A DNA stretch of 64,000 nucleotides, taken from assembly GCF_030551255.1 (NCBI RefSeq), contig NZ_CP130630.1, positions 11,841,001-11,905,000 of the forward strand. Direction: 5' to 3'. Position 1 is the stretch's first letter, and each line of letters begins with the position of its first letter. This document shows, in pieces, positions 1 through 64,000 of this stretch. The position numbers were made by a program, and so were the translations under genes. The notes beneath the pieces are model-generated. The model searched no databases and was not told where the DNA came from. It was given only the letters and a program-made list of their open reading frames with translations. The DNA is from Streptomyces sp. NL15-2K (GTDB lineage: Bacteria > Actinomycetota > Actinomycetes > Streptomycetales > Streptomycetaceae).

Positions 1-196
1 GGCCGCGCCAGGTCACCACCGTCTGCCGGGAGAGCTCAAGCCGCCGCGCGATCTCGGTGTTCGAAGTGCCTTCCGAGGCAAGGAGCACGATCCGGGCCCG
101 CGTCACCAGCCCCGACGGGGACGACGGCGAGCGGACCCACGAACGCAGAACCTTACGGTCCGCATCGGACACGGCCAACGGCAGGGCGACAGGCAT
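1..196 (-). CDS. IS630-family transposase, N-terminal part (cut by window edge)
   Basis: The minus strand from the ATG at 196 encodes 65 residues starting MPVALPLAVSDADRKVLRSW, then a winged-helix-type segment (TRARIVLLASEGTSNTEIARRLELS) ending RQTVVTWRG at the window edge. The helix-turn-helix with the spacing ARIVLLASEG...I(A/G)R.L..S...V..WR is typical of the N-terminal DNA-binding domain of IS630/Tc1-like transposases. The catalytic DDE part lies outside the window, so whether the gene is intact cannot be judged. A regulator with the same HTH is less likely because of the close match to the transposase start. Confidence 0.8.
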   Translation of the reverse strand, partial: MPVALPLAVSDADRKVLRSWVRSPSSPSGLVTRARIVLLASEGTSNTEIARRLELSRQTVVTWRG

Positions 197-252
197 ACGC
201 CATTCAACCGCACCCCAGTTCATCGTCCAAGGACTTCATTCACACGACACTA
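1..252 (-). mobile_element. right part of an IS630-type insertion sequence, probable boundary at TA 251-252
   Basis: The transposase fragment is followed by about 55 bp up to a TA dinucleotide at 251-252, after which the next gene (ending at 270) begins. IS630 elements insert at TA and duplicate it, so this TA is the likely outer boundary. The boundary is inferred; the other end and its inverted repeat are outside the window. Confidence 0.4.
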
Positions 253-269
253 GGCGTGGTGAGGCCATG

Positions 270-1382
270 TCAAGGGTGGGTCGGGTCCAGGTCCAGCTGG
301 GTGAGAACGTCGAAGTCCACCCCGTCCGCCTTGGCGAGGTAGATGCGCTGCTTCACATGGCTGTCGCGCAGCCGCAGCAGCCCGCGCGGCCCCTCGTACG
401 ACACGGACTCGGCCGTCGCGCCGATGGCCGTCACATCCAGCGTCCTGGCCCGGGCGATGAGCGCCGCGAGCAGCAGCACCCCCTCGTAACACGATTCGCC
501 GAGGCTGCCCGGAGCGGGCGCCTCGGTGCCGTATCTCCCGGCGTACTGGCCGTGGAAGTCGAGGGTGTCCTGGTTGGCGAGCGAGGTGAAGAACCCGGCC
601 GTGCTGTACAGGCCCGCCGTGGCCGTGGGGCCGCTGGCCATCAGCATGTTCTCGTCCATCAGCGTGCTCAGCCGCAGGCACCGCTGATCGAGCCCGGCGG
701 CGGCGAACGCACGGTTGAAGCGGACCGCGTCGCTGCCCACGAGGAGCATGAGGACGGCGTCCGCTCGCGTCTCCTCGATCCGGCGCAGCACTCCGTCGAA
801 CTCGTGGGTGCCGAGCGGGAGATAGGCCTGACCGCAGATGCCGCCCCCGGACTCGCGAGCGTAGCCATGGGCGGCCCGTGCGGTGCGGCGCGGCCACACG
901 TAGTCGTTGCCGACGACGAACCAGCGGCGCACCTGGTGCTCACACGCCAACAGCCGTATCGCGGGGCGCAGTTGGTCGTCGGGGGTCTCGCTGGTCAGGA
1001 AGACACCCGTGGTGTGCTCCCCGCCCTCGTACAGGGCCGTGTAGACGTACGGGACCCGGTGGGCGATGCGCGGGGCCAGTGCCTGGCGCACGGAGGAGAT
1101 GTGCCAGCCGGTGACCCCCTGGACGACCCCCAGGTCCACCAGCGTCTCGACGCGGTCGGCGATCTCCCGTGGCTCGGCGCCGCCGTCGACCGGCAGCAGC
1201 CGCAACTCCTTGCCGAGCACCCCGCCCGCGTGGTTGACCTCCTCCGCGGCCAGCCGCGCGCACAGCTCGCAGGTGGGTCCGAAGATCCCCGCCGCGCCCT
1301 GCATGGGGAACACCAGCGCCACGCTGATCGCGGAGTCGTCGACTGTGAACCAGTCGAGCGGATGGGGATCGAGCTCGAACAT
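270..1382 (-). CDS. AmiC/FmdD-like substrate-binding protein without signal peptide
   Basis: This 370-aa protein has the type I periplasmic-binding fold of branched-chain amino acid/urea/amide ABC transporters. Near residue 17 it reads ISVALVFPMQGAAGIFGP, followed by CARLAAEEVNHAGGVLGKEL, the usual first-strand and first-helix signature, and later VTGWHISSVRQA and the YEGVLLLAALI hinge region. No signal peptide or lipobox precedes the fold, so it resembles cytoplasmic ligand sensors such as Pseudomonas AmiC rather than a transporter receptor; no permease or ATPase gene is adjacent. The start MFELDPHPLDWF at 1382 lacks a clear Shine-Dalgarno; an upstream in-frame ATG at 1514 is less likely. 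It is divergent from the MarR gene, so the two may share control. Function as an amide or amino-acid sensor is inference. Confidence 0.75.
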   Translation of the reverse strand: MFELDPHPLDWFTVDDSAISVALVFPMQGAAGIFGPTCELCARLAAEEVNHAGGVLGKELRLLPVDGGAEPREIADRVETLVDLGVVQGVTGWHISSVRQALAPRIAHRVPYVYTALYEGGEHTTGVFLTSETPDDQLRPAIRLLACEHQVRRWFVVGNDYVWPRRTARAAHGYARESGGGICGQAYLPLGTHEFDGVLRRIEETRADAVLMLLVGSDAVRFNRAFAAAGLDQRCLRLSTLMDENMLMASGPTATAGLYSTAGFFTSLANQDTLDFHGQYAGRYGTEAPAPGSLGESCYEGVLLLAALIARARTLDVTAIGATAESVSYEGPRGLLRLRDSHVKQRIYLAKADGVDFDVLTQLDLDPTHP

Positions 1383-1533
1383 GCGGTCATGATTCCGGGT
1401 CCGTCCGGTGAACTCCAGTCCGTCTCGTGGACCGGTCGGGCGGGCGCGCAAGGGGGGAGAGGGGAAGACGGACAACGATCCTTTCGTCAGGCGGCACTTG
1501 TACGATGTCCGCACCCCGCGACCGAGGAGAAGG

Positions 1534-1980
1534 ATGCCTACCCCACCTCCGCGTCAGCCCCAGGACCTGATGCAGCTGCTGACGCGGGCCGAACGACTGG
1601 CCGCGCGGCGGCTGCAGGCCGTCCTCGACGAGGACGGCTGCTCGCTCGACGCCTGGCGGGTGCTCGCCCTGCTCGCGGACGGCGAGGGTCACCACATGAC
1701 GGCGGTCGCCGAAGCGGTCTTCCTGCCGCCGCCGACGCTCACCAAACTCGTCGACCACCTCGTGGACCAGAACCTGGTCTACCGCCGCGTCGACCCCCTG
1801 GACCGCCGCCGCATACGCGCCCACCTCACCCCGCGCGGACGGGCCTACTGGCACCGGATCAGCCGTGAGGTCCACGCACAGTGGCCGACGCTGAGCGAGA
1901 GCGACGACGAGCTGCTGCGGGCGTTGCTGGAGCGGCTGGTGAACACCCTCGACGGGGCCGCGGCGGAGTCGACCGGCTGA
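1534..1980 (+). CDS. MarR family transcriptional regulator
   Basis: This 148-aa winged-helix regulator has the MarR core. A helical dimer region (LMQLLTRAERLAARRLQAVLDEDGCSLDAWRVL, about residues 12-44) is followed by the recognition helix LPPPTLTKLVDHLVDQNLV and the wing YRRVDPLDRRRIRAHLTPRG (about 75-110), whose D-x-R-D/R-x-R pattern is diagnostic. The ATG at 1534 follows GAGGAGAAGG, a strong ribosome-binding site; a longer upstream reading to 1408 is not supported. It is divergent from the substrate-binding-like gene (152 bp apart) and 161 bp upstream of an aldo/keto reductase, either of which could be its target. MarR proteins usually repress divergent genes and respond to small aromatic or oxidant ligands; the ligand here is unknown. 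Confidence 0.9.
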   Translation: MPTPPPRQPQDLMQLLTRAERLAARRLQAVLDEDGCSLDAWRVLALLADGEGHHMTAVAEAVFLPPPTLTKLVDHLVDQNLVYRRVDPLDRRRIRAHLTPRGRAYWHRISREVHAQWPTLSESDDELLRALLERLVNTLDGAAAESTG

Positions 1981-2141
1981 GTCTCCGGTTGAGGCGTCAG
2001 GCTTGGGCGCTTGTGGAGTACGTACCGGCGGTGGGCGGCTTCTCCGGCGACGACCTGGGGCCCGTTGAGGGTTGGTCGGCCCTGGCGCCGGCGAAGTGGC
2101 GTGCCCGGGCAGGCGTTCGCAGCGTGTGCGACACTCCGCCG

Positions 2142-3047
2142 ATGACCACGGAAACGATCACCGCGGACGCCGCGGGCACCTGGAAACTCGGCGACCTGCC
2201 CGTCCACCGCATCGGCTTCGGCGCGATGCGGCTGACGGGCAGCGCCGCCTTCCACCTCGGGACGCCGAGCGACCGGGAGCGCTCGATCGCCGTACTGCAC
2301 AAGGCGATCGAACTCGGCGTCAACCACATCGACACGGCCGCCTTCTACTTCTCCTCCCTGCGCTCCGCCAACGAACTCATCAACAGCGCACTGTCGCCGT
2401 ACCCCGACGACCTGGTCGTGGTCACCAAGGTCGGCCCCTTCCGCAACTACTCGGGGGAGTGGGGCACTTCGGCCCGCCCGGACGACCTGCGCGGCCACGT
2501 CGAGGAGAACCTGCGCCAGCTCGGCCGCGACCACCTCGACGTCGTCAACCTCCGCCGCATGCGGCAGGACTCCATCGCCGAGCACTTCGGCGCCCTCGCC
2601 GAGCTCCGCGAGGAGGGCCTGATCCGGCACCTCGGCCTCTCGGACGTCGAGCCCCGCCACCTCGCCGAGGCGCAGGCCATCGCACCCGTGGTGTGCGTGC
2701 AGAACCGGTTCGGGCTCGACCTCCGCAACCCCGCCACCGACGAACTCCTGCGGATCTGCGGCGAACAGGGCATCGCCTTCGTACCGTTCTTCGCCATCGC
2801 GGGCGAAGCCGGTTCCCAGGGCGCCACCACCGCCCACGACGACGAGGTGCTCGCCATCGCCGAGGCCCACGACGCGAGCCCCGCCCAGATCCGCATCGCC
2901 TGGACCCTCCAGCAGGGCCCGCACGTCCTGGCCATCCCCGGCACCGGCAACCCCGACCACCTCGTCGAGAACGTGGCCGCGGGCGCCGTCCACCTCACCG
3001 ACGAGGAACTGGCCACGCTCGACGCGCTCCACCAGCAGGCCGACTGA
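2142..3047 (+). CDS. aldo/keto reductase, PdxI-like
   Basis: This 301-aa TIM-barrel NADPH oxidoreductase carries the AKR signatures FGAMRLTG, GVNHIDTAAFY (catalytic Asp and Tyr) and VVTKVG (catalytic Lys). The usual active-site His is replaced: the strand reads LDVVNLRRM where most AKRs have QLH. The same NLR motif occurs in E. coli PdxI (YdbC, pyridoxal reductase), and the overall sequence, including VCVQN, FVPFF and LAIPGT, fits that subgroup. Reduction of pyridoxal to pyridoxine is therefore a reasonable but unproven activity. The ATG at 2142 begins MTTETITADAAGTW; longer in-frame readings overlap the MarR gene. The next gene starts 29 bp downstream with a GAGAGA-type leader, suggesting co-transcription. 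Confidence 0.85.
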   Translation: MTTETITADAAGTWKLGDLPVHRIGFGAMRLTGSAAFHLGTPSDRERSIAVLHKAIELGVNHIDTAAFYFSSLRSANELINSALSPYPDDLVVVTKVGPFRNYSGEWGTSARPDDLRGHVEENLRQLGRDHLDVVNLRRMRQDSIAEHFGALAELREEGLIRHLGLSDVEPRHLAEAQAIAPVVCVQNRFGLDLRNPATDELLRICGEQGIAFVPFFAIAGEAGSQGATTAHDDEVLAIAEAHDASPAQIRIAWTLQQGPHVLAIPGTGNPDHLVENVAAGAVHLTDEELATLDALHQQAD

Positions 3048-3076
3048 GAGAGAACAGAAGGAGAGAGGACTTCGGC

Positions 3077-3760
3077 ATGGCCGTCATCCACCACACCACC
3101 CTCAAGCCGACCAAGCTCGAGCTGCTCACCGCCTGGCTTGCCTCCCGCCCCTGGTACTCCGGCTGCGCGGGCGAACCGGTGCTGAGGAAGGCCGGCGGGT
3201 TCCGGCTGGACGATCCGCGGGGCGAGGTCGGGATCGAGTTCATGGTGGTCACCGACACAGCTGACACTCCAGGCCCCGACCCGGCCGCATACCTGGTGCC
3301 GCTCACCTATCGCGGCGCCCCGCTCGACGGGGCGGAGCACGCCCTCGTCGGCACCATGGAACACGGCGTGCTGGGGCGTCGCTGGGCCTACGACGGCTGC
3401 CACGACCCGGTGCTGGTCACCCAGTTGCTCGCCCTGATCCAGGGCCGCGTCCACGCCCAGGACCAGAACACCACCGACGCCCCCGACCGGGAGGTCACCC
3501 GCTCCTGCACCGGCGACGGCCCCGCCCTCTCCGCTCTCCGCACCGCCGCCGCCACCGACGACGAAGAAGGCACCGAGCTGGCTCTCCCGCAGGGCACGAC
3601 ACTGCGCTTGCATCGGCTCCTGCGGCCCGCCCCGGACGGCACGCCCGCCCTTCCGGCGGCGCCGGAAGCGACCGGCCACGTCGCCGGCGCCTGGAACCTG
3701 CCGGACGGCACCCGCGCACGGGGGCTGTTCGCTGTGTTGCAGGCCGGACCTCGGCCCTAG
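3077..3760 (+). CDS. maltokinase N-terminal cap-like domain protein
   Basis: This 227-aa protein begins MAVIHHTTLKPTKLELL and continues with TAWLASRPWYSG and GGFRLDDPRGEVGIEFMVV, the pattern of the cap domain found at the N-terminus of maltokinases (Mak/Pep2) of the GlgE alpha-glucan pathway. Further cap-like features are the strand YLVPLTYRGAPLDGAEHALVGTMEHGVLGRRWAYDGCHDPV and the LLALIQGRVHAQDQ helix. No kinase domain follows, so this is a stand-alone cap-type protein. In Streptomyces such proteins are often annotated as 1,4-alpha-glucan branching protein by association, but nothing here shows catalysis. It lies 29 bp after the aldo/keto reductase on the same strand, probably one transcript. 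Function is unknown. Confidence 0.65.
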   Translation: MAVIHHTTLKPTKLELLTAWLASRPWYSGCAGEPVLRKAGGFRLDDPRGEVGIEFMVVTDTADTPGPDPAAYLVPLTYRGAPLDGAEHALVGTMEHGVLGRRWAYDGCHDPVLVTQLLALIQGRVHAQDQNTTDAPDREVTRSCTGDGPALSALRTAAATDDEEGTELALPQGTTLRLHRLLRPAPDGTPALPAAPEATGHVAGAWNLPDGTRARGLFAVLQAGPRP

Positions 3761-3853
3761 AAGCGCTGGTCAGCCCCTGGGTCCCGGCTGAGTGGCGCAC
3801 GCGGGGTTTTACGTATGACCTCTCCGGTCAATCACTCGTCCAGGAAGGTTTCG

Positions 3854-4246
3854 ATGAGACGTATCGCCCTGGTCACCCTCGTCGTCGACGACTACGACGA
3901 GGCGATCCGCTTCTACACCGAGGCCCTCGGTTTCCGGCTCGTCGAGGACACCCCGCGGCCCGACGGCTCCCGCTGGGTCGTCGTACGGCCGGGCACGCGG
4001 CAGGCCGGCGCCGATCTGCTGCTGGCCCGTGCGGGCGGCGAGACGCAGCGGAGCCGGGTGGGAGACCAGACCGGCGGACGCGTCGGCTTCTTCCTGCACA
4101 CCGACGACTTCGCCCGCGACCACGCCCGCATGCTCGCCGCCGGCGTGACCTTCCTGGAGGAGCCGCGCCACGAGCCGTACGGCTCGGTCGCCGTTTTCCA
4201 GGACCTGTACGGAAACCGCTGGGACCTGCTCCAGCCAGCCGAGTGA
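3854..4246 (+). CDS. VOC family (glyoxalase/bleomycin-resistance fold) protein
   Basis: This 130-aa protein is a single vicinal-oxygen-chelate module pair. [27 protein letters not shown] opens the first beta-alpha-beta unit, and [28 protein letters not shown]...[19 protein letters not shown] closes the second. The terminal [11 protein letters not shown] motif is typical of this superfamily; the Glu metal ligand usual near the end is not obvious, so the metal and reaction are uncertain. The start at 3854 is preceded by CAGGAAGG; an upstream ATG at 3815 lies far from a good site. It is followed 40 bp later by the adenosine deaminase pseudogene. The substrate cannot be inferred. Confidence 0.85.
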
Positions 4247-4286
4247 CCCACCTGTTCAGAACGACTCGCCGAGGAACACCCCGCAC

Positions 4287-5566
4287 ATGACCGCGCCCCG
4301 CATCGACACCCTCCGCCGGCTGCCCAAGGCCGTGCTGCACGACCACCTCGACGGCGGCCTGCGCCCCGCCACCGTGGTGGAGCTCGCGGACGCGGTCGGC
4401 CACACCCTGCCCACCACCGACCCCGACGAGCTCGCCGCCTGGTACGTCGAGGCCGCGAACTCCGGCGACCTGGTCCGCTACATAGCCACCTTCGAGCACA
4501 CCCTCGCCGTGCTGCAGACCCGCGAGGGCCTGCTGCGCACCGCCGAGGAGTACGTCCTCGACCTGGCCGCGGACGGCGTGGTCTACGGCGAGGTGCGCTA
4601 CGCCCCCGAGCTGATGCTGAGGGGCGGGCTGACCCTGCCCGAGGTCGTCGAGATCGTCCAGGCGGGTCTGGCGGCGGGCATGGCCAAGGCCGCCGCCGCG
4701 GGCACCGCGGTGCGGGTCGGCACGCTGCTGTGCGGGATGCGGATGTTCGACCGCACCAAGGAGACCGCCGACCTGGCCGTCGCCTTCCGGGACGCGGGCG
4801 TCGTCGGCTTCGACATCGCCGGAGCCGAGGACGGCTTCCCGCCCGCCGACCACCTGGCCGCCTTCGAGTACCTGCGGCGCGAGAACGTCCCGTTCACCAT
4901 CCACGCCGGCGAGGCCCACGGCCTGCCCAGCATCCACCAGGCCCTCCAGGTCTGCGGCGCCCAGCGCCTCGGCCACTGCGTCCGCCTCACCGACGACATC
5001 GTCGACGGCAAGCTAGTGCCCCGACAGGCAACGTTCGCCCCGTCGCGACGCCCGGCACGCTCCCCCACTGCCCTAAAGGCGTGGGAGGTGCCCCCACTCG
5101 CCGCACCGGCCGAAAGCCCAAGTACGTCCAGTACGAGGGCTTCCGGCCGGCACTCCCCCAGAGGGGGGACCCCCAGAGCACGCACCGGACGCCGCTCCTT
5201 GACGGGCAAACGTTGCCTGCCGGGGCACTAGGCCGTCTCGCGGGCTGGGTCCGCGACCGCCGTATCGCGCTGGAGATGTGCCCGACGTCCAACCTCCAGA
5301 CCGGCGCCGCGACCTCGATCGCCGGGCACCCGATCACCGCCCTGAAGGACCTCGGCTTCCGCGTCACCCTCAACACCGACAACCGTCTGGTGTCGGGCAC
5401 GACGATGACCCGCGAGATGTCCCTGCTGGTCGAGCGGGCGGGCTGGACGGTCGAGGACCTGCGCACGGTCACGGTGAACGCCCTGAAGAGCGCGTTCCTG
5501 CCCTTCGACGAGCGCAAGGCACTCATCGAGGACGTCGTCCTGCCGGGCTACGAGCCCGCGCTCTGA
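4287..5566 (+). pseudogene. add: adenosine deaminase, interrupted by an inverted-repeat element
   Basis: The first part (4287-5015) encodes [25 protein letters not shown] with the metal ligands HDHLDG, then [19 protein letters not shown] and QRLGHCVRL. The rest (5231-5566) encodes [35 protein letters not shown], all standard adenosine deaminase motifs that hydrolyse adenosine to inosine. Between them lies a 213-bp element plus one duplicated TA (insert 5016-5230). Removing 5016-5230 joins GGC AAG CTA GGC CGT in frame (G-K-L-G-R), giving an intact protein of about 354 residues. The insert is 215 bp, so it shifts frame; the first frame runs through it and stops at 5231. The truncated product has lost the NTDN metal-binding Asp and should be inactive. 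Its end overlaps the convergent DinB gene by 19 bp. Confidence 0.95.
5016..5230. mobile_element. 213-bp MITE-like element with 25-bp terminal inverted repeats (plus TA duplication)
   Basis: The left end GTGCCCCGACAGGCAACGTT (5016-5035) and the right end AACGTTGCCTGCCGGGGCAC (5209-5228) are inverted copies with one mismatch; the match continues five bases further with one more mismatch (25 bp, two mismatches). The element is flanked by TA at 5014-5015 and 5229-5230; because the flanks read CTAG on both sides, a 4-bp CTAG duplication gives the same result. There is no coding capacity, so it must be mobilised in trans. TA duplication suggests an IS630/Tc1-type transposase. The interior carries further short inverted repeats (GGGGG/CCCCC tracts near 5155-5175). 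Confidence 0.9.
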
Positions 5567-6063
5567 ACCAGCCCCCGGACGTAGGCGGCCTGTCCGACAT
5601 GCTGCAGATCGTCGGACAGGACGCTGACCAGCCGTACGCCCAGGCTGACCGGCGGATCCCAGCGCTCGTCCACGATCCGCTCCAGGTCCTTGGCGGTCAG
5701 CTCGTGCAGGGCCTGGAGGGTCTGGGCGTGCACGGCGTCGTAGTAGCCGGTCAGCAGATCACCGGAGTCGACCCGCACCTTCGCGACCTTCGCCGGTGTG
5801 TGGCCGTACCCGGTGTCGCGGCGCGGCAGATCCAGCCCGAACCGCTTCTGGAAGTCCTGGGACAGCCACACCTGGTCGAGGCCGAAGGCGTCGGCGATGT
5901 GGTCGTCCTGGACCCGGGTGAGATGCCAGATCAGCCAGGCGATCGAGTTGGCGGCGTCGGAGGGGCGGGCGTGCAGGTCGTCGAGGTCGAGGCCCTCGAC
6001 GGCGGCGTGGACTTCTTCCTGGATGCGGCTGTACCCGTCGATGAGGATGTCCTTGGCATGCAT
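5548..6063 (-). CDS. DinB family (DUF664-type) protein
   Basis: This 171-aa four-helix-bundle protein contains the metal-binding histidine patterns of the DinB/mycothiol-S-transferase superfamily: [19 protein letters not shown] (about residues 45-63), [14 protein letters not shown] and a C-terminal [14 protein letters not shown]. The start [19 protein letters not shown] at 6063 follows a GGATGC-rich stretch; an in-frame ATG six codons upstream is possible. In actinobacteria related proteins use mycothiol as cofactor, for example in isomerase or S-transferase reactions, but the subfamily here has no assigned substrate. It converges on the ada pseudogene with a 19-bp overlap and lies 27 bp downstream of the LysR gene on the same strand, so it may be co-transcribed with it. 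Confidence 0.85.
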
Positions 6064-6090
6064 GCATCCACCATCGCGCATCCCCGTCCG

Positions 6091-6978
6091 TCACGCGCCC
6101 TCGGCGGCCAGCAGCGCCATCAGGGCCCGGGCCGCCGGGCTGGTGGCCTGCGGGGGCGGCAGCAGGGCGACGGTCTCGTACACCGTCTCGTCGGTGTCCT
6201 TCACGGGCAGGGCGGTCAGCGACGCGCGCTTGGACCGGAAGTGCCGTGGTACGACGGCGATGCCGAGGTTCTCGTCCACCAGGTCGAGCAGGCTGTGCAC
6301 GTCGTTCACCTCCAGCGCGACGGTCCGCCGGACACCCGCCGCGGCGAAGGCGGCGTCGGTGGTGCGGCGCGGCCCCCAGTCCGGATGGAAGTCGACGAAG
6401 ACCTCGCCCCCCAGCTCCTCCGGAGTGACGGCGGCACCGGCTGCCGCGAGGCGGTGGGTGGGGTGGCACAGCACCGTCATCGGCTCGCTGGTCACCGGCA
6501 CGACACGCAGCTGTTCGTCCTCCTCGTGCGCCGACCGCACGGCGAACGCCAGGTCGAGACGCCCGGCCGCGACCTCCTCGGCCAGCGCGCCCGAGCCCGC
6601 CTGCCGCAGGCAGATCTCCACGTCCGGGTGCTGCCGCCGGAACGCGGCGAGCAGCCCCGCCACATTCACCCCGGCGATGCACTGCTCCGACCCGAGAGCG
6701 AGCATCCCGCGCAGCACGCCCTGCACCGCGGCCACCGCCTCGTGGGCGGCCCGCACCTGCGCCAGGATCCGCTCCGCCTCACCCAGGAGCGCCCGCCCGG
6801 CGGGCGTCAGGGTCACCCGTCGGGTCGTCCGCACGAACAGCGGGGCCTGCAACTCCCGCTCCAGCGCCCGGATCGAGGCCGAAAGACCCGACTGGGACAC
6901 CATGAGGCGTTCGGCAGCACGGGTGAAATGCTGGTCCTCGGCGACCGCGACGAAGTGCTGGAGATGGCGTAGTTCCAT
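6091..6978 (-). CDS. LysR family transcriptional regulator
   Basis: This 295-aa protein starts MELRHLQHFVAVAEDQHFTRAAERL, the standard LysR winged HTH, with SQSGLSASIRALERELQAPLFVRTTRRVTLTPAG completing the DNA-binding domain by residue 65. The effector domain follows (LRGMLALGSEQCIAGVNVAGLL, AAGRLDLAFAV, EELGGEVFVDFHPDWGPRRTTDAAF, VNDVHSLLDLVDENLGIAVVP). The ATG at 6978 is conserved for the family. The YghZ-type aldo/keto reductase is divergent with 125 bp between starts, the usual arrangement for a LysR regulator and its target, so control of that gene is the simplest inference. The inducer is unknown. Confidence 0.93.
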   Translation of the reverse strand: MELRHLQHFVAVAEDQHFTRAAERLMVSQSGLSASIRALERELQAPLFVRTTRRVTLTPAGRALLGEAERILAQVRAAHEAVAAVQGVLRGMLALGSEQCIAGVNVAGLLAAFRRQHPDVEICLRQAGSGALAEEVAAGRLDLAFAVRSAHEEDEQLRVVPVTSEPMTVLCHPTHRLAAAGAAVTPEELGGEVFVDFHPDWGPRRTTDAAFAAAGVRRTVALEVNDVHSLLDLVDENLGIAVVPRHFRSKRASLTALPVKDTDETVYETVALLPPPQATSPAARALMALLAAEGA

Positions 6979-7103
6979 GATTGAGAAGCGTATCCGCTGA
7001 ATTCCATCTGATTTACCTGTTGGACCACTCCCCGTAGGTCGCGAAAGAGTGGATACCGGTTCATCGGAACCGACCTTCGTGTGCCAACCCTTCTGGAGTC
7101 GCG
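6979..7103. promoter_or_regulatory. divergent LysR/reductase promoter region
   Basis: This 125-bp spacer separates the divergent LysR start and the reductase TTG start and is less GC-rich than its surroundings (TTGAGAAGCG, GAATTCCATCTGATTTACC). It must hold both promoters and the presumed LysR site; a clean T-N11-A dyad could not be identified with confidence. The reductase has TCTGGAG six to seven bases before its TTG. Confidence 0.4.
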
Positions 7104-8099
7104 TTGTACACCGCACACCCCGACCGCTACGCGGACATGCCCTACCGGCGCACCGGACGCAGCGGCCTGAAGCTTCCCGCGCTGTCGCTCGGTCTGTGGC
7201 ACAACTTCGGCCCCGGCGACCGGACCGTCGAGACGCAGCGCGCCATCCTGCGCCGCGCCTTCGACCTCGGCGTCACCCACTTCGACCTGGCGAACAACTA
7301 CGGCCCGCCGCCGGGCGCCGGCGAGTCCGCCTTCGGCGAGGCCCTGAAGGCCGACTTCGCGCCCTACCGCGACGAGCTGATCATCTCCACCAAGGCCGGC
7401 TATCTGATGTGGCCCGGCCCGTACGGCGAGTGGGGTTCGCGCAAGTACCTGCTGTCCTCGCTGGACCAGAGCCTGAAGCGGATGGGCCTGGACCACGTCG
7501 ACATCTTCTACTCGCACCGCCCCGACCCGGAGACTCCCCTGGAGGAGACGATGGGCGCCCTGCACTCGGCGGTCCAGCAGGGCAAGGCGCTGTACGTCGG
7601 CGTCTCCAACTACTCGGCCGAGCAGACCCGCGAGGCCGCCCGCATCCTGGGTGAGCTGGGCACCCCGCTCCTCATCCACCAGCCGCGCTACTCGATGCTC
7701 GACCGCCGCCCCGAGGACGAGGGCCTGCTCGACGCACTCGACGAGCTCCAGGTCGGCTCCATCGTCTTCTCCCCGCTGGAGCAGGGCCTGCTCACCGGCC
7801 GCTACCTCGACGGCATCCCGGAGGACTCGCGGGCCGCGAGCGACAGCCCCTTCCTGAACTCCGACGCGGTCACCGAGGAACTGGTCGGCAGGCTGCGCGC
7901 CCTCGACGACATCGCCAAGTCCCGCGGCCAGACGCTGGCCCAGCTCGCGCTGGCCTGGGTCCTGCGCGGCGGCCGGGTGACCTCGGCCCTGGTCGGCGCG
8001 AGCAGCCCGCAGCAGATGGAGGACAGCGTCGGCGCCATCCGCAACCTGGACTTCGACGCGGAGGAACTGGCACGGATCGACGCGATCGTCCGGGCCTGA
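7104..8099 (+). CDS. gpr: L-glyceraldehyde 3-phosphate reductase-type aldo/keto reductase (YghZ/Gpr)
   Basis: The 331-aa product is strikingly like E. coli YghZ: PALSLGLWHNFG, FDLGVTHFDLANNYGPPPG (catalytic Asp and Tyr), YRDELIISTKAGYLMWPGPYG (Lys), SRKYLLSSLDQSLKRMGLDHVDIFYSHR (His), LIHQPRYSMLDR, FSPLEQGLLTGRYLDGIPEDSR. E. coli YghZ (AKR14) reduces L-glyceraldehyde 3-phosphate and methylglyoxal with NADPH, a detoxification role. The start is TTG (MYTAHPDRYADMPYRRTG) after TCTGGAG; homologues begin at the same place. It is divergent from a LysR gene and ends just before a strong hairpin at 8115. Length equals the family norm. Confidence 0.92.
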   Translation: MYTAHPDRYADMPYRRTGRSGLKLPALSLGLWHNFGPGDRTVETQRAILRRAFDLGVTHFDLANNYGPPPGAGESAFGEALKADFAPYRDELIISTKAGYLMWPGPYGEWGSRKYLLSSLDQSLKRMGLDHVDIFYSHRPDPETPLEETMGALHSAVQQGKALYVGVSNYSAEQTREAARILGELGTPLLIHQPRYSMLDRRPEDEGLLDALDELQVGSIVFSPLEQGLLTGRYLDGIPEDSRAASDSPFLNSDAVTEELVGRLRALDDIAKSRGQTLAQLALAWVLRGGRVTSALVGASSPQQMEDSVGAIRNLDFDAEELARIDAIVRA

Positions 8100-8114
8100 C
8101 CCCCCAGTGTGGAG

Positions 8115-8145
8115 GGGCCCCGCCGGAGCGCATCGGGCGGGGCCC
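8115..8145. terminator. hairpin between convergent genes
   Basis: GGGCCCCGCC (8115-8124) pairs perfectly with GGCGGGGCCC (8136-8145) around an 11-base loop. It stands 15 bp after the reductase stop and 12 bp before the end of the convergent DUF1905 gene, so it can serve both strands. There is only a short T-tract, as is common in streptomycetes. Confidence 0.75.
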
Positions 8146-8156
8146 TTCGGCATGCG

Positions 8157-8441
8157 TCAGCCGAGCCGCTCCTGAAGGTGGACAGTCACCGTGTCCCCCG
8201 CCTCCTTCCCGATGGCCCGGCGCACCTCGGCCTTCACGGGCAGCATGTGCGTGCCGTCCCCGAGGGCCATGAACGAGCTCCGGAAGGGGTGCCCGTCGAT
8301 CGTCCCGCGGACCTTGACCAGCCCGCGGGTGCCGAAGAACTCGACGGACGCGGGCCACAGCACACACGTCCAGCTGCCCTTCTCCGGACTCCTGCACAGC
8401 TCGGCGGTGAATTCCGCGTCCACTTTTCCGGTCGTGGCCAT
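8157..8441 (-). CDS. DUF1905 domain protein
   Basis: This 94-aa protein is a small beta-barrel typical of DUF1905. It reads [82 protein letters not shown], with the conserved GxxxVRGTIDGxPF and [21 protein letters not shown] segments. The ATG at 8441 is preceded by AGGAGGAC, an ideal ribosome-binding site. Some relatives are fused to a YdeI-like C-terminal part, which is absent here. The molecular role of the domain is unknown. It is convergent with the reductase gene, separated by the hairpin at 8115. Confidence 0.85.
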
Positions 8442-8789
8442 GACGTCCTCCTGTGCCGGTGGTCTCCTGCTGAAGAGACCGCCGGCGGCGGAGAAACTCA
8501 TCGCAGGAGAACCATCCCCGGACGGCCCGCGGAGATCGATTACTCCTCGGGTAATGACGGCATCGGCACGCACTCGTCAGATTTCGGCCAGTCGGGGCGG
8601 TGAATATGCCAGGAGACTGGCCGGAAAGTTGTGGTGACACTGTTTCAGTAGTGAACATACTCGTCTGCTAGGGGCCTTCACATCCAGCGAAGCTCCCGTC
8701 ACGCACAGCACTTGAGCCGCACACAGCACATGAGCCGCTTCGAAAGTGAGGCCCGGCCGGCAGGCTAGCGGAGCAACGGGGGAGTGATC
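8442..8789. other. 348-bp intergenic region with a 17-bp direct repeat
   Basis: No gene is apparent. The region contains the upstream sequence of both divergent neighbours. The notable element is a 17-bp direct repeat, CACAGCACTTGAGCCGC at 8704-8720 and CACAGCACATGAGCCGC at 8722-8738 (one mismatch, 18-bp period), about 50-85 bp before the 8790 gene. AT-richer sequence near 8630-8670 (TTGTGGTGACACTGTTTCAG) may hold a promoter. Confidence 0.5.
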
Positions 8790-9200
8790 GTGCACGACGA
8801 ATTCCTGTGCCATGTCACGGGGTACGGCACCTGCGGCGGTCGGCGCATCGGCGTACCCCTCGGAACCTACCGTGCCCCCACCCTCGCCCTGGCCCTGTGG
8901 TGGTTACGCGACCGTGCCTCCTGGATCGCCGAGCGATTGGACCCCCAGCCCGAGGCCGGACACTTCCCGCCCGGCGCGCTCGCCCCGGTCGCCGACACCG
9001 TGCCCGACGTGCCGGCCGTGCTGCGTGCCTGGTGCGGGGACATGGCCCAACAAGAGCTGGTCGCCGACGAGTTGGCTGCGGGGCGGCTGGTGCGGGTCGC
9101 CGCCAGCGACGACACCACCGAGTACGAACTGCTGGCCGAGTCGGTCGACGCCCTGCGCATGCAGCGGACCGCCGCGGCCCTGTTCACGCCCGTCGCCTGA
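8790..9200 (+). CDS. conserved hypothetical protein
   Basis: The 136-aa product starts MHDEFLCHVTGYGTCGGRRIGVPLGTYRAPTLALALWWLRDRASWIAERLDPQPE and ends RMQRTAAALFTPVA. It has no signal peptide or membrane span; Trp and Arg are frequent. I do not recognise the family. Two GTG codons (8784 and 8790) are possible starts; GGGGGAG at 8778-8784 is best spaced for the one at 8790. It is an isolated gene followed by a convergent SnoaL-like gene. Third-codon GC bias supports real coding. Confidence 0.65.
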   Translation: MHDEFLCHVTGYGTCGGRRIGVPLGTYRAPTLALALWWLRDRASWIAERLDPQPEAGHFPPGALAPVADTVPDVPAVLRAWCGDMAQQELVADELAAGRLVRVAASDDTTEYELLAESVDALRMQRTAAALFTPVA

Positions 9201-9227
9201 GCCGCGTCCTGCGGGAGCGCCGGACCG

Positions 9228-9641
9228 TCAGTCCTGTCCCAGCCCGTTCAGCGGCACGCGCCGCGCCAGCACCCTGCGGTGACAGATCCGCCAGCCGTCG
9301 GCGGCACGCACCACGGTGTCCTCGTACGTCACGGACCCGCACGACCCGTCCGCCATGACGCCCAGGCCCTTGGACCGGGCCCGCACCCGGCCGTCGTCCG
9401 CCTCCTCCATCACCACGTTGGTGACGTGGTGCGCGACGGGATTCGCGGCGCCCAGAGCAAGAGCCGCCTCGGTGAAGGCGGCGAGCCCGGTGACCTGGCC
9501 CTGGCCGAAGTCGGAAAGGTCGTAGACGACGTCCGGGGTGAAGACCTCCGCCGTGCGGTGCAGCTCCCCGCCGTCGACAAGGTGCCCGTGCAGGGCGATC
9601 AACTCGCCGATGGCCAGGCGGTCTTCGAGTGCCAATGCCAT
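9228..9641 (-). CDS. SnoaL-like / NTF2-fold protein
   Basis: This 137-aa cone-shaped alpha+beta protein is of the SnoaL-like_4/NTF2 superfamily. DRLAIGELIALHGHLVDGGELHRTAEVFTPDVVYDLSDFG is the usual helix pair leading to the first strand, NPVAHHVTNVVMEEADDGRVRARSKGLGVMADG is the central strands with the conserved H-x-x-x-N, and EDTVVRAADGWRICHRRVLARR is the C-terminal W-x-I-x-x-R motif. Such proteins include ring hydroxylases' small subunits, ketosteroid isomerase-like enzymes and many of unknown role. The ATG at 9641 follows AAGGGCAAGG. The streptophobe gene lies 44 bp upstream on the same strand, so they may be co-transcribed. Confidence 0.85.
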   Translation of the reverse strand: MALALEDRLAIGELIALHGHLVDGGELHRTAEVFTPDVVYDLSDFGQGQVTGLAAFTEAALALGAANPVAHHVTNVVMEEADDGRVRARSKGLGVMADGSCGSVTYEDTVVRAADGWRICHRRVLARRVPLNGLGQD

Positions 9642-9685
9642 GCCTTGCCCTTTCCTCGACCGAGTGCAGACTCCCATGTCCGGCG

Positions 9686-10966
9686 TCACGCTTTCCAGTC
9701 CGCTTCGGCCGCACGCCGCCATCGCACGGGTATCGGCAGCAGTCCGCCCAGGAAACCGGTGAACAGCCCCCACAGCAGGGCGAGGCCGAGTGCGGCCCAC
9801 AGTTCCGGCTTCAGGAAGACCTCTCCGGCCAGATCGCCGCCGAGGTCGCCGATGCCGAGGAGCGACAGGCCGTAGTGGGCGGAGATACGGCCGACGAGAC
9901 AGATCACGAGGACCGTCAGCGCCAGGGCGACCGCCATGTGCACCGCGTGCTGCCAAGCCCGCATCCGGGACGGTGAGCGTGCCGCCATGAGGAACGCGGC
10001 GCCCAGCAGCAGCACGGCGTCCACGACCACGAGCCACCACACCCTGCCGTCGTACTCGGCGATCGTGCTCAGGTTGAGTGCGGAGACGTCCTGGCCCCGC
10101 AGCACCTGGTCGAGCACGTGCGGCATCGGCAGCCCGAACGGCCCCTCCACCCGGCCGTTCCACGTGGCGCCGAGGCCGATGGTGAGGGTGAGCCAGACCA
10201 GGTTCGGCATGCCGAGCAGGATCAGCGCGAAGGTATCCGCCGCGTGGCCGCGCGTCGCCGCGACGACGAGCGCGATGAGGATCCCGAGGGCGACGCAGGC
10301 GAGCAGCAGGACGACCATGGCGTACGCGGCGGGCCGTACCGTCTCCTGGAAGCGCACCAGCCGGGGCGGCAACGCGGCCCCGCGCGACACCAGCAGCGCC
10401 AGCACCAGCACACCCGCCAGCCACAGCAGGCCGAAGAACAGCGTCAGCGGCACATCCGTGGTGAACCCGACCTCCGGCGCCAGGCCGAACAACTCACCGA
10501 TGTCGCCGAGTGTGCCCTCGCCGAGGGAGACCGAGAAGGTCTGGCGGGCCGCGAGGGCCAGGGCGAGGACCGCGAGCAGCCACAGTAAGGCGATCCGGGC
10601 GGCCCATTGGGCCAGTTCGCGGGCACCGGTGACCGCCCGGCGCCGCAGGGGCCGCAGGAAGCCGGCGGCGAGCACCAGCGCCCCGGAGAGGGTGACCGAC
10701 AGCGGGGTCACGGTGAGCCCCGCCTGGGTGGTGGCGAGCTCCCCGGCGTTCCCCGACAGCTCGATCGTGCCGCCGACGGCCGTGACGACGGTAGCCGCGA
10801 CGACCCGGGGGAAGGCGTTGTCCGGCAGATCGGCCGCACCGGCCGCCCACAGTCCGAGTGAGGCGACCACCCCCATGACGATCAGCGCGGCCAGGACCGT
10901 GGCCGCCGCCCGCGGCCAGCCGTGGCGCGCGACGACGGTCTGCTCGGAGGGGCTTCGCGGACTCAC
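9686..10966 (-). CDS. streptophobe family integral membrane protein
   Basis: This 426-aa protein has about ten hydrophobic helices: AAATVLAALIVMGVVASLGLW near the N-terminus, IALLWLLAVLALALAA, PLTLFFGLLWLAGVLVLALLVS, AYAMVVLLLACVALGILIALVVA, FALILLGMPNLVWLTLTIGLG, WWLVVVDAVLLLGAAFL, VALALTVLVICLVGRIS and a C-terminal ALLWGLFTGFLGGLLPIP. The pattern DNAFPRVVAATVVTAVGGTIELSGNAG after the first helix and the loop TFSVSLGEGTLGDIGELFG are typical of the streptophobe family found in Streptomyces. No transport function has been assigned. The start begins MSPRSPSEQTVVARHG. The next downstream gene on the strand is the SnoaL-like one. Confidence 0.8.
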   Translation of the reverse strand: MSPRSPSEQTVVARHGWPRAAATVLAALIVMGVVASLGLWAAGAADLPDNAFPRVVAATVVTAVGGTIELSGNAGELATTQAGLTVTPLSVTLSGALVLAAGFLRPLRRRAVTGARELAQWAARIALLWLLAVLALALAARQTFSVSLGEGTLGDIGELFGLAPEVGFTTDVPLTLFFGLLWLAGVLVLALLVSRGAALPPRLVRFQETVRPAAYAMVVLLLACVALGILIALVVAATRGHAADTFALILLGMPNLVWLTLTIGLGATWNGRVEGPFGLPMPHVLDQVLRGQDVSALNLSTIAEYDGRVWWLVVVDAVLLLGAAFLMAARSPSRMRAWQHAVHMAVALALTVLVICLVGRISAHYGLSLLGIGDLGGDLAGEVFLKPELWAALGLALLWGLFTGFLGGLLPIPVRWRRAAEADWKA

Positions 10967-11061
10967 GCTGCCACGCTAAGCAGCACCCGCGCGGCGCGCC
11001 CGCCGGGAGGGCCGTCCGCGTCGTGCCGTCGACGACGTAAGGGCCGTCACGCGGTCTCGGG

Positions 11062-11086
11062 GACTGCGGCGCGCGGCTCGGGGTAC
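11062..11086 (+). promoter_or_regulatory. putative SigB-type promoter of the ATPase gene
   Basis: GACT (11062-11065), a 15-base spacer and GGGTAC (11081-11086) fit GNNT-N14/16-GGGTA(C/T), the consensus described for Streptomyces SigB-family sigma factors. It lies 51 bp before the ATG at 11138. The match is short and could be chance, but its position is right for a promoter. Confidence 0.45.
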
Positions 11087-11137
11087 GTGCACTGATGCAG
11101 CAGCGTCCGGCCAGTCCGGCTTCCGAGAGAGAAACGC

Positions 11138-11593
11138 ATGATCGAGCACCTGGACGGAGCAGTGATACCCACTGGCTTCGACGTGCCCGTCGAACCGCTA
11201 CGGCGGGCGGCGCACTACAGCGGCGAACCGGGTTCCATAGCCGAGGCGCGGTCCTTCGCCGCGGCCTTCCTCGACCAGCTCAGGACCGAGTGGTGCGCCA
11301 CGGTCGACGACCGCACCGAGCACGGGGTGCTCCTGGTCGTGAGCGAACTGGTCACCAACGCGGACCGGCACAGCAACGGCCCGTACATCCTGGAGCTGGA
11401 GGGCACGGACACCGCGATCGTGGTGGTGGTCTACGACAGCAGTGCCGCCCTGCCCCGGCGTTTCCCCCGGGATCCCGAAAGGGTCGGCCGGCACGGGTTG
11501 GAGATCGTCCACGCGCTGGCGGCGGACATCGCCGTCGAACGCGTGCCCGTCGGCAAGCGCGTACGCGCCGTGGTGCCCCTCGGCGAACAGTGA
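11138..11593 (+). CDS. ATP-binding anti-sigma-type protein (HATPase_c_2)
   Basis: The 151-aa product has the GHKL ATPase fold of RsbW/SpoIIAB-like proteins. Visible are an N-box (VLLVVSELVTNADRHSNGPYILEL), the helical lead-in AEARSFAAAFLDQLRTEW and the G-box RVGRHGLEIVHALAADIAVERVPVGKRVRAVVPL. Streptomyces has many such small ATPases; they bind anti-anti-sigma factors or sigma factors and may phosphorylate the former. A SigB-family sigma gene is convergent 69 bp downstream, which makes it a candidate partner, though convergent orientation means they are not one operon. The start MIEHLDGAVIPTGFDV at 11138 follows GAGAGAGAAACGC. A SigB-type promoter motif lies upstream. Confidence 0.85.
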   Translation: MIEHLDGAVIPTGFDVPVEPLRRAAHYSGEPGSIAEARSFAAAFLDQLRTEWCATVDDRTEHGVLLVVSELVTNADRHSNGPYILELEGTDTAIVVVVYDSSAALPRRFPRDPERVGRHGLEIVHALAADIAVERVPVGKRVRAVVPLGEQ

Positions 11594-11662
11594 GCCGAGT
11601 CGCGGGTGCCGCCCCGGACAGGCCCTGGCACGGGGGGCGGCACCGCCTTCCGGGTGGCCGGG

Positions 11663-12553
11663 TCAGGCGCAGCCCAGCTCGCCCAGCATGCCCTCGCGCA
11701 GCCGCGTGATGATCCGCTTGATCAGCCGGGACACGTGCATCTGCGAGCAGCCGAGATGTTCGCCGATCTCCGCCTGGGTGGCTTCCTCCACGAACCTCAT
11801 GTGGATGATCTGCCGGTCACGCTCGCTCAGTTCGGCCATCAGCGGGGCCAGCGACTGGAAGTCCTCCACCAGCCGCAGCCCGTCCTCCTCCATGCCGATG
11901 AAATCGGCGAGGACCGCCTCGCCGCCCTCGGGCCCGTCACCGGTGAGCGCCGCGTCCAGCGACGAGGAGTTGTAGCCGTTGGAGGCGATCTGCGCCTCGA
12001 CGACCTCGTCCTCGGAGATGCTCATCAGGGTGGCGAGTTCCGCGACGGTCGGCTCGCGGTCCAGCCGGCTGGCGAGTTCCTCGCGCGCCTTGGCCAACTC
12101 CACGCGCAGTTCCTGCAGCCGCCGCGGCACGTGCACCGCCCACGTGGTGTCACGGAAGAACCGCTTGATCTCTCCGACGATGTACGGCAGCGCGAACGAC
12201 GTGAACTCCACCTCGCGCGCGAGCTCGAAACGGTCGATGGCCTTGATGAGGCCGATCATCCCGGTCTGGACGACGTCCTCCATGTCGTCCCCGCGGCCCC
12301 GGAACCGGCCGGCCGCGAACCGCACGAGCGACATGTTCATCTCGATGAGCGTGTTGCGCGCGTACTGGTACTCGTGCGTGCCTTCGTCGAGTTCCGTCAG
12401 GCGTCGGAAGAACTGGCGGGACAGCTCTCGCGCGTCGCGCGGAGCCACGGTCTTGGGGTCCTCGACTCCTGGCAGTGGTCCGTCACCCGTCGTCCTGGTC
12501 ACGGCGGTCTGCTTCACGACCTGTGCCTTCGACCGGATCACGGCGGTGTCCAT
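11663..12553 (-). CDS. SigB/SigF/SigG-family RNA polymerase sigma factor (sigL-like by context)
   Basis: This 296-aa group 3 sigma factor has region 2 at about residues 62-135 (LIEMNMSLVRFAAGRFRGRGDDMEDVVQTGMIGLIKAIDRFEL, FTSFALPYIVGEIKRFFRD), region 3 with LASRLDREPTVAELATLMSISEDEVVEAQ, and region 4 with LSERDRQIIHMRFVEEATQAEIGEHLGCSQMHVSRLIKRIITRLRE. The ATG at 12553 (MDTAVIRSKAQVV) follows GGGAGAGGTA. Streptomyces carries about nine such paralogues for osmotic, oxidative and developmental stress. Its neighbours popR and clpP3-clpP4 suggest the sigL position of S. coelicolor, from memory. A GCAT-N15-GGGTAC motif on the same strand at 12650-12674 could make it autoregulated or dependent on a paralogue. 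Confidence 0.9.
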   Translation of the reverse strand: MDTAVIRSKAQVVKQTAVTRTTGDGPLPGVEDPKTVAPRDARELSRQFFRRLTELDEGTHEYQYARNTLIEMNMSLVRFAAGRFRGRGDDMEDVVQTGMIGLIKAIDRFELAREVEFTSFALPYIVGEIKRFFRDTTWAVHVPRRLQELRVELAKAREELASRLDREPTVAELATLMSISEDEVVEAQIASNGYNSSSLDAALTGDGPEGGEAVLADFIGMEEDGLRLVEDFQSLAPLMAELSERDRQIIHMRFVEEATQAEIGEHLGCSQMHVSRLIKRIITRLREGMLGELGCA

Positions 12554-12649
12554 TACCTCTCCCACCAAAGTCACGGCTCGACGTGTGCCTCTTCGGCCTC
12601 GGTTGTCTCGGGTCCTGCTCCGGATTTTCGCGGTTGTTCTCCGTAGCGC

Positions 12650-12674
12650 GTACCCGGCCAGTGACGGCGTATGC
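12650..12674 (-). promoter_or_regulatory. putative SigB-type promoter of the sigma gene
   Basis: On the minus strand GCAT (complement of 12671-12674), a 15-base spacer and GGGTAC (complement of 12650-12655) match GNNT-N14/16-GGGTA(C/T). The motif is 97 bp upstream of the sigma factor ATG, leaving a leader of roughly 85-90 nt. It is a short motif, supported mainly by position. Confidence 0.45.
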
Positions 12675-12818
12675 CCGCAGAGAGGCCGAGGAGGGGAAAA
12701 CGGGCGGCGGCGCCCAACTCCACCGCGGTGACAACGCGGCCGAACTCGGCCCAGTCGAATGGTGAGTTGGCCGGTGCCGTGAGCCACCTCGCGCAGTGCC
12801 GTTCCCGCACCTCTTCGC

Positions 12819-12851
12819 GACCGGCATTCCACCCAGGGCGGAATGCCGGTC
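12819..12851. repeat. perfect 12-bp inverted repeat upstream of popR
   Basis: GACCGGCATTCC (12819-12830) pairs perfectly with GGAATGCCGGTC (12840-12851) around a 9-base loop. It ends 36 bp before the popR GTG start. It could be an upstream terminator or insulating hairpin, or a leader structure or operator controlling popR. No other gene ends here, which favours a regulatory role. Confidence 0.6.
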
Positions 12852-12887
12852 CCTTCCCCTTCGGGCCAGGGAATTTAGTCTGAAGAG

Positions 12888-13334
12888 GTGAGCAACCACG
12901 CGCCGAACGAAGCCCGCGTCATCCCCCTGCGGCCGCCCGCCGCCCGCCCGGGGACCGCCCGCCCAGTGTCCGAACGCCCGGCCGCGCCCCCGCCCCGCCC
13001 GGTGCCGTCGGCCCCCGCTCCCGAAGCACCCCGCGCGCCGAAGGAACCCCTCTGGCGGGACCTGGTCGGCGATGTCCTGCGACGCGAACGCCTCGCCCAG
13101 GAGCGCACGCTCAAGGACGTCGCCGACGCGGCCCGGATCTCCATGCCGTACCTCTCGGAGGTGGAACGCGGCCGCAAGGAGGCCTCCTCGGAGGTCCTCG
13201 CGGCCGCCGCCCACGCCTTGGGCCTGGGCCTCGGCGACCTGCTGTCGCTGGCGCAGGGCGAACTCACCCGCCACTCCGGCAGGAGCCGCGGCCCGTCCAC
13301 CGCGCCCTACAACGGGCTCTGCCTGGCCGCCTGA
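12888..13334 (+). CDS. popR: XRE/ClgR-type activator, PopR-like
   Basis: The 148-aa protein has a Pro-rich disordered N-terminus (residues 1-52) and a Cro/C1 HTH (about 55-122: RDLVGDVLRRERLAQERTLKDVADAARISMPYLSEVERGRKEASSEVLAAAAHALGLGLGDLL). ISMPYLSEVERGRKEASSEVL is the hallmark of ClgR/PopR activators of clp genes. It ends in ...NGLCLAA; in S. lividans PopR the two C-terminal alanines are needed for its degradation by ClpP1/P2, which keeps clpP3-clpP4 off. The gene is convergent to the clpP3-clpP4 operon (22 bp between stops), as expected for popR. The start is GTG after GAAGAG. The role as activator of the adjacent operon is established for orthologues, inferred here. Confidence 0.85.
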   Translation: MSNHAPNEARVIPLRPPAARPGTARPVSERPAAPPPRPVPSAPAPEAPRAPKEPLWRDLVGDVLRRERLAQERTLKDVADAARISMPYLSEVERGRKEASSEVLAAAAHALGLGLGDLLSLAQGELTRHSGRSRGPSTAPYNGLCLAA

Positions 13335-13356
13335 CCCATCGTCGTCGGCCGGCGCC

Positions 13357-13959
13357 TCAGACCATCACGGGGCGCCGGCTGAGCACCTCGTCGGCCAGCC
13401 CGTACGCCACCGCCTCCTCGGCGGTGAACACCTTGTCGCGGTCCATGTCGGCGCGCAGCGTCGCGATGTCGTGGTGCGTGTGCCGGGAGAGCACCTCCTC
13501 GACTTGGGAGCGGATCCGCACCATCTCCTTGGCCTGGAGGGCGAGATCGGAGACGGTGCCCCGGCTGCCGCCGGTGGCCGGCTGCCCGAGCAGCACCCGG
13601 GCGTGCTCCAGCACGATCCGCCGCCCGGGATCCCCACCGGCCAGCAGGACGGCCGCCGTGGACGCCGCCTGCCCGACACAGACCGTCGAGATCGGGGCCT
13701 GCACGAACGTCATCGTGTCGTAGATCGCCATCAGCGAAGTGAACGAGCCGCCGGGGGAGTTGATGTACAGGGCGATCTCGTTCTCCGGGGCCGACGACTC
13801 CAGATGGAGCAGTTGCGCGATGACGACATTGGCGACGCCGTCGTCGATCTCGGTGCCGAGGAAGATGATCCGCTCGGCCAGCAGCCGGCTGTAGACGTCG
13901 TACGACCGCTCGCCCTGCGGGGTCCGCTCGACGACGTTCGGAATCGTGTACGTCCCCAT
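13357..13959 (-). CDS. clpP4: ATP-dependent Clp protease subunit ClpP4, catalytic His replaced by Gly
   Basis: The 200-aa protein starts [27 protein letters not shown] and has the full ClpP fold ([20 protein letters not shown]). The catalytic Ser is Ser100 (VGQAAS) and the Asp is Asp175 ([17 protein letters not shown]), but where ClpP has (M/I)HQP the sequence reads [12 protein letters not shown], so the triad His is Gly125. It should therefore not be a canonical self-sufficient peptidase and probably depends on ClpP3 in a mixed tetradecamer. The ATG at 13959 comes one base after the clpP3 TGA, giving translational coupling. Order and context identify it as the second gene of the clpP3-clpP4 operon activated by PopR. 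It converges on popR. Confidence 0.9.
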
Positions 13960-13960
13960 G

Positions 13961-14614
13961 TCACAGTCCCATCCGTCGCTTCGAGGCGGCCGGGCGGACG
14001 TCGGTGAGCGACTCGACGACCCGGTCCACCATGCCGTACTCCTTGGCCTCCTCGGCCGTGAACCAGCGGTCGCGGTCACCGTCCCGGGAGATGGTCTCCG
14101 GGCTCTGCCCGGTGTGCTCGGCGGTGATCCGCTCGATGCTCCGCTTCAGTTGCTCCAGGTTCTCCGCCTGGATCTCGATGTCCGCGGTGGTGCCGCCGAT
14201 GCCCGCCGACGGCTGGTGCATCATGATCCGCGCGTTCGGCAGCGAGTAGCGCTTGCCGGGCGCGCCGACGCTGAGCAGGAACTGACCCATGCTGGCCGCG
14301 AAGCCCATGGCGAGGGTCGAGACGTCGTTCGGGATCAGCCGCATCGTGTCGTAGATGGCCAGACCCGCGTGGACCGAACCGCCGGGGCTGTTGATGTACA
14401 GGCTGATGTCGGTGCGCGGGTCCTCCGCGGACAGGATCAGCAGCTGGGCGCAGACACGGTTCGCGGAGACCTCGTCGACCTGGGTGCCCAGGAAGACGAT
14501 GCGCTGGCCGAGCAGTTGGGCGGCGAGGTGGTCGTCGAACCGGGTCGGAGGGGTGTCACCCTCCTCCGCCCGCGGCAGCAGGGCCGGCCCCGGGCCGGCG
14601 GTGAATGGAGACAT
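13961..14614 (-). CDS. clpP3: ATP-dependent Clp protease proteolytic subunit ClpP3
   Basis: This 217-aa ClpP has a complete triad: Ser108 in [11 protein letters not shown], His133 in [12 protein letters not shown] and Asp182 in [18 protein letters not shown]. The start at 14614 ([10 protein letters not shown]) is well spaced from AAGGAG; a GTG two codons upstream overlaps that site. It is the first gene of the operon with clpP4. In S. lividans the clpP3-clpP4 pair is silent while ClpP1/P2 work, because PopR is degraded, and is induced when they fail. The leader contains a short repeat of GAGCCATGAC units (14625-14653). Confidence 0.92.
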
Positions 14615-14916
14615 CGGCACTCCTTATGACGAGCCATGACGAGCCATGACGAGTCGTCGAGGATGTCGGGACGCGGTGCGCGTCGCCGTGATCTCCACTC
14701 TGGGCCGGGGACCGCCCCTGCCGGGGATTTCTAGGCCGGCAGCAGATTCGCTACGGGCAGAGGGGACCTGCAGGGGCAGCCGGTCCCGGTCCACGGCCTC
14801 CTCGGGCAGTTCGCCGGTGTATAGGCCGCCTGGATCAATGCGCGGCCCGACCGATGAGTTTCGCGGCGAGGATCGGTCGATACAGATGACCGAGTTCCGC
14901 GCCCCAGGAGGTATTC
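14615..14916. other. 302-bp divergent region upstream of clpP3
   Basis: There is no gene. Next to the clpP3 start is a 10-bp direct repeat (GAGCCATGAC at 14631-14640 and 14641-14650, with partial copies on both sides). An 8-bp inverted repeat GCCCCTGC (14714-14721) and GCAGGGGC (14770-14777) brackets GC-poorer sequence (GATTTCTAGG, GCAGATTCGC), a plausible place for the clpP3 promoter and PopR site. AGGAGGT at 14907 belongs to the next gene. Confidence 0.45.
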
Positions 14917-15399
14917 ATGGCCACCGACGGATTCACCACGTGTCTCTGGTTCGACGACCAGGCCGAGGAGGCCGCCCACTACTACGTCTCGATCTTCAAG
15001 AACTCCAGTGTCGGGGACGTCACCCGCTACACCGAGGCCGGCCCGCGTGCCGCCGGTTCCGTGCTGACCGTCGAGTTCACGGCCAACGGCCATCGGTTCC
15101 TCGCCCTGAACGGCGGCCCGGAGTTCAAGTTCACCGAGGCGATCTCTTTCATGATCGACTGCGCGGACCAGGAAGAGGTCGACTACTACTGGACCAAGCT
15201 CACCGAGGGCGGCGGCGAGCCCGGCCCCTGCGGCTGGCTGAAGGACAAGTACGGCCTGTCCTGGCAGGTCATTCCCGACCGCCTCACGGAGCTGACCAAG
15301 GACCCGGACCCGGAGACGGCGGCCCGCGCGATCAAGGCCATGATGACGATGGGCAAGATCGACATCGCCGCCCTGGAGAAGGCGGCCGCGGGCGAGTGA
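14917..15399 (+). CDS. VOC family protein, PhnB/3-demethylubiquinone-like
   Basis: The 160-aa product starts MATDGFTTCLWFDDQAEEAAHYYVSIFKNSSVGDVTRY and contains VEFTANGHRFLALNGGPEFKFTEAISFMIDCADQEEVDYYWTKLTEGG, GPCGWLKDKYGLSWQVIP and DPDPETAARAIKAMMTMGKIDIAALEKA. This set of motifs defines the PhnB-like (3-dmu-9_3-mt) branch of VOC proteins, formerly annotated as 3-demethylubiquinone-9 3-methyltransferase although no methylation is established. AGGAGGT precedes the ATG. It is a stand-alone gene with no operon partner. The substrate is unknown. Confidence 0.88.
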   Translation: MATDGFTTCLWFDDQAEEAAHYYVSIFKNSSVGDVTRYTEAGPRAAGSVLTVEFTANGHRFLALNGGPEFKFTEAISFMIDCADQEEVDYYWTKLTEGGGEPGPCGWLKDKYGLSWQVIPDRLTELTKDPDPETAARAIKAMMTMGKIDIAALEKAAAGE

Positions 15400-15438
15400 G
15401 CCACACGGTGCCGGCCGCCCGCACAAGGACGGCCGACG

Positions 15439-16362
15439 CTACAGATCCTCGCCGATCACCCGCGTGATCTCCCGGGCGATCCGCAGGATGCCGGGGGAGC
15501 GCACCGGGCAGGGCTTCGGTGTGGACGTCGTGGGTGCCAGGCAGAAGTGCAGGTAGTCGTCGTCGAGGTGGAGGGCGGTGCGGTCGCGGTCCGGCTGGGT
15601 GCAGTAGTCGGGGTGGTCGTGCTCGTAGTCGGTGCACGGCAGGTGCTGGACCCAGGTGTAGCGGGCTCCGACGGCACTCACCGTCCGTCCCGCGTCGGCG
15701 ACGAGGTCGCCCGAGGCGGCGGCCCGCTCCTCGTAGAGCGCGTTCACGCCCCGGACCCGGTCGGGAGTGATCGGGTCCGGGCCCTGCGCCACCCAGACGA
15801 TCCGCGGACGCCGGTCACCGCCGGCCTTGGCGATCTGTTCCGTGAGCCGCCGGGCGTCGGCGGCGTACCGCTTGAAGTACACGGTGGGCGAATCGGCGTG
15901 GGTGATGCCGTCCATGCACCACGTGAAGTCCCACGCGTTGCCCCAGAACTGCAGGACCACGTAGTCCGGGTGCAGCGACCGCACCAATGCGGCCGCCTTG
16001 TCCCGGTCCGGTACGAGCGACTTCTCCCCGGTGCCCTCCAGGTAGTCGCACAACGTGGTGCCCGAATAGGGGGCGCTGGTGTACCGCGCCCGCAGGTCGC
16101 GGCGCAGCTCCTCGCCGAGCACCCGCTGGTTCTCCATCGCCAGCGAATCGCCGAGGTACAGCACGGTGGGTGCCTTCGCCGGCGCACCGGGCGCCTTCGC
16201 CGATGCCCGCGCAGACGCGGCCGGCCGCCGGTGCTCGGTGGTGGCCGACGAGGCCGGTACGTCGGGGGAGGGCGGCGCGCCCTCCGGACCGGACGAGGGA
16301 TCCCCGCACGCGCCGAGCAGTACACCGACCAGCAGCACGCCCACGATCCACGCTCTCCGCAT
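15439..16362 (-). CDS. SGNH/GDSL hydrolase-like lipoprotein
   Basis: The 307-aa protein begins MRRAWIVGVLLVGVLLGACGD, a signal peptide with lipobox LGAC (lipidated Cys19), then a disordered Ala/Ser/Pro linker to about residue 70. The SGNH fold begins with VLYLGDSLAMENQRVLGEELRR (nucleophile Ser in GDS), continues with DYVVLQFWGNAWD (block III-like Asn), and a D-x-x-H pair near the C-terminus (DDDYLHFC). It is predicted to act on the outer face of the membrane. Many actinobacterial relatives are polysaccharide or acyl-chain esterases, but the substrate is unknown. The start at 16362 is chosen because it produces the signal peptide; a longer reading to 16443 does not. Confidence 0.82.
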   Translation of the reverse strand: MRRAWIVGVLLVGVLLGACGDPSSGPEGAPPSPDVPASSATTEHRRPAASARASAKAPGAPAKAPTVLYLGDSLAMENQRVLGEELRRDLRARYTSAPYSGTTLCDYLEGTGEKSLVPDRDKAAALVRSLHPDYVVLQFWGNAWDFTWCMDGITHADSPTVYFKRYAADARRLTEQIAKAGGDRRPRIVWVAQGPDPITPDRVRGVNALYEERAAASGDLVADAGRTVSAVGARYTWVQHLPCTDYEHDHPDYCTQPDRDRTALHLDDDYLHFCLAPTTSTPKPCPVRSPGILRIAREITRVIGEDL

Positions 16363-16540
16363 GCGACCACTCCCGCCCCGGCCCCGAAACGGTTCCCCAG
16401 GCAAGCACAGCCGGACACCAGGGGGAAGACACGCGTCGGCCACAGCGGACCCGCGCGCCGCTCACACGCGCTCCGCTCGTCGCGAAGGACGTCCGGCCGC
16501 CTCATGAGCCGCGGCCGTGACCCTTGCGAGGCGAGCCGCT

Positions 16541-17548
16541 TCAGCCCAGGTCGTCGACCAGCACCGCGGCCCCGTCGAAGCGGCCGGCCTTGAGGTCCAT
16601 GAGAGCTTCGTCGGCGCGGGTCAGCGGATAGGTGTGCGTGGTGGCGCGCACACCGTACCGGGCGGCGAGGGTCAGGAACTCGCGGCCGTCCTGACGTGTG
16701 CTGGAGGTGACGCTGCGCAGCTCCTTCTCGTAGAACAGCTCGCTCTCGTAGCGCAGCGGCGGGACATCGCTGAGATGGATACCGGCGACCGCCAGGATCC
16801 CGCCCCGGTCCAGGGCCCGCAGCGCGACCGGGACCAGCTCGCCCGCCGGCGCGAACAGGATCGCGCTGTCCAGCGGCTCGGGCGGCGGGGTGTACGGGTC
16901 CTGCGCGGAGGCGGCCCCCAGGGCGAGCGCCAGCCGCCGGGAGTCGGCGCCGCGCGTCATGACGTGCACGGTGGCGCCCTCGGCCAGCGCGACCTGCGCA
17001 CACAGGTGGGCGCTGCCGCCGAAGCCGTACAGACCGAGCCGTCCGCCCGGCGGCAGCGCGGCCCGCCGCAGCGCGCGGTGGCCGATGATGCCCGCGCACA
17101 GCAGCGGCGCGGCGGTCACGTCGTCGAGGCCGTCGGGCAGCCGGTGGGCGAACGCGGCCGGGACGGTCGTGTACTGGGCGTAGCCGCCGTCGGCGTCCCA
17201 GCCCGTGTACCGGGAGGCCGGACACAGGTTCTCGGCCCCGCGCCGGCAGTAGACGCACGTGCCGTCGGTGCGGCGCAGCCACGCCACGCCCACCCGGTCG
17301 CCGGGCGCGAAGCCGCGCACCGCCGCCCCGAGGCCCGCCACCTCCCCGACCACCTCGTGCCCGGGCGTCACCCCCGGCCGGTGCACCGGCAGGTCGCCCT
17401 CGGCGACGTGCAGATCCGTACGGCACACCCCGCAGGCGCGCACCCGCAGCAGCAGCTCGTCGTCCCCGGGTGACGGCACCGGCTTCCGGACGAGCCGGAG
17501 GGAGCCCTCCTCGACCGGCCCCGGCGCCACCATGGACCACGCGCGCAT
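16541..17548 (-). CDS. zinc-dependent alcohol dehydrogenase, AdhA-like
   Basis: This 335-aa MDR-family enzyme has catalytic zinc ligands in [16 protein letters not shown] and [10 protein letters not shown]. The structural zinc Cys cluster is in [22 protein letters not shown]. The Rossmann motif [17 protein letters not shown] binds NAD(P). [25 protein letters not shown] is typical of the AdhA subgroup of actinobacteria. It oxidises alcohols or reduces aldehydes in the cytoplasm. Three ATGs lie close together (17563, 17551, 17548); [15 protein letters not shown] at 17548 fits the family start and GGACAGG lies before it. It is divergent from the VOC gene at 17723. Confidence 0.9.
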
Positions 17549-17722
17549 CATCCTGTCCGCCATACCGCACCCCGTCCCGGCGAAGATCCTGCCGGTCATC
17601 CCTCCGAAAGCCGACCTCTCTGTCCAGTCTGAAACGGACCGGACCATTCGACGCGCGGGTGGGCGTATCGGTGGCTAGCGTGAGGAAACGGACCATCCAT
17701 CGATTCGGAGAGGGCCGCAGCC

Positions 17723-18523
17723 ATGGCCGTACAACCTGAGGGAACCCCCTGTTGGGCCGACGCGATGTTCACGGACGTGGAGGGAGCCAAGAGCTTCTAC
17801 GGCGACGTCCTCGGCTGGACCTTCGGCGAGGCGTCGTCGGAGTACGGCAACTACACGCAGGCCTACTCGGACGGCAAGGCCGTCGCCGCCGTCGTACCGC
17901 CGATGCCCGGCCAGGAGGGGCAGTCGCAGTGGTGCCTGTACTTCGCTTCCCCGGACGCCGCGGCCACCGCCCGCAAGATCCGGGACAACGGCGGCGAGGT
18001 CGTGATGGAGCCGATGCAGGTCGGCGACTTCGGCACCATGTGCCTGGGCCGCGACCCCAGCGGCGTCGTCTTCGGCGTGTGGCAGGCGGGCAAGCACGAG
18101 GGGTTCGAGGCGCCGCCCGAGCAGCCCGGCGCGTTCTGCTGGGCCGAGGTCTTCACCCGTGAGCCCGAGAAGTCGGACGCGTTCTTCCCGGCCGTCTTCC
18201 CGTACCGCGCGAAGCAGATGCAGGACGACGCGGTCGACTTCCGCCTGTTCGACGTCGGCGACAACACGGTCCTCGGCCGCATGAAGATGACGGACGAGTT
18301 CCCGCCCGAGGTGCCGCCGTACATCAACGTCTACTTCACCGTCGACAACTGCGACGAGGCCGTCGCCCGGGCCACCAAGCTCGGCGGCGTCCTCAGGTTC
18401 GGACCGATGAACACCCCGTTCGGCCGGTTCGCCGCCCTCAGCGACCCGCAGGGCGCGAGTTTCTCGGTGATCGACGTCACGACGACCGAGGGCGAGATGC
18501 CGCAGGTCACCGAGGTGTCCTGA
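17723..18523 (+). CDS. two-domain VOC family protein (CFP30B-like)
   Basis: The 266-aa protein consists of two glyoxalase-fold repeats. Repeat one is GTPCWADAMFTDVEGAKSFYGDVLGWTF ... GTMCLGRDPSGVVFGVWQAG (residues 7-130). Repeat two is GAFCWAEVFTREPEKSDAFFPAVFPY ... FGRFAALSDPQGASFSVIDV (about 137-255). This resembles the mycobacterial CFP30B/hydroxylase-like proteins. The W-x-(D/E) opening of each repeat supplies candidate metal ligands. There is no experimental function to transfer; roles in resistance or small-molecule modification are possible. The ATG at 17723 follows GGAGAGGGCCGCAGCC. The RNase H gene follows 45 bp downstream. Confidence 0.88.
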   Translation: MAVQPEGTPCWADAMFTDVEGAKSFYGDVLGWTFGEASSEYGNYTQAYSDGKAVAAVVPPMPGQEGQSQWCLYFASPDAAATARKIRDNGGEVVMEPMQVGDFGTMCLGRDPSGVVFGVWQAGKHEGFEAPPEQPGAFCWAEVFTREPEKSDAFFPAVFPYRAKQMQDDAVDFRLFDVGDNTVLGRMKMTDEFPPEVPPYINVYFTVDNCDEAVARATKLGGVLRFGPMNTPFGRFAALSDPQGASFSVIDVTTTEGEMPQVTEVS

Positions 18524-18568
18524 CAGCTGTGGCCGAGTGCCTCGTCCGGCCGTGGCATGATCGGGTCC

Positions 18569-19261
18569 ATGCGTGAACGTGTGGTGGCCGCGTGCGACGG
18601 CGCTTCGAAGGGAAACCCCGGACCGGCCGGCTGGGCCTGGGTCGTCGCCGACGAGTCGGAGACCCCGGCCCGCTGGGAGGCGGGTCCGCTCGGCACAGCC
18701 ACCAACAACGTGGCGGAACTGACCGCGCTGGAACGCCTGTTGGCGGCGACCGACCCGGACGTGCCGCTGGAGGTCCGGATGGACTCCCAGTACGCCATGA
18801 AGGCCGTCACCACCTGGCTGCCCGGCTGGAAGCGCAACGGCTGGAAGACGTCCGCCGGCAAACCGGTCGCCAACCAGGACCTGGTCGTGCGCATCGACGA
18901 ACTGCTCGACGGCCGCTCGGTCGAGTTCCGCTACGTGCCCGCCCATCAGGTCGACGGCGACAAACTCAACGACTTCGCCGACCGGGCCGCCAGCCAGGCG
19001 GCGACCGTCCAGGAGCCCGCGGGCAGCGGCCTCGGTTCGCCGGAGCCGCCGCCCGCACCGGACGTACCGGCTCGTGCACCGCGCAAGCGGTCCAGCGGGG
19101 GCAAGGCGGCGGGCGGGCGCGGCGGTTCGGCACGGACGATCAAGGCGAAGTTCCCCGGCCGCTGTCTGTGCGGACGGTCCTACGCGGCCGGCGAGCCCAT
19201 CGCCAAGAACGCCCAGGGCTGGGGGCACCCGGAGTGCCGTACGGAAGCGGCCGGCCAGTAG
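18569..19261 (+). CDS. ribonuclease HI with Cys-rich C-terminal extension
   Basis: The 230-aa protein has an RNase HI domain in residues 1-145: VVAACDGASKGNPGPAGWAWVV (Asp10), NNVAELTALERLL (Glu50), RMDSQYAMKAV (Asp72), YVPAHQVDG (His126) and LNDFADRAA. It cleaves RNA in RNA-DNA hybrids. The tail (150-230) is a Pro/Ala/Lys linker followed by AKFPGRCLCGRSYAAGEPIAKNAQGWGHPECR, where C-x-C ... H-x-x-C could bind zinc. Free-standing bacterial RNase HI proteins are usually about 150 residues, so the tail is an addition that may bind nucleic acid. MRERVVAACDG at 18569 is taken as the start; an ATG four codons earlier is possible. Confidence 0.9.
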   Translation: MRERVVAACDGASKGNPGPAGWAWVVADESETPARWEAGPLGTATNNVAELTALERLLAATDPDVPLEVRMDSQYAMKAVTTWLPGWKRNGWKTSAGKPVANQDLVVRIDELLDGRSVEFRYVPAHQVDGDKLNDFADRAASQAATVQEPAGSGLGSPEPPPAPDVPARAPRKRSSGGKAAGGRGGSARTIKAKFPGRCLCGRSYAAGEPIAKNAQGWGHPECRTEAAGQ

Positions 19262-19307
19262 CGGGCCGCGCCTCGGTCCTGGTGCCGTTCTGATGGACCG
19301 CGCCCGG

Positions 19308-19760
19308 TCAGACGACCGCGCCGCGCCAGCCGCCGGTCTCCTGGCCGCGCTCCTCGATGAACTGCTTGAAGCGCTCCAGGTCACCCTTGGTCTGCCGCTT
19401 CACGAAGCCGAGCTTGTCGCCGACGGTCTCGGTGACGCCGTCCGGATGGAAGTCCATCTGCAGCATCACCTTGGTGTGGTCGTCGTCGAGGCGGTGGAAA
19501 GTGACCACACCCGCCTGCCGGGCCTCCCCGGAGACCGTCGTCCACGCGACCCGCTCGTCCGGGATCTGCTCCGTGATCTCCGCGTCGAACTCCCTGTGCA
19601 CCCCGTTGACGCTGGTCACCCAGTGCGTGAGCGTGTCGGAGCGCTGCTCGATGCGCTCCACCCCGTTCATGAACTCCGGGAACGTCTCGAACTGCGTCCA
19701 CTGGTTGTACGCGGTGTGCACCGGAACGCCGACCTCGATGGATTCCTCGACCTTCGACAC
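19308..19760 (-). CDS. SRPBCC family protein (polyketide cyclase/dehydrase-like)
   Basis: The 150-aa START-like protein begins MSKVEESIEVGVPVHTAYNQWTQFETFPEFMNGVERIEQRSDTLTHWV, followed by FDAEITEQIPDERVAWTTVSGEARQAGVVTFHRLDDDHTKVMLQMDFHPDG and a long C-terminal helix (TKGDLERFKQFIEERG). This is the common SRPBCC form with W-T-F-x-x-x-P-x-F-M. GTG start at 19760 follows AAGGGAG. The hydrophobic cavity of such proteins binds lipids or polyketides; no partner cluster is present. It converges on the RNase H gene with 46 bp between stops. Confidence 0.9.
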   Translation of the reverse strand: MSKVEESIEVGVPVHTAYNQWTQFETFPEFMNGVERIEQRSDTLTHWVTSVNGVHREFDAEITEQIPDERVAWTTVSGEARQAGVVTFHRLDDDHTKVMLQMDFHPDGVTETVGDKLGFVKRQTKGDLERFKQFIEERGQETGGWRGAVV

Positions 19761-19886
19761 GGGTCGCTCCCTTCTTCGTCGTCATGGGACTCATCGGGTG
19801 CTGTCCGGCGCGGGTACCGCGTGACCTGTGGAGCAAACCGTCGGCCGGCGTCCGTCAGTCGGTGCCGAAGGCGTACTCGGGACGCC

Positions 19887-21611
19887 CTAACGGAACAACC
19901 GGTCCAGGAAGGCGTTTCCGTAGACCCCGTGCGGGTCGAGCCGGTCCAGGACCCCGGCCGCCTCCCCCCACACGCTCTCTCCGTACGAGGCGGGCACGGC
20001 CGTGCCCAGCACCTCCTCGTCGCTCCACACCTCCTGCTCTGTGTACGCCCAGCCCTTGGACCACTCGACGCGGGTGAGGGCATGCCCGCCGTCGTACGCG
20101 CGCAGCAGGAATCGCTCGAGTTCGCGCAGGAAGGTTTCCGCGTACGGCGTGTCCGGCAGTGTCAGGACGTTCAGCCAGACGACCGTGTCCCACTCGGGGT
20201 GTTCACGGCTCGGCCGCAGCGCCGACAGCAGCGGGACGCGGGCGCCGTCCACTTCGGCATGGGCGGGGTCGTCGAGGCCGGTCGCCCGGATCTCCACCGA
20301 GCCGTTCACCGGGAAGCGGCCCAGCGCCGCGTACACCGTCAGCCGCTCCCGGTAGAAGGAGGTGAACTCGGCGACGACACGCTGCACTTGGTCCCGGGTG
20401 GTGAGGACGGCGTACCCGTTCGTGGTGACCTTGAGGGTGGTGGGCTTCAAGTAGAGCAGGGTGTTCTTGGAGGGCCCCCAGATGTCGGCGGACAGCGTCG
20501 CCGCGAGCCCGAGCGTGGCCGCCTCGTACTGTGCGGTGCCCAGCACCGGCGCCAGGTACCAGGCCGCGCCCGAGATCATCCGCCCGGCCAGGTCCGCCAC
20601 CGGGGTCGGGACGTTGTCGGAGAACGGGTAGTTGTACGGCGACGTCACCCGCCGTGAGGTGAGCGGCCGCGTGGACGCCACGCTCCACACCTTCAGCCAG
20701 GGAAACTCCGTGAAGGCGAACCAGATCGCCTCCACGCGCCCGGACCGCTCCAGGAAGCTCGTGAACGTCCGCCCGTCACCGCCGGGCGCCGCGAAGAGCT
20801 CGCCGGCCGGAATGTCCGTACGGCTCACGCACCGAAGATTCGTGTTGGCACCCACCCGCAGCACGACCTCGGTGACCAGGGCACGGCCGAGGTGGGTGAG
20901 GAGCGCGGCGCAGTCCGCCTCGTCGCGGCGGTAGGTCCGCAGCACGTAGGCGCCGCTGTCCTCGTCCCAGACGACCGCCCTCAGCGACAGCACGAGATTG
21001 CTGAGCGAGCCGTACGTGTGCCCGGACAGTCGCTGTTCGCCCCGCGCCGGTACGGCCGTGCCGTGCGCGTCGACGGCCAGCGCACCGCCCAGGGTGAGGT
21101 TGCCGGGAGCGGGTGCGGCGGTGACGCCGAGGCCGCGCTCCTCGAGGTAGGTGAGCAGCGTCTCCAGGGTGACGCCGGTGCCGGCGCGGACGGAGGAGGC
21201 GGACTCCAGGGCCACGCCGGTGAGGTGGGAGGCGGTGTCGACGAGGAGGACGCGTGCGTCCGACGGTGTCCCCTCCGTGAGCGTGAGCGGCGACCAGCCG
21301 TGCGAGGAGCCTCGGGGACGTACCCTCCACCCCTGCCGCCAGGCCCAGTTGACGACGGCGACCACCTGGTCGGGCCCCGTCGGCGCACAGGCCCACAGCC
21401 CGTCGGCGGTGATCTCGCCGACCCAGTTCCGGTACGCCGAGCGGTACAGGGCGACGCCCGCCGGGAAGTCCGGCAGTTCCTCGGCCGCCTCGGCCGGATC
21501 CGCCGCCACCAGGACGGGGACGGCGGCCAGGGCGGCGGCGGAACGGAGGAAGCCGCGACGGGTCCAGGAAGGGTCCCCCTGCGGGAGGTTGCATGCTGAA
21601 CGATCGGTCAC
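19887..21611 (-). CDS. FAD-linked cholesterol oxidase-like enzyme, Tat-exported
   Basis: The 574-aa protein has a twin-arginine signal peptide (SWTRRGFLRSAAALAAVPVLVAADPAEA, residues 15-42). The VAO-type FAD domain includes VRPRGSSHGWSPLTL, where His104 fits the covalent flavin-linking position of Brevibacterium type II cholesterol oxidase, and TAAPAPGNLTLGGALAVDAHGT. The substrate-binding domain (from about 270) carries FTSFLERSGRVEAIWFAFTEFPWLKVWS and NNTLLYLKPTT-like segments. It is predicted to be secreted folded and to oxidise a sterol or similar hydrophobic alcohol using oxygen. Start GTG at 21611. Steroid specificity is inference from domain type; no other sterol gene is adjacent, although a ketosteroid-dehydrogenase-like flavoprotein is at 47.9 kb. 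Confidence 0.85.
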   Translation of the reverse strand: MTDRSACNLPQGDPSWTRRGFLRSAAALAAVPVLVAADPAEAAEELPDFPAGVALYRSAYRNWVGEITADGLWACAPTGPDQVVAVVNWAWRQGWRVRPRGSSHGWSPLTLTEGTPSDARVLLVDTASHLTGVALESASSVRAGTGVTLETLLTYLEERGLGVTAAPAPGNLTLGGALAVDAHGTAVPARGEQRLSGHTYGSLSNLVLSLRAVVWDEDSGAYVLRTYRRDEADCAALLTHLGRALVTEVVLRVGANTNLRCVSRTDIPAGELFAAPGGDGRTFTSFLERSGRVEAIWFAFTEFPWLKVWSVASTRPLTSRRVTSPYNYPFSDNVPTPVADLAGRMISGAAWYLAPVLGTAQYEAATLGLAATLSADIWGPSKNTLLYLKPTTLKVTTNGYAVLTTRDQVQRVVAEFTSFYRERLTVYAALGRFPVNGSVEIRATGLDDPAHAEVDGARVPLLSALRPSREHPEWDTVVWLNVLTLPDTPYAETFLRELERFLLRAYDGGHALTRVEWSKGWAYTEQEVWSDEEVLGTAVPASYGESVWGEAAGVLDRLDPHGVYGNAFLDRLFR

Positions 21612-21747
21612 GGGCCCACGCTAGGCGCCGATTGACACGTGCATGCCTTTCAGCGCGCCTTGTCACTCGTGTGAGTGAATGATGTTTGGGCGACCGACCG
21701 GATCGGCCGGTTCCGTGCGGGCGTGTGACGGATGACAGACTGACGCC

Positions 21748-22731
21748 ATGGACGAGCGCACATTCGGTAGGTCGCAACAGCACGCATCCGTCGTCGGTCT
21801 CGGCACCTGGCAACTGGGCGCCGACTGGGGAGACGTCGACGACAAGGAAGCCCTGGCGGTGCTGGAGGCGGCGGCCGAGTCGGGAGTCACCTTCTTCGAC
21901 ACGGCCGACGTGTACGGCGACGGGCGCAGCGAACAGACCATCGCCACGTTCCTGCGCGGCAGGCCCGACCTGCATGTGCTGGTCGCGACGAAGATGGGCC
22001 GCCGGGTCGACCAGGTCCCGGAGAACTACGTGCTGGACAACTTCCGGGCCTGGAACGACCGTTCACGGCGCAACCTCGGCGTCGACCGCGTCGACCTCGT
22101 CCAGCTGCACTGCCCGCCGACGCCGGTGTACTCCACGGACGAGGTGTTCGACGCCCTGGACACCCTGGTCGAGGAGGAGCGCATCGCCGCGTACGGCGTC
22201 AGTGTGGAGACCTGCCAGGAGGCGCTGACCGCGATCGCCCGGCCGGGCGTGGCGAGCGTGCAGATCATCCTCAACCCGTTCCGCATGAAGCCCCTGCGCG
22301 AGGTGCTCCCCGCGGCCCGGGAAGCCGGCGTCGGCATCATCGCCCGCGTTCCACTGGCCTCGGGCCTGCTGTCGGGCAAGTACACCAAGGACACGGTCTT
22401 CCCTGAGAACGACCACCGCACCTACAACCGGCACGGCGAGTCCTTCGACGTGGGCGAGACCTTCTCCGGCGTGGACTACACGACGGGCGTCGAGGCCGCC
22501 GCCGAGTTCGCCGCGCTCGCCCCCGAGGGGTACACCCCGGCCCAGCTGGCCCTGCGCTGGATCATCCAGCAGCCGGGCGTGACCACCGTGATCCCGGGCG
22601 CCCGCTCGCCCGAGCAGGCCCGCGCCAATGCGGCCGCCGCCAAGCTGCCGGAGCTGTCGGAGGCGACGCTCACCGCGATCGGCGACCTGTACGACCGGCG
22701 GATCAAGGACCAGGTGGAAGGCCGCTGGTAG
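21748..22731 (+). CDS. aldo/keto reductase (AKR11/IolS-like)
   Basis: The 327-aa protein carries a complete AKR tetrad: GVTFFDTADVYGDGRSE (Asp, Tyr), VLVATKMGRR (Lys) and DLVQLHCPP (His). The C-terminal NADPH-binding TTVIPGARSPEQARANAAA and VPLASGLLSGKYTKDTVFPENDHR match the Bacillus IolS-type AKR11 group. It is a cytosolic NADPH-dependent carbonyl reductase of unknown substrate. Its ATG at 21748 is divergent from the cholesterol-oxidase-like gene (136 bp apart). The TAG stop overlaps a 17-bp direct repeat (22730-22746 and 22750-22766). Confidence 0.9.
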   Translation: MDERTFGRSQQHASVVGLGTWQLGADWGDVDDKEALAVLEAAAESGVTFFDTADVYGDGRSEQTIATFLRGRPDLHVLVATKMGRRVDQVPENYVLDNFRAWNDRSRRNLGVDRVDLVQLHCPPTPVYSTDEVFDALDTLVEEERIAAYGVSVETCQEALTAIARPGVASVQIILNPFRMKPLREVLPAAREAGVGIIARVPLASGLLSGKYTKDTVFPENDHRTYNRHGESFDVGETFSGVDYTTGVEAAAEFAALAPEGYTPAQLALRWIIQQPGVTTVIPGARSPEQARANAAAAKLPELSEATLTAIGDLYDRRIKDQVEGRW

Positions 22732-22766
22732 GTCCCGGCCCGGCGCGGCAGGTCCCGGCCCGGCGC
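22730..22766. repeat. 17-bp tandem direct repeat
   Basis: AGGTCCCGGCCCGGCGC occurs at 22730-22746 and again at 22750-22766, starting inside the stop codon of the aldo/keto reductase. It is a simple duplication in the spacer to the convergent gene; no function is evident. Confidence 0.7.
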
Positions 22767-22777
22767 CTCGATGTCGC

Positions 22778-23125
22778 TCACGGCGCCAGGAGCAGCTGCC
22801 TCTCCTGCTCCTGGTCGCCCGAGGCGGAGCCCTGGTCGTGCAGGGGGAAGGCGCGGGACAGCATGTCGCTCGCCGCTTCCACGGCGTTCGGGGTGCCCTG
22901 CACAGTGACGGTCACCGGGGCGGACAGGTGACCGAGGTGGCCCTGTGGAGTCCCGGCGGGCCGGTCGGCGGTGCCGTCGGCGAACGTGGCCGTGTGGACG
23001 GTGGCGTGCTCGTCGGCGGGCAGTTCGTCCGCGGGGCCGAAGGCGGGCTCCAGGGCCCGGACGACCTTCTGCGCGTCGGAAGGGCTGCCGCCGCTGAGTG
23101 TGACAGTGAGTTCGGGGCCGGACAT
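22778..23125 (-). CDS. small conserved hypothetical protein
   Basis: The 115-aa product begins MSGPELTVTLSGGSPSDAQKVVRALEPAFGPADELPADEHATVHTATFADGT and ends with a Gln/Glu-rich tail (HDQGSASGDQEQERQLLLAP). The predicted pattern is beta-alpha-beta-beta with no membrane segment or signal. APVTVTVQGTPNAVEAASDMLSRAF looks like a second beta-alpha unit repeating the first, hinting at a small ferredoxin-like fold. I do not recognise a family. The ATG at 23125 has GGAG at a long spacing. It is upstream of nothing obvious and follows the Ala-rich gene on the same strand after 110 bp. Confidence 0.6.
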   Translation of the reverse strand: MSGPELTVTLSGGSPSDAQKVVRALEPAFGPADELPADEHATVHTATFADGTADRPAGTPQGHLGHLSAPVTVTVQGTPNAVEAASDMLSRAFPLHDQGSASGDQEQERQLLLAP

Positions 23126-23235
23126 GGTCAACGGGACTCCTCGGATGGTCGACGCCGTACGTCTCGCGCTCCGTGTAACCGCCCGCCGATCGCTGAAACG
23201 GCCGCGCCCCTGCCACCGCCCACGCCGTCGGCACC

Positions 23236-23664
23236 TCAGATGCGACCGCCGGTGAGCCGCGTGACCGGCCCGAGGGTGTGGCGCTCCGCACGGCGTCCCG
23301 CGGCGTAGGACGCCGCTCCGAGCGCGGTCAGGCCCGCTCCGACGCCCGCGGCGACGAGCTTGCGATGGCTGAGCACCGTCCAGGCCGTCTTCGCGCCGGC
23401 CGCGACCTGACCCGACGCCGACACGATCGCCTGACGGCCCGCTTCGACGCTCTTGGCCGCCGTGTGCGCGGCCGCGCTCGTCGACTCCGCGGCCCGCTGC
23501 GCACCGGACGTCGCCGTCGACGCCGCGTCGTCCGTCTTCGTGGCGGCGGCGCGCGCGGTCTTCGCCGCGGGGGCCGTCGCCTTGTCCGTGCTTGGCCGCG
23601 CCTTGGAGGCGGCGGTAGAGGCGGCTGCTGTCTTCTTGTTCGTTTCCTTGTCCGATTCCGTCAT
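23236..23664 (-). CDS. Ala/Lys/Thr-rich protein with one C-terminal hydrophobic helix
   Basis: The 142-aa product starts MTESDKETNKKTAAASTAASKARPSTDKATAPAAKTARAAATKTDD, a histone H1-like low-complexity region to about residue 85. It is followed by SGQVAAGAKTAWTVLSHRKLVAAGVGAGLTALGAASYAAGRRAERHTLGPVTRLTGGRI with a hydrophobic segment that may span the membrane. The composition resembles lysine/alanine-rich DNA-binding tails, but the membrane-like helix argues for a surface or envelope location. I recognise no family. The start at 23664 is preferred to an upstream ATG at 23700 in sequence lacking a ribosome-binding site. Confidence 0.6.
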   Translation of the reverse strand: MTESDKETNKKTAAASTAASKARPSTDKATAPAAKTARAAATKTDDAASTATSGAQRAAESTSAAAHTAAKSVEAGRQAIVSASGQVAAGAKTAWTVLSHRKLVAAGVGAGLTALGAASYAAGRRAERHTLGPVTRLTGGRI

Positions 23665-23805
23665 GGGATCCGGTTTGCCGCTCGGCCGCGTCGCAAACAC
23701 GTTGCGTCACATGCTGTGGCCATCGACGTCACGACATGACCATTCCGCGCGAAGCAGGGAATACGTGCAGAGAGGGAAGACGGGCTCAGCCGGGCAGGAG
23801 GAAGT

Positions 23806-24309
23806 GTGTCGGGCACCGGAAGCGGAGCAGAGGCGGAATACACGGGGCGCCACGAGACCGAGGAGGAGAGAGCCGACCGAAAGTGGGGAGAGCTCATCCA
23901 GGAGGTCAGGGTCGCGCAGACGGGCGTGCAGATCCTGTTCGGCTTCCTGCTGACCGTCGTGTTCACGCCCAAGTACGAGGACCTGCCGCACACGGACCAG
24001 GTCATCTACATCGTGACGGTCGTGCTGGGGGCCGCCGCCACCGGCGCGCTGATCGGCCCGGTGTCCCTGCACCGCCTGGTGGTGGGGCGGCGGGTGAAAC
24101 CACAGGCCGTCGAGTGGGCCTCCCGGTTGACCTTCGTCGGCCTGGTGCTGCTGCTCGCCACCATGACGGCCGCACTCCTGCTGATCCTCAGGGTCGCGAC
24201 CGATGACACGTACGTGCCATGGATGGTCGGGGGAGTGGTCGTCTGGTATCTGCTGTGCTGGTTCGTCGTCCCGATGCTGACGCGGCGCCGCCATACGTCG
24301 AAGAAGTGA
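23806..24309 (+). CDS. DUF6328 family membrane protein
   Basis: The 167-aa protein has a cytoplasmic N-terminus rich in Glu and Arg (HETEEERADRKWGELIQEVRVAQTGVQILFGFLLTVVFTPKYEDL), then four hydrophobic helices: QILFGFLLTVVFT, VIYIVTVVLGAAATGALIGPVSLHRL, LTFVGLVLLLATMTAALLLIL and MVGGVVVWYLLCWFVVPML. EVRVAQTGVQILFGFLL and GPVSLHRL are characteristic of DUF6328, common in actinobacteria. Function is unknown. The start is GTG (MSGTGSGAEAEYTGRHE) after GGAGGAAGT. It converges on the SsgA-like gene with 28 bp between stops. Confidence 0.85.
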   Translation: MSGTGSGAEAEYTGRHETEEERADRKWGELIQEVRVAQTGVQILFGFLLTVVFTPKYEDLPHTDQVIYIVTVVLGAAATGALIGPVSLHRLVVGRRVKPQAVEWASRLTFVGLVLLLATMTAALLLILRVATDDTYVPWMVGGVVVWYLLCWFVVPMLTRRRHTSKK

Positions 24310-24337
24310 CGGCGAGGGCGCCGAAGGGCCGGTCGTG

Positions 24338-24763
24338 TCAGCCCCCGGCGATGACGTCCGCGAGGAAGTCGTCGATCCGGACCTCCTCCCGCCCGGGCGG
24401 GACGACCTCGCGGGTCTCCCGCAGGAAGGCCGCGAGCGCCGGCGCCCAGGCGAACACCACGGCACACTGGCGGCCCCCGTCCGGGCGGGCGTCGCCGAGG
24501 AGCTCCATGCGCAGCTCCTGCCACACGCCCGTCGACACGGGACGCAGCCGCACGTCTCCCAGCCCCACCGGGCCCTGAAGCCCGTCGCTGAGCATCTCCC
24601 GGTCCAGCCGCCACCGCGCGAGCACCCGGCCGTCGTGGCTGAACACCGCGGTGACGGCGAACGGGTCCGCCGCGTCGTAGCTCAGGTGGGCGAGCACCGG
24701 AAAGCGGTCCGTGGTGCCCGCCTGGAGCTGCACGACCAGGGACTTGTGCACGAACGAGTTCAC
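24338..24763 (-). CDS. SsgA-like sporulation protein (SALP)
   Basis: The 141-aa protein starts MNSFVHKSLVVQLQAGTTDRFPVLAHLSYDAADPFAVTAVFSHDGRVLARWRLDREMLSDGLQGPVGLGDVRLRP and ends REVVPPGREEVRIDDFLADVIAGG. The D-P-(F/Y)-A-V-x-x-x-F, (V/T)-x-W-x-x-x-R-(D/E)-L-L-x-x-G and G-x-G-D-V motifs define SsgA-like proteins, which are restricted to sporulating actinomycetes and control septum site selection and spore-wall assembly. Which paralogue (SsgB-G) cannot be told. GTG start at 24763 with GGAGG eight bases upstream. A GCAT-N14-GGGTAC motif at 24802-24825 is a candidate stress-sigma promoter. Confidence 0.9.
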   Translation of the reverse strand: MNSFVHKSLVVQLQAGTTDRFPVLAHLSYDAADPFAVTAVFSHDGRVLARWRLDREMLSDGLQGPVGLGDVRLRPVSTGVWQELRMELLGDARPDGGRQCAVVFAWAPALAAFLRETREVVPPGREEVRIDDFLADVIAGG

Positions 24764-24801
24764 GAGAGGGCCTCCGGGGAGAACAGTCGTAGAGCCCTCT
24801 A

Positions 24802-24825
24802 GTACCCGCGTCGTGCACAAGATGC
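24802..24825 (-). promoter_or_regulatory. putative SigB-type promoter of the SsgA-like gene
   Basis: On the minus strand GCAT (complement of 24822-24825), 14 bases, then GGGTAC (complement of 24802-24807). It is 39 bp upstream of the GTG start and lies in the 62-bp spacer after the previous gene, so position favours it. A short motif, unproven. Confidence 0.4.
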
Positions 24826-25857
24826 TCAGCCCTCCGGGTGATTCCCCCGCGCCCCGCGCAGCGACGTGATGCACGTGGCGATGGCCTGCTGGAGTTCCTC
24901 CAGGCGCTGGACCATGTCGTCCTCGTAGAACTCCTGGGCGTCGTCGAAGGTGAGTTCCTCGAAGACCTTGGTGGCCTTCTGCAGGCTGCTGTAGAACTTC
25001 GTCCGCCGTTCCTGGACACGCAGTTCGGGATCGGCCTCCACCGCCTCGACGACGAGCGACTTCATGGTGTCGTAGGCCTCGGTGGCCCACTCGCCGGTGT
25101 CCTCGTCCTGCTCCAGCTCGTCCAGCAGCGACAGATGCCGCTCCGCCTCCTGACGGAGGTCCACGGGCGCCTCGATGGTCTGCCCGGCCGGCGTCTTGAT
25201 CTGGCCCGACTCGGCGATCTGCCGCACGTATCCGATCCGGTCGGCAGCCCGGCTCTCACTGGCGACGGCCTTCTTCAGGTCGTCGGTGCGTACGACGTCA
25301 CGCGCCAACTCGGCCTGGAGTTCCGGGTCTTCCTTCAGCCGGTCGAGCAGCGCGCCGCGCGCGGCCCGCGCGGTGGAGGGGTCGGCGAGGATCGCGGCGC
25401 GCAGCGCGGTGGGGTTCTCGGCGACCTCCAGCGCCTTGGTCGGCCGGATGCCCTCGGCCTCGGCGGCCTCGGCGATGGCCGTGCCGCGCTCGGAGGTGGC
25501 GCTGTTGCGGGAGACGTAGTAGCTGAGCCATACGTCCGCGTCCGGCAGCTCCACCTCCTGACCCGGCGTCAGCGCCTCGAAGAGCGGGACGAGACCGTCG
25601 TCGGCGGCCCGGTCCCAGGCCTTGTAGTAGCGCATGACGCGCTCGGGCGAGCATCCGGCGAGTTCGGCGAACTCCTTCGCCGACACCTTCGGCGTCTCGT
25701 CCGCGCTCTGGCCGCCGGGCCGCACGCTGCGCGCCACCATCAGGCCGAAGGCCCATCCTCCGGTCCGTGCGTAGACCCCGAACTCGCGCGCGTCCCGCGC
25801 CACGAGGTCGGACAGGGGCACGGGGGACGTCTCGGACGGGACGATCGACAAAGTCAC
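24826..25857 (-). CDS. unknown cytoplasmic protein with HTH-like segment
   Basis: The 343-aa acidic, helix-rich protein begins MTLSIVPSETSPVPLSDLVARDAREFGVYARTGGWAFGLMVARSVRPG. Residues about 57-85 (KVSAKEFAELAGCSPERVMRYYKAWDRAADDG) read like a helix-turn-helix of the ParB/KorB style, followed by long charged helices (ATSERGTAIAEAAEAEGIRPTKALEVAENPTALRAAIL, EDPELQAELARDVV, RQEAERHLSLLDELEQDEDTGEWATEAYDTMKSLVVEAVEADPE) probably coiled. There is no signal peptide or catalytic motif. Similar proteins occur in Streptomyces, and DNA binding is a guess from the HTH-like segment. GTG start at 25857. It may be co-transcribed with the SsgA-like gene 62 bp downstream. Confidence 0.65.
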   Translation of the reverse strand: MTLSIVPSETSPVPLSDLVARDAREFGVYARTGGWAFGLMVARSVRPGGQSADETPKVSAKEFAELAGCSPERVMRYYKAWDRAADDGLVPLFEALTPGQEVELPDADVWLSYYVSRNSATSERGTAIAEAAEAEGIRPTKALEVAENPTALRAAILADPSTARAARGALLDRLKEDPELQAELARDVVRTDDLKKAVASESRAADRIGYVRQIAESGQIKTPAGQTIEAPVDLRQEAERHLSLLDELEQDEDTGEWATEAYDTMKSLVVEAVEADPELRVQERRTKFYSSLQKATKVFEELTFDDAQEFYEDDMVQRLEELQQAIATCITSLRGARGNHPEG

Positions 25858-25950
25858 GGGTGTTTCTCCTGGGCAGGCTGGTCGGACCGCACAATGTGCA
25901 GGTCGGAAGCCTATTGCACCCGCTCGCGGTGCGGGGACCGTACGTGCCGC

Positions 25951-26922
25951 TCAGTCGAGGGCGTCGTGCAGCGCGGGCAGCAGCGTCTTCGCCGCCCAGT
26001 CGAGATACGCCGGCTGCGACTCCCCGCCGATCTGCACCAGGGCGATCTCGGTGAAACCGGCCTCGGCGTACGGCCGTACGGCTTCCACGAAGTCTTCCGG
26101 CTCGTCGCCGCAGGGAATCGCGTCGGCGACGTCGTCGGGCGTGACGAACTGCGTGGCCGCTTCGAAGGCGTCCGGGTGCGGCAGCTCGGAGTTGACCTTC
26201 CAGCCGCTTCCGAACCAGCGGAACTGCGCGTGGGCGCGCTTGATGGCGGCGTCGCGGTCGGGGTCGTAGCAGACGGGCAGCTGGCCCACGCGCGGCTTGC
26301 CCTCACCGCCGTGCCGGTCGAAGGTGTCGAGCAGCCCCGACTTCGGCTCGGTGGCGATGACCAGGTCGGCCAAGCGGCCCGCGAGGGTGCAGGACTGCTC
26401 GCCGGAGACCGCGATGCCGATCGGCGGCGGCTGGTCGGGGAGGTCCCACAGCCGGGCCGACTCGACGTCGAAGTGCGGACCGCGGTGGTTCACATGGCCG
26501 CCCCGGAAGAGCGCCCGGATGATCTCCACCGCCTCTTCGAGCATCTCGTGCCGCACGTCCACGGACGGCCAACCGCCGCCCACCACATGCTCGTTGAGGT
26601 TCTCGCCCGAGCCGAGCCCCAGCCGGAACCGGCCTTCCGACAGCAGCTGCATCGTCGCCGCCTTCTGCGCCACGACCGCCGGGTGGTAGCGGACGGTGGG
26701 ACACGTCACGTACGTCATCAGCGGGATGCGCGAGGTCGCCTGGGCGGCCGCGCCCAGCACACTCCACGCGTACGGCGAGTGACCCTGTGAGCGCAGCCAC
26801 GGAAAGTAGTGGTCCGAGGTCACCGAGAAGTCGTAGCCCGCCTCCTCGGCCCGTACCAGATGGTCGACGAGCTCACGGGGGCCGGCCTGCTCGGTCATCA
26901 TCGTGTATCCGATTTGCACCAT
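25951..26922 (-). CDS. F420-type LLM class flavin-dependent oxidoreductase
   Basis: The 323-aa TIM-barrel protein starts MVQIGYTMMTEQAGPRELVDHLVRAEEAGYDFSVTSDHYFPWL. It continues with the luciferase-like motifs VLGAAAQATSRIPLMTYVTCPTVRYHPAVVAQKAATMQLLSEGRFRLGLGSGENLNEHVVG and HHMLEEAVEIIRALFRGG-type segments. YDFSVTSDHYFPW and GSGENLNEHV place it with the F420-dependent glucose-6-phosphate dehydrogenase-related family (TIGR03557-like). Coenzyme F420 is therefore the likely cofactor rather than FMN. The true substrate is unknown. The ATG at 26922 is 118 bp from the divergent serine hydrolase start. Confidence 0.85.
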   Translation of the reverse strand: MVQIGYTMMTEQAGPRELVDHLVRAEEAGYDFSVTSDHYFPWLRSQGHSPYAWSVLGAAAQATSRIPLMTYVTCPTVRYHPAVVAQKAATMQLLSEGRFRLGLGSGENLNEHVVGGGWPSVDVRHEMLEEAVEIIRALFRGGHVNHRGPHFDVESARLWDLPDQPPPIGIAVSGEQSCTLAGRLADLVIATEPKSGLLDTFDRHGGEGKPRVGQLPVCYDPDRDAAIKRAHAQFRWFGSGWKVNSELPHPDAFEAATQFVTPDDVADAIPCGDEPEDFVEAVRPYAEAGFTEIALVQIGGESQPAYLDWAAKTLLPALHDALD

Positions 26923-27040
26923 AAGGGCTGAGTCCCCGGTCGGCGGAAGCGAAAACAGGCTGTCCGCGGCCCGGAAAACTCCTCGATCCCCCCTCGATAA
27001 CCACTCGATCGGCCCCCGGTCGCCGGGAGAGGATGCGGGC

Positions 27041-28489
27041 ATGAGCGATCGCACGTTGCCCCGGAGCACCCCCGCCGCACAAGGCGTCGACGCGTCGGGC
27101 GTCCACGCGTTCCTCGACGCCCTCGAAGCCGACCCGGAGATCGAGCCGCACAGCCTGATGATCCTGCGGCACGGTCGTGTCGTGGCGTCCGGGTGGTGGG
27201 CGCCGTACACCCCGGAACGCCCGCATCTGCTGTACTCGCTCAGCAAGAGCTTCACGGCGACGGCCGCGGGTCTCGCCGTCGCCGAGGGACTGATCCGGCT
27301 GGACGACCCGGTGATCTCGTACTTCCCGGAGTTCGAGGCCGACATCACCGACCGGCGCAGCCGCGCGATGCGCGTACGGCATGTGGCGTCGATGGCCAGC
27401 GGACACGACGCCGAGACGTTCGATCGCGCCCACGCGATCGACCCCGAGGAACTGGTGCGCGGCTTCCTGCTGCTGCCGCCCGAGCGGGAGCCGGGAAGCG
27501 TCTTCGCGTACAACCAGCCCGCCACGTACACGCTCGCCACCATCCTCCAGCGCGTCACCGGCCAGTCGCTGACCGGCTATCTGCGGCCCCGGCTGCTGGA
27601 TCCGCTCGGGATCGGCGAGGTCGCGTGGATACGGGACGGGGCCGAGCGTGAACTGGGCTTCAGCGGGCTGCACGCCTCGACCGACGCCATCGCCCGGCTC
27701 GGGCTGCTCCATCTGCAGGACGGGGTGTGGGAGGGCGAGCGGCTGCTGCCCGAGGGATGGGTCACCGAGGCCACGCGGGCGCTTGTGGCGAACGCCGACG
27801 GGACCCCCGAGGGTGCGCTGTCGGACTGGCAGCAGGGCTACGGCTTCCAGTTCTGGAGGTCCCGGCACGGTTACCGCGGCGACGGGGCGTACGGCCAGTT
27901 CTGCCTGGTGCTGCCCGAGCACGAGGCGGTGATCGCCATGACCGCGGCCACCAAGGAGATGCAGGAGGTGCTGAACCTGGTCTGGGAGCATCTGCTGCCG
28001 GCGTTCGGCCCAGGTCCGCTGCCCGGCGGGCAGGACGCCGACACGGCCCTGGGCGAGCGGCTGGCGCGGCTCGCGCTGCCACCGGCCGCGGGCAAGGCGG
28101 CCCCGCCGGAGCGGGCGGAGGCGTGGTCGGGGGCGGAGTTCATGCCGTACGGCGGTGCCTGCGCGGACCAGCCGACGCTGACCGCGGTCGGGGTCGGCGC
28201 GGACGCCGACGGCTGGAGTCTGACGCTCACCGAGGACGGTCACCGGCTCGCCCTGCGGCTCGGCGGGGACGGCTGGACCGTCCAGGACGACGGCCCGGTC
28301 CCGACGGCCGTGAGCGGGGGATGGACCGACGCCCACACCCTCGTCGCCGACGTTGCCTTCCTCGAGACACCACACCACTTGGTGGTGACGTGCTCGCTCG
28401 CGGACCGGACGTTCATGGCGCGCTGGCGCACCGAGCCGCTGCACGGAGGGCCGCTGCACGCGATGCGGGCTCCCCGTGGCTCAGTCTGA
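27041..28489 (+). CDS. serine hydrolase, beta-lactamase/class C fold
   Basis: The 482-aa protein has the SxxK nucleophile motif YSLSKSFT (Ser66, Lys69), the YxN motif FAYNQPATYT and a HG-type third motif (SRHGYRGDGAYGQ), plus PHSLMILRHGRVVASGWWAPY near the N-terminus. The C-terminal part (about 345-482) is a separate beta-rich domain (WSLTLTEDGHRLALRLGGDGW). Such proteins are usually esterases or D-amino-acid peptidases rather than true beta-lactamases. No signal peptide is seen, so a cytosolic enzyme is likely. The ATG at 27041 follows GGGAGAGGATGCGGGC. Its last nine bases overlap the convergent pseudokinase gene. Confidence 0.88.
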   Translation: MSDRTLPRSTPAAQGVDASGVHAFLDALEADPEIEPHSLMILRHGRVVASGWWAPYTPERPHLLYSLSKSFTATAAGLAVAEGLIRLDDPVISYFPEFEADITDRRSRAMRVRHVASMASGHDAETFDRAHAIDPEELVRGFLLLPPEREPGSVFAYNQPATYTLATILQRVTGQSLTGYLRPRLLDPLGIGEVAWIRDGAERELGFSGLHASTDAIARLGLLHLQDGVWEGERLLPEGWVTEATRALVANADGTPEGALSDWQQGYGFQFWRSRHGYRGDGAYGQFCLVLPEHEAVIAMTAATKEMQEVLNLVWEHLLPAFGPGPLPGGQDADTALGERLARLALPPAAGKAAPPERAEAWSGAEFMPYGGACADQPTLTAVGVGADADGWSLTLTEDGHRLALRLGGDGWTVQDDGPVPTAVSGGWTDAHTLVADVAFLETPHHLVVTCSLADRTFMARWRTEPLHGGPLHAMRAPRGSV

Positions 28490-30118
28490 GGCCTGCCGGA
28501 ACGTGCTCAGGAAGGTGTCCAGCGCCTCCTGGTTCGCGGCATCGTTCCAGTCCTGCGCCGGGGTCGCCCAGCGCAGCGAGAAGCTGCGGCCCTCCCCGAT
28601 GAGGAAGCCCCGGCCGAAGGTGCGCAGGCGGGTGCCGTTGACGTCGGCGAGCCACTCCATGTCGGCGGCCTCGCGTCCCTGATAGGTCGTCGCGCGGATG
28701 TCCCCGATCCGCCGGTAGTCGCCCGACTCCTCCTTCAGACCCGGCTCGACGTCGTCGCGCCAGACGGCGACGGGGTCCGGGCCCACGCGTGCGCTGTAGG
28801 TGACGGCCAGAGCGCGTGGGTCGTCCTCCGCACTGAAGACGACCCGGTACGCCAGATCGGACGCGCGCGTCGTACGCAGCGGCTTCCAGCCCTCGGGGAG
28901 GGCGACGGAGAAGCCCTCCGGGGAGTGGTAGATGCGGAACCCGGGGGGCAGCGGCGTGCCTGTGGGGGACGCCGTGGGTGTGGGGGTGGGTGTGGGGGTG
29001 GGTGTGGGGGTCGGAGTCGGCGTAGGGGTGGGGGTGGGCGTCGGTGTCGCCGGCGGCCGGGAGGGCTGCTGTCCGTCGGTGCCGTCGTCGGGCACGGAGG
29101 CGGAGACGGACGGTTGGGGCGGTGCTTCGCCGGCGGAGGTGCCGGTGCCCGGAAGCTGCCGGGTCACGGCCAGGACGGAGACGGCGACCGTGACGACGGC
29201 CAGGGCGGTGCCGGCGACCATGGTGCGCCTGCTCCATCCCGGGCCCGCGCCGTACACACCACGCAGCCGGGGCCGGCCCCCCACCAGGGGAGTGGCCGCG
29301 TCGGGGTCCTCGGTAAGGACACGTGTAAGCGCCTCGCGGACCACCGGGCGGGTCAGCCGTTCCGTGGAGTTCTTGCGGAGCAGCCCCTGCAAGGTCTGGG
29401 TGAGCGGGCCGGCGCGCACCGGTGTGCGCAGCGGAAGCCGGTCCACTCCCTTCAGGGTGGTCTCGGGCCGGTCACGGTCGCGGAAGGGCGGGCGGCCCTC
29501 CACCATCGTGTACAGGATCGCGCCGAGCGCCCACAGGTCGGCGGCCGGCCCGATGCGCTCGTCACGGGCCTGTTCGGGGGAGGCGTAGGAGGGCGCCGTG
29601 ACCCGGGGTACGAGGGTCGCGCCGGCCAGCCCGAAGCCGGTGACCACGACGGAGCCGCCCTCCTGCACGAACACCTGGCCCGGACTGAGCTCTCCGTGCG
29701 TGATGCCCTCGCCGTGCGCCGCCTCCAGCACGTCGAGCAGCTCCAGGCCGACGCGGGCCGCCCGTACGTAGTTGAACGTGCCCTGCCGGGCGATGAGTTC
29801 GCCCAGCGGGATACCGTCGATGCACTCGGTGACGGTCCACAGGGTGCCGTGGTCCTCGACGGCGTCGACGACCACGGCGACCCGGCCGGGGCACAGCAGC
29901 CCCATGGTCTCCGACATCCGGATGACCCCGGCGGTGGCCCGTCGGGAGCTCTCCGCGTCCAGGCCGACCGGGAGCCCGATCTGGGTGAGCAGGCAGGGGC
30001 GTTCGACCTGGATGTCCTCGCCGTACCAGCAGATGCGGTTCGTTTCGCGGTGGAGGACCTCCACGAGCCGGTACCTGCCGGCGACCAACTCGTGTGTGGA
30101 GACGTGCGCCTTGACCAT
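28481..30118 (-). CDS. transmembrane serine/threonine pseudokinase
   Basis: The 545-aa protein has an N-terminal PknB-like kinase fold (1-270) recognisable from GRYRLVEVL, WTVTECIDGIPLGELI, YASPEQARDERIGPAADLWALGAILYTMVEGRPPF. Every catalytic motif is lost: no VAIK lysine (ICWYGEDI), HRD reads HGE (141-143), DFG reads GFG (161-163). One transmembrane helix (about 300-319, MVAGTALAVVTVAVSVLAVT) leads to an extracellular Ser/Pro stretch with about 13 Thr-Pro repeats (358-382). A folded domain follows (390-545; GFRIYHSPEGFSVALPEGWKPL, VTYSARVGPDPVAVWRDDVEPG). It is likely a non-phosphorylating receptor or scaffold. The ATG at 30118 is best spaced from GAGGG; another lies two codons earlier. It overlaps the convergent hydrolase gene by 9 bp. 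Confidence 0.88.
   Translation of the reverse strand: MVKAHVSTHELVAGRYRLVEVLHRETNRICWYGEDIQVERPCLLTQIGLPVGLDAESSRRATAGVIRMSETMGLLCPGRVAVVVDAVEDHGTLWTVTECIDGIPLGELIARQGTFNYVRAARVGLELLDVLEAAHGEGITHGELSPGQVFVQEGGSVVVTGFGLAGATLVPRVTAPSYASPEQARDERIGPAADLWALGAILYTMVEGRPPFRDRDRPETTLKGVDRLPLRTPVRAGPLTQTLQGLLRKNSTERLTRPVVREALTRVLTEDPDAATPLVGGRPRLRGVYGAGPGWSRRTMVAGTALAVVTVAVSVLAVTRQLPGTGTSAGEAPPQPSVSASVPDDGTDGQQPSRPPATPTPTPTPTPTPTPTPTPTPTPTPTASPTGTPLPPGFRIYHSPEGFSVALPEGWKPLRTTRASDLAYRVVFSAEDDPRALAVTYSARVGPDPVAVWRDDVEPGLKEESGDYRRIGDIRATTYQGREAADMEWLADVNGTRLRTFGRGFLIGEGRSFSLRWATPAQDWNDAANQEALDTFLSTFRQASD
28972..29050. repeat. GT-rich tandem repeat encoding Thr-Pro repeats
   Basis: Units of GTGGGTGTGGGG (12 bp) repeat at the start, then degenerate to GTCGGAGTCGGC and GTGGGGGTGGGC. 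Read on the minus strand they encode (Thr-Pro)n in the pseudokinase stalk. The unit length is a multiple of three, so copy changes keep frame. Confidence 0.8.
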
Positions 30119-30285
30119 GGTCATCCCTCGCTGAACCCCTGGCTCTCACCTTTCACAGTGGTACGGCGGCCGCGGCGGGGTGCGTTCAATGAATTCTCAA
30201 CTGAAAGGCGTCTCTTTTCTTCTGTTCGCTTGCTATACGAGAAGTCAGTAAGAACTGTTCACCGAATGACCGGAGTTGACGCGTC

Positions 30286-31254
30286 TCAGCGCAGTCCGAA
30301 TTTCTCGGACCAGGCCATGACATCACCGGTCGTCGCGTTGCCCCCGCAGACCACGAGTCCCAGCCGGGCCCCGTCACCGACCCGCTCCAGGACCCGCCGG
30401 GCCGCCGGAAGCAGACAGCCGGCGGCCGGTTCGGCCCACACCTTGGCGTGGTCGGCGAGATCGAGGGACCCCTGCACGGCCTCCCGGTCGGAGACCACGA
30501 GCACCTCGGTGACCAGGGCGGACACATGGTCGTACGTCAGCTGCGACACGGACGGCGCGCTGAGCGTGGAGACGATCGACGACAGCGCGACCGGCACCGG
30601 GCCGCCCGCCGCCAGCGCCCGGGACATCGCCTCGGCGCCCTCGGTCTCCACGCCCCAGACCCGCAGGCCCGGTCGGCGGGCGAGCAGGGCCGCCGCGACA
30701 CCGGCGATCAGCCCGCCGCCTCCGACACTGACGAGCACGTCGGTGAGGTCACCGGCGTCCTCGGCGAACTCCAGTCCGACCGTGCCCTGCCCGGCGATCA
30801 CCACTGTGTCGTCGAAGGGATGGACCAGGGTCAGTCCCTCGTCCCGCAGCCGCGTCACCAGCGCGAACGCGCCGTCCATGTCGTCGGTCAGCCGCACCGA
30901 CGCCCCGGCGGCCCCGGCGATCTCCACGGCCCGGGCGGGCGCCGAGCGCGGCATGACGACCGTCGCCTTCACGTCGAGGGCCGCGGCCATGACCGCGAGG
31001 GCGATCCCGTGGTTGCCACCACTGACCGCCACCACCCCGGCGGCCCGTCCCGCCTCACCGAGCGACAGCAGCTTGGCCGTCGCCCCGCGCGCCTTGAACG
31101 AGCCGGTGCGCTGGAGCAGTTCCAGCTTCGCCGTGACCGGGGCACCTAGCAACGCGGACAGGCCGGGGCTCGGTACGGTTGGCGTGCGCACGACGTGTCC
31201 GGCGATCCGCTCGGCCGCGTTCTCGATGTCCGTGATCCCGATCAAGACAGTCAC
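30286..31254 (-). CDS. PLP-dependent serine/threonine dehydratase-like enzyme
   Basis: The 322-aa fold-type II enzyme has ERIAGHVVRTPTVPSP, the PLP lysine in RTGSFKARGATAKLLSL, SGGNHGIALA (phosphate and Asn contacts), and the glycine loop VSVGGGGLIAGVAAAL. It has no regulatory ACT domain, so it corresponds to catabolic serine/threonine dehydratases or to the serine racemase-like branch; deamination of L-Ser/L-Thr to 2-oxo acid is likely. The start is uncertain: GTG at 31254 touches GGAAGG, whereas TTG at 31245 (MIGITDIENAAERI) has normal spacing. A hairpin at 31345 separates it from the AIM24 gene upstream. Confidence 0.88.
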   Translation of the reverse strand: MTVLIGITDIENAAERIAGHVVRTPTVPSPGLSALLGAPVTAKLELLQRTGSFKARGATAKLLSLGEAGRAAGVVAVSGGNHGIALAVMAAALDVKATVVMPRSAPARAVEIAGAAGASVRLTDDMDGAFALVTRLRDEGLTLVHPFDDTVVIAGQGTVGLEFAEDAGDLTDVLVSVGGGGLIAGVAAALLARRPGLRVWGVETEGAEAMSRALAAGGPVPVALSSIVSTLSAPSVSQLTYDHVSALVTEVLVVSDREAVQGSLDLADHAKVWAEPAAGCLLPAARRVLERVGDGARLGLVVCGGNATTGDVMAWSEKFGLR

Positions 31255-31344
31255 CCTTCCGGCACGGGACGGAGATCCGTGCCGTCTCGCACCCTGACGC
31301 GCGGTGCGGCGAAGGTCAACACGGCCTCAGGGGGTTGCTGCGCA

Positions 31345-31366
31345 GCCCCGGCCCAAGAGCCGGGGC
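31345..31366. terminator. hairpin between AIM24 and dehydratase genes
   Basis: GCCCCGGC (31345-31352) pairs with GCCGGGGC (31359-31366) around the loop CCAAGA, 78 bp after the AIM24 stop on the minus strand. It probably terminates AIM24 transcription before the dehydratase gene. Confidence 0.6.
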
Positions 31367-31443
31367 GTGGTCTGTTGTCGATCAGGACGCGGACGGAGCC
31401 GAAACGGGTTGTCCGTGAGGCGCAGATCACCTCACGTAGGTGC

Positions 31444-32121
31444 TCAGTGCTGCTGTGCCTTCTGCGGCGTGGCCTCACTGGGCCGTACGACGACGTAGCC
31501 CTGTCCCTGCAACATCAGCTGCACGGCCTCCCCGGAACCGCCGCGCAGCATCGACCCGATGGACTGCGAACGGTGCAGTGAGGTGTCCAGGCCCGCCGTC
31601 CAGCCGACGACGGCGTCCGTGTCGACGAACACCGGGTACTGCGGGGAGACCGGGATGACCAGCGGAGTGCCGTCGCACACCAGCCCCAGTTTGCCGTGCC
31701 CCGAGAAGACGCTGTTGAACAGACCGCCGCCGGTCATGCCGGCGCCCTTCACGGTCGAGATCCGGTACGACAACGAGGAATCGAAACACAGGACGTTGCG
31801 GCCGTTCACCGTGAACTCGTCGCCGGGGTCCACCTCGACGACGAAGCAGTTCTGCGCCTCGTGCGCGAACCAGGCCTCGCCCTGCCCGCGCACCGCCATC
31901 AGCGGCAGTCCCTCACCGGTGACCGCGCGTTTGAGCATGCCGCCCACGCCCTGGCCCTTGCGCTCGAACTGGAGATTGCCGCGGTAGGCGACCATCGCCC
32001 CCTGGCGGGCGAGCATCTCGCCGTGCACCGCGTACCGGATGCACTTGGAGTTCTCGACCGTCATGCCCGGCGCTGTGGCCGGCTGCACCATGTGCTCGCT
32101 GGAAAACAGGTCACCCTTCAT
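31444..32121 (-). CDS. AIM24 family protein
   Basis: The 225-aa all-beta protein belongs to the AIM24/TspE family: MKGDLFSSEHMVQPATAPGMTVENSKCIRYAVHGEMLARQGAMVAYRGNLQFERKGQGVGGMLKRAVTGEGLPLMAVRGQGEAWFAHEAQNCFVVEVD, then GGGLFNSVFSGHGKLGLVCDGTPLVIPVSPQYPVFVDTDAVVGWTAGL. The Q-G-(A/S)-M-V and GEGL motifs are constant in the family. Bacterial members form trimeric beta-helix scaffolds, and the yeast homologue is mitochondrial; biochemical function is unclear. AIM24 genes often sit near TerD-domain genes in actinobacteria, and one is immediately upstream here. ATG at 32121. Confidence 0.9.
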   Translation of the reverse strand: MKGDLFSSEHMVQPATAPGMTVENSKCIRYAVHGEMLARQGAMVAYRGNLQFERKGQGVGGMLKRAVTGEGLPLMAVRGQGEAWFAHEAQNCFVVEVDPGDEFTVNGRNVLCFDSSLSYRISTVKGAGMTGGGLFNSVFSGHGKLGLVCDGTPLVIPVSPQYPVFVDTDAVVGWTAGLDTSLHRSQSIGSMLRGGSGEAVQLMLQGQGYVVVRPSEATPQKAQQH

Positions 32122-32196
32122 GGAGGCATCCTGTCCCGGAACGTCGCGCTCCGCCAAGATCGCGGGTCGAGCCGTGTCGCTGCCTCGGAAGCCTGC

Positions 32197-33525
32197 TCAG
32201 GCGCCGAACAGTTGGGTCCAGTACGTGCCCGCCCGACCGCCGCCCTCGAAGCCGATCCCTATGTGGGTGAAGTCAGGCTTGAGGATGTTGGCGCGGTGGC
32301 CCGGGCTGTTCATCCAGCCCTCCACCACCTCGGCGGGGGAGCGCTGGCCGCAGGCGATGTTCTCGCCGATCGAACGCCGCCCGCAGCCCGCTGCGGCCGC
32401 CCGGTCCCAGGGCTGTGAACCCTCCGGCGAGGTGTGGGAGTAGAAGGCCCGGGCCACCATGTCCGCGCTGTGCGCCTGCGCGGCCACGGTGAGCAGCGGA
32501 TCCACCGCCAGCGGACGCAGCCCAGCCCGGGCGCGCTCCCGGTTGGTGAGATCGACGACGTCGGCCTGCGTCCGCGCCAGACCGGCGGGGGTGAAGGGGC
32601 TCGCCCACAGCGCCGTCCAGTACGTGTCGCCGGACGGGCCGTCACCGGCGTACGCCAGACCGGCGTGGGTGAAGACCGGGTCGTGCAGGGTGCGGCGGGC
32701 CTGGTCCGTGCGCAGGCAGTAGGCGACGAACTCCGCGGGCGTGCGTGGTCCGGAGACCAGGTGCTCGCCGATGGTGAGGTACGCGTATCCGGTGGCGGTG
32801 ACACGCTGGTGGACGGAGACCCCGTCCGGGCCCTCGACGCCGAGGCGCCCCGCCGAGGCCATGGCGGAGGCGTGGGCGCGGGCCGCGGCGGTCAGACGGG
32901 AATCGAGGACGACCGGGGGTGAACCGGCCGCGGTACGAGCGGAGTTGACCAGGGCCAGGAAGCCGTCCGGATCGGGGGAGGGGAGGGGCGGGTTCGGGCT
33001 TGTCGGGCCTGTGGGGGACGTGGGGTGGGTCGGAGGCGTCGGCGTTTCGTCGACGACGTCGACCCCGAAGTCACGGGCGAGGCCCGCCAGTCCGTCGGCG
33101 TACCCCTGGCCCAGTGCTCGCAGCTTCCAGCCGTCGCCGCGCCGGTAGATCTCCGCGAGCAGCAGCACCGTCTCCTGCCGGGGCCGTGGCGGCGCGAACC
33201 GGGCCAGCGGCCGGCCGCCCGCACCGGTGACGTGGAGCGTGGGGGCGGCCAGGCGGCCCAGGGGAGTGGCGGGGTCGGCGGGGCTGACGACCACCGTGAC
33301 CCGGCTCGCTCCGGAGCGCAGCCTCGGCGGGTCGACGGTCAGGGTGTCGCCGTGCAGCCGGGCGCCCGGAGCGGCCGGCTGGTTGTAGAACACGAAGTCG
33401 TCGTCGCCCCGGACCTTGCCGCCGTCGTCCGTGATGAGCGCGGACACGTCGAACGGGCCGGGGACCCGGACGGTCACGGCACCGCCGGGGAGGGGCAGAT
33501 TGCCCCCGGGGACCAACTCGCTCAT
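32197..33525 (-). CDS. TerD-domain protein fused to two CAP/SCP domains
   Basis: The 442-aa protein begins with a TerD (tellurium-resistance) domain, residues 1-158: SELVPGGNLPLPGGAVTVRV, DDDFVFYNQPAAPG and LLLAEIYRRGDGWKLRALGQGYADGLAGLARDFGVDV. A Thr/Pro linker (160-185) leads to a first CAP-like domain (188-312: FLALVNSARTAAGSPPVVLDSRLTAAARAHA, IGEHL) and a second, better conserved CAP domain (322-442: LTNRERARAGLRPLAVDPLLTVAAQAHSADM, SHTSPEGSQPWDR, GENIACG, GWMNSPGHRANIL). There is no signal peptide, although CAP domains are normally extracellular and TerD cytoplasmic. TerD proteins bind calcium and have been linked to stress and phage defence. The ATG at 33525 starts SELVPGGN, the standard TerD start. 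It lies 75 bp upstream of AIM24. Confidence 0.9.
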   Translation of the reverse strand: MSELVPGGNLPLPGGAVTVRVPGPFDVSALITDDGGKVRGDDDFVFYNQPAAPGARLHGDTLTVDPPRLRSGASRVTVVVSPADPATPLGRLAAPTLHVTGAGGRPLARFAPPRPRQETVLLLAEIYRRGDGWKLRALGQGYADGLAGLARDFGVDVVDETPTPPTHPTSPTGPTSPNPPLPSPDPDGFLALVNSARTAAGSPPVVLDSRLTAAARAHASAMASAGRLGVEGPDGVSVHQRVTATGYAYLTIGEHLVSGPRTPAEFVAYCLRTDQARRTLHDPVFTHAGLAYAGDGPSGDTYWTALWASPFTPAGLARTQADVVDLTNRERARAGLRPLAVDPLLTVAAQAHSADMVARAFYSHTSPEGSQPWDRAAAAGCGRRSIGENIACGQRSPAEVVEGWMNSPGHRANILKPDFTHIGIGFEGGGRAGTYWTQLFGA

Positions 33526-33700
33526 CGTGCCGCCCTGATGTCGTCGTACGGGACCCCTGGGGGTCGTCCGGACAACGTGCACCCAGGCACGCGGGTTCCC
33601 GGCCGTTCTGTGGGAACACTACGAGTTCACCCGGCCGTCATCCCCTCCGGAGAGGATCACCCCACTGGTGAAAGGCGCGTACGAGTTCTGGGAGGCGAGG

Positions 33701-34933
33701 TTGCACACCACGACCGCCCGGTCGGCGCTCGCGTGCGCCGTGGTGGCCGTGCTGTTGGCGGCTTCCGCGTGCCGGTCCACGTCCGCCCCCCGGGCGTACG
33801 ACGTCCCCGAGGGCGTCGTCACCTGGGCAGCGAGCGCCGACCGCATGCACGACGCCACCGCCGACCGCGGTTACCGGCTCGTCGTGCACACCAGCGTCGC
33901 GGGCCATGACATGCGGATCCGGCTCTCCAACGCCTTCGGGAACCGGCCGGTGACCTTCGACAGCGTCTACGCCGGCCTCCAGAAGCGGGGCGCCGAACTG
34001 GTGCGGGGCAGCAACCGGCGGCTGACCTTCGACGGTTCGCCCTCCGTCACCGTCCCCGCCGGAGAGGTCGTACTGAGCGATCCGCTGCCCGGCAGCCTGC
34101 CCGCCGCGGCCAACCTGGTGATCAGCATCCACTCGCCCGACGCGACCGGACCGGCGACCGGCCACTGGATGGCCCTGCAGACCTCCTACGCCACACAGGG
34201 AGACCACACCGCCGAGGAGGGCGCGACCCACTGGACGCAGGCCATCGGCTCCTGGTTCTACCTCGACGCCGTCTCCGTCCGGGCGGCCGCGAGGACCGGC
34301 GCCGTCGTCACCCTCGGCGACTCCATCACGGACGGCTGGCAGTCGACCAGCGACCTCAACCGCCGCTGGCCCGACCATCTCGCCCGCCGCCTCCGACAGG
34401 CGGACACCCACGTCAAGGGCGTCGCCAACGAAGGGCTCGCAGGCAACAAGGTCCTCACCGACGGCCCCGGGGAGAGCGCCCTGAACCGGCTGGAGCGGGA
34501 CGTGCTCTCCCAGCCGGGTGTGCGCACCGTGTTCCTCTTCCAGGGCGTCAATGACATGAAGGCCTACCCCGGCGTCACCGCCGAGGACCTGATCGACGGC
34601 TACCGGGAGATCGTCGAGCGGGCGCACGCGGCCGGCAAGTGCGTCGTCGGGGCCACCGTCCTGCCCTTCAAGGGCTGGTCCGAATGGAACCCCGGTACCG
34701 CGGCCGTGCGCCAGGAGGTCAACGCCTTCATCAGGAACAGCGGGGAGTTCGACGCCGTCACCGACTTCGACCGCGTCCTGCGCAGCCCTCACGACCCCGA
34801 GCGGATCCTGCCCGCCTTCGACAGCGGCGACCATCTGCACCCCAATGACAAGGGGATGCGGGCGATGGCCGACGCCGTCGACCTGGAAAGCCTCGACTGC
34901 GCGGACCCGCCCGGCACCGCCGTGACGCCGTGA
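33701..34933 (+). CDS. secreted SGNH/GDSL hydrolase
   Basis: The 410-aa protein begins MHTTTARSALACAVVAVLLAASACRSTSAP, a signal peptide with a possible but imperfect lipobox at Cys24. An N-terminal beta domain (WAASADRMHD..., MRIRLSNAFGNRPVTFDSVYAGLQ) precedes the SGNH core: VVTLGDSITDGWQST (Ser), GLAGNKVLTDG, FLFQGVNDMKAYPG (Asn) and SGDHLHPNDKGMRAMAD (Asp, His). It acts outside the cell, probably as an esterase on plant or cell-wall polymers. TTG at 33701 is chosen because GGAGG sits five bases upstream and it gives a proper signal peptide; a GTG at 33668 is an alternative. The C-terminus runs into an 8-bp repeat. Confidence 0.85.
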   Translation: MHTTTARSALACAVVAVLLAASACRSTSAPRAYDVPEGVVTWAASADRMHDATADRGYRLVVHTSVAGHDMRIRLSNAFGNRPVTFDSVYAGLQKRGAELVRGSNRRLTFDGSPSVTVPAGEVVLSDPLPGSLPAAANLVISIHSPDATGPATGHWMALQTSYATQGDHTAEEGATHWTQAIGSWFYLDAVSVRAAARTGAVVTLGDSITDGWQSTSDLNRRWPDHLARRLRQADTHVKGVANEGLAGNKVLTDGPGESALNRLERDVLSQPGVRTVFLFQGVNDMKAYPGVTAEDLIDGYREIVERAHAAGKCVVGATVLPFKGWSEWNPGTAAVRQEVNAFIRNSGEFDAVTDFDRVLRSPHDPERILPAFDSGDHLHPNDKGMRAMADAVDLESLDCADPPGTAVTP

Positions 34934-34952
34934 CGCCGTGACGCCGTGACGC
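34921..34952. repeat. 8-bp tandem repeat (CGTGACGC, four copies) at the hydrolase stop codon
   Basis: CGTGACGC is repeated four times. The SGNH hydrolase reading frame ends inside the second unit (TGA at 34931-34933). The unit is not a multiple of three, so copy changes upstream of the stop could alter the last residues only. No gene function is implied beyond that. Confidence 0.8.
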
Positions 34953-34962
34953 GGGGAGTGGC

Positions 34963-37944
34963 TCAGGACGGTCCGCGGCCGGACGCGCTCGGCACCGGCG
35001 CGATCAGGCCCTCGCGGTAGGCGACGGCCACCGCCTCCGTACGGCTCGCCGCGCCCAGCTTGGCGAGGATGTTGGAGACGTGGACGCTCGCCGTCTTGCC
35101 GCTGATGAACAACTCCTCACCGATCTGCCGGTTGCTGCGGCCGAGGGCGAGGAGCCGCAGCACGTCCTGTTCGCGGGCAGTGAGGACCGTGGCCCGGGCA
35201 TCGGCGGCCGGGGAGTCCGCGAGGCGCCCGCGACGGATCAGGGCGTCCACCTGCTCCAGCAGCGGCGTGCTGCCGAGCCGGGTCGCCGTCTCCCGTGCCG
35301 CGCGGGCCTCGACAGCCGCCTCCTCGCGTCGCTCGGCCGCCAACAGGGCCTCGGCGTACCGGACTTGGCAGCGCGCCCGCTCGTACGCGTCGCCGAAGTC
35401 GAACGCGGCGACCGCCTTCGCCCAGGCCGCCGCGTCCGGCCCGGACACGGCCCGCGCCCACTCCGCCTCGGCGCGCGCCAGCCACGCCTCGCCCTCCGGG
35501 CCCTGCGGAGGGCTGTCCTCACCGCGCGCAGCCGTGGACCTGGCCAGTTCCACCAGCTCGGTCGCGGTGTCCGCCCACCGGCCGACACCGGCCTCGTCGC
35601 CCGTGCGGCGCAGCCCGGCGGCCGTGTCGGCGACCGCGGAGAGCGCGAGGGCGGCCAGCCGGACCGTGACGTCCGGAAGCGTGCCCGCGTCATCGGTGAG
35701 CGCCGCGACCGTGGACCGCATCCAGCGCACGGCCTCCTCCGGATCGCCCCGCAGTGCCGCCGCGTCGGTCAGTACGATGCCCGCGACCAGCGTGCATATC
35801 CAGTCGAACGGTCCCTCCAGCAGCGCCTGGGCACGGCCGACGGCCTCGAAGTCGCTCCGCGCGAGCGCCACGTACAGCGCCGGGCCGGTCGTGTACGCGC
35901 CGGCCGCGGGCAGCACCTCGGCGTCCGCGGCCGCCGCACGCAGGCACTCGTCCCAGCGGCCCAGCGTGTACAGCACCAGCAGCCGGACGTAGCGCATCTC
36001 CAGCGGATACAGCGAGGACAGCAGCCCCGCACGGCGGGCGCGGTCCAGCCCCTCGGTCAGCCAGGGCAGGCACGCGTCGAGGTCACCGGACTCGAAGCAG
36101 CCGATGGCGAGGTTGAACAGCGCGCGCAGCTCCACGGGCGCGTTGCCCGAACGCCGCGCGAGCTCCCGGGCCTCCCGCAGTCGCTCCCGCCCCTCCGCGG
36201 AACGGCGGCCGTCCCCTTCGAGGACGGCCAGCGAGATCAGCAGGTCGGCCCGGGCGTCGGTGACGTCCAGCTCTTCGGCGATGCTCAGGGCCTGCCGGGC
36301 GACTTCGAGCGCGGTCTCGAACTCTCCGACCTGACGTGCCGCCAGGACATGCGTGGCCGCCGCCCACACCCAGGTGGGCGACGGAGGTTGGGCGGGGATC
36401 ATGGCGAGCGCCTCGCTGCTGTAGGCGAAGGCGGCCGTCAGGTGGTCGACGCTCAGCAGGTTCCCGGCGAGCGTGTACCGGACCCGGGCGGCGAGTTCGG
36501 AGTCCGCGTCCTGGCCGACGCCCGCGAGCGCGGCACGGGTGAGGGAGACCGCCCGGTGCGTCTGCCCGGCGTGCGCGGCCGCCGCCGAGGCGCGCAGCGT
36601 GAGCGTCACCTGGTCGACGCCGTCCCCCGAGGGCCGGGCGGACGGCTCGACCGCCGACCACAGATCCAGGGCCGCTTCGAGATGCCGCAGCTCCTCGGCG
36701 GGCGCGCCGACGCGCCGGGCGTGGTCCGCTGCCTCCAGAGAGGCGGCGAGCGCCTCGGGCAGGTCATGGCTCTCCCGGGAGTGGTGGGCCCGCTCCGCCG
36801 CGCTCCCGGGCCGGCGGCCCCGCTCGGCGAGCAGGCGCGCGAACGCGCCGTGCAGCCTGGCCCGTTCACCGGGCAGCAGGTCGGCGTACACGGCCTCGCG
36901 GGCCAGGGCGTGCCGGAAGGCGTAGGTGTCCCCGTCGCCGGGGACGAGGAGCTGCCGTCCCACGGCCTCGCGCAGCGCCGACTCCAGCTCGTGCTCGGGG
37001 AGTCCTACGGCGTCCCGGAGCAAGTCGTGCTCGACGCGGCGCCCGGCGACCGCGGCCGTACGCAGCACTTGCTGGGTGGTGTCGGACAGCTGCTCGAAGC
37101 GGATGAGCAGGACGTCCGCGAGGCCGCTGGGCAGGCCCCCGGCGTCCGTCTCGGTGGCCGCGACCAGCTCTTCCGCGTAGAAGGCGTTGCCCTCGGCGCG
37201 CTCGACGATCCGCCGGACCGTGGTGTCCGGCAGCGGAGGGTCCTGAAGGGCCCGCACCAGCCGGGCCACCTCGGCGTCCGCCATGGGACGCAGCTCCAGC
37301 CGCTCCACGGCCGGCAGCCGCACCAGCTCGGCCAGCAGCGGACGCAGGGGGTGCCGGCGGTGCAGGTCGTCCGCGCGGTAGGAGGCGAGCACCGCCAGCC
37401 GGTGCGTGGGCGCACCGCCCGACGGCCGCTGGAGGACGCCCCGGCTGAGCAGGAACCGCAGCAGGTCCCGGGAGGACTGGTCGGCCCAGTGCAGGTCCTC
37501 CAGGACCAGCAGCAGGGGCGCGATGTCCGCGAGGTCGGCCAGCAGCCCGGCCACGCCCTCGAACAGCCGCAGCCGCCCGCCCGTGTCCCGCACGGCGTCC
37601 GTGCCGCCGCCCAGCAGGCGGTCCACCACCGGATGCGCGGCGAGGGCGTCCGCGAACCGCCCGTCGGAGGCGAGCATGCCCAGGACTTCTGTGAACGGCA
37701 GATACGGCAGCCCGACGTCACCGAGGTCGACGCAGTGCCCGGTGAGCACCGCCATCCCGGCCGCGGCAGCCCGGCCGGCGACCTCGTCCAGCATTCGCGT
37801 CTTGCCGACACCGGCGTCCCCGGCGACCAGCACGGCCCGGGCCTCGCCGCCCCTGGCGCGCTCCAGCACACCGGCGAGGCGGGCGAGTTCGTCCTCCCGG
37901 CCGATGAGCGGCATGGTGTTCGAGATCGGCGGCACGGGATCCAT
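34963..37944 (-). CDS. LAL-type LuxR family ATPase regulator
   Basis: The 993-aa protein is a large ATP-binding LuxR regulator. It has an AAA-type NTPase with Walker A AGDAGVGKTRM (42-51) and Walker B-like LLLVLEDLHWADQSS, then DLLRFLLSRG and an ARLVRALQD helix. A TPR-like middle region with Ala-rich helices covers about 330-900. A C-terminal LuxR HTH follows (LTAREQDVLRLLALGRSNRQIGEELFISGKTASVHVSNILAKLGAASRTEAVAVAYREGL). Such regulators activate secondary metabolism or sugar use in Streptomyces; no biosynthetic cluster is near, so the target is unknown. The ATG at 37944 (MDPVPPISNTMPLIGRE) is chosen over GTG codons just upstream; the site is weak. Confidence 0.92.
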   Translation of the reverse strand: MDPVPPISNTMPLIGREDELARLAGVLERARGGEARAVLVAGDAGVGKTRMLDEVAGRAAAAGMAVLTGHCVDLGDVGLPYLPFTEVLGMLASDGRFADALAAHPVVDRLLGGGTDAVRDTGGRLRLFEGVAGLLADLADIAPLLLVLEDLHWADQSSRDLLRFLLSRGVLQRPSGGAPTHRLAVLASYRADDLHRRHPLRPLLAELVRLPAVERLELRPMADAEVARLVRALQDPPLPDTTVRRIVERAEGNAFYAEELVAATETDAGGLPSGLADVLLIRFEQLSDTTQQVLRTAAVAGRRVEHDLLRDAVGLPEHELESALREAVGRQLLVPGDGDTYAFRHALAREAVYADLLPGERARLHGAFARLLAERGRRPGSAAERAHHSRESHDLPEALAASLEAADHARRVGAPAEELRHLEAALDLWSAVEPSARPSGDGVDQVTLTLRASAAAAHAGQTHRAVSLTRAALAGVGQDADSELAARVRYTLAGNLLSVDHLTAAFAYSSEALAMIPAQPPSPTWVWAAATHVLAARQVGEFETALEVARQALSIAEELDVTDARADLLISLAVLEGDGRRSAEGRERLREARELARRSGNAPVELRALFNLAIGCFESGDLDACLPWLTEGLDRARRAGLLSSLYPLEMRYVRLLVLYTLGRWDECLRAAAADAEVLPAAGAYTTGPALYVALARSDFEAVGRAQALLEGPFDWICTLVAGIVLTDAAALRGDPEEAVRWMRSTVAALTDDAGTLPDVTVRLAALALSAVADTAAGLRRTGDEAGVGRWADTATELVELARSTAARGEDSPPQGPEGEAWLARAEAEWARAVSGPDAAAWAKAVAAFDFGDAYERARCQVRYAEALLAAERREEAAVEARAARETATRLGSTPLLEQVDALIRRGRLADSPAADARATVLTAREQDVLRLLALGRSNRQIGEELFISGKTASVHVSNILAKLGAASRTEAVAVAYREGLIAPVPSASGRGPS

Positions 37945-38003
37945 CCTGGCACGGGACACTGACACAGCCGCCAGAGCACAGAAAGGCCCGAATTGTCAGG
38001 CGC

Positions 38004-38357
38004 TCACTGCTGCAACGCCCGAGCCCAATCCTCCGGCACCCGCCCCGCGGGGCCCGGCGTCGGCTGCTCCGCGGGATGGCTCACCGGCGGAGCCATGTCC
38101 GGCCCCGACTCGTACAGCTCATCCGTCTCGTAGTTCCAGAACCAGCTCTCGCCCGGCTCATAGCTCTGGACGAAGGGGTGCCCGGTGTCCCGGTAATGCC
38201 CCGTCGCATGCTTCGCGGGAGAACTGTCGCAGCAGCCGACGTGCCCGCACTGCGCGCAGCGCCGCAGATGGAACCACCATCCGCCGGCCGCGTCGCACTC
38301 CACGCAACCGTCCCCGCTCGGCGGAACGCTCGGATCTATTCCCTTGATGCCGGTCAT
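38004..38357 (-). CDS. UBP-type zinc finger protein
   Basis: The 117-aa protein contains a ZnF-UBP domain: GCVECDAAGGWWFHLRRCAQCGHVGCCDSSPAKHATGHYRDTGHPFVQSYEPGESWFWNYETDE. The metal ligands are C18, C21, C34, C37, C42 or C43, H50, H54 and H60. In eukaryotes this fold binds the C-terminal Gly-Gly of ubiquitin; bacterial single-domain versions have no established ligand. It is the third gene of an operon: its start overlaps the histidine kinase stop by 4 bp (ATGA-type overlap at 38354-38357), so it is translationally coupled. Role inferred: a small partner, perhaps a peptide-tail or redox sensor, of the kinase/oxidoreductase pair. Confidence 0.9.
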   Translation of the reverse strand: MTGIKGIDPSVPPSGDGCVECDAAGGWWFHLRRCAQCGHVGCCDSSPAKHATGHYRDTGHPFVQSYEPGESWFWNYETDELYESGPDMAPPVSHPAEQPTPGPAGRVPEDWARALQQ

Positions 38358-39826
38358 ACGGGCTCCTCAGAGGGTGCGTCGGGCTCCGTGTCGGGCTCCG
38401 CGGCCGTGAGCGGAAGGAGGACCTGGAAGCGCGTGTCGCCCGGCTCCGACTCGACCTGGAGGGTGCCGTGGTGCTTGTTGACGACGATCCGCCAGGAGAT
38501 GTCCAGGCCCAGCCCCGTGCCCTCGCCCACCGGCTTGGTGGTGAAGAACGGGTCGAAGATACGCCCGCGGATCTCCTTGGGGATGCCGGGCCCGGTGTCG
38601 CGGAACTCCACCAGCAGCCGGTCGTGGTCCAGGGCCGTCCGCACGGTCAACGTCCCTTCCCCGCCCGCGCTGTTGATGGCCTGCACCGCGTTGTCGACCA
38701 GGTTGGTCCACACCTGGTTGAGCTCCGCCGGGTACGCGGGGATCTTCGGGACCGTACGGTCGTACTCCTTGACGACCTTGATCCGCTGACCGATCTTGCC
38801 CGACAGCATCAGCAGTGTGCTGTCCAGGAGTTCGTGCACGTCGGCGTTCTGGAAGGGGGCCCGGTCGAGCTGGGAGTACTGCTTGGCGGCGTCGACCAGA
38901 TGGGAGATCCGGGTGGTGGAGTCATCGATCTCGTCCATCAACAGTTCGGTCTCGACCGTGTAGTTGAGCCACCCGATGGCGCTCGGCAGGAGCTCCTCGT
39001 CCACGGCCGCGGCGACCTGGTCCAGCCAGTCGATGTCGAGCCCGGCCTGTACGAAGGTGGGGGCGATCCGCCAGCCCTCGGGAATGTCGTGGTCGTCGAG
39101 CCAGCCGGTGAGCGCGTCCTCGCGGTCCGAGGCTTCCAGGGGGCTCAACGCGGGTGCCTTGGCGACGAGTTCGGCGGTGCGTTCCTGGATGTCGATGAGG
39201 TTCGCAAGGGTCTCCGGCGAGAACGAGCCCGCGGAGATCACCCGCAGCTTGTGCCGCATCTTGCCCACGCGTTCCCGCAAGGTCGCGGTGGCCCGTACGG
39301 CAGCCGCCGCGGGGTTGTTGAGCTCGTGCGTGAGACCGGCGGACAACGAGCCCAGGGCCAGCAGCCGTTCGCGCTGCCCGATGGCCCGCTGTGTGCTCTT
39401 CGCGCCGAAGAACAGTCCCTCCAGCAGATGCACCGCCATGGGGAACCATTCCCGCATGATGTTCGCGAAGGTGTCCGCGGGCAGCACGAAGAACCGCGTC
39501 GGCTCGGTGACGCGCATGGAGTTGTTGTACATCTGCGGCACCCGGTCACCCAGGTACGCCTGCATGGATCCCGCGTACACCCCGCGCTGGGAGGTCCGGC
39601 TGACCTCCACGTCGTCGCGGCCGACCCGGCGGGAGAGGACGACCGTGCCCTCGAGCAGGACGTAGAAGCAGGTGGCGTGCTCGCCCTCGGTGTAGACGGG
39701 GCCGGGCTCGAACTTCTCGATCCGCCCCTCGCTGCACAGGCGCCCCAGCTGCTCGGGGGACAGCTTCTCGAACAGGAACAGCGCCCCGATCTCCTGCGGG
39801 CTGCACGGCATGAGCTGCCCGCTCAC
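38354..39826 (-). CDS. histidine kinase with N-terminal cyclic-nucleotide-binding domain
   Basis: The 490-aa protein has a CNB (Crp-like) domain at residues 10-125 (LFLFEKLSPEQLGRLCSEGRIEKFEPGPVYTEGEHATCFYVLLEGTVVLSR, RGVYAGSMQAYLGDR). The HisKA domain is in 150-260 with phosphoacceptor His167 (LSAGLTHELNNPAAAAV). The C-terminal HATPase has the N-box NQVWTNLVDNAVQAINSAGG, FRDTGPGIP and the G2-box GEGTGLGLDIS. No transmembrane helix is present, so it is cytoplasmic. GTG at 39826 overlaps the previous stop (GTGA) with GGAG five bases upstream, giving tight coupling. The receiver domain of the upstream gene is the obvious phosphotransfer partner. The CNB lacks an evident cAMP Arg motif, so the ligand may be something else. 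Confidence 0.92.
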   Translation of the reverse strand: MSGQLMPCSPQEIGALFLFEKLSPEQLGRLCSEGRIEKFEPGPVYTEGEHATCFYVLLEGTVVLSRRVGRDDVEVSRTSQRGVYAGSMQAYLGDRVPQMYNNSMRVTEPTRFFVLPADTFANIMREWFPMAVHLLEGLFFGAKSTQRAIGQRERLLALGSLSAGLTHELNNPAAAAVRATATLRERVGKMRHKLRVISAGSFSPETLANLIDIQERTAELVAKAPALSPLEASDREDALTGWLDDHDIPEGWRIAPTFVQAGLDIDWLDQVAAAVDEELLPSAIGWLNYTVETELLMDEIDDSTTRISHLVDAAKQYSQLDRAPFQNADVHELLDSTLLMLSGKIGQRIKVVKEYDRTVPKIPAYPAELNQVWTNLVDNAVQAINSAGGEGTLTVRTALDHDRLLVEFRDTGPGIPKEIRGRIFDPFFTTKPVGEGTGLGLDISWRIVVNKHHGTLQVESEPGDTRFQVLLPLTAAEPDTEPDAPSEEPV

Positions 39827-41499
39827 GACTGCTCCAGATACCGGTGGACGAGCATCACGGCCATGGCTCCCTCTCCGACGGCGGACGCGACCCGCTTCGC
39901 GGACTCGGCACGGGCGTCGCCCGCGACGAACACGCCGGGAATGTTGGTCTCCAGATGGTACGGAGGCCGGTCCAGCTCCCAGTCCGCCGGCGGCCGCCCG
40001 TCGGGCGTCAGGTCCGGCCCGGCCAGGATGAACCCGCGCTCGTCGCGCAGCACGGCGCCGTCCAGCCAGTCGGTCAGCGGGGCCGCGCCGATGAACACGA
40101 ACATCCACTGCGCGTCGACGAGTTCGGTCTTCCCGCTCTCCACGTCGCGCAGCGTCAGCTGCTCCAGACGGTCCGAACCGTGCACGGCCTCGACGGCCGT
40201 GCCGCAGCGCACCGAGATGTTGGGCGACTCCTCGATCTGCTGGATCAGGTAGTGCGACATCGACGCCGACAGGGACGGCCCGCGCACCAGCAGCGTCACC
40301 GACTTGGCGCCCCTGGCCAGGTACATCGCGGCCTGCCCGGCGGAGTTGGCGCCGCCGACGATGTACACGTCGTGGCCCTGGCAGGAGGCCGCCTCGGTCA
40401 GCGCCGAGCCGTAGAACACCCCGCAGCCGGTCAGGTCGGTCGTCCCCGGCGCGTCGAGCTGCCGGTACGACACGCCGGTCGCCAGGATCACGCTGTGCGC
40501 GGCGACCGCCGAGCCGTCCGAGAACCGTACGGTCCGCGCCGCCCCGTTGACCTCAAGGCCGGTCACCTCCCGTGCGGTGAGGATCTCGGCGCCGAACTTC
40601 GTCGCCTGCCGCCGCGCCCGGTCGGTGAGCTGCGCCCCCGACACGCCGTCCGGGAAGCCCAGGTAGTTCTCGATCCGGGAGCTCTGCCCGGCCTGTCCGC
40701 CGGTCGCCGACCGCTCCACGAGGACCGTCCGCAGCCCCTCGGAGGCCCCGTAGACGGCCGCGCCGAGCCCGGCCGGGCCGCCGCCGATCACGACGAGGTC
40801 GTAGAAGTCGGCCTCGGGCGTCGTGGCCAGCCCCACCTGCGCGGCCAGCTCGGGCGCCTCCGGCTCGACCAGCGGCGTGCCGTCCGGCGTGATCACCAGC
40901 GGCAGCCGCTGTCCGTCCTGCCCGGCCGCCGCCAGCAGCCGCTGCCCCTCGGGCTCGTCCGCCGAGTACCAGCGGTACGGCACCTGGTTGCGGGCCAGGA
41001 ACTCCCGCACGTCCGAGGAACGCGCCGACCAGCGGTGCCCGACCACCTTGGTGCTGGGCACCGGCCGGTAGTCGCTGCACCGCCACGCCTGAAGCAGGTC
41101 GTCCAGGACCGGGTAGAGCTTCTCCTCGGGCGGATCCCACGGCTTGAGCAGGTAGTGGTCGAGATCGACGACGTTGATCGCGTCGATCGCCGCGTTCGTG
41201 TCCGCGTACGCGGTCAGCAGCACCCGCCGCGCCCCCGGATACACGTCCAGGGCCTGTTCCAGGAACTCGATGCCGTTCATCTGCGGCATCCGGTAGTCCG
41301 CCAGGATCACCGCCACCAGATCACCGCGCAGCTTCAGCTCGCGCAGCGCCTCGAGCGCCGACTCGCCGGACTCCGCGCGCACGATCCGGTACGACTCGCC
41401 GTAACGCCGCCGCAGATCCCGGGCGACGGCCCGGGAGACCCCCGGATCGTCGTCCACGGTCAAGATGACGGTCCGCGCTGCGTCCGCGGCCTGTGCCAT
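39823..41499 (-). CDS. response regulator receiver fused to FAD/NAD(P) oxidoreductase
   Basis: The 558-aa protein starts with a CheY-like receiver (1-130): VDDDPG, phosphoacceptor Asp68 in VILADYRMPQMNG, Thr96 and Lys119 (LLKPWD). Residues 150-225 look like a glutaredoxin-type fold without a CxxC (VREFLARNQVPYRWYSADEPEGQRLLA, LPLVITPDGTPLVEP). From 234 a thioredoxin reductase-like FAD/NADPH module follows (DLVVIGGGPAGLGAAVYGASEGLRTVLVE, TGGQAGQSSRIENYLGFPDG, VYIVGGANSAGQAAMYLARG, FVAGDAR). The redox CxxC of thioredoxin reductase is absent (TGCGVFYGSAL), so it probably transfers electrons elsewhere or generates a redox signal. First gene of the three-gene operon; ATG at 41499. Confidence 0.92.
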   Translation of the reverse strand: MAQAADAARTVILTVDDDPGVSRAVARDLRRRYGESYRIVRAESGESALEALRELKLRGDLVAVILADYRMPQMNGIEFLEQALDVYPGARRVLLTAYADTNAAIDAINVVDLDHYLLKPWDPPEEKLYPVLDDLLQAWRCSDYRPVPSTKVVGHRWSARSSDVREFLARNQVPYRWYSADEPEGQRLLAAAGQDGQRLPLVITPDGTPLVEPEAPELAAQVGLATTPEADFYDLVVIGGGPAGLGAAVYGASEGLRTVLVERSATGGQAGQSSRIENYLGFPDGVSGAQLTDRARRQATKFGAEILTAREVTGLEVNGAARTVRFSDGSAVAAHSVILATGVSYRQLDAPGTTDLTGCGVFYGSALTEAASCQGHDVYIVGGANSAGQAAMYLARGAKSVTLLVRGPSLSASMSHYLIQQIEESPNISVRCGTAVEAVHGSDRLEQLTLRDVESGKTELVDAQWMFVFIGAAPLTDWLDGAVLRDERGFILAGPDLTPDGRPPADWELDRPPYHLETNIPGVFVAGDARAESAKRVASAVGEGAMAVMLVHRYLEQS

Positions 41500-41648
41500 A
41501 CGTCTCCCACCCCGAGGTCGGACTCACGGCACGGCGTACCCCGGTGCCACTGCCACCGAGCCGCCGCGCCGGTTCCCGCCCATCGTATGTTCGATCGTCC
41601 CGATTCGCTCAGGTAGGCGGCGGGCGGTACGCGGGAGCCCGCCCGCCG

Positions 41649-41885
41649 TCAGCCGAGGCGCTCGCCCAGTACGCAGAACTCGTTGCCCTCGGGATCCGCG
41701 AGCGTCACCCACCGCTGCTCGCCCTGACCGACGTCCGCTTGCCGCGCGCCGAGAGCCAGGAACCGGGCCACCTCCGCCGCCTGGTCGTCGGGCCGGAAGT
41801 CGAGGTGGAGCGCCTCGGCCCACCAGCGCCCCAGGCCCACCGGATCGGCCGAGTCCACGACAACCTGCTCCCATTCCAAAGCCAT
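41649..41885 (-). pseudogene. VOC protein (glyoxalase-like) with in-frame internal deletion
   Basis: The 78-aa reading frame begins MALEWEQVVVDSADPVGLGRWWAEAL and continues at once with HLDFRPDDQAAEVARFLALGARQADVGQGEQRWVTLADPEGNEFCVLGERLG. Both halves are standard for the actinobacterial glyoxalase-like family, but normal members (about 115-120 residues) have some 35-40 further residues between WAEAL and HLDFRPDD, forming the middle strands. The frame is open, so a short protein may be made, but the fold should be incomplete. The ATG at 41885 is divergent from the USP gene (73 bp). Confidence 0.75.
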
Positions 41886-41924
41886 GCCGACAGCGTGGTG
41901 AGGACTGGGGAAGACTGGGTCCGA

Positions 41925-41934
41925 GTCACGTGAC
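41925..41934. promoter_or_regulatory. GTCACGTGAC palindrome between VOC and USP genes
   Basis: A perfect 10-bp palindrome 25 bp upstream of the USP start. The same core, extended to 12 bp, occurs at 57629-57640. It may be a dimeric regulator site; no factor can be named. Confidence 0.35.
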
Positions 41935-41958
41935 CGCGACACAGGGAGACCGACAGCA

Positions 41959-42831
41959 ATGACGCGCCCGATCACGGCAGGGATCGACGGAACCGAGGAG
42001 AGCCTGGCCGCGCTGGCCTGGGCGGCCCGGGAGGCGGTCCGGCGAGGGCTGGCACTGCGCGTGGTGCACGCCTGGCGGTACCAGCCGTACGAGGCGATCG
42101 AGGCGGCCGGCCCGGACGTCCAGGCCGAGTGGGCGCGGGAGGTGCTGGCCTCGGCCGAGGGGGCCGTGACCGAGCGGCATCCGGAGCTGGAGGTGTCCAC
42201 CGACGTGGTGGAGGGCGGCAGCGTGGACGCACTGGTCGCCGCGGCGGCGGACGCCGAGATGCTGGTCCTCGGCTCGCGCGGCCACGGCAGGGTCGTCGGT
42301 TTCCTGCTCGGCTCCGTAGGCCAGCAGGTGATCGTCGAGGCGACGCGCCCGGTCGTCCTGGTGCGCGCCGGCGATGAACCCTCCGGTGAGGCCGCCGGGC
42401 GGGAGATCGTCGTGGGCCAGCAGGGCGACCCGGAGGACAGCGCCGGGACACTGCGGTTCGCGTTCGAGACGGCGGCGGCGCGCGGTGCCACGGTGCGCGC
42501 GGTACGGGCCTGGACCCTGCCGCCGGTCTTCGCCTACAGCCCGGGCTCGCTGAAGCTGCTCGACGAGGCCGGCGGTCTCGAGCCGTACGAGAAGAAGGCG
42601 CTGGCGGCGGCGCTGCAGCCGTGGCGGGACCGCTTCCCCGACGTGCCGGTCGTCGAGCACGTGGAGATGGGCAGCGCCGGGCAGGTGCTGCTGTCGGTGG
42701 CCTCGGGCGCCCAGCTGATGGTCGTCGGCCGCCGCGCCCACCGTACGGCCGTCGGCGCCCGCATCGGCTCGGTCGCCCATGGCGTCCTGCACCACGCGGG
42801 CTGCCCGGTGGCCGTCGTGCCGCACGCCTGA
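41959..42831 (+). CDS. tandem universal stress protein (USP)
   Basis: The 290-aa protein consists of two USP domains. Domain one (1-140) has PITAGIDGTEESLAALAWAAREAVRRGLALRVVHAW and the ATP-binding signature LGSRGHGRVVGFLLGSVGQQVIVEATRPVVLVR (G-2x-G-9x-GS). Domain two (150-290) has IVVGQQGDPEDSAGTLRFAFETAAARGATVRAVRAWTLPP and VVGRRAHRTAVGARIGSVAHGVLHHAGCPVAVVPHA. Tandem USPs are common in actinobacteria and are often induced by hypoxia or stationary phase. ATG at 41959 follows CAGGGAGACCGACAGCA. A palindrome GTCACGTGAC is just upstream. It converges on the DUF4032 gene with one base between stops. Confidence 0.93.
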   Translation: MTRPITAGIDGTEESLAALAWAAREAVRRGLALRVVHAWRYQPYEAIEAAGPDVQAEWAREVLASAEGAVTERHPELEVSTDVVEGGSVDALVAAAADAEMLVLGSRGHGRVVGFLLGSVGQQVIVEATRPVVLVRAGDEPSGEAAGREIVVGQQGDPEDSAGTLRFAFETAAARGATVRAVRAWTLPPVFAYSPGSLKLLDEAGGLEPYEKKALAAALQPWRDRFPDVPVVEHVEMGSAGQVLLSVASGAQLMVVGRRAHRTAVGARIGSVAHGVLHHAGCPVAVVPHA

Positions 42832-42832
42832 G

Positions 42833-44071
42833 TCAGTCGGCGGCGGGACTGGGCTGGAGCGTCTCGCGGGCCTGGGGAAGGATGTTCTTGATGTAGTCCT
42901 CCACCGCCGTGTCCAGCCCTATGTCGTGCTGCGCGCGCTCCGACAGGTACCAGCGGTGTTCCAGCAGCTCGTGGTAGATCTCCGCCGGGTCCATCGAGCC
43001 GCGCATCTCGACGGGCACGGCCCGCACGGTGGGCCGGAAGACGTCCCGCACCCAGCGGTGGGCGAGCACTTCCGGGCGGGCGGCGAGGGGGTCGCCCGGG
43101 GCGTAGTCGTCCTGGGTGGCCATCCAGCTCTCCAGGTCGTTCAGCAGTCGCCGCGCCTGGTTCTCCTCGGCGTCCAGGCCGGTCAGCCGCAGGAGCTGGC
43201 GCTGGTGGTGGCCCGCGTCCACGACCTTCGGCACGAAGGTGACCGTGTCGCCGTTGGAGGAGTGTTCGATCTGCATCTCGGCCACGTCGAAACCGAGCTC
43301 GTTCAGGCGGCGGATCCGGCGCTCGATGTAGTGGTACTTGCCCGCCGGGTAGACGGACGTGCGGGTCAGTTCCTTCCACAGGCTCCCGTAGCGCGCGCAG
43401 ATCTCCATGCCGAACTCGACCGGGTCCACGGAGGGGTGCAGCGCCCCGGACGCCTCCAGGTCGAGCAGCTCGCCGCTGATGTTGACCCGGGCGAGGTCGA
43501 GGTCGTAGTCGCGCTGCCCGGCGCTGAGCTGCGGGTGCAGGTCGCCGGTCTCGGCGTCGACCAGGTAGGCGGCGTACGCGCCCGCGTCACGTCGGAAGAG
43601 TGTGTTGGACAGCGAGCAGTCGCCCCAGGCGAACCCGGCGAGATGCAGCCGCACCAGCAGCACGGCCAGCGCGTCCATCAGCCGGTGCATGGTCGCCGGT
43701 CTCATCGTCGTCTCGAACATCGACCGGTACGGCATCGAACCGCCCAGATGCCGGGTGACCAGCACCGACTCCAACGGGGCGTCGTCGGCGTCGGTGCGGC
43801 CGGTGACCACCGCCAGCGGGTCGACCGCCGGGATGCCGATCCGGTCCAGGTCGCGCAGCAGCTCGTACTCGCGCAGCGCCGGGCGCTCGGCGAGCTCCTT
43901 GACGGCGATCACCTCGTCGCCGGCGCGGGCGTACCGCACGACGTGCCGGGAGATACCGCGCGGCAGCGGTACCAGGTACTCGTCGGGCCACTCCTCCAGG
44001 GGGAGGTGCCACGGCAGTTCGAGCAGGAGCGCGGGGTGCTCCGGGTTGGTCGCGCTGATCTGCAGGGCCAT
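42833..44071 (-). CDS. DUF4032 domain, kinase-like fold protein
   Basis: The 412-aa protein has a lipopolysaccharide-kinase-like N-terminal domain: DEVIAVKELAERPALREYELLRDL (ATP lysine and helix C), VLVTRHLGGSMPYRSMF, LHLAGFAWGDCSLSNTLFRRD (catalytic Asp and Asn) and AYLVDAETGDLHP (metal Asp). The C-terminal DUF4032 half carries DAVEDYIKNILPQARETLQ-type helices and HSSNGDTVTFVPKVVDAGHHQRQLLRLTGLDAEENQARRLLNDLE. The kinase motifs appear intact, so it is probably an active small-molecule or protein kinase of unknown substrate. An inverted-repeat element is inserted 57 bp upstream of its ATG (44071), between it and the MBL gene, and may alter its promoter or operon link. Confidence 0.9.
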   Translation of the reverse strand: MALQISATNPEHPALLLELPWHLPLEEWPDEYLVPLPRGISRHVVRYARAGDEVIAVKELAERPALREYELLRDLDRIGIPAVDPLAVVTGRTDADDAPLESVLVTRHLGGSMPYRSMFETTMRPATMHRLMDALAVLLVRLHLAGFAWGDCSLSNTLFRRDAGAYAAYLVDAETGDLHPQLSAGQRDYDLDLARVNISGELLDLEASGALHPSVDPVEFGMEICARYGSLWKELTRTSVYPAGKYHYIERRIRRLNELGFDVAEMQIEHSSNGDTVTFVPKVVDAGHHQRQLLRLTGLDAEENQARRLLNDLESWMATQDDYAPGDPLAARPEVLAHRWVRDVFRPTVRAVPVEMRGSMDPAEIYHELLEHRWYLSERAQHDIGLDTAVEDYIKNILPQARETLQPSPAAD

Positions 44072-44127
44072 GGGTCGCGTGTCCTCATCTTGCGTATCGC
44101 CGAGCCGGTGATCGTCACCTCACCTTA

Positions 44128-44327
44128 GGGGTCCTTGCACTATGCCCGCCCGGGTCGCGCGGCCTGGCACCGCACCTCGCCGCGTTGCCGAAACGCCCAC
44201 GTGGCTCCTCCCCCACGCTCGAACAACCTCGCGCGGGGGCACCCCCATCGAGGGCGCTCCGGCGCCTTGCGATGCACGGCACCAGACCACGCGACCTCAT
44301 CGGGCGCTCATAGTGCAAGGACCCCTA
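44128..44327. mobile_element. 198-bp MITE-like element with 25-bp terminal inverted repeats (plus TA duplication)
   Basis: GGGGTCCTTGCACTATG at 44128-44144 is repeated inverted at 44309-44325 (CATAGTGCAAGGACCCC); after two mismatched bases the pairing resumes for CGCCCG. The element is flanked by TA at 44126-44127 and 44326-44327. It has no coding capacity. Its sequence is unrelated to the element at 5016, but size, TIR length and TA duplication agree, so both probably need IS630/Tc1-type transposases. The outer G of the element completes the TAG stop of the MBL gene. Confidence 0.9.
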
Positions 44328-45071
44328 AAGCGCGCGCTCCCGGGCCTGAAGTGCCGCTTCACGGACCGGACCGCGGTGCGCGGGCCCGTGCCCGGGGAGA
44401 AGGAGATCGCCGTCCAGCGCGGCGAGTATCTCCAGCGAGGCCACGGCACGGGGCCGTTCGTGGTGGAACATGTCCGGCAGCAGCTGCGGCCCCTTGACCC
44501 GCGAGGTGGGGTGACCGCTCACCAGGGCGTCGCCCGAGATCACCACGCCCTTGCCCGGGAGGTGGTACGCGGCGTGCCCGTCGGTGTGGCCGGGCGTCGG
44601 CACCGGGACGGGCCGGCCGGGAAGATCGAGCGGGCCCGCCGCCGGGAACGCCTGCGGAGAGGCGACCGGCACGTGGGCGGTGCCGCCCGAACGGATCGCG
44701 TGCACGGCCCACGGCAGCACACCGGGGCGCCAGCCGTTCTTCAGGACCGTCCCGACGCTTACCTGGTGCAGGAACTCCCGGCGGGCGTGCGGCACTTCGT
44801 CCTCGTGCAGGTACACCGGAGTGCCGTAGGCGCCGCGCAGGTACTCCGCGGAGCCCAGGTGGTCGTTGTGGGCGTGGGTGATGAGCACGGCCGAGACCGC
44901 CTCCGGTGAACTGCCCACCTCCGCGAGGGAGGCGAGCAGCTGCTCCCGGTCCCCGGGGTAGCCGGTGTCGACCAGGGTCGCGGCGTCCCCCTCCGTGAGG
45001 ATCACCCAGTTGGTGTTGCTGCCGTGCACCAGATAGGTGTCGTCGGCGACTTGCCGCACGTCTACCCGCAT
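44325..45071 (-). CDS. metallo-beta-lactamase fold hydrolase
   Basis: The 248-aa protein has the MBL zinc motif THAHNDHLG (His66, His68, Asp70, His71), then PTPGHTDGHAAYHLPGKGVVISGDALVSGHP and LLLPGHGPAHRGP, the remaining ligands. MRVDVRQVADDTYLVHGSNTNWVIL at 45071 is the natural start. The fold covers glyoxalase II-like hydrolases, lactonases and others; specificity is unknown. The stop TAG (44325-44327) is formed by the inserted inverted-repeat element: before insertion the frame would have ended at the same residue with TAA, so the protein is unchanged. The acyltransferase gene lies 48 bp upstream on the same strand. Confidence 0.92.
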   Translation of the reverse strand: MRVDVRQVADDTYLVHGSNTNWVILTEGDAATLVDTGYPGDREQLLASLAEVGSSPEAVSAVLITHAHNDHLGSAEYLRGAYGTPVYLHEDEVPHARREFLHQVSVGTVLKNGWRPGVLPWAVHAIRSGGTAHVPVASPQAFPAAGPLDLPGRPVPVPTPGHTDGHAAYHLPGKGVVISGDALVSGHPTSRVKGPQLLPDMFHHERPRAVASLEILAALDGDLLLPGHGPAHRGPVREAALQARERAL

Positions 45072-45119
45072 GATCGTCCCCGTGATGAGGTCCCAGCTCG
45101 ACGGACACAGCAAAGCAGA

Positions 45120-46436
45120 TCATGAGGGAGGCGGAGGGGGCGGGTCCGGTCGCATGCCGAACAGGAAGCGGGTGATCCGAGTCCTGCGCACGGCGTACTC
45201 GTACACCACGAGGATCACGGCCAGGGAAGAGACCACGATGACCACGTACTTCACCACGATGGGGGCGGCCCAGCCCACGGCTCCGTACGCGATGGCGACC
45301 AGGACGGGCTGGTGCAGCACGTACAACGGCAGGGCGGCGACCGCGAGATAGGGCAGCACGCGGGAGGACGGCTCACTTCCGGGCGACCCGCGCTCGCGTG
45401 ACCCGTTCTTGCGTGACCCGTTCTTGCATGACCCGCTCTTGCGTTGCCCGCCCTCCGGTGACCCGCGCTCCCGCGACCCGGCCTCGCGTGGCCCGCCGTC
45501 ACGTCCCCCGCCGTCGCGCGGCCGATCCAGCAGCCCGAGGATCGCCACCACCCAGCACCAGCCCGCCGCACCGAACAGCGCCCGGGTGAACAGTGCGAAG
45601 GTGGTCCTCGCGGTGAACGGATCGTCCTGCGACATGAATCCGGGCGCGGTCCCCAGGAACAGGACGATCCCCAGCACGCCGACGGGAAGGGCGAGTCGGC
45701 GCATGGCCGCGCGGATCCGGTCGTCCCCGGCCAGCGCGTGGCCGAGGAGGAAGAACAGCAGATAGGCCCAGCGGTTCCAGCCCGCGAAGCTCTCCTCCAT
45801 GCCCAGCAGCGCGTTGATCAGGGCGAGCGCCGGCGCGGGCAGGAGGAGCAGGGCGGGCCGCCGCCCCACCGCGCCGCCCGCGCGGTCGCCGGCGGACGCG
45901 AGGGGAGCGGCGACCGGCGCGAGGAGGAGGCTGAAGACGAGCAGGAGGACGACGAACCACAGGTGCCCGGTCTCGAAGTGGTCCCCTTCGAGGACGAAGG
46001 GGAAGTCGCCGAGGTCCGGGCGGACGGTGAGGAACCGGGGCCAGAACCGCCAGTAGGACTCGTCGTAACCGGGGTCGGCGGCGCGCAGACGCAACCACTG
46101 GGGCAGGGGACACAGGACGAGCGTCGCGAAGACCAACGGGACGCCGAGGCGCAGCAGCCGTTCGCGGGCGAATCCGGCCGGCCCGCGACGACGGAGCGAG
46201 TACCGGGCGCCGAGACCGGCGACGAGGAACAGCAGGGGCATCGCCCAGACCACACCGAGCCCGGCGACGACTGTCACGGCTTCGGTGGTCTGCGCGTTCT
46301 TGACGTAGAAGTCGTCGTCCGGGGAGAAGACCAGAGCGGCGTGGAAGAAGACCAGGCCGAGGACGACGAGGGCACGGAGCATGTCCAGTTCGACCCGTCG
46401 GTGAACGGCTGTCGGCCGCCCGGTCTCCGCACTCAT
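45120..46436 (-). CDS. acyltransferase family 3 membrane protein
   Basis: The 438-aa protein begins MSAETGRPTAVHRRVELDMLRALVVLGLVFFHAALVF, the start typical of acyltransferase 3 (RxxxLDxLRxxxxxxVxxFHxA) with the conserved His. About ten transmembrane helices follow (WAMPLLFLVAGLGARYSL, GVPLVFATLVLCPLP, HLWFVVLLLVFSLLLAP, LLFFLLGHALAG and others), ending LYVLHQPVLVAIAYGAVGWAAPIVVKYVVIVVSSLAVILVVYEYAVRR. Such enzymes O-acylate sugars or lipids at the membrane. A low-complexity loop (about 315-350) is built from 15-bp repeats (45382-45501). GTG/ATG region: ATG at 46436. Confidence 0.9.
   Translation of the reverse strand: MSAETGRPTAVHRRVELDMLRALVVLGLVFFHAALVFSPDDDFYVKNAQTTEAVTVVAGLGVVWAMPLLFLVAGLGARYSLRRRGPAGFARERLLRLGVPLVFATLVLCPLPQWLRLRAADPGYDESYWRFWPRFLTVRPDLGDFPFVLEGDHFETGHLWFVVLLLVFSLLLAPVAAPLASAGDRAGGAVGRRPALLLLPAPALALINALLGMEESFAGWNRWAYLLFFLLGHALAGDDRIRAAMRRLALPVGVLGIVLFLGTAPGFMSQDDPFTARTTFALFTRALFGAAGWCWVVAILGLLDRPRDGGGRDGGPREAGSRERGSPEGGQRKSGSCKNGSRKNGSRERGSPGSEPSSRVLPYLAVAALPLYVLHQPVLVAIAYGAVGWAAPIVVKYVVIVVSSLAVILVVYEYAVRRTRITRFLFGMRPDPPPPPPS
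45382..45501. repeat. 15-bp minisatellite, about 8 units, inside the acyltransferase gene
   Basis: Units such as CGTGACCCGTTCTTG (45397-45411, repeated exactly at 45412-45426) and variants CATGACCCGCTCTTG, GGTGACCCGCGCTCC and CGCGACCCGGCCTCG fill 45382-45501. Translated they give five-residue repeats (GSRKN, GSRER and similar) in a loop between helices. As 15 is a multiple of three, copy changes keep frame. Confidence 0.85.
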
Positions 46437-46575
46437 CGCGGCCTCCCCCCGGATGTGCGCCAGTGTGGGGGAGCCGTGCGGGGGAGGACAGGGTTCCGTC
46501 AGGAACGGGGCTGCCTCCGGCACCGTCCGCCGGAGGCAGCCCCTCGCGCGCAGCTGGAGCGGCCGCCCGTCCGCC

Positions 46576-47205
46576 TCAGTGCACGCCGTCCGGGCGGAAC
46601 TGGATGCTGATCCGCGGTCCCGTGGCCCGCGTGGTCTTCGGTATCGAGTGCTCCCAGGTGCGCTGGCAGGAGCCGCCCATCACGATCAAGTCCCCGTGCC
46701 CCAGCGGCCGTCGGACCGTGGCGCCGCCGCCGTGCATCGGACGCAGCAGCAGGTCGCGGGGCGTGCCCACGGAGAGGATGGCGACCATGGTGTCCTCCCG
46801 GGCGCCCCGGCCGATCCGGTCCCCGTGCCAGGCCACACTGTCCCGGCCGTCGCGGTAGTAGCACAGCCCGGCCGTGGTGAAGGGCTCGCCGAGCTCTTCG
46901 GCGTAGTGCGCGGACAGCGCCTCGCGGGCCTGGGTCAGCACGGGGTGCGGCAGGACGTCGTCCGCGCCGTAGAACGCCAGCAGCCGGGGTACGTCGACCA
47001 CGTGGTCGTACATCGTGCGGCGCTCCGCGCGCCACGGCACGTCGGCGGCCAGCTGCTCGAACAGTGCGTCGGATCCGCTCAGCCATCCGGGCAGTACGTC
47101 GATCCAGGCGCCGAGGCCGAGCTCGGTTCGGCGGATCCCGTCGAGGGGGCCGAGTTCCAGCTGGTCGGTCTGGTCGAAGAGGGAGCCCTGGAGGTGCCTG
47201 CTCAT
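46576..47205 (-). CDS. alkB: AlkB-type 2-oxoglutarate/Fe(II) dioxygenase
   Basis: The 209-aa protein shows the AlkB core: WRAERRTMYDHVVDVPRLLAFYG, the iron ligands WHGDRIGRG (His127, Asp129) and TWEHSIPK (His186), the 2-oxoglutarate arginine in GPRISIQFRP, and VAILSVGTPRDLLLRP and HGDLIVMGGSCQ. It is expected to demethylate 1-methyladenine or 3-methylcytosine in DNA or RNA; ALKBH-like variants also act on RNA. The start MSRHLQGSLFDQTDQLELG at 47205 is standard. It is divergent from the TetR gene; the 134-bp spacer contains strong palindromes that may affect both. Confidence 0.9.
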   Translation of the reverse strand: MSRHLQGSLFDQTDQLELGPLDGIRRTELGLGAWIDVLPGWLSGSDALFEQLAADVPWRAERRTMYDHVVDVPRLLAFYGADDVLPHPVLTQAREALSAHYAEELGEPFTTAGLCYYRDGRDSVAWHGDRIGRGAREDTMVAILSVGTPRDLLLRPMHGGGATVRRPLGHGDLIVMGGSCQRTWEHSIPKTTRATGPRISIQFRPDGVH

Positions 47206-47290
47206 GAAGCCAGCGTACCCCTTATTCGAAAGTGTGTTCCAACTTTGCTTTCGGTCGGCCGGGGCGGCGATCGGCGCGGACGGATGCTTT

Positions 47291-47314
47291 CGATGCATCG
47301 GTGTATCGGATACA
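47291..47314. promoter_or_regulatory. tandem palindromes upstream of the TetR gene (probable operator)
   Basis: CGATGCATCG (47291-47300) is a perfect 10-bp palindrome, and TGTATCGGATACA (47302-47314) a perfect 6-1-6 dyad, both within 50 bp of the TetR ATG (47340). The GTATCG core recurs at 47320-47325 (CGTATCG). TetR proteins bind such dyads upstream of their own genes, so autoregulation is likely. Confidence 0.55.
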
Positions 47315-47339
47315 TTCGCGTATCGAACGGAGGCAGGAC

Positions 47340-47966
47340 ATGGCGGTGGAGCAGACGACACGGCGCGTGACCAGGCGCCGCGTCCGCACGCGGGCCAACC
47401 TCCTCGACGCCGCCTTCGCGGTCTTCGCCGCCAAGGGCTTCGGGCGCGTCTCGATCGAGGAGGTCTGCGAGGCGGCCGGCTACAGCCGGGGCGCCTTCTA
47501 CTCGAACTTCGGCAGCCTGGACGAGCTGTTCTTCGCCCTCTACCGGCAGCGGGCCGACCTGATCGCGGACCAGGTGTCCGGGGCGCTCGCCCTCGACGGG
47601 CCGGACCTCGACGTGCCCGCGGCCGTCGACCGGGTGACCGAGGTACTCCTCCTCGACCGGGACTGGCTCCTGGTGAAGACGGACTTCCTGGTGCACGCCG
47701 CCCGCGAACCGGCCGTGGCGCAGACCCTGCTGGAGTACCGGGCGCGCCTGCGGCGGGCGATCGCCGAACGGCTCGCCCGGGCGCGGGGGCACACGGAACT
47801 GCCCGCCGTGCTCGGCGACATCGACGGTGCCGCGCACGCCGTGGTCGCCGCGTACGACGGAGTCACCACCCAACTGCTGCTGGACAGGGACGTCGAGCGT
47901 GCTCGCGCCTGGCTGGGGCAACTGCTCACCGTGCTGCTCACCGACGGCAGCCACACCACCGCATGA
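47340..47966 (+). CDS. TetR family transcriptional regulator
   Basis: The 208-aa protein has an N-terminal TetR HTH: RVRTRANLLDAAFAVFAAKGFGRVSIEEVCEAAGYSRGAFYSNFGSLDELFFALYRQRADLI (residues 14-76). The C-terminal ligand domain is helical (AVDRVTEVLLLDRDWLLVKTDFLVHAAREPAVAQTLLEYRARLRRAIAERL). The ATG at 47340 follows GGAGGCAGGAC. The flavoprotein gene begins 17 bp after its stop, so the two form an operon and the regulator probably represses it in the absence of a substrate such as a steroid or other cyclic ketone (inference). Palindromes at 47291-47314 are the likely operator. Confidence 0.93.
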   Translation: MAVEQTTRRVTRRRVRTRANLLDAAFAVFAAKGFGRVSIEEVCEAAGYSRGAFYSNFGSLDELFFALYRQRADLIADQVSGALALDGPDLDVPAAVDRVTEVLLLDRDWLLVKTDFLVHAAREPAVAQTLLEYRARLRRAIAERLARARGHTELPAVLGDIDGAAHAVVAAYDGVTTQLLLDRDVERARAWLGQLLTVLLTDGSHTTA

Positions 47967-47983
47967 GGAAAGGGACGGTCGCC

Positions 47984-49657
47984 ATGGATGCCGACGTCAT
48001 CGTCGTCGGAGCGGGCCTCGCGGGCCTGGTCGCCGCACACGAACTGACCAGCCGGGGCCGCAGGGTCGCACTGGTGGACCAGGAGAACGCCGCCAACCTG
48101 GGCGGGCAGGCGTTCTGGTCCTTCGGCGGACTGTTCCTCGTCGACTCGCCGGAACAGCGGCGCCTCGGCATCAAGGACTCCTTCGACCTCGCCTGGAACG
48201 ACTGGCAGGGCAGCGCACAGTTCGACCGCGTGGCCGACGAGGACTCCTGGGCCGTGCGCTGGGCGCGCGCCTACGTCGAGTTCGCGGCGGGGGAGAAGCG
48301 GTCCTGGCTGGAAGGGCACGGCATCAAGTTCCTGCCCACCGTCGGCTGGGCGGAGCGCGGCGACCTGACGGCCCACGGCCACGGCAACTCCGTGCCCCGC
48401 TTCCACATCGCCTGGGGCACCGGCACCGGGGTCGTGGAGCCGTTCGTCGGGTACGCCAAACAGGCCGCCCGCGACGGGCTGCTGACCTTCTACCACCGCC
48501 ACCAGGTCGACGAGCTGGTCATGGAGGAGGGCGCGGCACGCGGGGTGCGCGGCACCGTCCTGGCCGAGGACCACGCGCCGCGCGGCGTCGCCTCCAACCG
48601 CGACCGCGCCGGCGACTTCCACCTCACCGCCCAGGCCGTCGTCGTGACCACCGGCGGCATCGGCGCCAACCACGACATCGTCCGCCGCTACTGGCCGGAG
48701 CGTCTCGGCACCCCGCCCGCCGAGATGGTCACCGGCGTTCCCGCCTACGTCGACGGCCGGATGCTCGACATCAGCGCGGGCGCCGGCGTCCGCCTGGTCA
48801 ACCGCGACCGCATGTGGCACTACACCGAGGGCCTGCAGAACTGGGACCCGATCTGGCCCGGCCACGGCATCCGCATCCTGCCCGGACCGTCCTCGATGTG
48901 GTTCGACGCGCTGGGCCGCCGCCTGCCCGAGCCGTGCCTGCCCGGATACGACACCCTCGGCACCCTCGAGTACCTGCGCACCACCGAGGACATCGCCGGA
49001 TACGACCACTCCTGGTTCATCCTCACCCAGAAGATCATCGAGAAGGAGTTCGCGCTGTCGGGCTCCGAGCAGAACCCCGACATCACCGCCAAGGACCGCG
49101 CGGGCTTCTTGAAGGAGCGCATCCTCGGCAAGGGCGCGCCGGGACCGGTCGACGCGTTCCTGCGCAAGGGGGCGGACTTCGTGACCGCCCCGAACCTGGA
49201 GCAACTCGTCGAGAAAATGAACGGGCTGACGGAGAAGGCACTCCTCGACGCGGCCGGAATCCGGCGCCAGATCGAGGCCCGCGACCTCCAGATCGCCAAC
49301 GCCTACAGCAAGGACGCCCAGGTGCAGGGCATCCGCAACGCCCGCCGCTACATCGGCGACCGCCTCGGCCGGGTCGCCACCCCGCACCGCATCCTCGACC
49401 CGGCGGCCGGGCCTCTCATCGGCGTCAAGCTGCACACCCTGACCCGCAAGACCCTCGGCGGCATCCAGACCGATCTCGACTCCCGCGCCCTCGGCACCGA
49501 CGGGCAGCCCCTCGACGGTCTGTACGCGGCCGGCGAGGTCGCCGGCTTCGGCGGCGGAGGCGTCCACGGCTACAACGCGCTGGAGGGCACCTTCCTCGGC
49601 GGCTGCCTCTTCTCCGGCCGGGCGGCGGGACGGGCCGCCGCCCAGCAGACCGCCTGA
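47984..49657 (+). CDS. FAD-binding dehydrogenase, 3-ketosteroid-delta1-dehydrogenase-like
   Basis: The 557-aa flavoprotein opens with the dinucleotide motif MDADVIVVGAGLAGLVAAHELTSRGRRVALVDQENAANLGGQAFWSFGGLFLVDSPEQRRLGIKDS, which matches the fumarate reductase/ketosteroid dehydrogenase superfamily. Later motifs are VVVTTGGIGANHDIVRRYWP, KTLGGIQTDLDSRALG and GLYAAGEVAGFGGGGVHGYNALEGTFLGGCLFSGRAAGRAAA. The subgroup is usually annotated FAD-binding dehydrogenase; dehydrogenation of cyclic ketones is likely but a steroid substrate is not proven. ATG at 47984 after AAAGGGACGG. It follows TetR by 17 bp, so the pair is an operon. Confidence 0.88.
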   Translation: MDADVIVVGAGLAGLVAAHELTSRGRRVALVDQENAANLGGQAFWSFGGLFLVDSPEQRRLGIKDSFDLAWNDWQGSAQFDRVADEDSWAVRWARAYVEFAAGEKRSWLEGHGIKFLPTVGWAERGDLTAHGHGNSVPRFHIAWGTGTGVVEPFVGYAKQAARDGLLTFYHRHQVDELVMEEGAARGVRGTVLAEDHAPRGVASNRDRAGDFHLTAQAVVVTTGGIGANHDIVRRYWPERLGTPPAEMVTGVPAYVDGRMLDISAGAGVRLVNRDRMWHYTEGLQNWDPIWPGHGIRILPGPSSMWFDALGRRLPEPCLPGYDTLGTLEYLRTTEDIAGYDHSWFILTQKIIEKEFALSGSEQNPDITAKDRAGFLKERILGKGAPGPVDAFLRKGADFVTAPNLEQLVEKMNGLTEKALLDAAGIRRQIEARDLQIANAYSKDAQVQGIRNARRYIGDRLGRVATPHRILDPAAGPLIGVKLHTLTRKTLGGIQTDLDSRALGTDGQPLDGLYAAGEVAGFGGGGVHGYNALEGTFLGGCLFSGRAAGRAAAQQTA

Positions 49658-49679
49658 CTCCGGCCGGTGGCCCGTCTCC

Positions 49680-50030
49680 TCACGTCCGCAGGAGACGGGC
49701 CAGCACCGCGGCGTGGCTCTCCTCGGGGTCCTTGGCCGCGGTCAGCAGTGTCACCGTCCCCTTGCCCGCCAACTCGCGGACGCGGTCGAGAAGCTCGACT
49801 GCCTCGGGAGCGGCCAGCTCCTCCTCGTAACGGCGGCCGAACTCCTCGTACGACCCCTCACCCGCGTGATACCTGCGGCGCAACTCGGTCGACGGCGTGA
49901 GGGCCTTGGGCCACTCGTCGACCTGCGCCGCGTCCTTCGACAGACCGCGCGGCCACAGCCGGTCGACCAGGACACGCACGCCGTCGTCGGGCTCGGGCGG
50001 TTCGTAGACGCGACGGACGCGAACGCTCAC
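49680..50030 (-). CDS. DUF488 family protein
   Basis: The 116-aa protein reads MSVRVRRVYEPPEPDDGVRVLVDRLWPRGLSKDAAQVDEWPKALTPSTELRRRYHAGEGSYEEFGRRYEEELAAPEAVELLDRVRELAGKGTVTLLTAAKDPEESHAAVLARLL. The RVLVDRLWPRGLSK motif, W-x-K-x-(L/I)-x-P-S and LLTAAKD are the fixed parts of DUF488, a small Rossmann-like fold. Structural work places it near pyridoxal-related folds, but function is unknown. GTG start at 50030. It converges on the flavoprotein gene (22 bp between stops). Confidence 0.92.
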   Translation of the reverse strand: MSVRVRRVYEPPEPDDGVRVLVDRLWPRGLSKDAAQVDEWPKALTPSTELRRRYHAGEGSYEEFGRRYEEELAAPEAVELLDRVRELAGKGTVTLLTAAKDPEESHAAVLARLLRT

Positions 50031-50192
50031 GGGCGGGCCTTTCTCGGGCGGGGCGGCGGTGGCGCGAGCGTACCTCCGTGGCCCCGGGACGGCGGGCGAC
50101 GCGACGCGACATGACCTGAACGAGGGCGCTGTACGGGGCAGGCGACCCCTCATCCGGGCCCGTTGGCCGCCCCCCCACCCGCCGGACTCCAC

Positions 50193-50799
50193 GTGCCGCA
50201 ACCCGTCAGACGCACCGCCGTCCTCCGCCGCGAGGCCGTGATCCTCACCGGCCCCGTCGCCCTCACCGCGCTCCTCGCCTCCGCGGACCCGCCCCGGCGG
50301 GGATCCGTACCTACCCTTCGCCGGCAACGGCGGTTAGGACGTCGACCACTACGACCTGACGCTCCGTTACACCCCCGGCAGCGGCCACCTCGCCGGCGAG
50401 GCGGTGCTCACCGCCCGGGGTGTTCCGCGGCGCGCGCACCGCACACGGGCGGACCACCTTCCGCCGGCCGGGCAGAGCGAACCCAGGGCCGCCTGCCTGG
50501 CCACGGCGACGGTCGGCACGCTGGAGAAGTAGACCCGCCCCGTTTACGCCCGCGGCGCCATGACCCCGCACGCCCTGCGCACGGCCGTCGGAGACCGGGC
50601 GTTCTTCCGGATCACGCGGGTCTGGGCGACCGAACACCACGACGGCCACGGCACCACCGCCCAACTCGTCCGTGTCGCGGAACGCGTGTCCGGGAAGAAC
50701 CTGGGCGCCCCGCTCCACACGTGGCCGTACGCACCCGGCAAGCCGAACAAGCCCAGAGACCGAACAAGCCCCAGAGACCGAACACGGCGTAGAACCTGA
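50193..50799 (+). pseudogene. relic of an M1-family aminopeptidase (pepN-like)
   Basis: Two separate pieces match M1 peptidases. The N-terminal piece (50308-50408) encodes DPYLPFAGNGG-stop-DVDHYDLTLRYTPGSGHLAGEAVLTAR, where a TAG replaces the usual Tyr codon. The C-terminal piece (50549-50750) encodes VYARGAMTPHALRTAVGDRAFFRITRVWATEHHDGHGTTAQLVRVAERVSGKNLGAPLHTWPY, like the helical end of aminopeptidase N. The catalytic middle with HExxH is missing, so more than half the gene has been deleted. The open stretch before (from GTG 50193) may be its former signal peptide. No functional protein is expected. Confidence 0.75.
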
Positions 50800-50833
50800 C
50801 GAGTTCCTCACATGTCTCGGTCAAGGTCGATCC

Positions 50834-51576
50834 ATGATCACACGTAGTCCCCGTGCCGCGCTGCTGGCCGCGTCCCTGCTGCTCACCGGATGCGGCGGCG
50901 GCGCGACGGCGACCCCGGACCACGGCGCCGAGGCCACCCGGGCGACGATCAGTGCCCCCACGCCCTCGTCCGAGATCAAAGTCCAGGTCGTGCCACGGCG
51001 ACTGCCGGGCCTGGGCCCCAAGACCTGGGCCAAGGTGCCCTCCCGCGCCCGGCAGGCCGTCGTGGTGACCGGCCGGGGCAGGGACTCGCCGCTGTCCACG
51101 GTCGTCCTCTACGAGCGCACCGAGGCCGGTTGGCGGGCCGGCGACAGCTGGCCCGCGCACAACGCGCTCAAGGGCTGGACCGACCACCACCGGGCCGGTG
51201 ATCTCCGCTCACCCATCGGCGGCCACACGCTCACCGACGCCGGTGGGCTGCTCCGCGCCCCCGGAACCCGGCTGCCGTACGACCGGTCCGTGGGATTCAC
51301 CGCGCGCGGTACGGGATTCGAGGGCGAGCCGCTGGCCGGGTCCTTCGACTACGTCATCGCCGTCAACTACAACCGCGAACCCGGCACTTCACCGCTGGAC
51401 TGGACCCGCCCCCTCGGCGCGGGCCGCGGCGGCGGCATCTGGCTGCACGTCGACCACGACGGCCGCACGCAGGGCTGCGTCAGCATCGCCGAGGAGCACA
51501 TGAAGGAGCTGCTGCTGGCCCTCGACCCGCAGCGGCACCCCGTCGTCGTCATGGGCGACGCCAAGTCCCTGGCCCG

Positions 51577-51580
<4 letters not shown>
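50834..51580 (+). CDS. L,D-transpeptidase-like lipoprotein
   Basis: The 248-aa protein has a signal peptide with lipobox MITRSPRAALLAASLLLTGCGGG (Cys20). The catalytic end is HVDHDGRTQGCVSIAEEHMKELL, which matches the YkuD (L,D-transpeptidase) motif HGxx...S/TxGC(I/V)x(M/I), with WLHVDHDGRTQGC giving His and Cys. Upstream are KTWAKVPSRARQAVVVTGRG and PIGGHTLTDAGGLL. It is expected to sit on the outer face and form or edit 3-3 cross-links in peptidoglycan, or bind wall peptides. It begins after the M1 relic; the following response-regulator relic overlaps its stop by 4 bp (ATGA region 51577-51580). Confidence 0.85.
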
Positions 51581-52859
<1,279 letters not shown>

Positions 52860-52869
52860 CGGTCCGTCC

Positions 52870-52894
52870 GATTCCGACGGCGTCGCACGGGTAC
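52870..52894 (+). promoter_or_regulatory. putative SigB-type promoter of the DUF6098 gene
   Basis: GATT (52870-52873), 15 bases, GGGTAC (52889-52894) fits GNNT-N14/16-GGGTA(C/T) and lies 47 bp before the ATG at 52941. The match is short and positional. Confidence 0.45.
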
Positions 52895-52940
52895 CCCGTC
52901 TCGCACGGGGCGAAGAGGAGGCGAAGAGGAAGGCCACGAC

Positions 52941-53390
52941 ATGAGCGCATCGGACGACCTGCCGGTCGTGGGCACACTCGCCGAACTGACCGGCCTGGTC
53001 GAACGGCACCAGGGCCTGTACGTCCGCTGGTCGCGCGGCCCCGGGGCCGACCTCGCCGACGTGTCCAGCACCGACGACCTCACGGGCGCCCCCATGCCGG
53101 GCCTCTCCGCCAACCCGCTCGACGTCGAGGAGTGGTGGCAGGACCGGCCCGTGGAGGTGTGGGTGGCCCGCCGGCTGTACGACTACTCCCACCTGCCGCA
53201 CGAGAAGGGGACCGACGTTCGCCCCTGGGTCCTCAAGGGCCGGGAGACGGGCCGCGGACCGGACAACGAGCCGTTGGTCGAGGACGTCCGCCCCCTGTGC
53301 TGGATCGACTCCCGGATGATCGACGAGGCCCGGGCGGAAGTGGACCGGCAGGAGAATGCCTGGGGGCCGCTGCGCCGCACCGGCCGCTGA
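52941..53390 (+). CDS. DUF6098 family protein
   Basis: The 149-aa protein starts MSASDDLPVVGTLAELTGLVERHQGLYVRWSRGPGADLADVSSTDDLTGAPMPGLSANPLDVEEWWQDRPVEVWVARRLYDYSHLPHEKG and ends RAEVDRQENAWGPLRRTGR. The combination GLYVRWSRGP...D...S.D.LTG..MPGLS.N.L..E.WW..RP...WVARRLYDY.HL is constant in DUF6098, found widely in Streptomyces. It has no membrane span and no known activity. ATG at 52941 follows AGAGGAAGG. A SigB-type promoter motif upstream suggests stress control. Confidence 0.85.
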   Translation: MSASDDLPVVGTLAELTGLVERHQGLYVRWSRGPGADLADVSSTDDLTGAPMPGLSANPLDVEEWWQDRPVEVWVARRLYDYSHLPHEKGTDVRPWVLKGRETGRGPDNEPLVEDVRPLCWIDSRMIDEARAEVDRQENAWGPLRRTGR

Positions 53391-53436
53391 AGCGCCCGGC
53401 GTCGGGGTCGGGGTCGGGCGACGCCGGGCCCGCGCC

Positions 53437-53688
53437 TCACCCTGAGCGCCGCCGGGCGCCGGCGCGCCGCTTCAGCGCACGGCGTTCGTTCTCGCTCGTG
53501 CCGCCCCACACACCGAGGGTCTGCCCGGTGTCGAGCGCCCACTGCAGGCACTTCTCCCGGACAGGACAGCGCCGGCACACGGCCTTCGCCCGCTCCGTCT
53601 GCACCAGCGCCGGTCCGGTGGTGCCGATCGGGAAGAAGAGATCGGGGTCCTCGTGGCGGCACGCGGCGTGGTCTCGCCAGTTGTCCAT
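53437..53688 (-). CDS. WhiB-family iron-sulfur regulator
   Basis: The 83-aa protein reads MDNWRDHAACRHEDPDLFFPIGTTGPALVQTERAKAVCRRCPVREKCLQWALDTGQTLGVWGGTSENERRALKRRAGARRRSG. The four cysteines C10, C38, C41 and C47 (C-x27-C-x2-C-x5-C) bind a [4Fe-4S] cluster, GVWGG is the turn that contacts sigma region 4, and the basic tail binds DNA. It is most like the WblE/WhiB1 subgroup. Wbl proteins act with the primary sigma factor in redox and development control. The gene is isolated; the upstream 158 bp (53689-53846) hold its promoter. Confidence 0.93.
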   Translation of the reverse strand: MDNWRDHAACRHEDPDLFFPIGTTGPALVQTERAKAVCRRCPVREKCLQWALDTGQTLGVWGGTSENERRALKRRAGARRRSG

Positions 53689-53846
53689 GAAAAGTCACCT
53701 GCGATCGAAGTCGTACGTGCCCTCGGGGATGCCTTGCTCGCTTCCGGGTCACCTGTCGATGCTTGGGTGAAACTGCCGCGTTTCGGGGGACGGGGCGGGA
53801 ATCGGCCACTGACGAGGACACGCGGCGCACGACGCTATGCCCTAGG

Positions 53847-54746
53847 TCAGCGCAGCGCCTCGGCGGCCGCCGTCACCACCGCGTCGGCCACCGCGGCCAG
53901 CGCGGGGGAGTCCAGCTTCCACTGTTGCCAGTACAGCGGGACGTCGACCGCGCGGTCCGGTGCCAGGGAGACGAGGCAGCCCTCGCGCAGCAGGCGGTCC
54001 GCCTGTACCTCCGGCACCAGGCCCCAGCCCAGACCCGCTGTGACGGCCTCGACGAAGCCCTCAGAGGTGGGGACGAAGTGCCGTACGGGGCTCGCCCCGC
54101 CCCGGCCCCTGCCAAGCCGGCGGACGAAGGCGTCCTGGAGGTCGTCGCGCCGGTCGAAGGCCATCACCGGCGCGTTGGCGAGCGCGTCCCGCAGCGGTTC
54201 GCCGAGATGCTTCTCGGCGAACGCCGGGCTCGCTGCCGCGAGGTAGCGCATCCGGCCCAGGGCACGCACGGAACAGCCCGCCACGGGATCGGGCGACGAG
54301 GTCACCGCGGCCATCACCAGGCCCTCCCGCAGCAGCGCGGCTGTGCGGGTCTCGTCCTCGCGGCGCAGCTCGAAGCACAGGGCCGGCTCCTGCGGCACGC
54401 GCGTGATCGCACCCAGGAACCACGTCGACAGGGAGTCCGCGTTCACCGCGATCGAGACCCGGGTCGGCTCCCCGTCGCCGCTCATACCGAGCTCGGCGCG
54501 CGCGTCCCGCTCCAACCGCGCCAGCTGCCGGGCGAAGCGCACGACGACCTCGCCGGACTCCGTCGGCCGCACCGGCTTCGTCCGCACCAGCAACACACGT
54601 CCCGTGCGCTGCTCCAAGGCCTTCACCCGCTGACTGACCGCCGACGGCGTGACATGCAGAGCGGCGGCCGCCGCGTCGAACGTGCCCTCGTCCACCACCG
54701 CGAGCAGCGTCCGCACTTGGTCGAGCGGGAGCTCCGGCATCATCAT
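53847..54746 (-). CDS. lysG: LysR-family regulator of amino-acid export (LysG/ArgP-like)
   Basis: The 299-aa protein begins MMMPELPLDQVRTLLAVVDEGTFDAAAAALHVTPSAVSQRVKALEQRTGRVLLVRTKPVRPTESGEVVVRFARQLARLERDAR, the HTH of the ArgP/LysG branch. The effector domain (SIAVNADSLSTWFLGAITRVPQEP, VTSSPDPVAGCSVRALGRMRYLAAASPAF) follows the ArgP pattern. It is divergent from the lysE exporter gene (77 bp). In Corynebacterium LysG activates lysE when lysine, arginine or histidine accumulates; the same is expected here. Three ATGs overlap (54746, 54743, 54740) and no Shine-Dalgarno precedes them, so a leaderless transcript is possible. Confidence 0.9.
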   Translation of the reverse strand: MMMPELPLDQVRTLLAVVDEGTFDAAAAALHVTPSAVSQRVKALEQRTGRVLLVRTKPVRPTESGEVVVRFARQLARLERDARAELGMSGDGEPTRVSIAVNADSLSTWFLGAITRVPQEPALCFELRREDETRTAALLREGLVMAAVTSSPDPVAGCSVRALGRMRYLAAASPAFAEKHLGEPLRDALANAPVMAFDRRDDLQDAFVRRLGRGRGGASPVRHFVPTSEGFVEAVTAGLGWGLVPEVQADRLLREGCLVSLAPDRAVDVPLYWQQWKLDSPALAAVADAVVTAAAEALR

Positions 54747-54823
54747 GTCGGCATCACACCAGCTAATGCTACGTAAGAATCTTTAGCTGTACTACCTGTG
54801 ATCGTTTTCCTACCGTCGACGTC
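54747..54823. promoter_or_regulatory. LysG/lysE divergent promoter with CAGCTAA/TTAGCTG inverted repeat
   Basis: CAGCTAA (54760-54766) and TTAGCTG (54783-54789) form a perfect 7-bp inverted repeat with a 16-bp centre, and the centre is AT-rich (TGCTACGTAAGAATC). This is the expected place for LysG binding between the divergent starts. Confidence 0.6.
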
Positions 54824-55438
54824 ATGTCCGCCTCCCTGACCGCCGCTGCCGCCGGATTCGGCACCGGCCTCTCACTCATCGTCGCCATCGGCGCCCAGAA
54901 CGCATTCGTCCTGCGCCAGGGCGTCCGTCGCCACGCGGTCCTCGCCGTCGTCGGCATCTGCGCCCTGTCCGACGCCCTGCTCATCACCCTCGGCGTCGCC
55001 GGGGTCGGCGCCGTGGTGGTCGCGTGGCCGGGGGCGCTGACCGCGATCGGCTGGATCGGCGGCGCGTTCCTGCTCGGCTACGGCGCTCTCGCCGCCCGCA
55101 GGGTGATCCGACCGGGCGGCGCCCTGCGTGCCGACGGCGAGGCGGAGGGCTCGCGTCGGCGGGCCGTGCTGACGTGCCTGGCGATGACGTGGCTCAATCC
55201 GCACGTCTACCTCGACACCGTGTTCCTGCTCGGCACCGTCGCTGCCGACCGCGGCCCGCTGCGCTGGACGTTCGGCCTGGGCGCCGTCCTGGCCAGCCTG
55301 TGCTGGTTCGCCGCGCTGGGCTTCGGCGCCCGGCTGCTCGGCCGCTTCCTGACCAGACCAGCCGCCTGGAGGGTCCTGGACGGACTGGTCGCCGCGATGA
55401 TGATCGCCCTCGGAACCATGCTGATCGCCGGAACCTGA
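54824..55438 (+). CDS. lysE: LysE/ArgO-type amino-acid exporter
   Basis: The 204-aa membrane protein has about six helices and the LysE signature GFGTGLSLIVAIGAQNAFVLRQGVRRHAVLAVVGICALSDALLITLGVAGVGAVVV, with GAQN(A/T)FVLRQG the family fingerprint. Later, ALTAIGWIGGAFLLGYGALAARR and LTCLAMTWLNPHVYLDTVFLLGTVA (N-P-x-x-x-x-D) are also typical. It exports lysine and/or arginine. ATG at 54824 is adjacent to the LysG operator. Together with LysG it forms a basic amino-acid overflow pair. Confidence 0.93.
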   Translation: MSASLTAAAAGFGTGLSLIVAIGAQNAFVLRQGVRRHAVLAVVGICALSDALLITLGVAGVGAVVVAWPGALTAIGWIGGAFLLGYGALAARRVIRPGGALRADGEAEGSRRRAVLTCLAMTWLNPHVYLDTVFLLGTVAADRGPLRWTFGLGAVLASLCWFAALGFGARLLGRFLTRPAAWRVLDGLVAAMMIALGTMLIAGT

Positions 55439-55518
55439 GCATACGGCTCCTGAACGCCCGGCCGGTGCTGCGATAGTGATCCCTGGCCCGAAAGATGTAA
55501 CAAGCAACCAGGAAGCCC

Positions 55519-56817
55519 GTGGACACCAGTGAGAGCGGCACCGAATCGCAGCCGGCCGCGGCCGACGAGGCGAAGCAGACCCGGCGCGGATGGCGCCGCT
55601 GGGCCATGGACACCCGCCCTCTGCGCATCCCGGCCTACCGCCGACTGTGGTCCTCCACGATCGTCACGGCCGTCGGCAGCCAGCTCACCGCCGTCGCCGT
55701 CCCCAAGCAGATCTACGACATCACCGGCTCCTCGGCCTGGGTCGGCGCCGCCAGCCTCGCCGGCCTGCTGCCGCTGATCGTGTTCGCGCTGTGGGGCGGG
55801 GCGATCGCCGACAGCATGGACCGCCGCAAGCTGCTGTTCATCACCAACAGTGGCATCGCCGTCACCTCCGTCCTGTTCTGGCTCCAGGCCGTCGCGGGGC
55901 TCGACTCGGTCGCGGTGCTGATGGTCCTGCTCGCCGTGCAGCAGGCGTTCTGGGGGCTGAACGCCCCGGCCCGCAACGCCTCCATCGCCCGCCTGGTCCC
56001 CGAGGAACAACTGGCGGCCGCCAACGCCCTCGGCTCGACCGTCATGCAGACCGGCCAGGTGGTCGGACCGCTGCTCGCCGGTGTCCTCATCCCCGTCATC
56101 GGCCTGCCCGAGCTGTACCTCGTCGACGCCCTCGCACTGTGCGTCACCGTATGGGCGGTCTACCGGCTGCCCCAGCTGCCGCCCCTCGCGAGCACGGGGA
56201 AGCGACGAGCCGGCGTACGGGAGATCGTGGCCGGCTTCCGCTACATCGCCGCGCACAAGGTGCTGCTGCTGTCCTTCCTCGCGGACATCATCGCCATGGT
56301 CTTCGGCATGCCCCGCGCCCTGTTCCCGCAGCTGGCGTCCCAGACCTACGCCCCGTACGGCGAAGGGCTCGCGCTGGGTCTCCTCTTCGCGGCGATCCCG
56401 ATCGGCGCGGTGGTCGGCGGGCTGTTCTCCGGCACGTTCTCCCGGGCCCGCCGGCACGGCTGGATGGTGATCGGGGCGGTGGTCGCCTGGGGCGCGGCCA
56501 TCACCGGCTTCGGGCTGAGCGGCAGCCTGTGGCTCGCCGTGGTGTTCCTGGCCGCGGCCGGGATGGCGGACATGGTCTCGATGGTCTTCCGCGGGGCGAT
56601 CCTGCTGTCCGCCGCCACCGACGAGATGCGGGGGCGCATGCAGGGAGTCTTCACGGTCGTCGTCGCGGGCGGCCCCCGCCTCGCCGACGTGCTGCACGGC
56701 ACCGCGGGTTCGGTCTTCGGCGCGCGTACGGCGGTCGCGGGCGGCGGACTCCTGGTCGTGGCCGTCATGCTGAGTCTGGCCTTCGCGGTGCCGGCGCTGC
56801 GCCGCTACCGCGTCTGA
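55519..56817 (+). CDS. MFS transporter, EntS-like
   Basis: The 432-aa protein has twelve predicted helices. The N-terminal half begins RPLRIPAYRRLWSSTIVTAVGSQLTAVAVPKQIYDITGSSAWVGAASLAGLLPLIVFALWGGAIADSMDRRKLLFITN, in which the loop 2-3 motif GGAIADSMDRR is the MFS A-motif. The EntS/enterobactin-exporter-like branch is suggested by NAPARNASIARLVPEEQLAAANALGSTVMQTGQVVGPLLAGVLI. It probably exports siderophores or other small molecules; no siderophore cluster is adjacent. Start GTG at 55519. The cNMP gene converges from the other side. Confidence 0.9.
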   Translation: MDTSESGTESQPAAADEAKQTRRGWRRWAMDTRPLRIPAYRRLWSSTIVTAVGSQLTAVAVPKQIYDITGSSAWVGAASLAGLLPLIVFALWGGAIADSMDRRKLLFITNSGIAVTSVLFWLQAVAGLDSVAVLMVLLAVQQAFWGLNAPARNASIARLVPEEQLAAANALGSTVMQTGQVVGPLLAGVLIPVIGLPELYLVDALALCVTVWAVYRLPQLPPLASTGKRRAGVREIVAGFRYIAAHKVLLLSFLADIIAMVFGMPRALFPQLASQTYAPYGEGLALGLLFAAIPIGAVVGGLFSGTFSRARRHGWMVIGAVVAWGAAITGFGLSGSLWLAVVFLAAAGMADMVSMVFRGAILLSAATDEMRGRMQGVFTVVVAGGPRLADVLHGTAGSVFGARTAVAGGGLLVVAVMLSLAFAVPALRRYRV

Positions 56818-56890
56818 GGCCGCCGCCCGGCGACTGTCGACAAGGCTCGTGATCAATACACCTGGGCGGGCGGGAATTCGACGACAGGGC

Positions 56891-57346
56891 CTAGAGGGCG
56901 CCCCGCCTGTGCATCGTGTACTGCTCCATGAGCTTGCCCCGGGTCGTCTCCAGCCGGTGCGCGAGGATCTCGGCCACGCTCCGGACGAGGATCACCCCGA
57001 GCTGCGGATCCTCCTCGCACAGCCGCAGCACCGAGGCCGCGTCGAACTCGTAGGCGCGCACCGGGCTGAAGGCCTGCGCGCCGAAGTCCCACTGGTACGG
57101 CGGGAACAGCCACGACCAGCCGAGCAGATCCCCCGAGCCGAGGCTGGCGACGGTGACCCGCTGGTGGGACGTCACCTGCTGGGTCAGGGAGACCGCGCCC
57201 GAGCGGATGACCCAGAACCGGTCGGCCGTCCCTCCCGCCTCGAAGATGTGGGCGTCCTCGGGGAAGGAGACCTCTCGGGCGAGTGTCATCAGGCTCCGGC
57301 GCTGGGGCGGCGGAAGGGCGGTCAGCAGTTTGATCGCTTTGGTCAT
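56891..57346 (-). CDS. cyclic-nucleotide-binding (Crp/Fnr-like) domain protein without HTH
   Basis: The 151-aa protein is a single CNB domain: MTKAIKLLTALPPPQRRSLMTLAREVSFPEDAHIFEAGGTADRFWVIRSGAVSLTQQVTSHQRVTVASLGSGDLLGWSWLFPPYQWDFGAQAFSPVRAYEFDAASVLRLCEEDPQLGVILVRSVAEILAHRLETTRGKLMEQY. It ends after the dimerisation helix with no DNA-binding domain. The phosphate-binding cassette is replaced by GSGDLLGWSWLF, so ligand binding is uncertain; similar small proteins exist in other actinobacteria. ATG at 57346 after GAGGAG; an upstream ATG at 57397 is possible. Role unknown. Confidence 0.85.
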   Translation of the reverse strand: MTKAIKLLTALPPPQRRSLMTLAREVSFPEDAHIFEAGGTADRFWVIRSGAVSLTQQVTSHQRVTVASLGSGDLLGWSWLFPPYQWDFGAQAFSPVRAYEFDAASVLRLCEEDPQLGVILVRSVAEILAHRLETTRGKLMEQYTMHRRGAL

Positions 57347-57493
57347 GGCGCGGGGCTCCTCGCCGGCGACGGGTTCGGGTGTTATCCCTGTGCCCATTTC
57401 AGCGGCTCACGGAGCCCCGGGCACCTCGGCGAACCGAACAATTCCGCGCGGAGCGTCAGCCCGGCGAGCGGTACCCACGGCGACGACGGCATG

Positions 57494-57530
57494 AAAAAGC
57501 CCTGGCTGGACGGGGGAGACCAGCCAGGGC
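57494..57530 (-). terminator. rho-independent terminator of the decarboxylase gene
   Basis: Read on the minus strand, GCCCTGGCTGG (complement of 57520-57530) pairs perfectly (11 bp) with CCAGCCAGGGC (complement of 57499-57509) around a 10-base loop. Five T follow (AAAAA at 57494-57498 on the plus strand). It lies about 150 bp after the stop at 57678. Confidence 0.85.
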
Positions 57531-57628
57531 CGTTAGCGGTGGCGCGCGGGGGACGGATGCGGTCGACCCCGTGGCCACGTATGAATGAACCGTAAACCAT
57601 CTATGGGGGTAGTGCGTAGCCGGATCCG

Positions 57629-57640
57629 GGTCACGTGACC
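57629..57640. promoter_or_regulatory. GGTCACGTGACC palindrome
   Basis: A perfect 12-bp palindrome about 40 bp downstream of the decarboxylase stop. Its core GTCACGTGAC is identical to the palindrome at 41925-41934 upstream of the USP gene. No factor is known to me for it. Confidence 0.35.
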
Positions 57641-57677
57641 TGTTTCACTCTGCGGCCACTCGATCGTCAGCTGCTCG

Positions 57678-59156
57678 TCACTCGGCGTCGAGGGTGACCA
57701 CCCTGATCGTCTCCAGCTCGGTGTCACTGGCGTCGGGGAGGTGCATGCCCGCGTCCAGGCCGCTCCGCAGGTACCGCAGCACGGGCTCCGTCAGTCGCTC
57801 GCCGGGGAGCACGGCCGGGATCCCGGGCGGATACGGCGTGATCATCTCCGCGGTGACCCGCCCGGCGGCCCGGGACACCGGCACGTTCTCGGCCGGTCCG
57901 AAGAACGCGTCCCGGGGCAGGCGGGCCTGGTCCATCCGCAGCTCGGACGGCAACGGCATCTCCACCCGCGGGGCCGGCCGCAGCTCCGGCGCGGCGCGGG
58001 CCAGGTCCTTGAGCGCGGCGAGCAGTTCCCCCACCGTCTCGTGGTCGTCGGCGTGCGTGATCTGCGCGCCGATACGGCGGTGGTCGGTCAGGTGGGTGTT
58101 GATGCTCCTGTGCTCCCGCAGCCAGTCGGCCGCCTGGTAGCCCGTAATGCCGAGCGCGTCGATGCCGATGACGCCCGGCAGCGGGTCGAGGTCGTCGGCC
58201 AGTCCCGGGCCGCAGAAGTCGTCCCGGTCGTTGACGTGCATCCCGTCGATCGTCTCGATGGCCGCCCGGACCTCGGTGGCGAGTTCCAGGGCGGCGCCCA
58301 TCAGCTCCTTGCCGTGCAGGGCCATCTGCCGGCGCCAGCCGTCCAGTCCGGCGTACAGCAGCACCGACGGGCTGGTGGTGCCCAGCAGGTCGGCACGCAT
58401 CCCCAGCAGCGCCGGCGTGACCAGATCACCCTGAAGGTGGAAGACCGAACCCTGCTCCAGGCCGCTGCCCATCTTGTGGATGCTGGTCACGCAGATGTCG
58501 GCGCCTGCGTCCATCGCCCAGGACGGCAGATCGGGGTGGAAGGGCAGATGGGCGCCCCAGGCCTCGTCCACGATCAGCGGGACGGAGCGGCGGTGACACA
58601 CCTCGGTCACCGCTCGCAGGTCCGCGCAGGCGCCGTACGGCGTGGGGCTGGTGATCAGGGCGCCCTTCGCGGCGGGGTGGGTGTCGAAGGCCTGCTCGAA
58701 CTCCTGGGCGGACGGCGGATGCGCGAGCCGTCGCTCGGCGTCCCAGCGCGGCTCGATCCACACGGGCTCGATGCCGGAGAGGATCAGCCCCGACACGACG
58801 GATTTGTGGGCGTCCCGCCCGACCAGCAGCTTCTCGTGCGGGCCCGCCACGGCCAGCATCGCCGCCTTGACGGACAGGGAACTTCCGCATGTGCTGAAGA
58901 AGGTGTGGTCGGCGTGCACGGCATCGGCCATCAGTTCCTGGGCGCGCTGCAGCACCCGGCCCCGGGTGAGCCGGTCGTCCAGACCGCCCGACGCCAGCAC
59001 GTCACCGAGGAAGACCGAGTCACCGAGCACCTCGCGCACCGCGGGATCGGCCCCACGGGCCTGCTTGTGGCCCGGCGGCGCGAACGACAGCCGCCCCCGG
59101 CGGTGATAGTCGTCCAGCGCTTCCAGAACCGGTGCTCGAGTGTGATCGACAGCCAT
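57678..59156 (-). CDS. Orn/Lys/Arg decarboxylase-family PLP enzyme
   Basis: The 492-aa fold-type I enzyme carries RLSFAPPGHKQARGADP (start motif of the family), DHTFFSTCGSSLSVKAAMLAV, HEKLLVGRDAHKSVVSGLILSGIEPVWI, PLIVDEAWGAHLPFHPDLPSWAMDAGADICVTSIHKMGSGLEQGS (PLP Lys in SIHKMGS), and a C-terminal domain (ITPYPPGIPAVLPGERL). This is the short form that includes Bacillus SpeA (arginine decarboxylase) and others, so the product could be agmatine, cadaverine or putrescine. It likely makes a polyamine. ATG at 59156. A classical terminator follows at 57494-57530. The small 59256 gene is upstream on the same strand. Confidence 0.92.
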   Translation of the reverse strand: MAVDHTRAPVLEALDDYHRRGRLSFAPPGHKQARGADPAVREVLGDSVFLGDVLASGGLDDRLTRGRVLQRAQELMADAVHADHTFFSTCGSSLSVKAAMLAVAGPHEKLLVGRDAHKSVVSGLILSGIEPVWIEPRWDAERRLAHPPSAQEFEQAFDTHPAAKGALITSPTPYGACADLRAVTEVCHRRSVPLIVDEAWGAHLPFHPDLPSWAMDAGADICVTSIHKMGSGLEQGSVFHLQGDLVTPALLGMRADLLGTTSPSVLLYAGLDGWRRQMALHGKELMGAALELATEVRAAIETIDGMHVNDRDDFCGPGLADDLDPLPGVIGIDALGITGYQAADWLREHRSINTHLTDHRRIGAQITHADDHETVGELLAALKDLARAAPELRPAPRVEMPLPSELRMDQARLPRDAFFGPAENVPVSRAAGRVTAEMITPYPPGIPAVLPGERLTEPVLRYLRSGLDAGMHLPDASDTELETIRVVTLDAE

Positions 59157-59255
59157 GGAATCCGAGTTCCCGACCCCGGCGGCCGCAATCCGGACTCCGC
59201 CGAGGGGCGTACGTCATCCGTCATACGGCAGGGGCGTGAGCGGCTCCTGCGATCG

Positions 59256-59477
59256 TCACGCCTCGTCGTCGTGCCTGCCCGGGGTCAGGATCTCGTCCAG
59301 CACCCTCAGCACGCTCTCGTAGGCCAGGCTCCGCACGCCCGCCTCGCGGGCCCCCTCCGGGTCGGCCTGTCGCAGGTTGTCACGGCGCGTCCGCCAGGCC
59401 CGCTCCTCCTCTTCCGCGCAGGCCCGGGCGCGCTGGATGCGTCGCAGCAGTTCGTCTGAGTCCACCACATCGGTCAT
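59256..59477 (-). CDS. small charged hypothetical protein
   Basis: The 73-aa product starts MTDVVDSDELLRRIQRARACAEEEERAWRTRRDNLRQADPEGAREAGVRSLAYESVLRVLDEILTPGRHDDEA. It is helical and rich in Arg and Glu, probably a short coiled coil. There is no known family. It is 99 bp upstream of the decarboxylase on the same strand. ATG at 59477; an in-frame ATG seven codons upstream is an alternative. Moderate confidence rests on codon bias and a clear stop. Confidence 0.6.
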   Translation of the reverse strand: MTDVVDSDELLRRIQRARACAEEEERAWRTRRDNLRQADPEGAREAGVRSLAYESVLRVLDEILTPGRHDDEA

Positions 59478-59714
59478 GGACAACGCGTACCCGCTCAACG
59501 CGACGGGATGGCCGACTCCCGTCCTGGATATGAGGTTTGGCAGGCCGGGGAGAGGTCAGCCGAAGAGGAGAGACCTGCGGAAGCCCGCGCAGTGCGGGGG
59601 CACGACCGCTGCGGCGGGCGGGGCGGCCGCTCCGTCGGTGAACGCCCGGGCCTGGACATGGCCCGCAGACGCGTCGGCTCCGGCTTCTGTCTTCAGCGAT
59701 CAGGGAGTTCAGGG

Positions 59715-60173
59715 ATGTGCGAGGAGCACAGGACCGAATCCGCCCTCGAACCGACTGCCGCGCACCGGCGCGGGCAGCTCCGCCCGTGCAAACCGGCCGA
59801 GGCGCGCAGGGTCGTGGAGCGGGCCGTGACGGAACGCTGTCGCGCCGCCCACACCCCGTGCGACGCCGAAGCGCTCTCCGACGCCCTGCTCGTCGCCTCG
59901 GAGCTCACCACCAACGCGATCCTGCACGGTGGTGGCATCACGGACTTCCAGGTCGACGTCGTGGGGCTCGGCGTGCGGGTGTCGGTGAGCGACCGCAGCG
60001 ACGAACTGCCGGTGGCCATCACGCCGGTCGACGAGCACGGGCGGCGCCGGGTCGGCGGACGCGGCTGGCCCATCGTCTGCCGCCTGGCGCACGACGTGCG
60101 CGTGACCGGCCTGCCCACCGGCGGGAAGTGCATCACCGCCGTGGTGCCCCTGTCCGTGCCCGTCTCGGCCTGA
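59715..60173 (+). CDS. ATP-binding anti-sigma-type protein (HATPase_c_2)
   Basis: The 152-aa product has the RsbW-like GHKL fold: LRPCKPAEARRVVERAVTERCRAAHTPCDAEALSDALLVASELTTNAILHGGGITDFQVDVV (N-box SELTTNAILHG) and the distal HGRRRVGGRGWPIVCRLAHDVRVTGLPTGGKCITAVVPL. It is of the same type as the protein at 11138 but only loosely similar. A SigB-family sigma gene follows 189 bp downstream on the same strand, so the pair resembles a sigma/anti-sigma module, though an intervening gap argues for separate promoters. ATG at 59715 is directly preceded by TTCAGGG; GGAG lies 13 bases upstream. Confidence 0.85.
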   Translation: MCEEHRTESALEPTAAHRRGQLRPCKPAEARRVVERAVTERCRAAHTPCDAEALSDALLVASELTTNAILHGGGITDFQVDVVGLGVRVSVSDRSDELPVAITPVDEHGRRRVGGRGWPIVCRLAHDVRVTGLPTGGKCITAVVPLSVPVSA

Positions 60174-60361
60174 CCGATTCGTGCTGAACGCATTTCGGCA
60201 CCTGAGTTTGTACCAACGGTGGCAGGGCAGACGCAGTCTCGTGCTTCGGACCGGAGGCGCGCCAGCGGGGAGCTGTGTAGCTGCTCCGGGGCCGTCCAGG
60301 CGATCCGGCAGCGTCCTTCCCGCGGTAAACCCCTGAAACGACCCTTCAGGAGCGATTCCGC

Positions 60362-61222
60362 ATGCTCATCGATATGTCGACAAGCCGTCCCGGCACGCCC
60401 ACCCAGCCGACCGCTTCGACTCGGCGCAACCACGACGACGCTCCCGACACCACCGCCCTCTTCACCCGTCTGGCCGCACTGGAGGACGGCCCCGAACGCG
60501 ACGCCCTGCGTGACGAACTCGTCGCGGCCTGGCTGCCCATGGCCCACCGGATCGCCGGCCGGTTCCGCGACCGCGGGGAGTCGATCGAGGACCTGCGGCA
60601 GGTGGCGGCACTGGGCCTGGTCAAGGCGATCGACCGGTTCGAGCCGGAGCGGGGGGCCTTCGAGAGCTACGCCGTGCCCACCATCACCGGTGAGGTCAAG
60701 CGGCACTTCCGGGACCGGATGTGGGCGCTGAGGGTGCCCCGCCGGGTGCAGGAGCTGCGCAACAAGGTGCGGCTGGCGCGGCGGGAACTGACCCAGAACC
60801 CAGGTTCCCCCGAGCCCACGGTCGCCGACATCGCCGCTCACACCGGGCTGACCGAGGACGAGGTCTCCGCCGGCCTGGAAGCCCTCGAGAGCTTCAGCAC
60901 CCTGTCGCTGGACGCCGAGTTGTCGGCCGGCGACGAAGGCTACAGCCTCGTCGACACCCTGGGCTCTTCGGACGCCTCGTACGACGTCGTCGTCGACCGC
61001 GAGTCCGCCAAGGAAGGCCTGCGCCGACTGCCCGAACGCGAACGCGCCATCCTCTACATGCGCTTCTTCGAGGACATGACCCAAAGCCGCATCGCCGACC
61101 AACTCGGCATCTCCCAGATGCATGTCTCCCGCCTCATCAGCCGCAGTTGCGCCCGCGTGCGCGACGAGGTACTGGGGCAGCGGTCCGGCCGCGGCACCAG
61201 CGGCGGTAGGACAGCGGCCTGA
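60362..61222 (+). CDS. SigB/SigF/SigG-family RNA polymerase sigma factor
   Basis: The 286-aa sigma factor has region 2 (residues 48-130: RDELVAAWLPMAHRIAGRFRDRGESIEDLRQVAALGLVKAIDRFEPERGAFESYAVPTITGEVKRHFRDRMWALRVPRRVQELRNKV), region 3 (LTQNPGSPEPTVADIAAHTGLTEDEVSAGLE) and region 4 (LRRLPERERAILYMRFFEDMTQSRIADQLGISQMHVSRLISRSCARVRDEVLG). It is a paralogue of the gene at 11663. AGGAG is nine bases before the ATG at 60362; MSTSRPG four codons later is possible. No promoter of the same type was seen upstream. Membership of a particular paralogue (for example sigM) is not certain. Confidence 0.92.
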   Translation: MLIDMSTSRPGTPTQPTASTRRNHDDAPDTTALFTRLAALEDGPERDALRDELVAAWLPMAHRIAGRFRDRGESIEDLRQVAALGLVKAIDRFEPERGAFESYAVPTITGEVKRHFRDRMWALRVPRRVQELRNKVRLARRELTQNPGSPEPTVADIAAHTGLTEDEVSAGLEALESFSTLSLDAELSAGDEGYSLVDTLGSSDASYDVVVDRESAKEGLRRLPERERAILYMRFFEDMTQSRIADQLGISQMHVSRLISRSCARVRDEVLGQRSGRGTSGGRTAA

Positions 61223-61355
61223 AGCGACGGCGCACGCCGTGGGCACCCGTGGACTGTGGCAGGGCCGCTGCCGGTCGCGAGGCGGCTGACCCCGGCGGAG
61301 CACCGTCGCGGCATATGCCTCCTCGCGACCAAAGCAGCGGATTGCAGGAGTCGAG

Positions 61356-62189
61356 ATGAACACGAGTGCCATGGCGCGGCCCGGCCGCACCGGGGTCGGC
61401 CGGGTGGCGAAGGGTTCGGCCCGGGAGGGCGCCGCACGGGCGGGCCTGGCCGCGCGGGGCGTGATCTACCTGCTGGTCGGCGTCCTCGCACTGCAGATCG
61501 CCTTCGGCGGCAGCGGGCGCCAGGCGGACCGCGGCGGTGCCCTCGCCGAACTCTCCGACAGGCCGTTCGGCGCCTTACTGCTGTGGGCGCTGGGCGTCGG
61601 CCTCGTCGGTATGGCCCTGTGGCGGCTGTCCGAGGCCCTCTTCGGCTCGGTCGGACCGGACGGCCGTAAGGCCAAGAAGCGGCTGCTGGCGGTGGCGCGG
61701 TGCGCCTTCTACACGTTCGTCGCCTACTCCGTGCTGTCCTTCGCCGCGGGCTCGGGCGGCGGCGGATCCAGCGACGAGCAGTCCAAGGACGTCACCGCCC
61801 GGCTGCTGGAGCTGCCCGCCGGGCAGTGGCTCGTCGGGGCGGCCGGCGCCGGGATCGCCGTGGTCGGCGTGTGGATCGCCGTAGGGGCGGTGCGCCGCAC
61901 GTTCCACGACAAGCTCAAGCTCCGGGAGCTGTCCCCCCGGGCCCGGCGGCTGGTGGACGCGGCGGGCGTGGGCGGCGGCGCGGCCCGCGGGGCCGTGTTC
62001 GCCGCCGCGGGCGCCTTCGCCGTGCGGGCCGCGGTCGACTACGAACCCGACAGGGCGAAGGGACTGGACGACACCCTCCGCTCGTTCGCCGACACCCCGC
62101 TCGGACCATGGCTGCCGGCCTGCGTCGCGGCCGGGCTGGTGCTGTTCGGACTGTTCTCTTTCGCGATGGCCCGCTGGCGTCGCGTCTGA
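61356..62189 (+). CDS. DUF1206 family membrane protein
   Basis: The 277-aa protein has six predicted helices arranged as three pairs, matching the three DUF1206 repeats: AARAGLAARGVIYLLVGVLALQIAFGG, ALLLWALGVGLVGMALWRLSEALFG, KKRLLAVARCAFYTFVAYSVLSFAAG, WLVGAAGAGIAVVGVWIAVGAV and others. (G/A)-x-x-A-R-G-x-(I/V)-Y-x-x-V-G and the later YTFVAYS are typical. Function is unknown; it is common in actinobacteria and often near stress genes. ATG at 61356 lies 133 bp after the sigma gene. The 62218 gene follows 28 bp downstream. Confidence 0.9.
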   Translation: MNTSAMARPGRTGVGRVAKGSAREGAARAGLAARGVIYLLVGVLALQIAFGGSGRQADRGGALAELSDRPFGALLLWALGVGLVGMALWRLSEALFGSVGPDGRKAKKRLLAVARCAFYTFVAYSVLSFAAGSGGGGSSDEQSKDVTARLLELPAGQWLVGAAGAGIAVVGVWIAVGAVRRTFHDKLKLRELSPRARRLVDAAGVGGGAARGAVFAAAGAFAVRAAVDYEPDRAKGLDDTLRSFADTPLGPWLPACVAAGLVLFGLFSFAMARWRRV

Positions 62190-62217
62190 GAAGCGGCACA
62201 CGGGGAACACGGACCGG

Positions 62218-62649
62218 ATGAACGAACCCGAGCTTCCGCCCGACGGCCGGCCCGTGGACGTCTACCTCGACATGCTCCGGATCCGCATGGACACCGAGGA
62301 CTACCAGCTTCTGCTCAGCGTGGTGGAACCGGTCCTGCGTGCGATCGACGAGGAACGCCTGCCCGCGTTCGACTTCGCACTCGACGAGTCGCACGCGGAA
62401 GGGCTGCCCCAGGAGATCCGCGACGAGGCCGCCCTGGTCATCGCCACCGCTGTCACGGGCCGACTGGACAACGAGGTCATCGAGCTGGACATCGACGAGA
62501 CCGGCCCGGTCCGGGTGGTCACCGACGCGGTCACCGCCTCCGACCCGACACGCCTCGGCGAGATCGCCGACTACATCCGCGAACGGCAGCGGATGAACGA
62601 CGAACTGCGGGGCATCGCGGAGGTGAGCGGCCTGCCCACGGATCTGTGA
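62218..62649 (+). CDS. acidic conserved hypothetical protein
   Basis: The 143-aa product begins MNEPELPPDGRPVDVYLDMLRIRMDTEDYQLLLSVVEPVLRAIDEERLPAFDFALDESHAEGLPQEIRDEAALVIATAVTGRLDNEVIELDIDETGPVRVVTDAV. It is strongly acidic and mixed alpha/beta, with no signal, membrane or catalytic motif. I do not recognise a family. It starts 28 bp after DUF1206, so it is probably in the same transcript. Its stop is 4 bp before the convergent FUSC gene. Confidence 0.7.
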   Translation: MNEPELPPDGRPVDVYLDMLRIRMDTEDYQLLLSVVEPVLRAIDEERLPAFDFALDESHAEGLPQEIRDEAALVIATAVTGRLDNEVIELDIDETGPVRVVTDAVTASDPTRLGEIADYIRERQRMNDELRGIAEVSGLPTDL

Positions 62650-62652
62650 CCG

Positions 62653-64000
62653 CTACCGCCGACGTGCGGCGGCGGGCACACCCAGTGGCCGGGCCAGGCC
62701 CGCCACCGACTCGTCCAGGCGCTGCAGATGCCGCAGCACGCGGTCGGTGATGCGGCCGTACCTGGGCGTGCCCGGGAGGTCCGGCTCCAGGAGGGCGGCG
62801 ATGCTCGAGCCGGTCTCGATCCCGACGTCGGCGTGCTCGTCGGCGACGTGCGCGGAGATCGCCCCGATGTTGTGCGCGATGCGCCGTCCGGCCCGGCGCA
62901 GCCGGGGATCGGCCGCGATCGAGGGATGGGTGGGCAGGAGTTCGGCGGTCGCCGCCAGCGAACGGGCGTGGTAGGCGCAGGTCTCCAGGAGCGCGACGAC
63001 ATAGCGGGCGGTGTCGCGCCGGGCCCGCAGCGGCGTGATCGGGTGGGTGAGCGGCTGGGTGGCGGCGCGCAGGTCGGCGAGTGCCTGGTCCAGGTCGCGC
63101 GCCTGGTCGAGCAGGTCGGCCGGGGGCCCGCCGCTGAGCTGGTCCACGGCCTGTTCGGTGACGTCGGCGAGCCGCTCCAGGACAGTGACCAGGAGGTCGT
63201 TCGTACGGCGGTCGGTCCGCACCGGCAGGACGAACGCCGCCGCGACGACCCCGCAGGCCGCGCCGAGCGCCGTCTCCTCCACGCGCAGCAGCAGCACCGA
63301 GAGGCTGTAGGTGTGCAGCAGGGTGTACAGGAGCCCGAGCGCCGCGGTGACGAAGAAGGACATCAGCGTGTACGACAGCGGCGCGGTGTAGAACATCGCG
63401 AAGACGAACACCAGCACCAGCGCGAACGCCGTCCAGGTGTGCTGCCCGACCAGTCCCGCCAGCACGATGCCGGCCACGACACCGAGCACCGTACCCACGA
63501 GGCGGCGGTAGCCCTTGACCAGGATCTCGCCCGTGGAAGCCGTGTTGAGGAACACGATCCAGCAGGTCAGCACCGCCCAGTACCAGCGCTGACTGGACAG
63601 GAGCTCACCGCCGACCATGGCGAGCGAGGACCCGACGGCGACCTGCACTGCCGCGCGGGTGGTCGGCCGCCGCAGCCCCGTGAGCTCCTCGTCCGGCCGG
63701 TTCTCGTCCTCGCCGGCGTCGATCGCGGCGTCCTCGGCGTCGAGTTCCTCGCGGGAACGGGCCGTCGCGGGCGAGTCGTCCGACTCGTCCTGGGCCCCGC
63801 CGAGGGCGATCCGCAGCCCCAGCACCGCGCGGGCGGCCTCGCCGACGCCCCGGAAGACGTCCTGGACGGGGGGTGCGGCGGGCGGCAGGTTGTCCTCGTC
63901 GCGGTATCCGAGGAGCCGGTTGCGCACATGGGACAGGGCCGTGCCGGTGTCGTCGGTGACGGGCCGCAGCACGAGCATGTGCAGCGCCTGGAGATCGCGG
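62653..64000 (-). CDS. FUSC-family membrane protein, C-terminal part (cut by window edge)
   Basis: The minus-strand frame is open from 62653 to the window end, so the N-terminus lies outside. The visible part contains a set of helices with the FUSC pattern SSQRWYWAVLTCWIVFLNTASTGEILVKGYRRLVGTVLGVVAGIVLAGLVG, then ALVLVFVFAMFYTAPLSYTLMSFFVTAALGLLYTLLH and a cytosolic helical C-terminus (ADVTEQAVDQL...ARDLDQALADLRAATQPLTH). FUSC proteins are related to plant aluminium-activated and bacterial aromatic-acid efflux systems. The upstream sequence RDLQALHMLVLRP continues to the edge, so the ATG at 63978 is probably internal. Transport of organic acids is possible but unproven. Confidence 0.85.
   Translation of the reverse strand, partial: RDLQALHMLVLRPVTDDTGTALSHVRNRLLGYRDEDNLPPAAPPVQDVFRGVGEAARAVLGLRIALGGAQDESDDSPATARSREELDAEDAAIDAGEDENRPDEELTGLRRPTTRAAVQVAVGSSLAMVGGELLSSQRWYWAVLTCWIVFLNTASTGEILVKGYRRLVGTVLGVVAGIVLAGLVGQHTWTAFALVLVFVFAMFYTAPLSYTLMSFFVTAALGLLYTLLHTYSLSVLLLRVEETALGAACGVVAAAFVLPVRTDRRTNDLLVTVLERLADVTEQAVDQLSGGPPADLLDQARDLDQALADLRAATQPLTHPITPLRARRDTARYVVALLETCAYHARSLAATAELLPTHPSIAADPRLRRAGRRIAHNIGAISAHVADEHADVGIETGSSIAALLEPDLPGTPRYGRITDRVLRHLQRLDESVAGLARPLGVPAAARRR

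Follow-up and report, generated by a model that had tools for sequence, protein, structure and literature searches.

Rickettsia palindromic elements (RPEs) are, in the available text of PMC10969869 and PMC2229807, short mobile palindromes found in frame in many protein genes, where they encode a conserved peptide. The available part of the second source also records in-frame fusions inside genes for ERIC and for the 107-bp form of the Correia element (PMC2229807). As far as these descriptions reach, Correia/NEMIS, ERIC and RUP elements share with the family analysed here a size of ~100-200 bp, inverted repeats and TA ends; their hosts are different and the likeness is one of description. RUP elements owe their mobility to an IS630 element. 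IS630 itself and its target preference were reportedly described by Tenzen and Ohtsubo in 1991 (cited in PMC2170065): both IS630 and our family duplicate a TA inside CTAG, but the family element carries no transposase gene.

Here we analyse an insertion in a 64,000-nucleotide stretch of DNA from Streptomyces sp. NL15-2K (the window). Taken as a whole, the following reading seems quite probable to us: the insert is a non-autonomous palindrome of the IS630/Tc1-mariner type, moved in trans; its family is compatible with genes; this copy is out of frame through an additional 17-bp hairpin; and antisense copies are purged. Like the RPEs, in so far as the available text describes them, the family inserts in frame into different protein genes. 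In this sense it appears to behave like them, a likeness of mode of insertion and description from which we claim no membership. Unlike the RPEs, it is found in another phylum, has a clear TA/CTAG target and an IS630-type parent, and combines a strand-asymmetric hairpin with one interior that is flanked by three or more kinds of ends. Rickettsia is the best-known home of in-frame mobile palindromes, and a large family of them in Streptomyces and its relatives would untie the phenomenon from reduced genomes. Streptomyces is mentioned 0 times in each of PMC10969869 and PMC2229807. No published description of the family was found by title or start of abstract, within a coverage that omits most subscription journals and hence leaves absence from print unproven; five strings of 17-20 bases from the family had no occurrence in the searchable texts of papers, a set that again lies outside most subscription journals.

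An interrupted adenosine deaminase gene

The adenosine deaminase gene (ada) is read on the forward strand from 4287 to a stop at 5231, as a truncated ORF of 314 aa (4287..5231) with the C-terminus ...CLPGH. Its final 72 residues are encoded by the stretch that runs from one CTAG site to the next, and the stop is the TAG of the right-hand one. The rest of the gene, NTDN region included, lies detached at 5232..5566 on the same strand, as judged from ORF and domain matches. Excising 5016-5230 (215 bp) produces a 1065-bp frame with one stop and DGKLGRLAGW over the join, that is, 354 residues with no internal stop, in which no further damage is visible. The initial annotation had proposed just this, an otherwise undamaged gene that is split ahead of its NTDN region and restored upon removal of the insert, and our analysis bears it out. 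Its figure of 213 bp is correct for the distance between the TA copies, but the net insertion is 215 bp, which is not divisible by three. The truncated enzyme would be inactive. As A_deaminase has five further long matches in the genome, the viability of the strain says nothing about the loss of ada.

In the genus, 124 of the 294 genomes besides NL15-2K contain an uninterrupted ada, at 81-94% identity and near-full coverage, with no stop or insertion (counted by hand); the remaining genomes gave weaker best matches, of ~65% identity where listed. The insert is absent from the listed orthologues. The expectation that intact genes would show a single TA at the site was borne out for the intact genes and not for the TA: among the 30 orthologues that we fetched, the closest listed, 28 have CTC as the site codon, 2 have CCG and none has CTA, so that CTCG or CCGG, without insert, stands where the window gene has CTAG. 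Since the CTA codon was not seen in any of them, the CTAG target presumably arose in the window lineage and pre-dated the insertion; alternatively, the sequence may have been altered during the insertion itself. We regard the truncation of ada by an IS630-type miniature element as a real gene disruption, and a probably recent one. Another protein of the A_deaminase family (P0065) holds an antisense-frame insert near its C-terminus, which may or may not be a coincidence.

The element occupies 5016..5228 on the forward strand (213 bp) and is recognised as IS630-type and non-autonomous by its repeats, copy number, alignment and shared ends. It is flanked by a left CTAG at 5013..5016, with the duplicated TA at 5014-5015, and a right CTAG at 5228..5231, with TA at 5229-5230; the whole CTAG-bounded stretch (5013-5231) measures 219 bp with both CTAG. 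Its terminal inverted repeats lie at 5016..5040 (forward strand) and 5204..5228 (reverse strand), are the same as the ends of IS630 elements, and extend to 28-bp ends that agree at 26 of 28 positions. The element is thus short, bounded by inverted repeats, devoid of a transposase, present in many copies and flanked by CTAG on both sides where the orthologous site has no insert, as expected of a MITE, and it has the TA target of an IS630-type element. Its DNA fold was matched by none of 200 shuffles (z -8.72), and an Rfam search of the window yielded no family at or above its gathering score.

Inside these ends, three segments can be told apart on the forward strand. A CCCCC-type hairpin at 5061..5095 distinguishes, by alignment, the 202-bp from the 169-bp form of the family and adds 33 bp, which keeps the frame. 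A conserved core stem-loop, CCGGCCGAAAGCCC...GGGCTTCCGGCCGG, lies at 5106..5150; it is supported by helix tests and by further loci, where it is present between other ends too. A second nested hairpin, TCCCCCAGAGGGGGGACCCCC, at 5154..5174 replaces the GCCG of the 202-bp form, as alignment and frames indicate, and adds 17 bp. It is this extra hairpin that brings the net length to 215 bp and puts the copy out of frame, so that the ada frame is shifted, stopped at the element's own right-hand TAG and truncated. Both CCCCC/GGGGG hairpins of the window copy (5061-5095 and 5154-5174) are small, occupy fixed places and vary between copies, and they resemble repeats nested in the element. Elsewhere in the window, positions 1-253 hold the end of a different IS630-family element, with end CTAGTGTCGTGTGAATGAAGT and CTAG-bounded, of which the genome has six copies of the same length.

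A family of miniature elements with IS630-type ends

With up to 3 mismatches allowed, the end sequences are found 151 times in the NL15-2K genome and a reversed control pattern 0 times; the 151 ends correspond to roughly 75 copies. By hand count, 42 element-length places align with the window copy with E-values no higher than 5.7e-44. Recent activity is suggested by three 219-bp copies that are 98-100% identical. Two head-to-tail pairs share one common CTAG (823386/823551 and 3656757/3656922). A stricter end pattern was found in 48 of 392 genomes of a genus sample that includes NL15-2K, which ranks highest with 141 hits, the next genome having 60. In a family sample that includes the genus, a looser one (up to 2 mismatches) matched 96 of the 200 genomes and 13 of the 17 genera; single hits are weak there because the reversed control hits once in each of four genomes. 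The pattern had 0 hits in viral contigs. Sixteen plasmid records contain end matches, and the five that we fetched carry miniature copies or single, decayed ends.

We collected 222 unique copies by similarity to the family ends, a non-random sample. The commonest lengths are 169 bp (99 copies) and 202 bp (27 copies), and nested hairpins of the CCCCC/GGGGG type account for the 33 bp that the 202-bp form has over the 169-bp form and for the 17 bp that the window form has over the 202-bp form. CTAG is preserved at both ends in 174 copies, and the net length is divisible by three in 165 of the 222, irrespective of location. The 169-bp base form adds a net 165 bp, which in sense reads as a 55-residue peptide rich in Pro, Ser, Thr, Ala and Arg.

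The initial annotation had described an element mobile in trans, which the analysis supports, and had left its mover unnamed; the shared ends now indicate the IS630 type. The same ends are found 1.5-2.0 kb apart in other genera of the Streptomycetaceae: CTAGTGCCGC[A/G]TCAGGCAACGTTYGCCC flanks nine elements of this size in eight genomes of two other genera, a tenth fetched pair being only 572 bp apart. Eight of the nine (all but L373) contain a frame that resembles a transposase and measures 388-429 codons between its stops, and the ORF of L369 belongs to the IS630 family (NF033545, 157.8 bits for a cut-off of 100) and has a DDE_3 domain too. As the miniature element and these IS630 elements agree over ~27 bp at their ends, an IS630-type transposase probably moved the element, in trans, into the TA within a CTAG.

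An intact cognate transposase, which would be expected for recent activity without defining it, was not found in the NL15-2K genome. The best relative there, a decayed transposase fragment, is 70% identical over residues 2-244 and contains one TGA; its 3.7-kb locus has a single exact end of the copy type and lacks the other; and the six intact IS630 copies are distant (32% identity) and have different ends. The cognate enzyme thus seems to be now absent from this genome. No transposase was recognised at eight unpaired ends inspected as candidate autonomous copies, nor did any of 248 loci offer two such ends 330-6000 bp apart.

An IS701-family transposase was considered as mover, since IS701-like elements with CTAG boundaries adjoin copies at four loci (L036, L038, L039 and L103). 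The target is common to both, but the ends are different: those of the IS701-like elements (TAGTAGGACTCCGTTAGG, TAGTAGTGCTTCGTTACG) do not resemble the CTAGTGCCSCGRCAGGCAACGTT ends of our element, where terminal repeats of the IS701 kind were not found, whereas the IS630 ends match throughout the shared stretch. We rejected this candidate as extremely unlikely. At the same four loci the junction with the IS701-like element, inspected by eye, falls at a shared CTAG and each time on the side of the transposase start.

Orientation and frame of the copies inside genes

Gene-internal copies were recognised from the third-position G+C and the absence of stops in the emptied site, with no requirement for the element to be open. 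By this strict test 16 of 207 copies are inside genes, one of them ambiguously, and all of the 15 unambiguous ones are in sense orientation (15 sense, 0 antisense); two looser gene criteria gave 18 sense versus 6 antisense and 18 versus 7. Fourteen of the 15 sit in codon phase CTA, L140 being in another phase, and 13 of these 14 are in frame, with ada as the exception. In a control of 300 element-free CTAG sites, 15 were gene-internal, 12 of them in phase CTA. The phase is therefore uninformative and was dropped as evidence, and the orientation is informative. Nor do we claim a depletion from genes: one and the same test placed 12 of 141 elements and 15 of the 300 element-free sites inside genes.

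The excess of sense copies in genes could also have been set at insertion, by a transposase that favours one orientation relative to transcription. However, the copies that lie outside genes, between co-directional genes, are nearly balanced (30 sense, 24 antisense, from a rough flank classifier that left 73 copies as unknown), and this makes an insertion bias very unlikely. Selection seems the most economical account of the bias: a sense copy in frame would be survivable, and an antisense one would put a duplex in the mRNA. As a side observation, gaps between convergent genes hold more copies than those between divergent genes (67 versus 14, with 76 unknown, among the 222).

The sense base form would be read as a peptide without stop or frameshift, in the fashion of the RPEs, and the common forms look built for read-through when they land the right way round. 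In four long genes the copies are read straight through: a condensation/thioesterase-like gene (L010) and a glycosidase-like gene (L012), both named by eye, a penicillin acylase (L022, with the same junction in P0048) and an aldehyde dehydrogenase (L102, P0002). The label 'non-coding' that had been given to the element is hence wrong for the family, whose common forms continue the frame of other genes. For annotation, copies of the ada type are best labelled disruptions and the others fusions.

We further searched proteins with the inserted 60 residues only, placed inside a 513-residue scaffold. The sense peptide retrieved 61 proteins, including the query's own record, with precomputed Pfam domains of many families; antisense-frame peptides in the same scaffold retrieved 9 (xCT) and 14 (CTA). 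Counting only inserts that lie 20 or more residues from either terminus of the protein leaves 50 for sense CTA, 3 for antisense xCT and 13 for antisense CTA, of which 49, 2 and 9 have 85% peptide coverage. Openness does not explain this sense excess, because antisense frames are open in most copies too: among the 222, 161 are in frame and open in sense CTA, 126 in antisense CTA, 154 in antisense xCT and 40 in sense xCT. Several of the antisense-frame protein matches look like families with other ends.

Two SLC13 permeases, P0027 and P0051, from Streptomyces sp. NPDC052020 and S. viridiviolaceus, have one insert in common (residues 158-213). They are 88% identical over 525 residues without gaps, the outer parts of the insert having diverged, which suggests that the host protein is kept intact after insertion. 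A GH13 protein has a 75-residue insert between two matched halves. In the aldehyde dehydrogenase the insert splits the conserved LEL/GG site, which we take to adjoin the catalytic glutamate, and this protein may well be inactive. More generally, read-through proteins would keep their function. The variation in the element has no codon-position bias (0.153, 0.156 and 0.159 bits; columns 29-141 of 99 copies), and there is thus no sign of selection on the peptide itself.

These data weigh on two other explanations. In the first, the element is an ordinary non-coding MITE that only knocks genes out, and the in-frame cases reflect annotation, open in-frame copies being those recorded as single proteins. 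It describes the window copy well, protein databases can display open frames only, and 191 of the 207 copies are not gene-internal by the strict test. Yet the DNA test, in which openness plays no part, found sense copies exclusively; the antisense frames, mostly open, are ~5-fold (CTA) and ~25-fold (xCT) rarer inside proteins; and one insert is common to two diverged permeases. We therefore judge it rather unlikely. In the second, the insert is removed or skipped after transcription, by RNA excision or by ribosome bypassing between two CTA codons, which would rescue even the out-of-frame ada. The sense-only strict set, the strong RNA structure, the identical codons at both ends and the insert inside a conserved motif of the aldehyde dehydrogenase would all suit it. 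But an open frame would then be irrelevant, and 98 of the 99 169-bp copies and 25 of the 27 202-bp ones have an open sense CTA frame; nearly all sense/CTA gene-internal copies keep the frame, though so do most copies overall; and the Rfam search speaks against it as well. Removal or skipping is very unlikely in our opinion, and read-through of sense copies with purging of antisense ones is the reading that we retain.

Such a large, high-copy family would offer, in hosts that can be cultured, dozens of natural protein fusions together with empty orthologues. It would bear on transposons as a source of new protein segments and on the survival of one orientation.

Strand-asymmetric folding and a shared interior

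The RNA of a 169-bp copy folds at -107.5 kcal/mol in sense and at -151.3 kcal/mol in antisense, both better than all 200 shuffles, and antisense is the more stable strand in 99 of 99 such copies. The mean antisense-minus-sense difference of -39.6 in the 71 distinct 169-bp copies compares with -15.7 (sd 4.9) for 300 shuffles. In the consensus antisense hairpin, 11 of the 76 pairs are G-U, and an antisense insertion would place this near-perfect hairpin in the host mRNA. Antisense gene-internal copies are rare and have presumably been purged, with the hairpin as the likely cause.

Among changes to Watson-Crick pairs, 131 cells keep antisense G-U pairing, 32 keep sense G-U pairing and 64 are other mismatches; the cells do not represent independent events, and deamination with a strand bias could mimic the pattern. 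For the two named helices, none of 500 shuffles reached the observed values of three measures (percentage paired, cells with changes on both sides, covariation score), a result that relatedness alone can produce; the observed number of pairs with changes on both sides was reached by 48 of 500 and that of pair types by 245 of 500.

The interior is conserved beyond the genus: the consensus of 99 Streptomyces copies and that of 15 Kitasatospora copies differ at 4 of 169 positions, all of them in the ends. It also occurs between different ends. Twenty further loci with the core motif in the NL15-2K genome were classified by eye, 7 with the familiar ends and 13 with others, which include CTAGGGCCTGTGTCGAAAGT, CTAGGGCCTGTTGCGAAAGT, CTAGGGGGCTTCTGATGGAT or variants. 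Three other-ended elements keep to a multiple of three in net length; the sense CTA frame is open in two of them, and the third has a stop near its end.

It is conceivable, and we propose it tentatively as somewhat less probable than not, that the ~110-bp interior is a mobile cargo that several CTAG-targeting transposons have taken up between their ends, and that it is kept to a multiple of three, open in sense and with its antisense G-U pairing preserved. A sense insert would then act as a tolerated linker and antisense RNA would form a long duplex hairpin. If this were true, the proteomes of the Streptomycetaceae would be continually seeded with the peptide. The miniature elements with the same interior and other ends at L417-L436 of the NL15-2K genome suggest an exchange of ends around one cargo.
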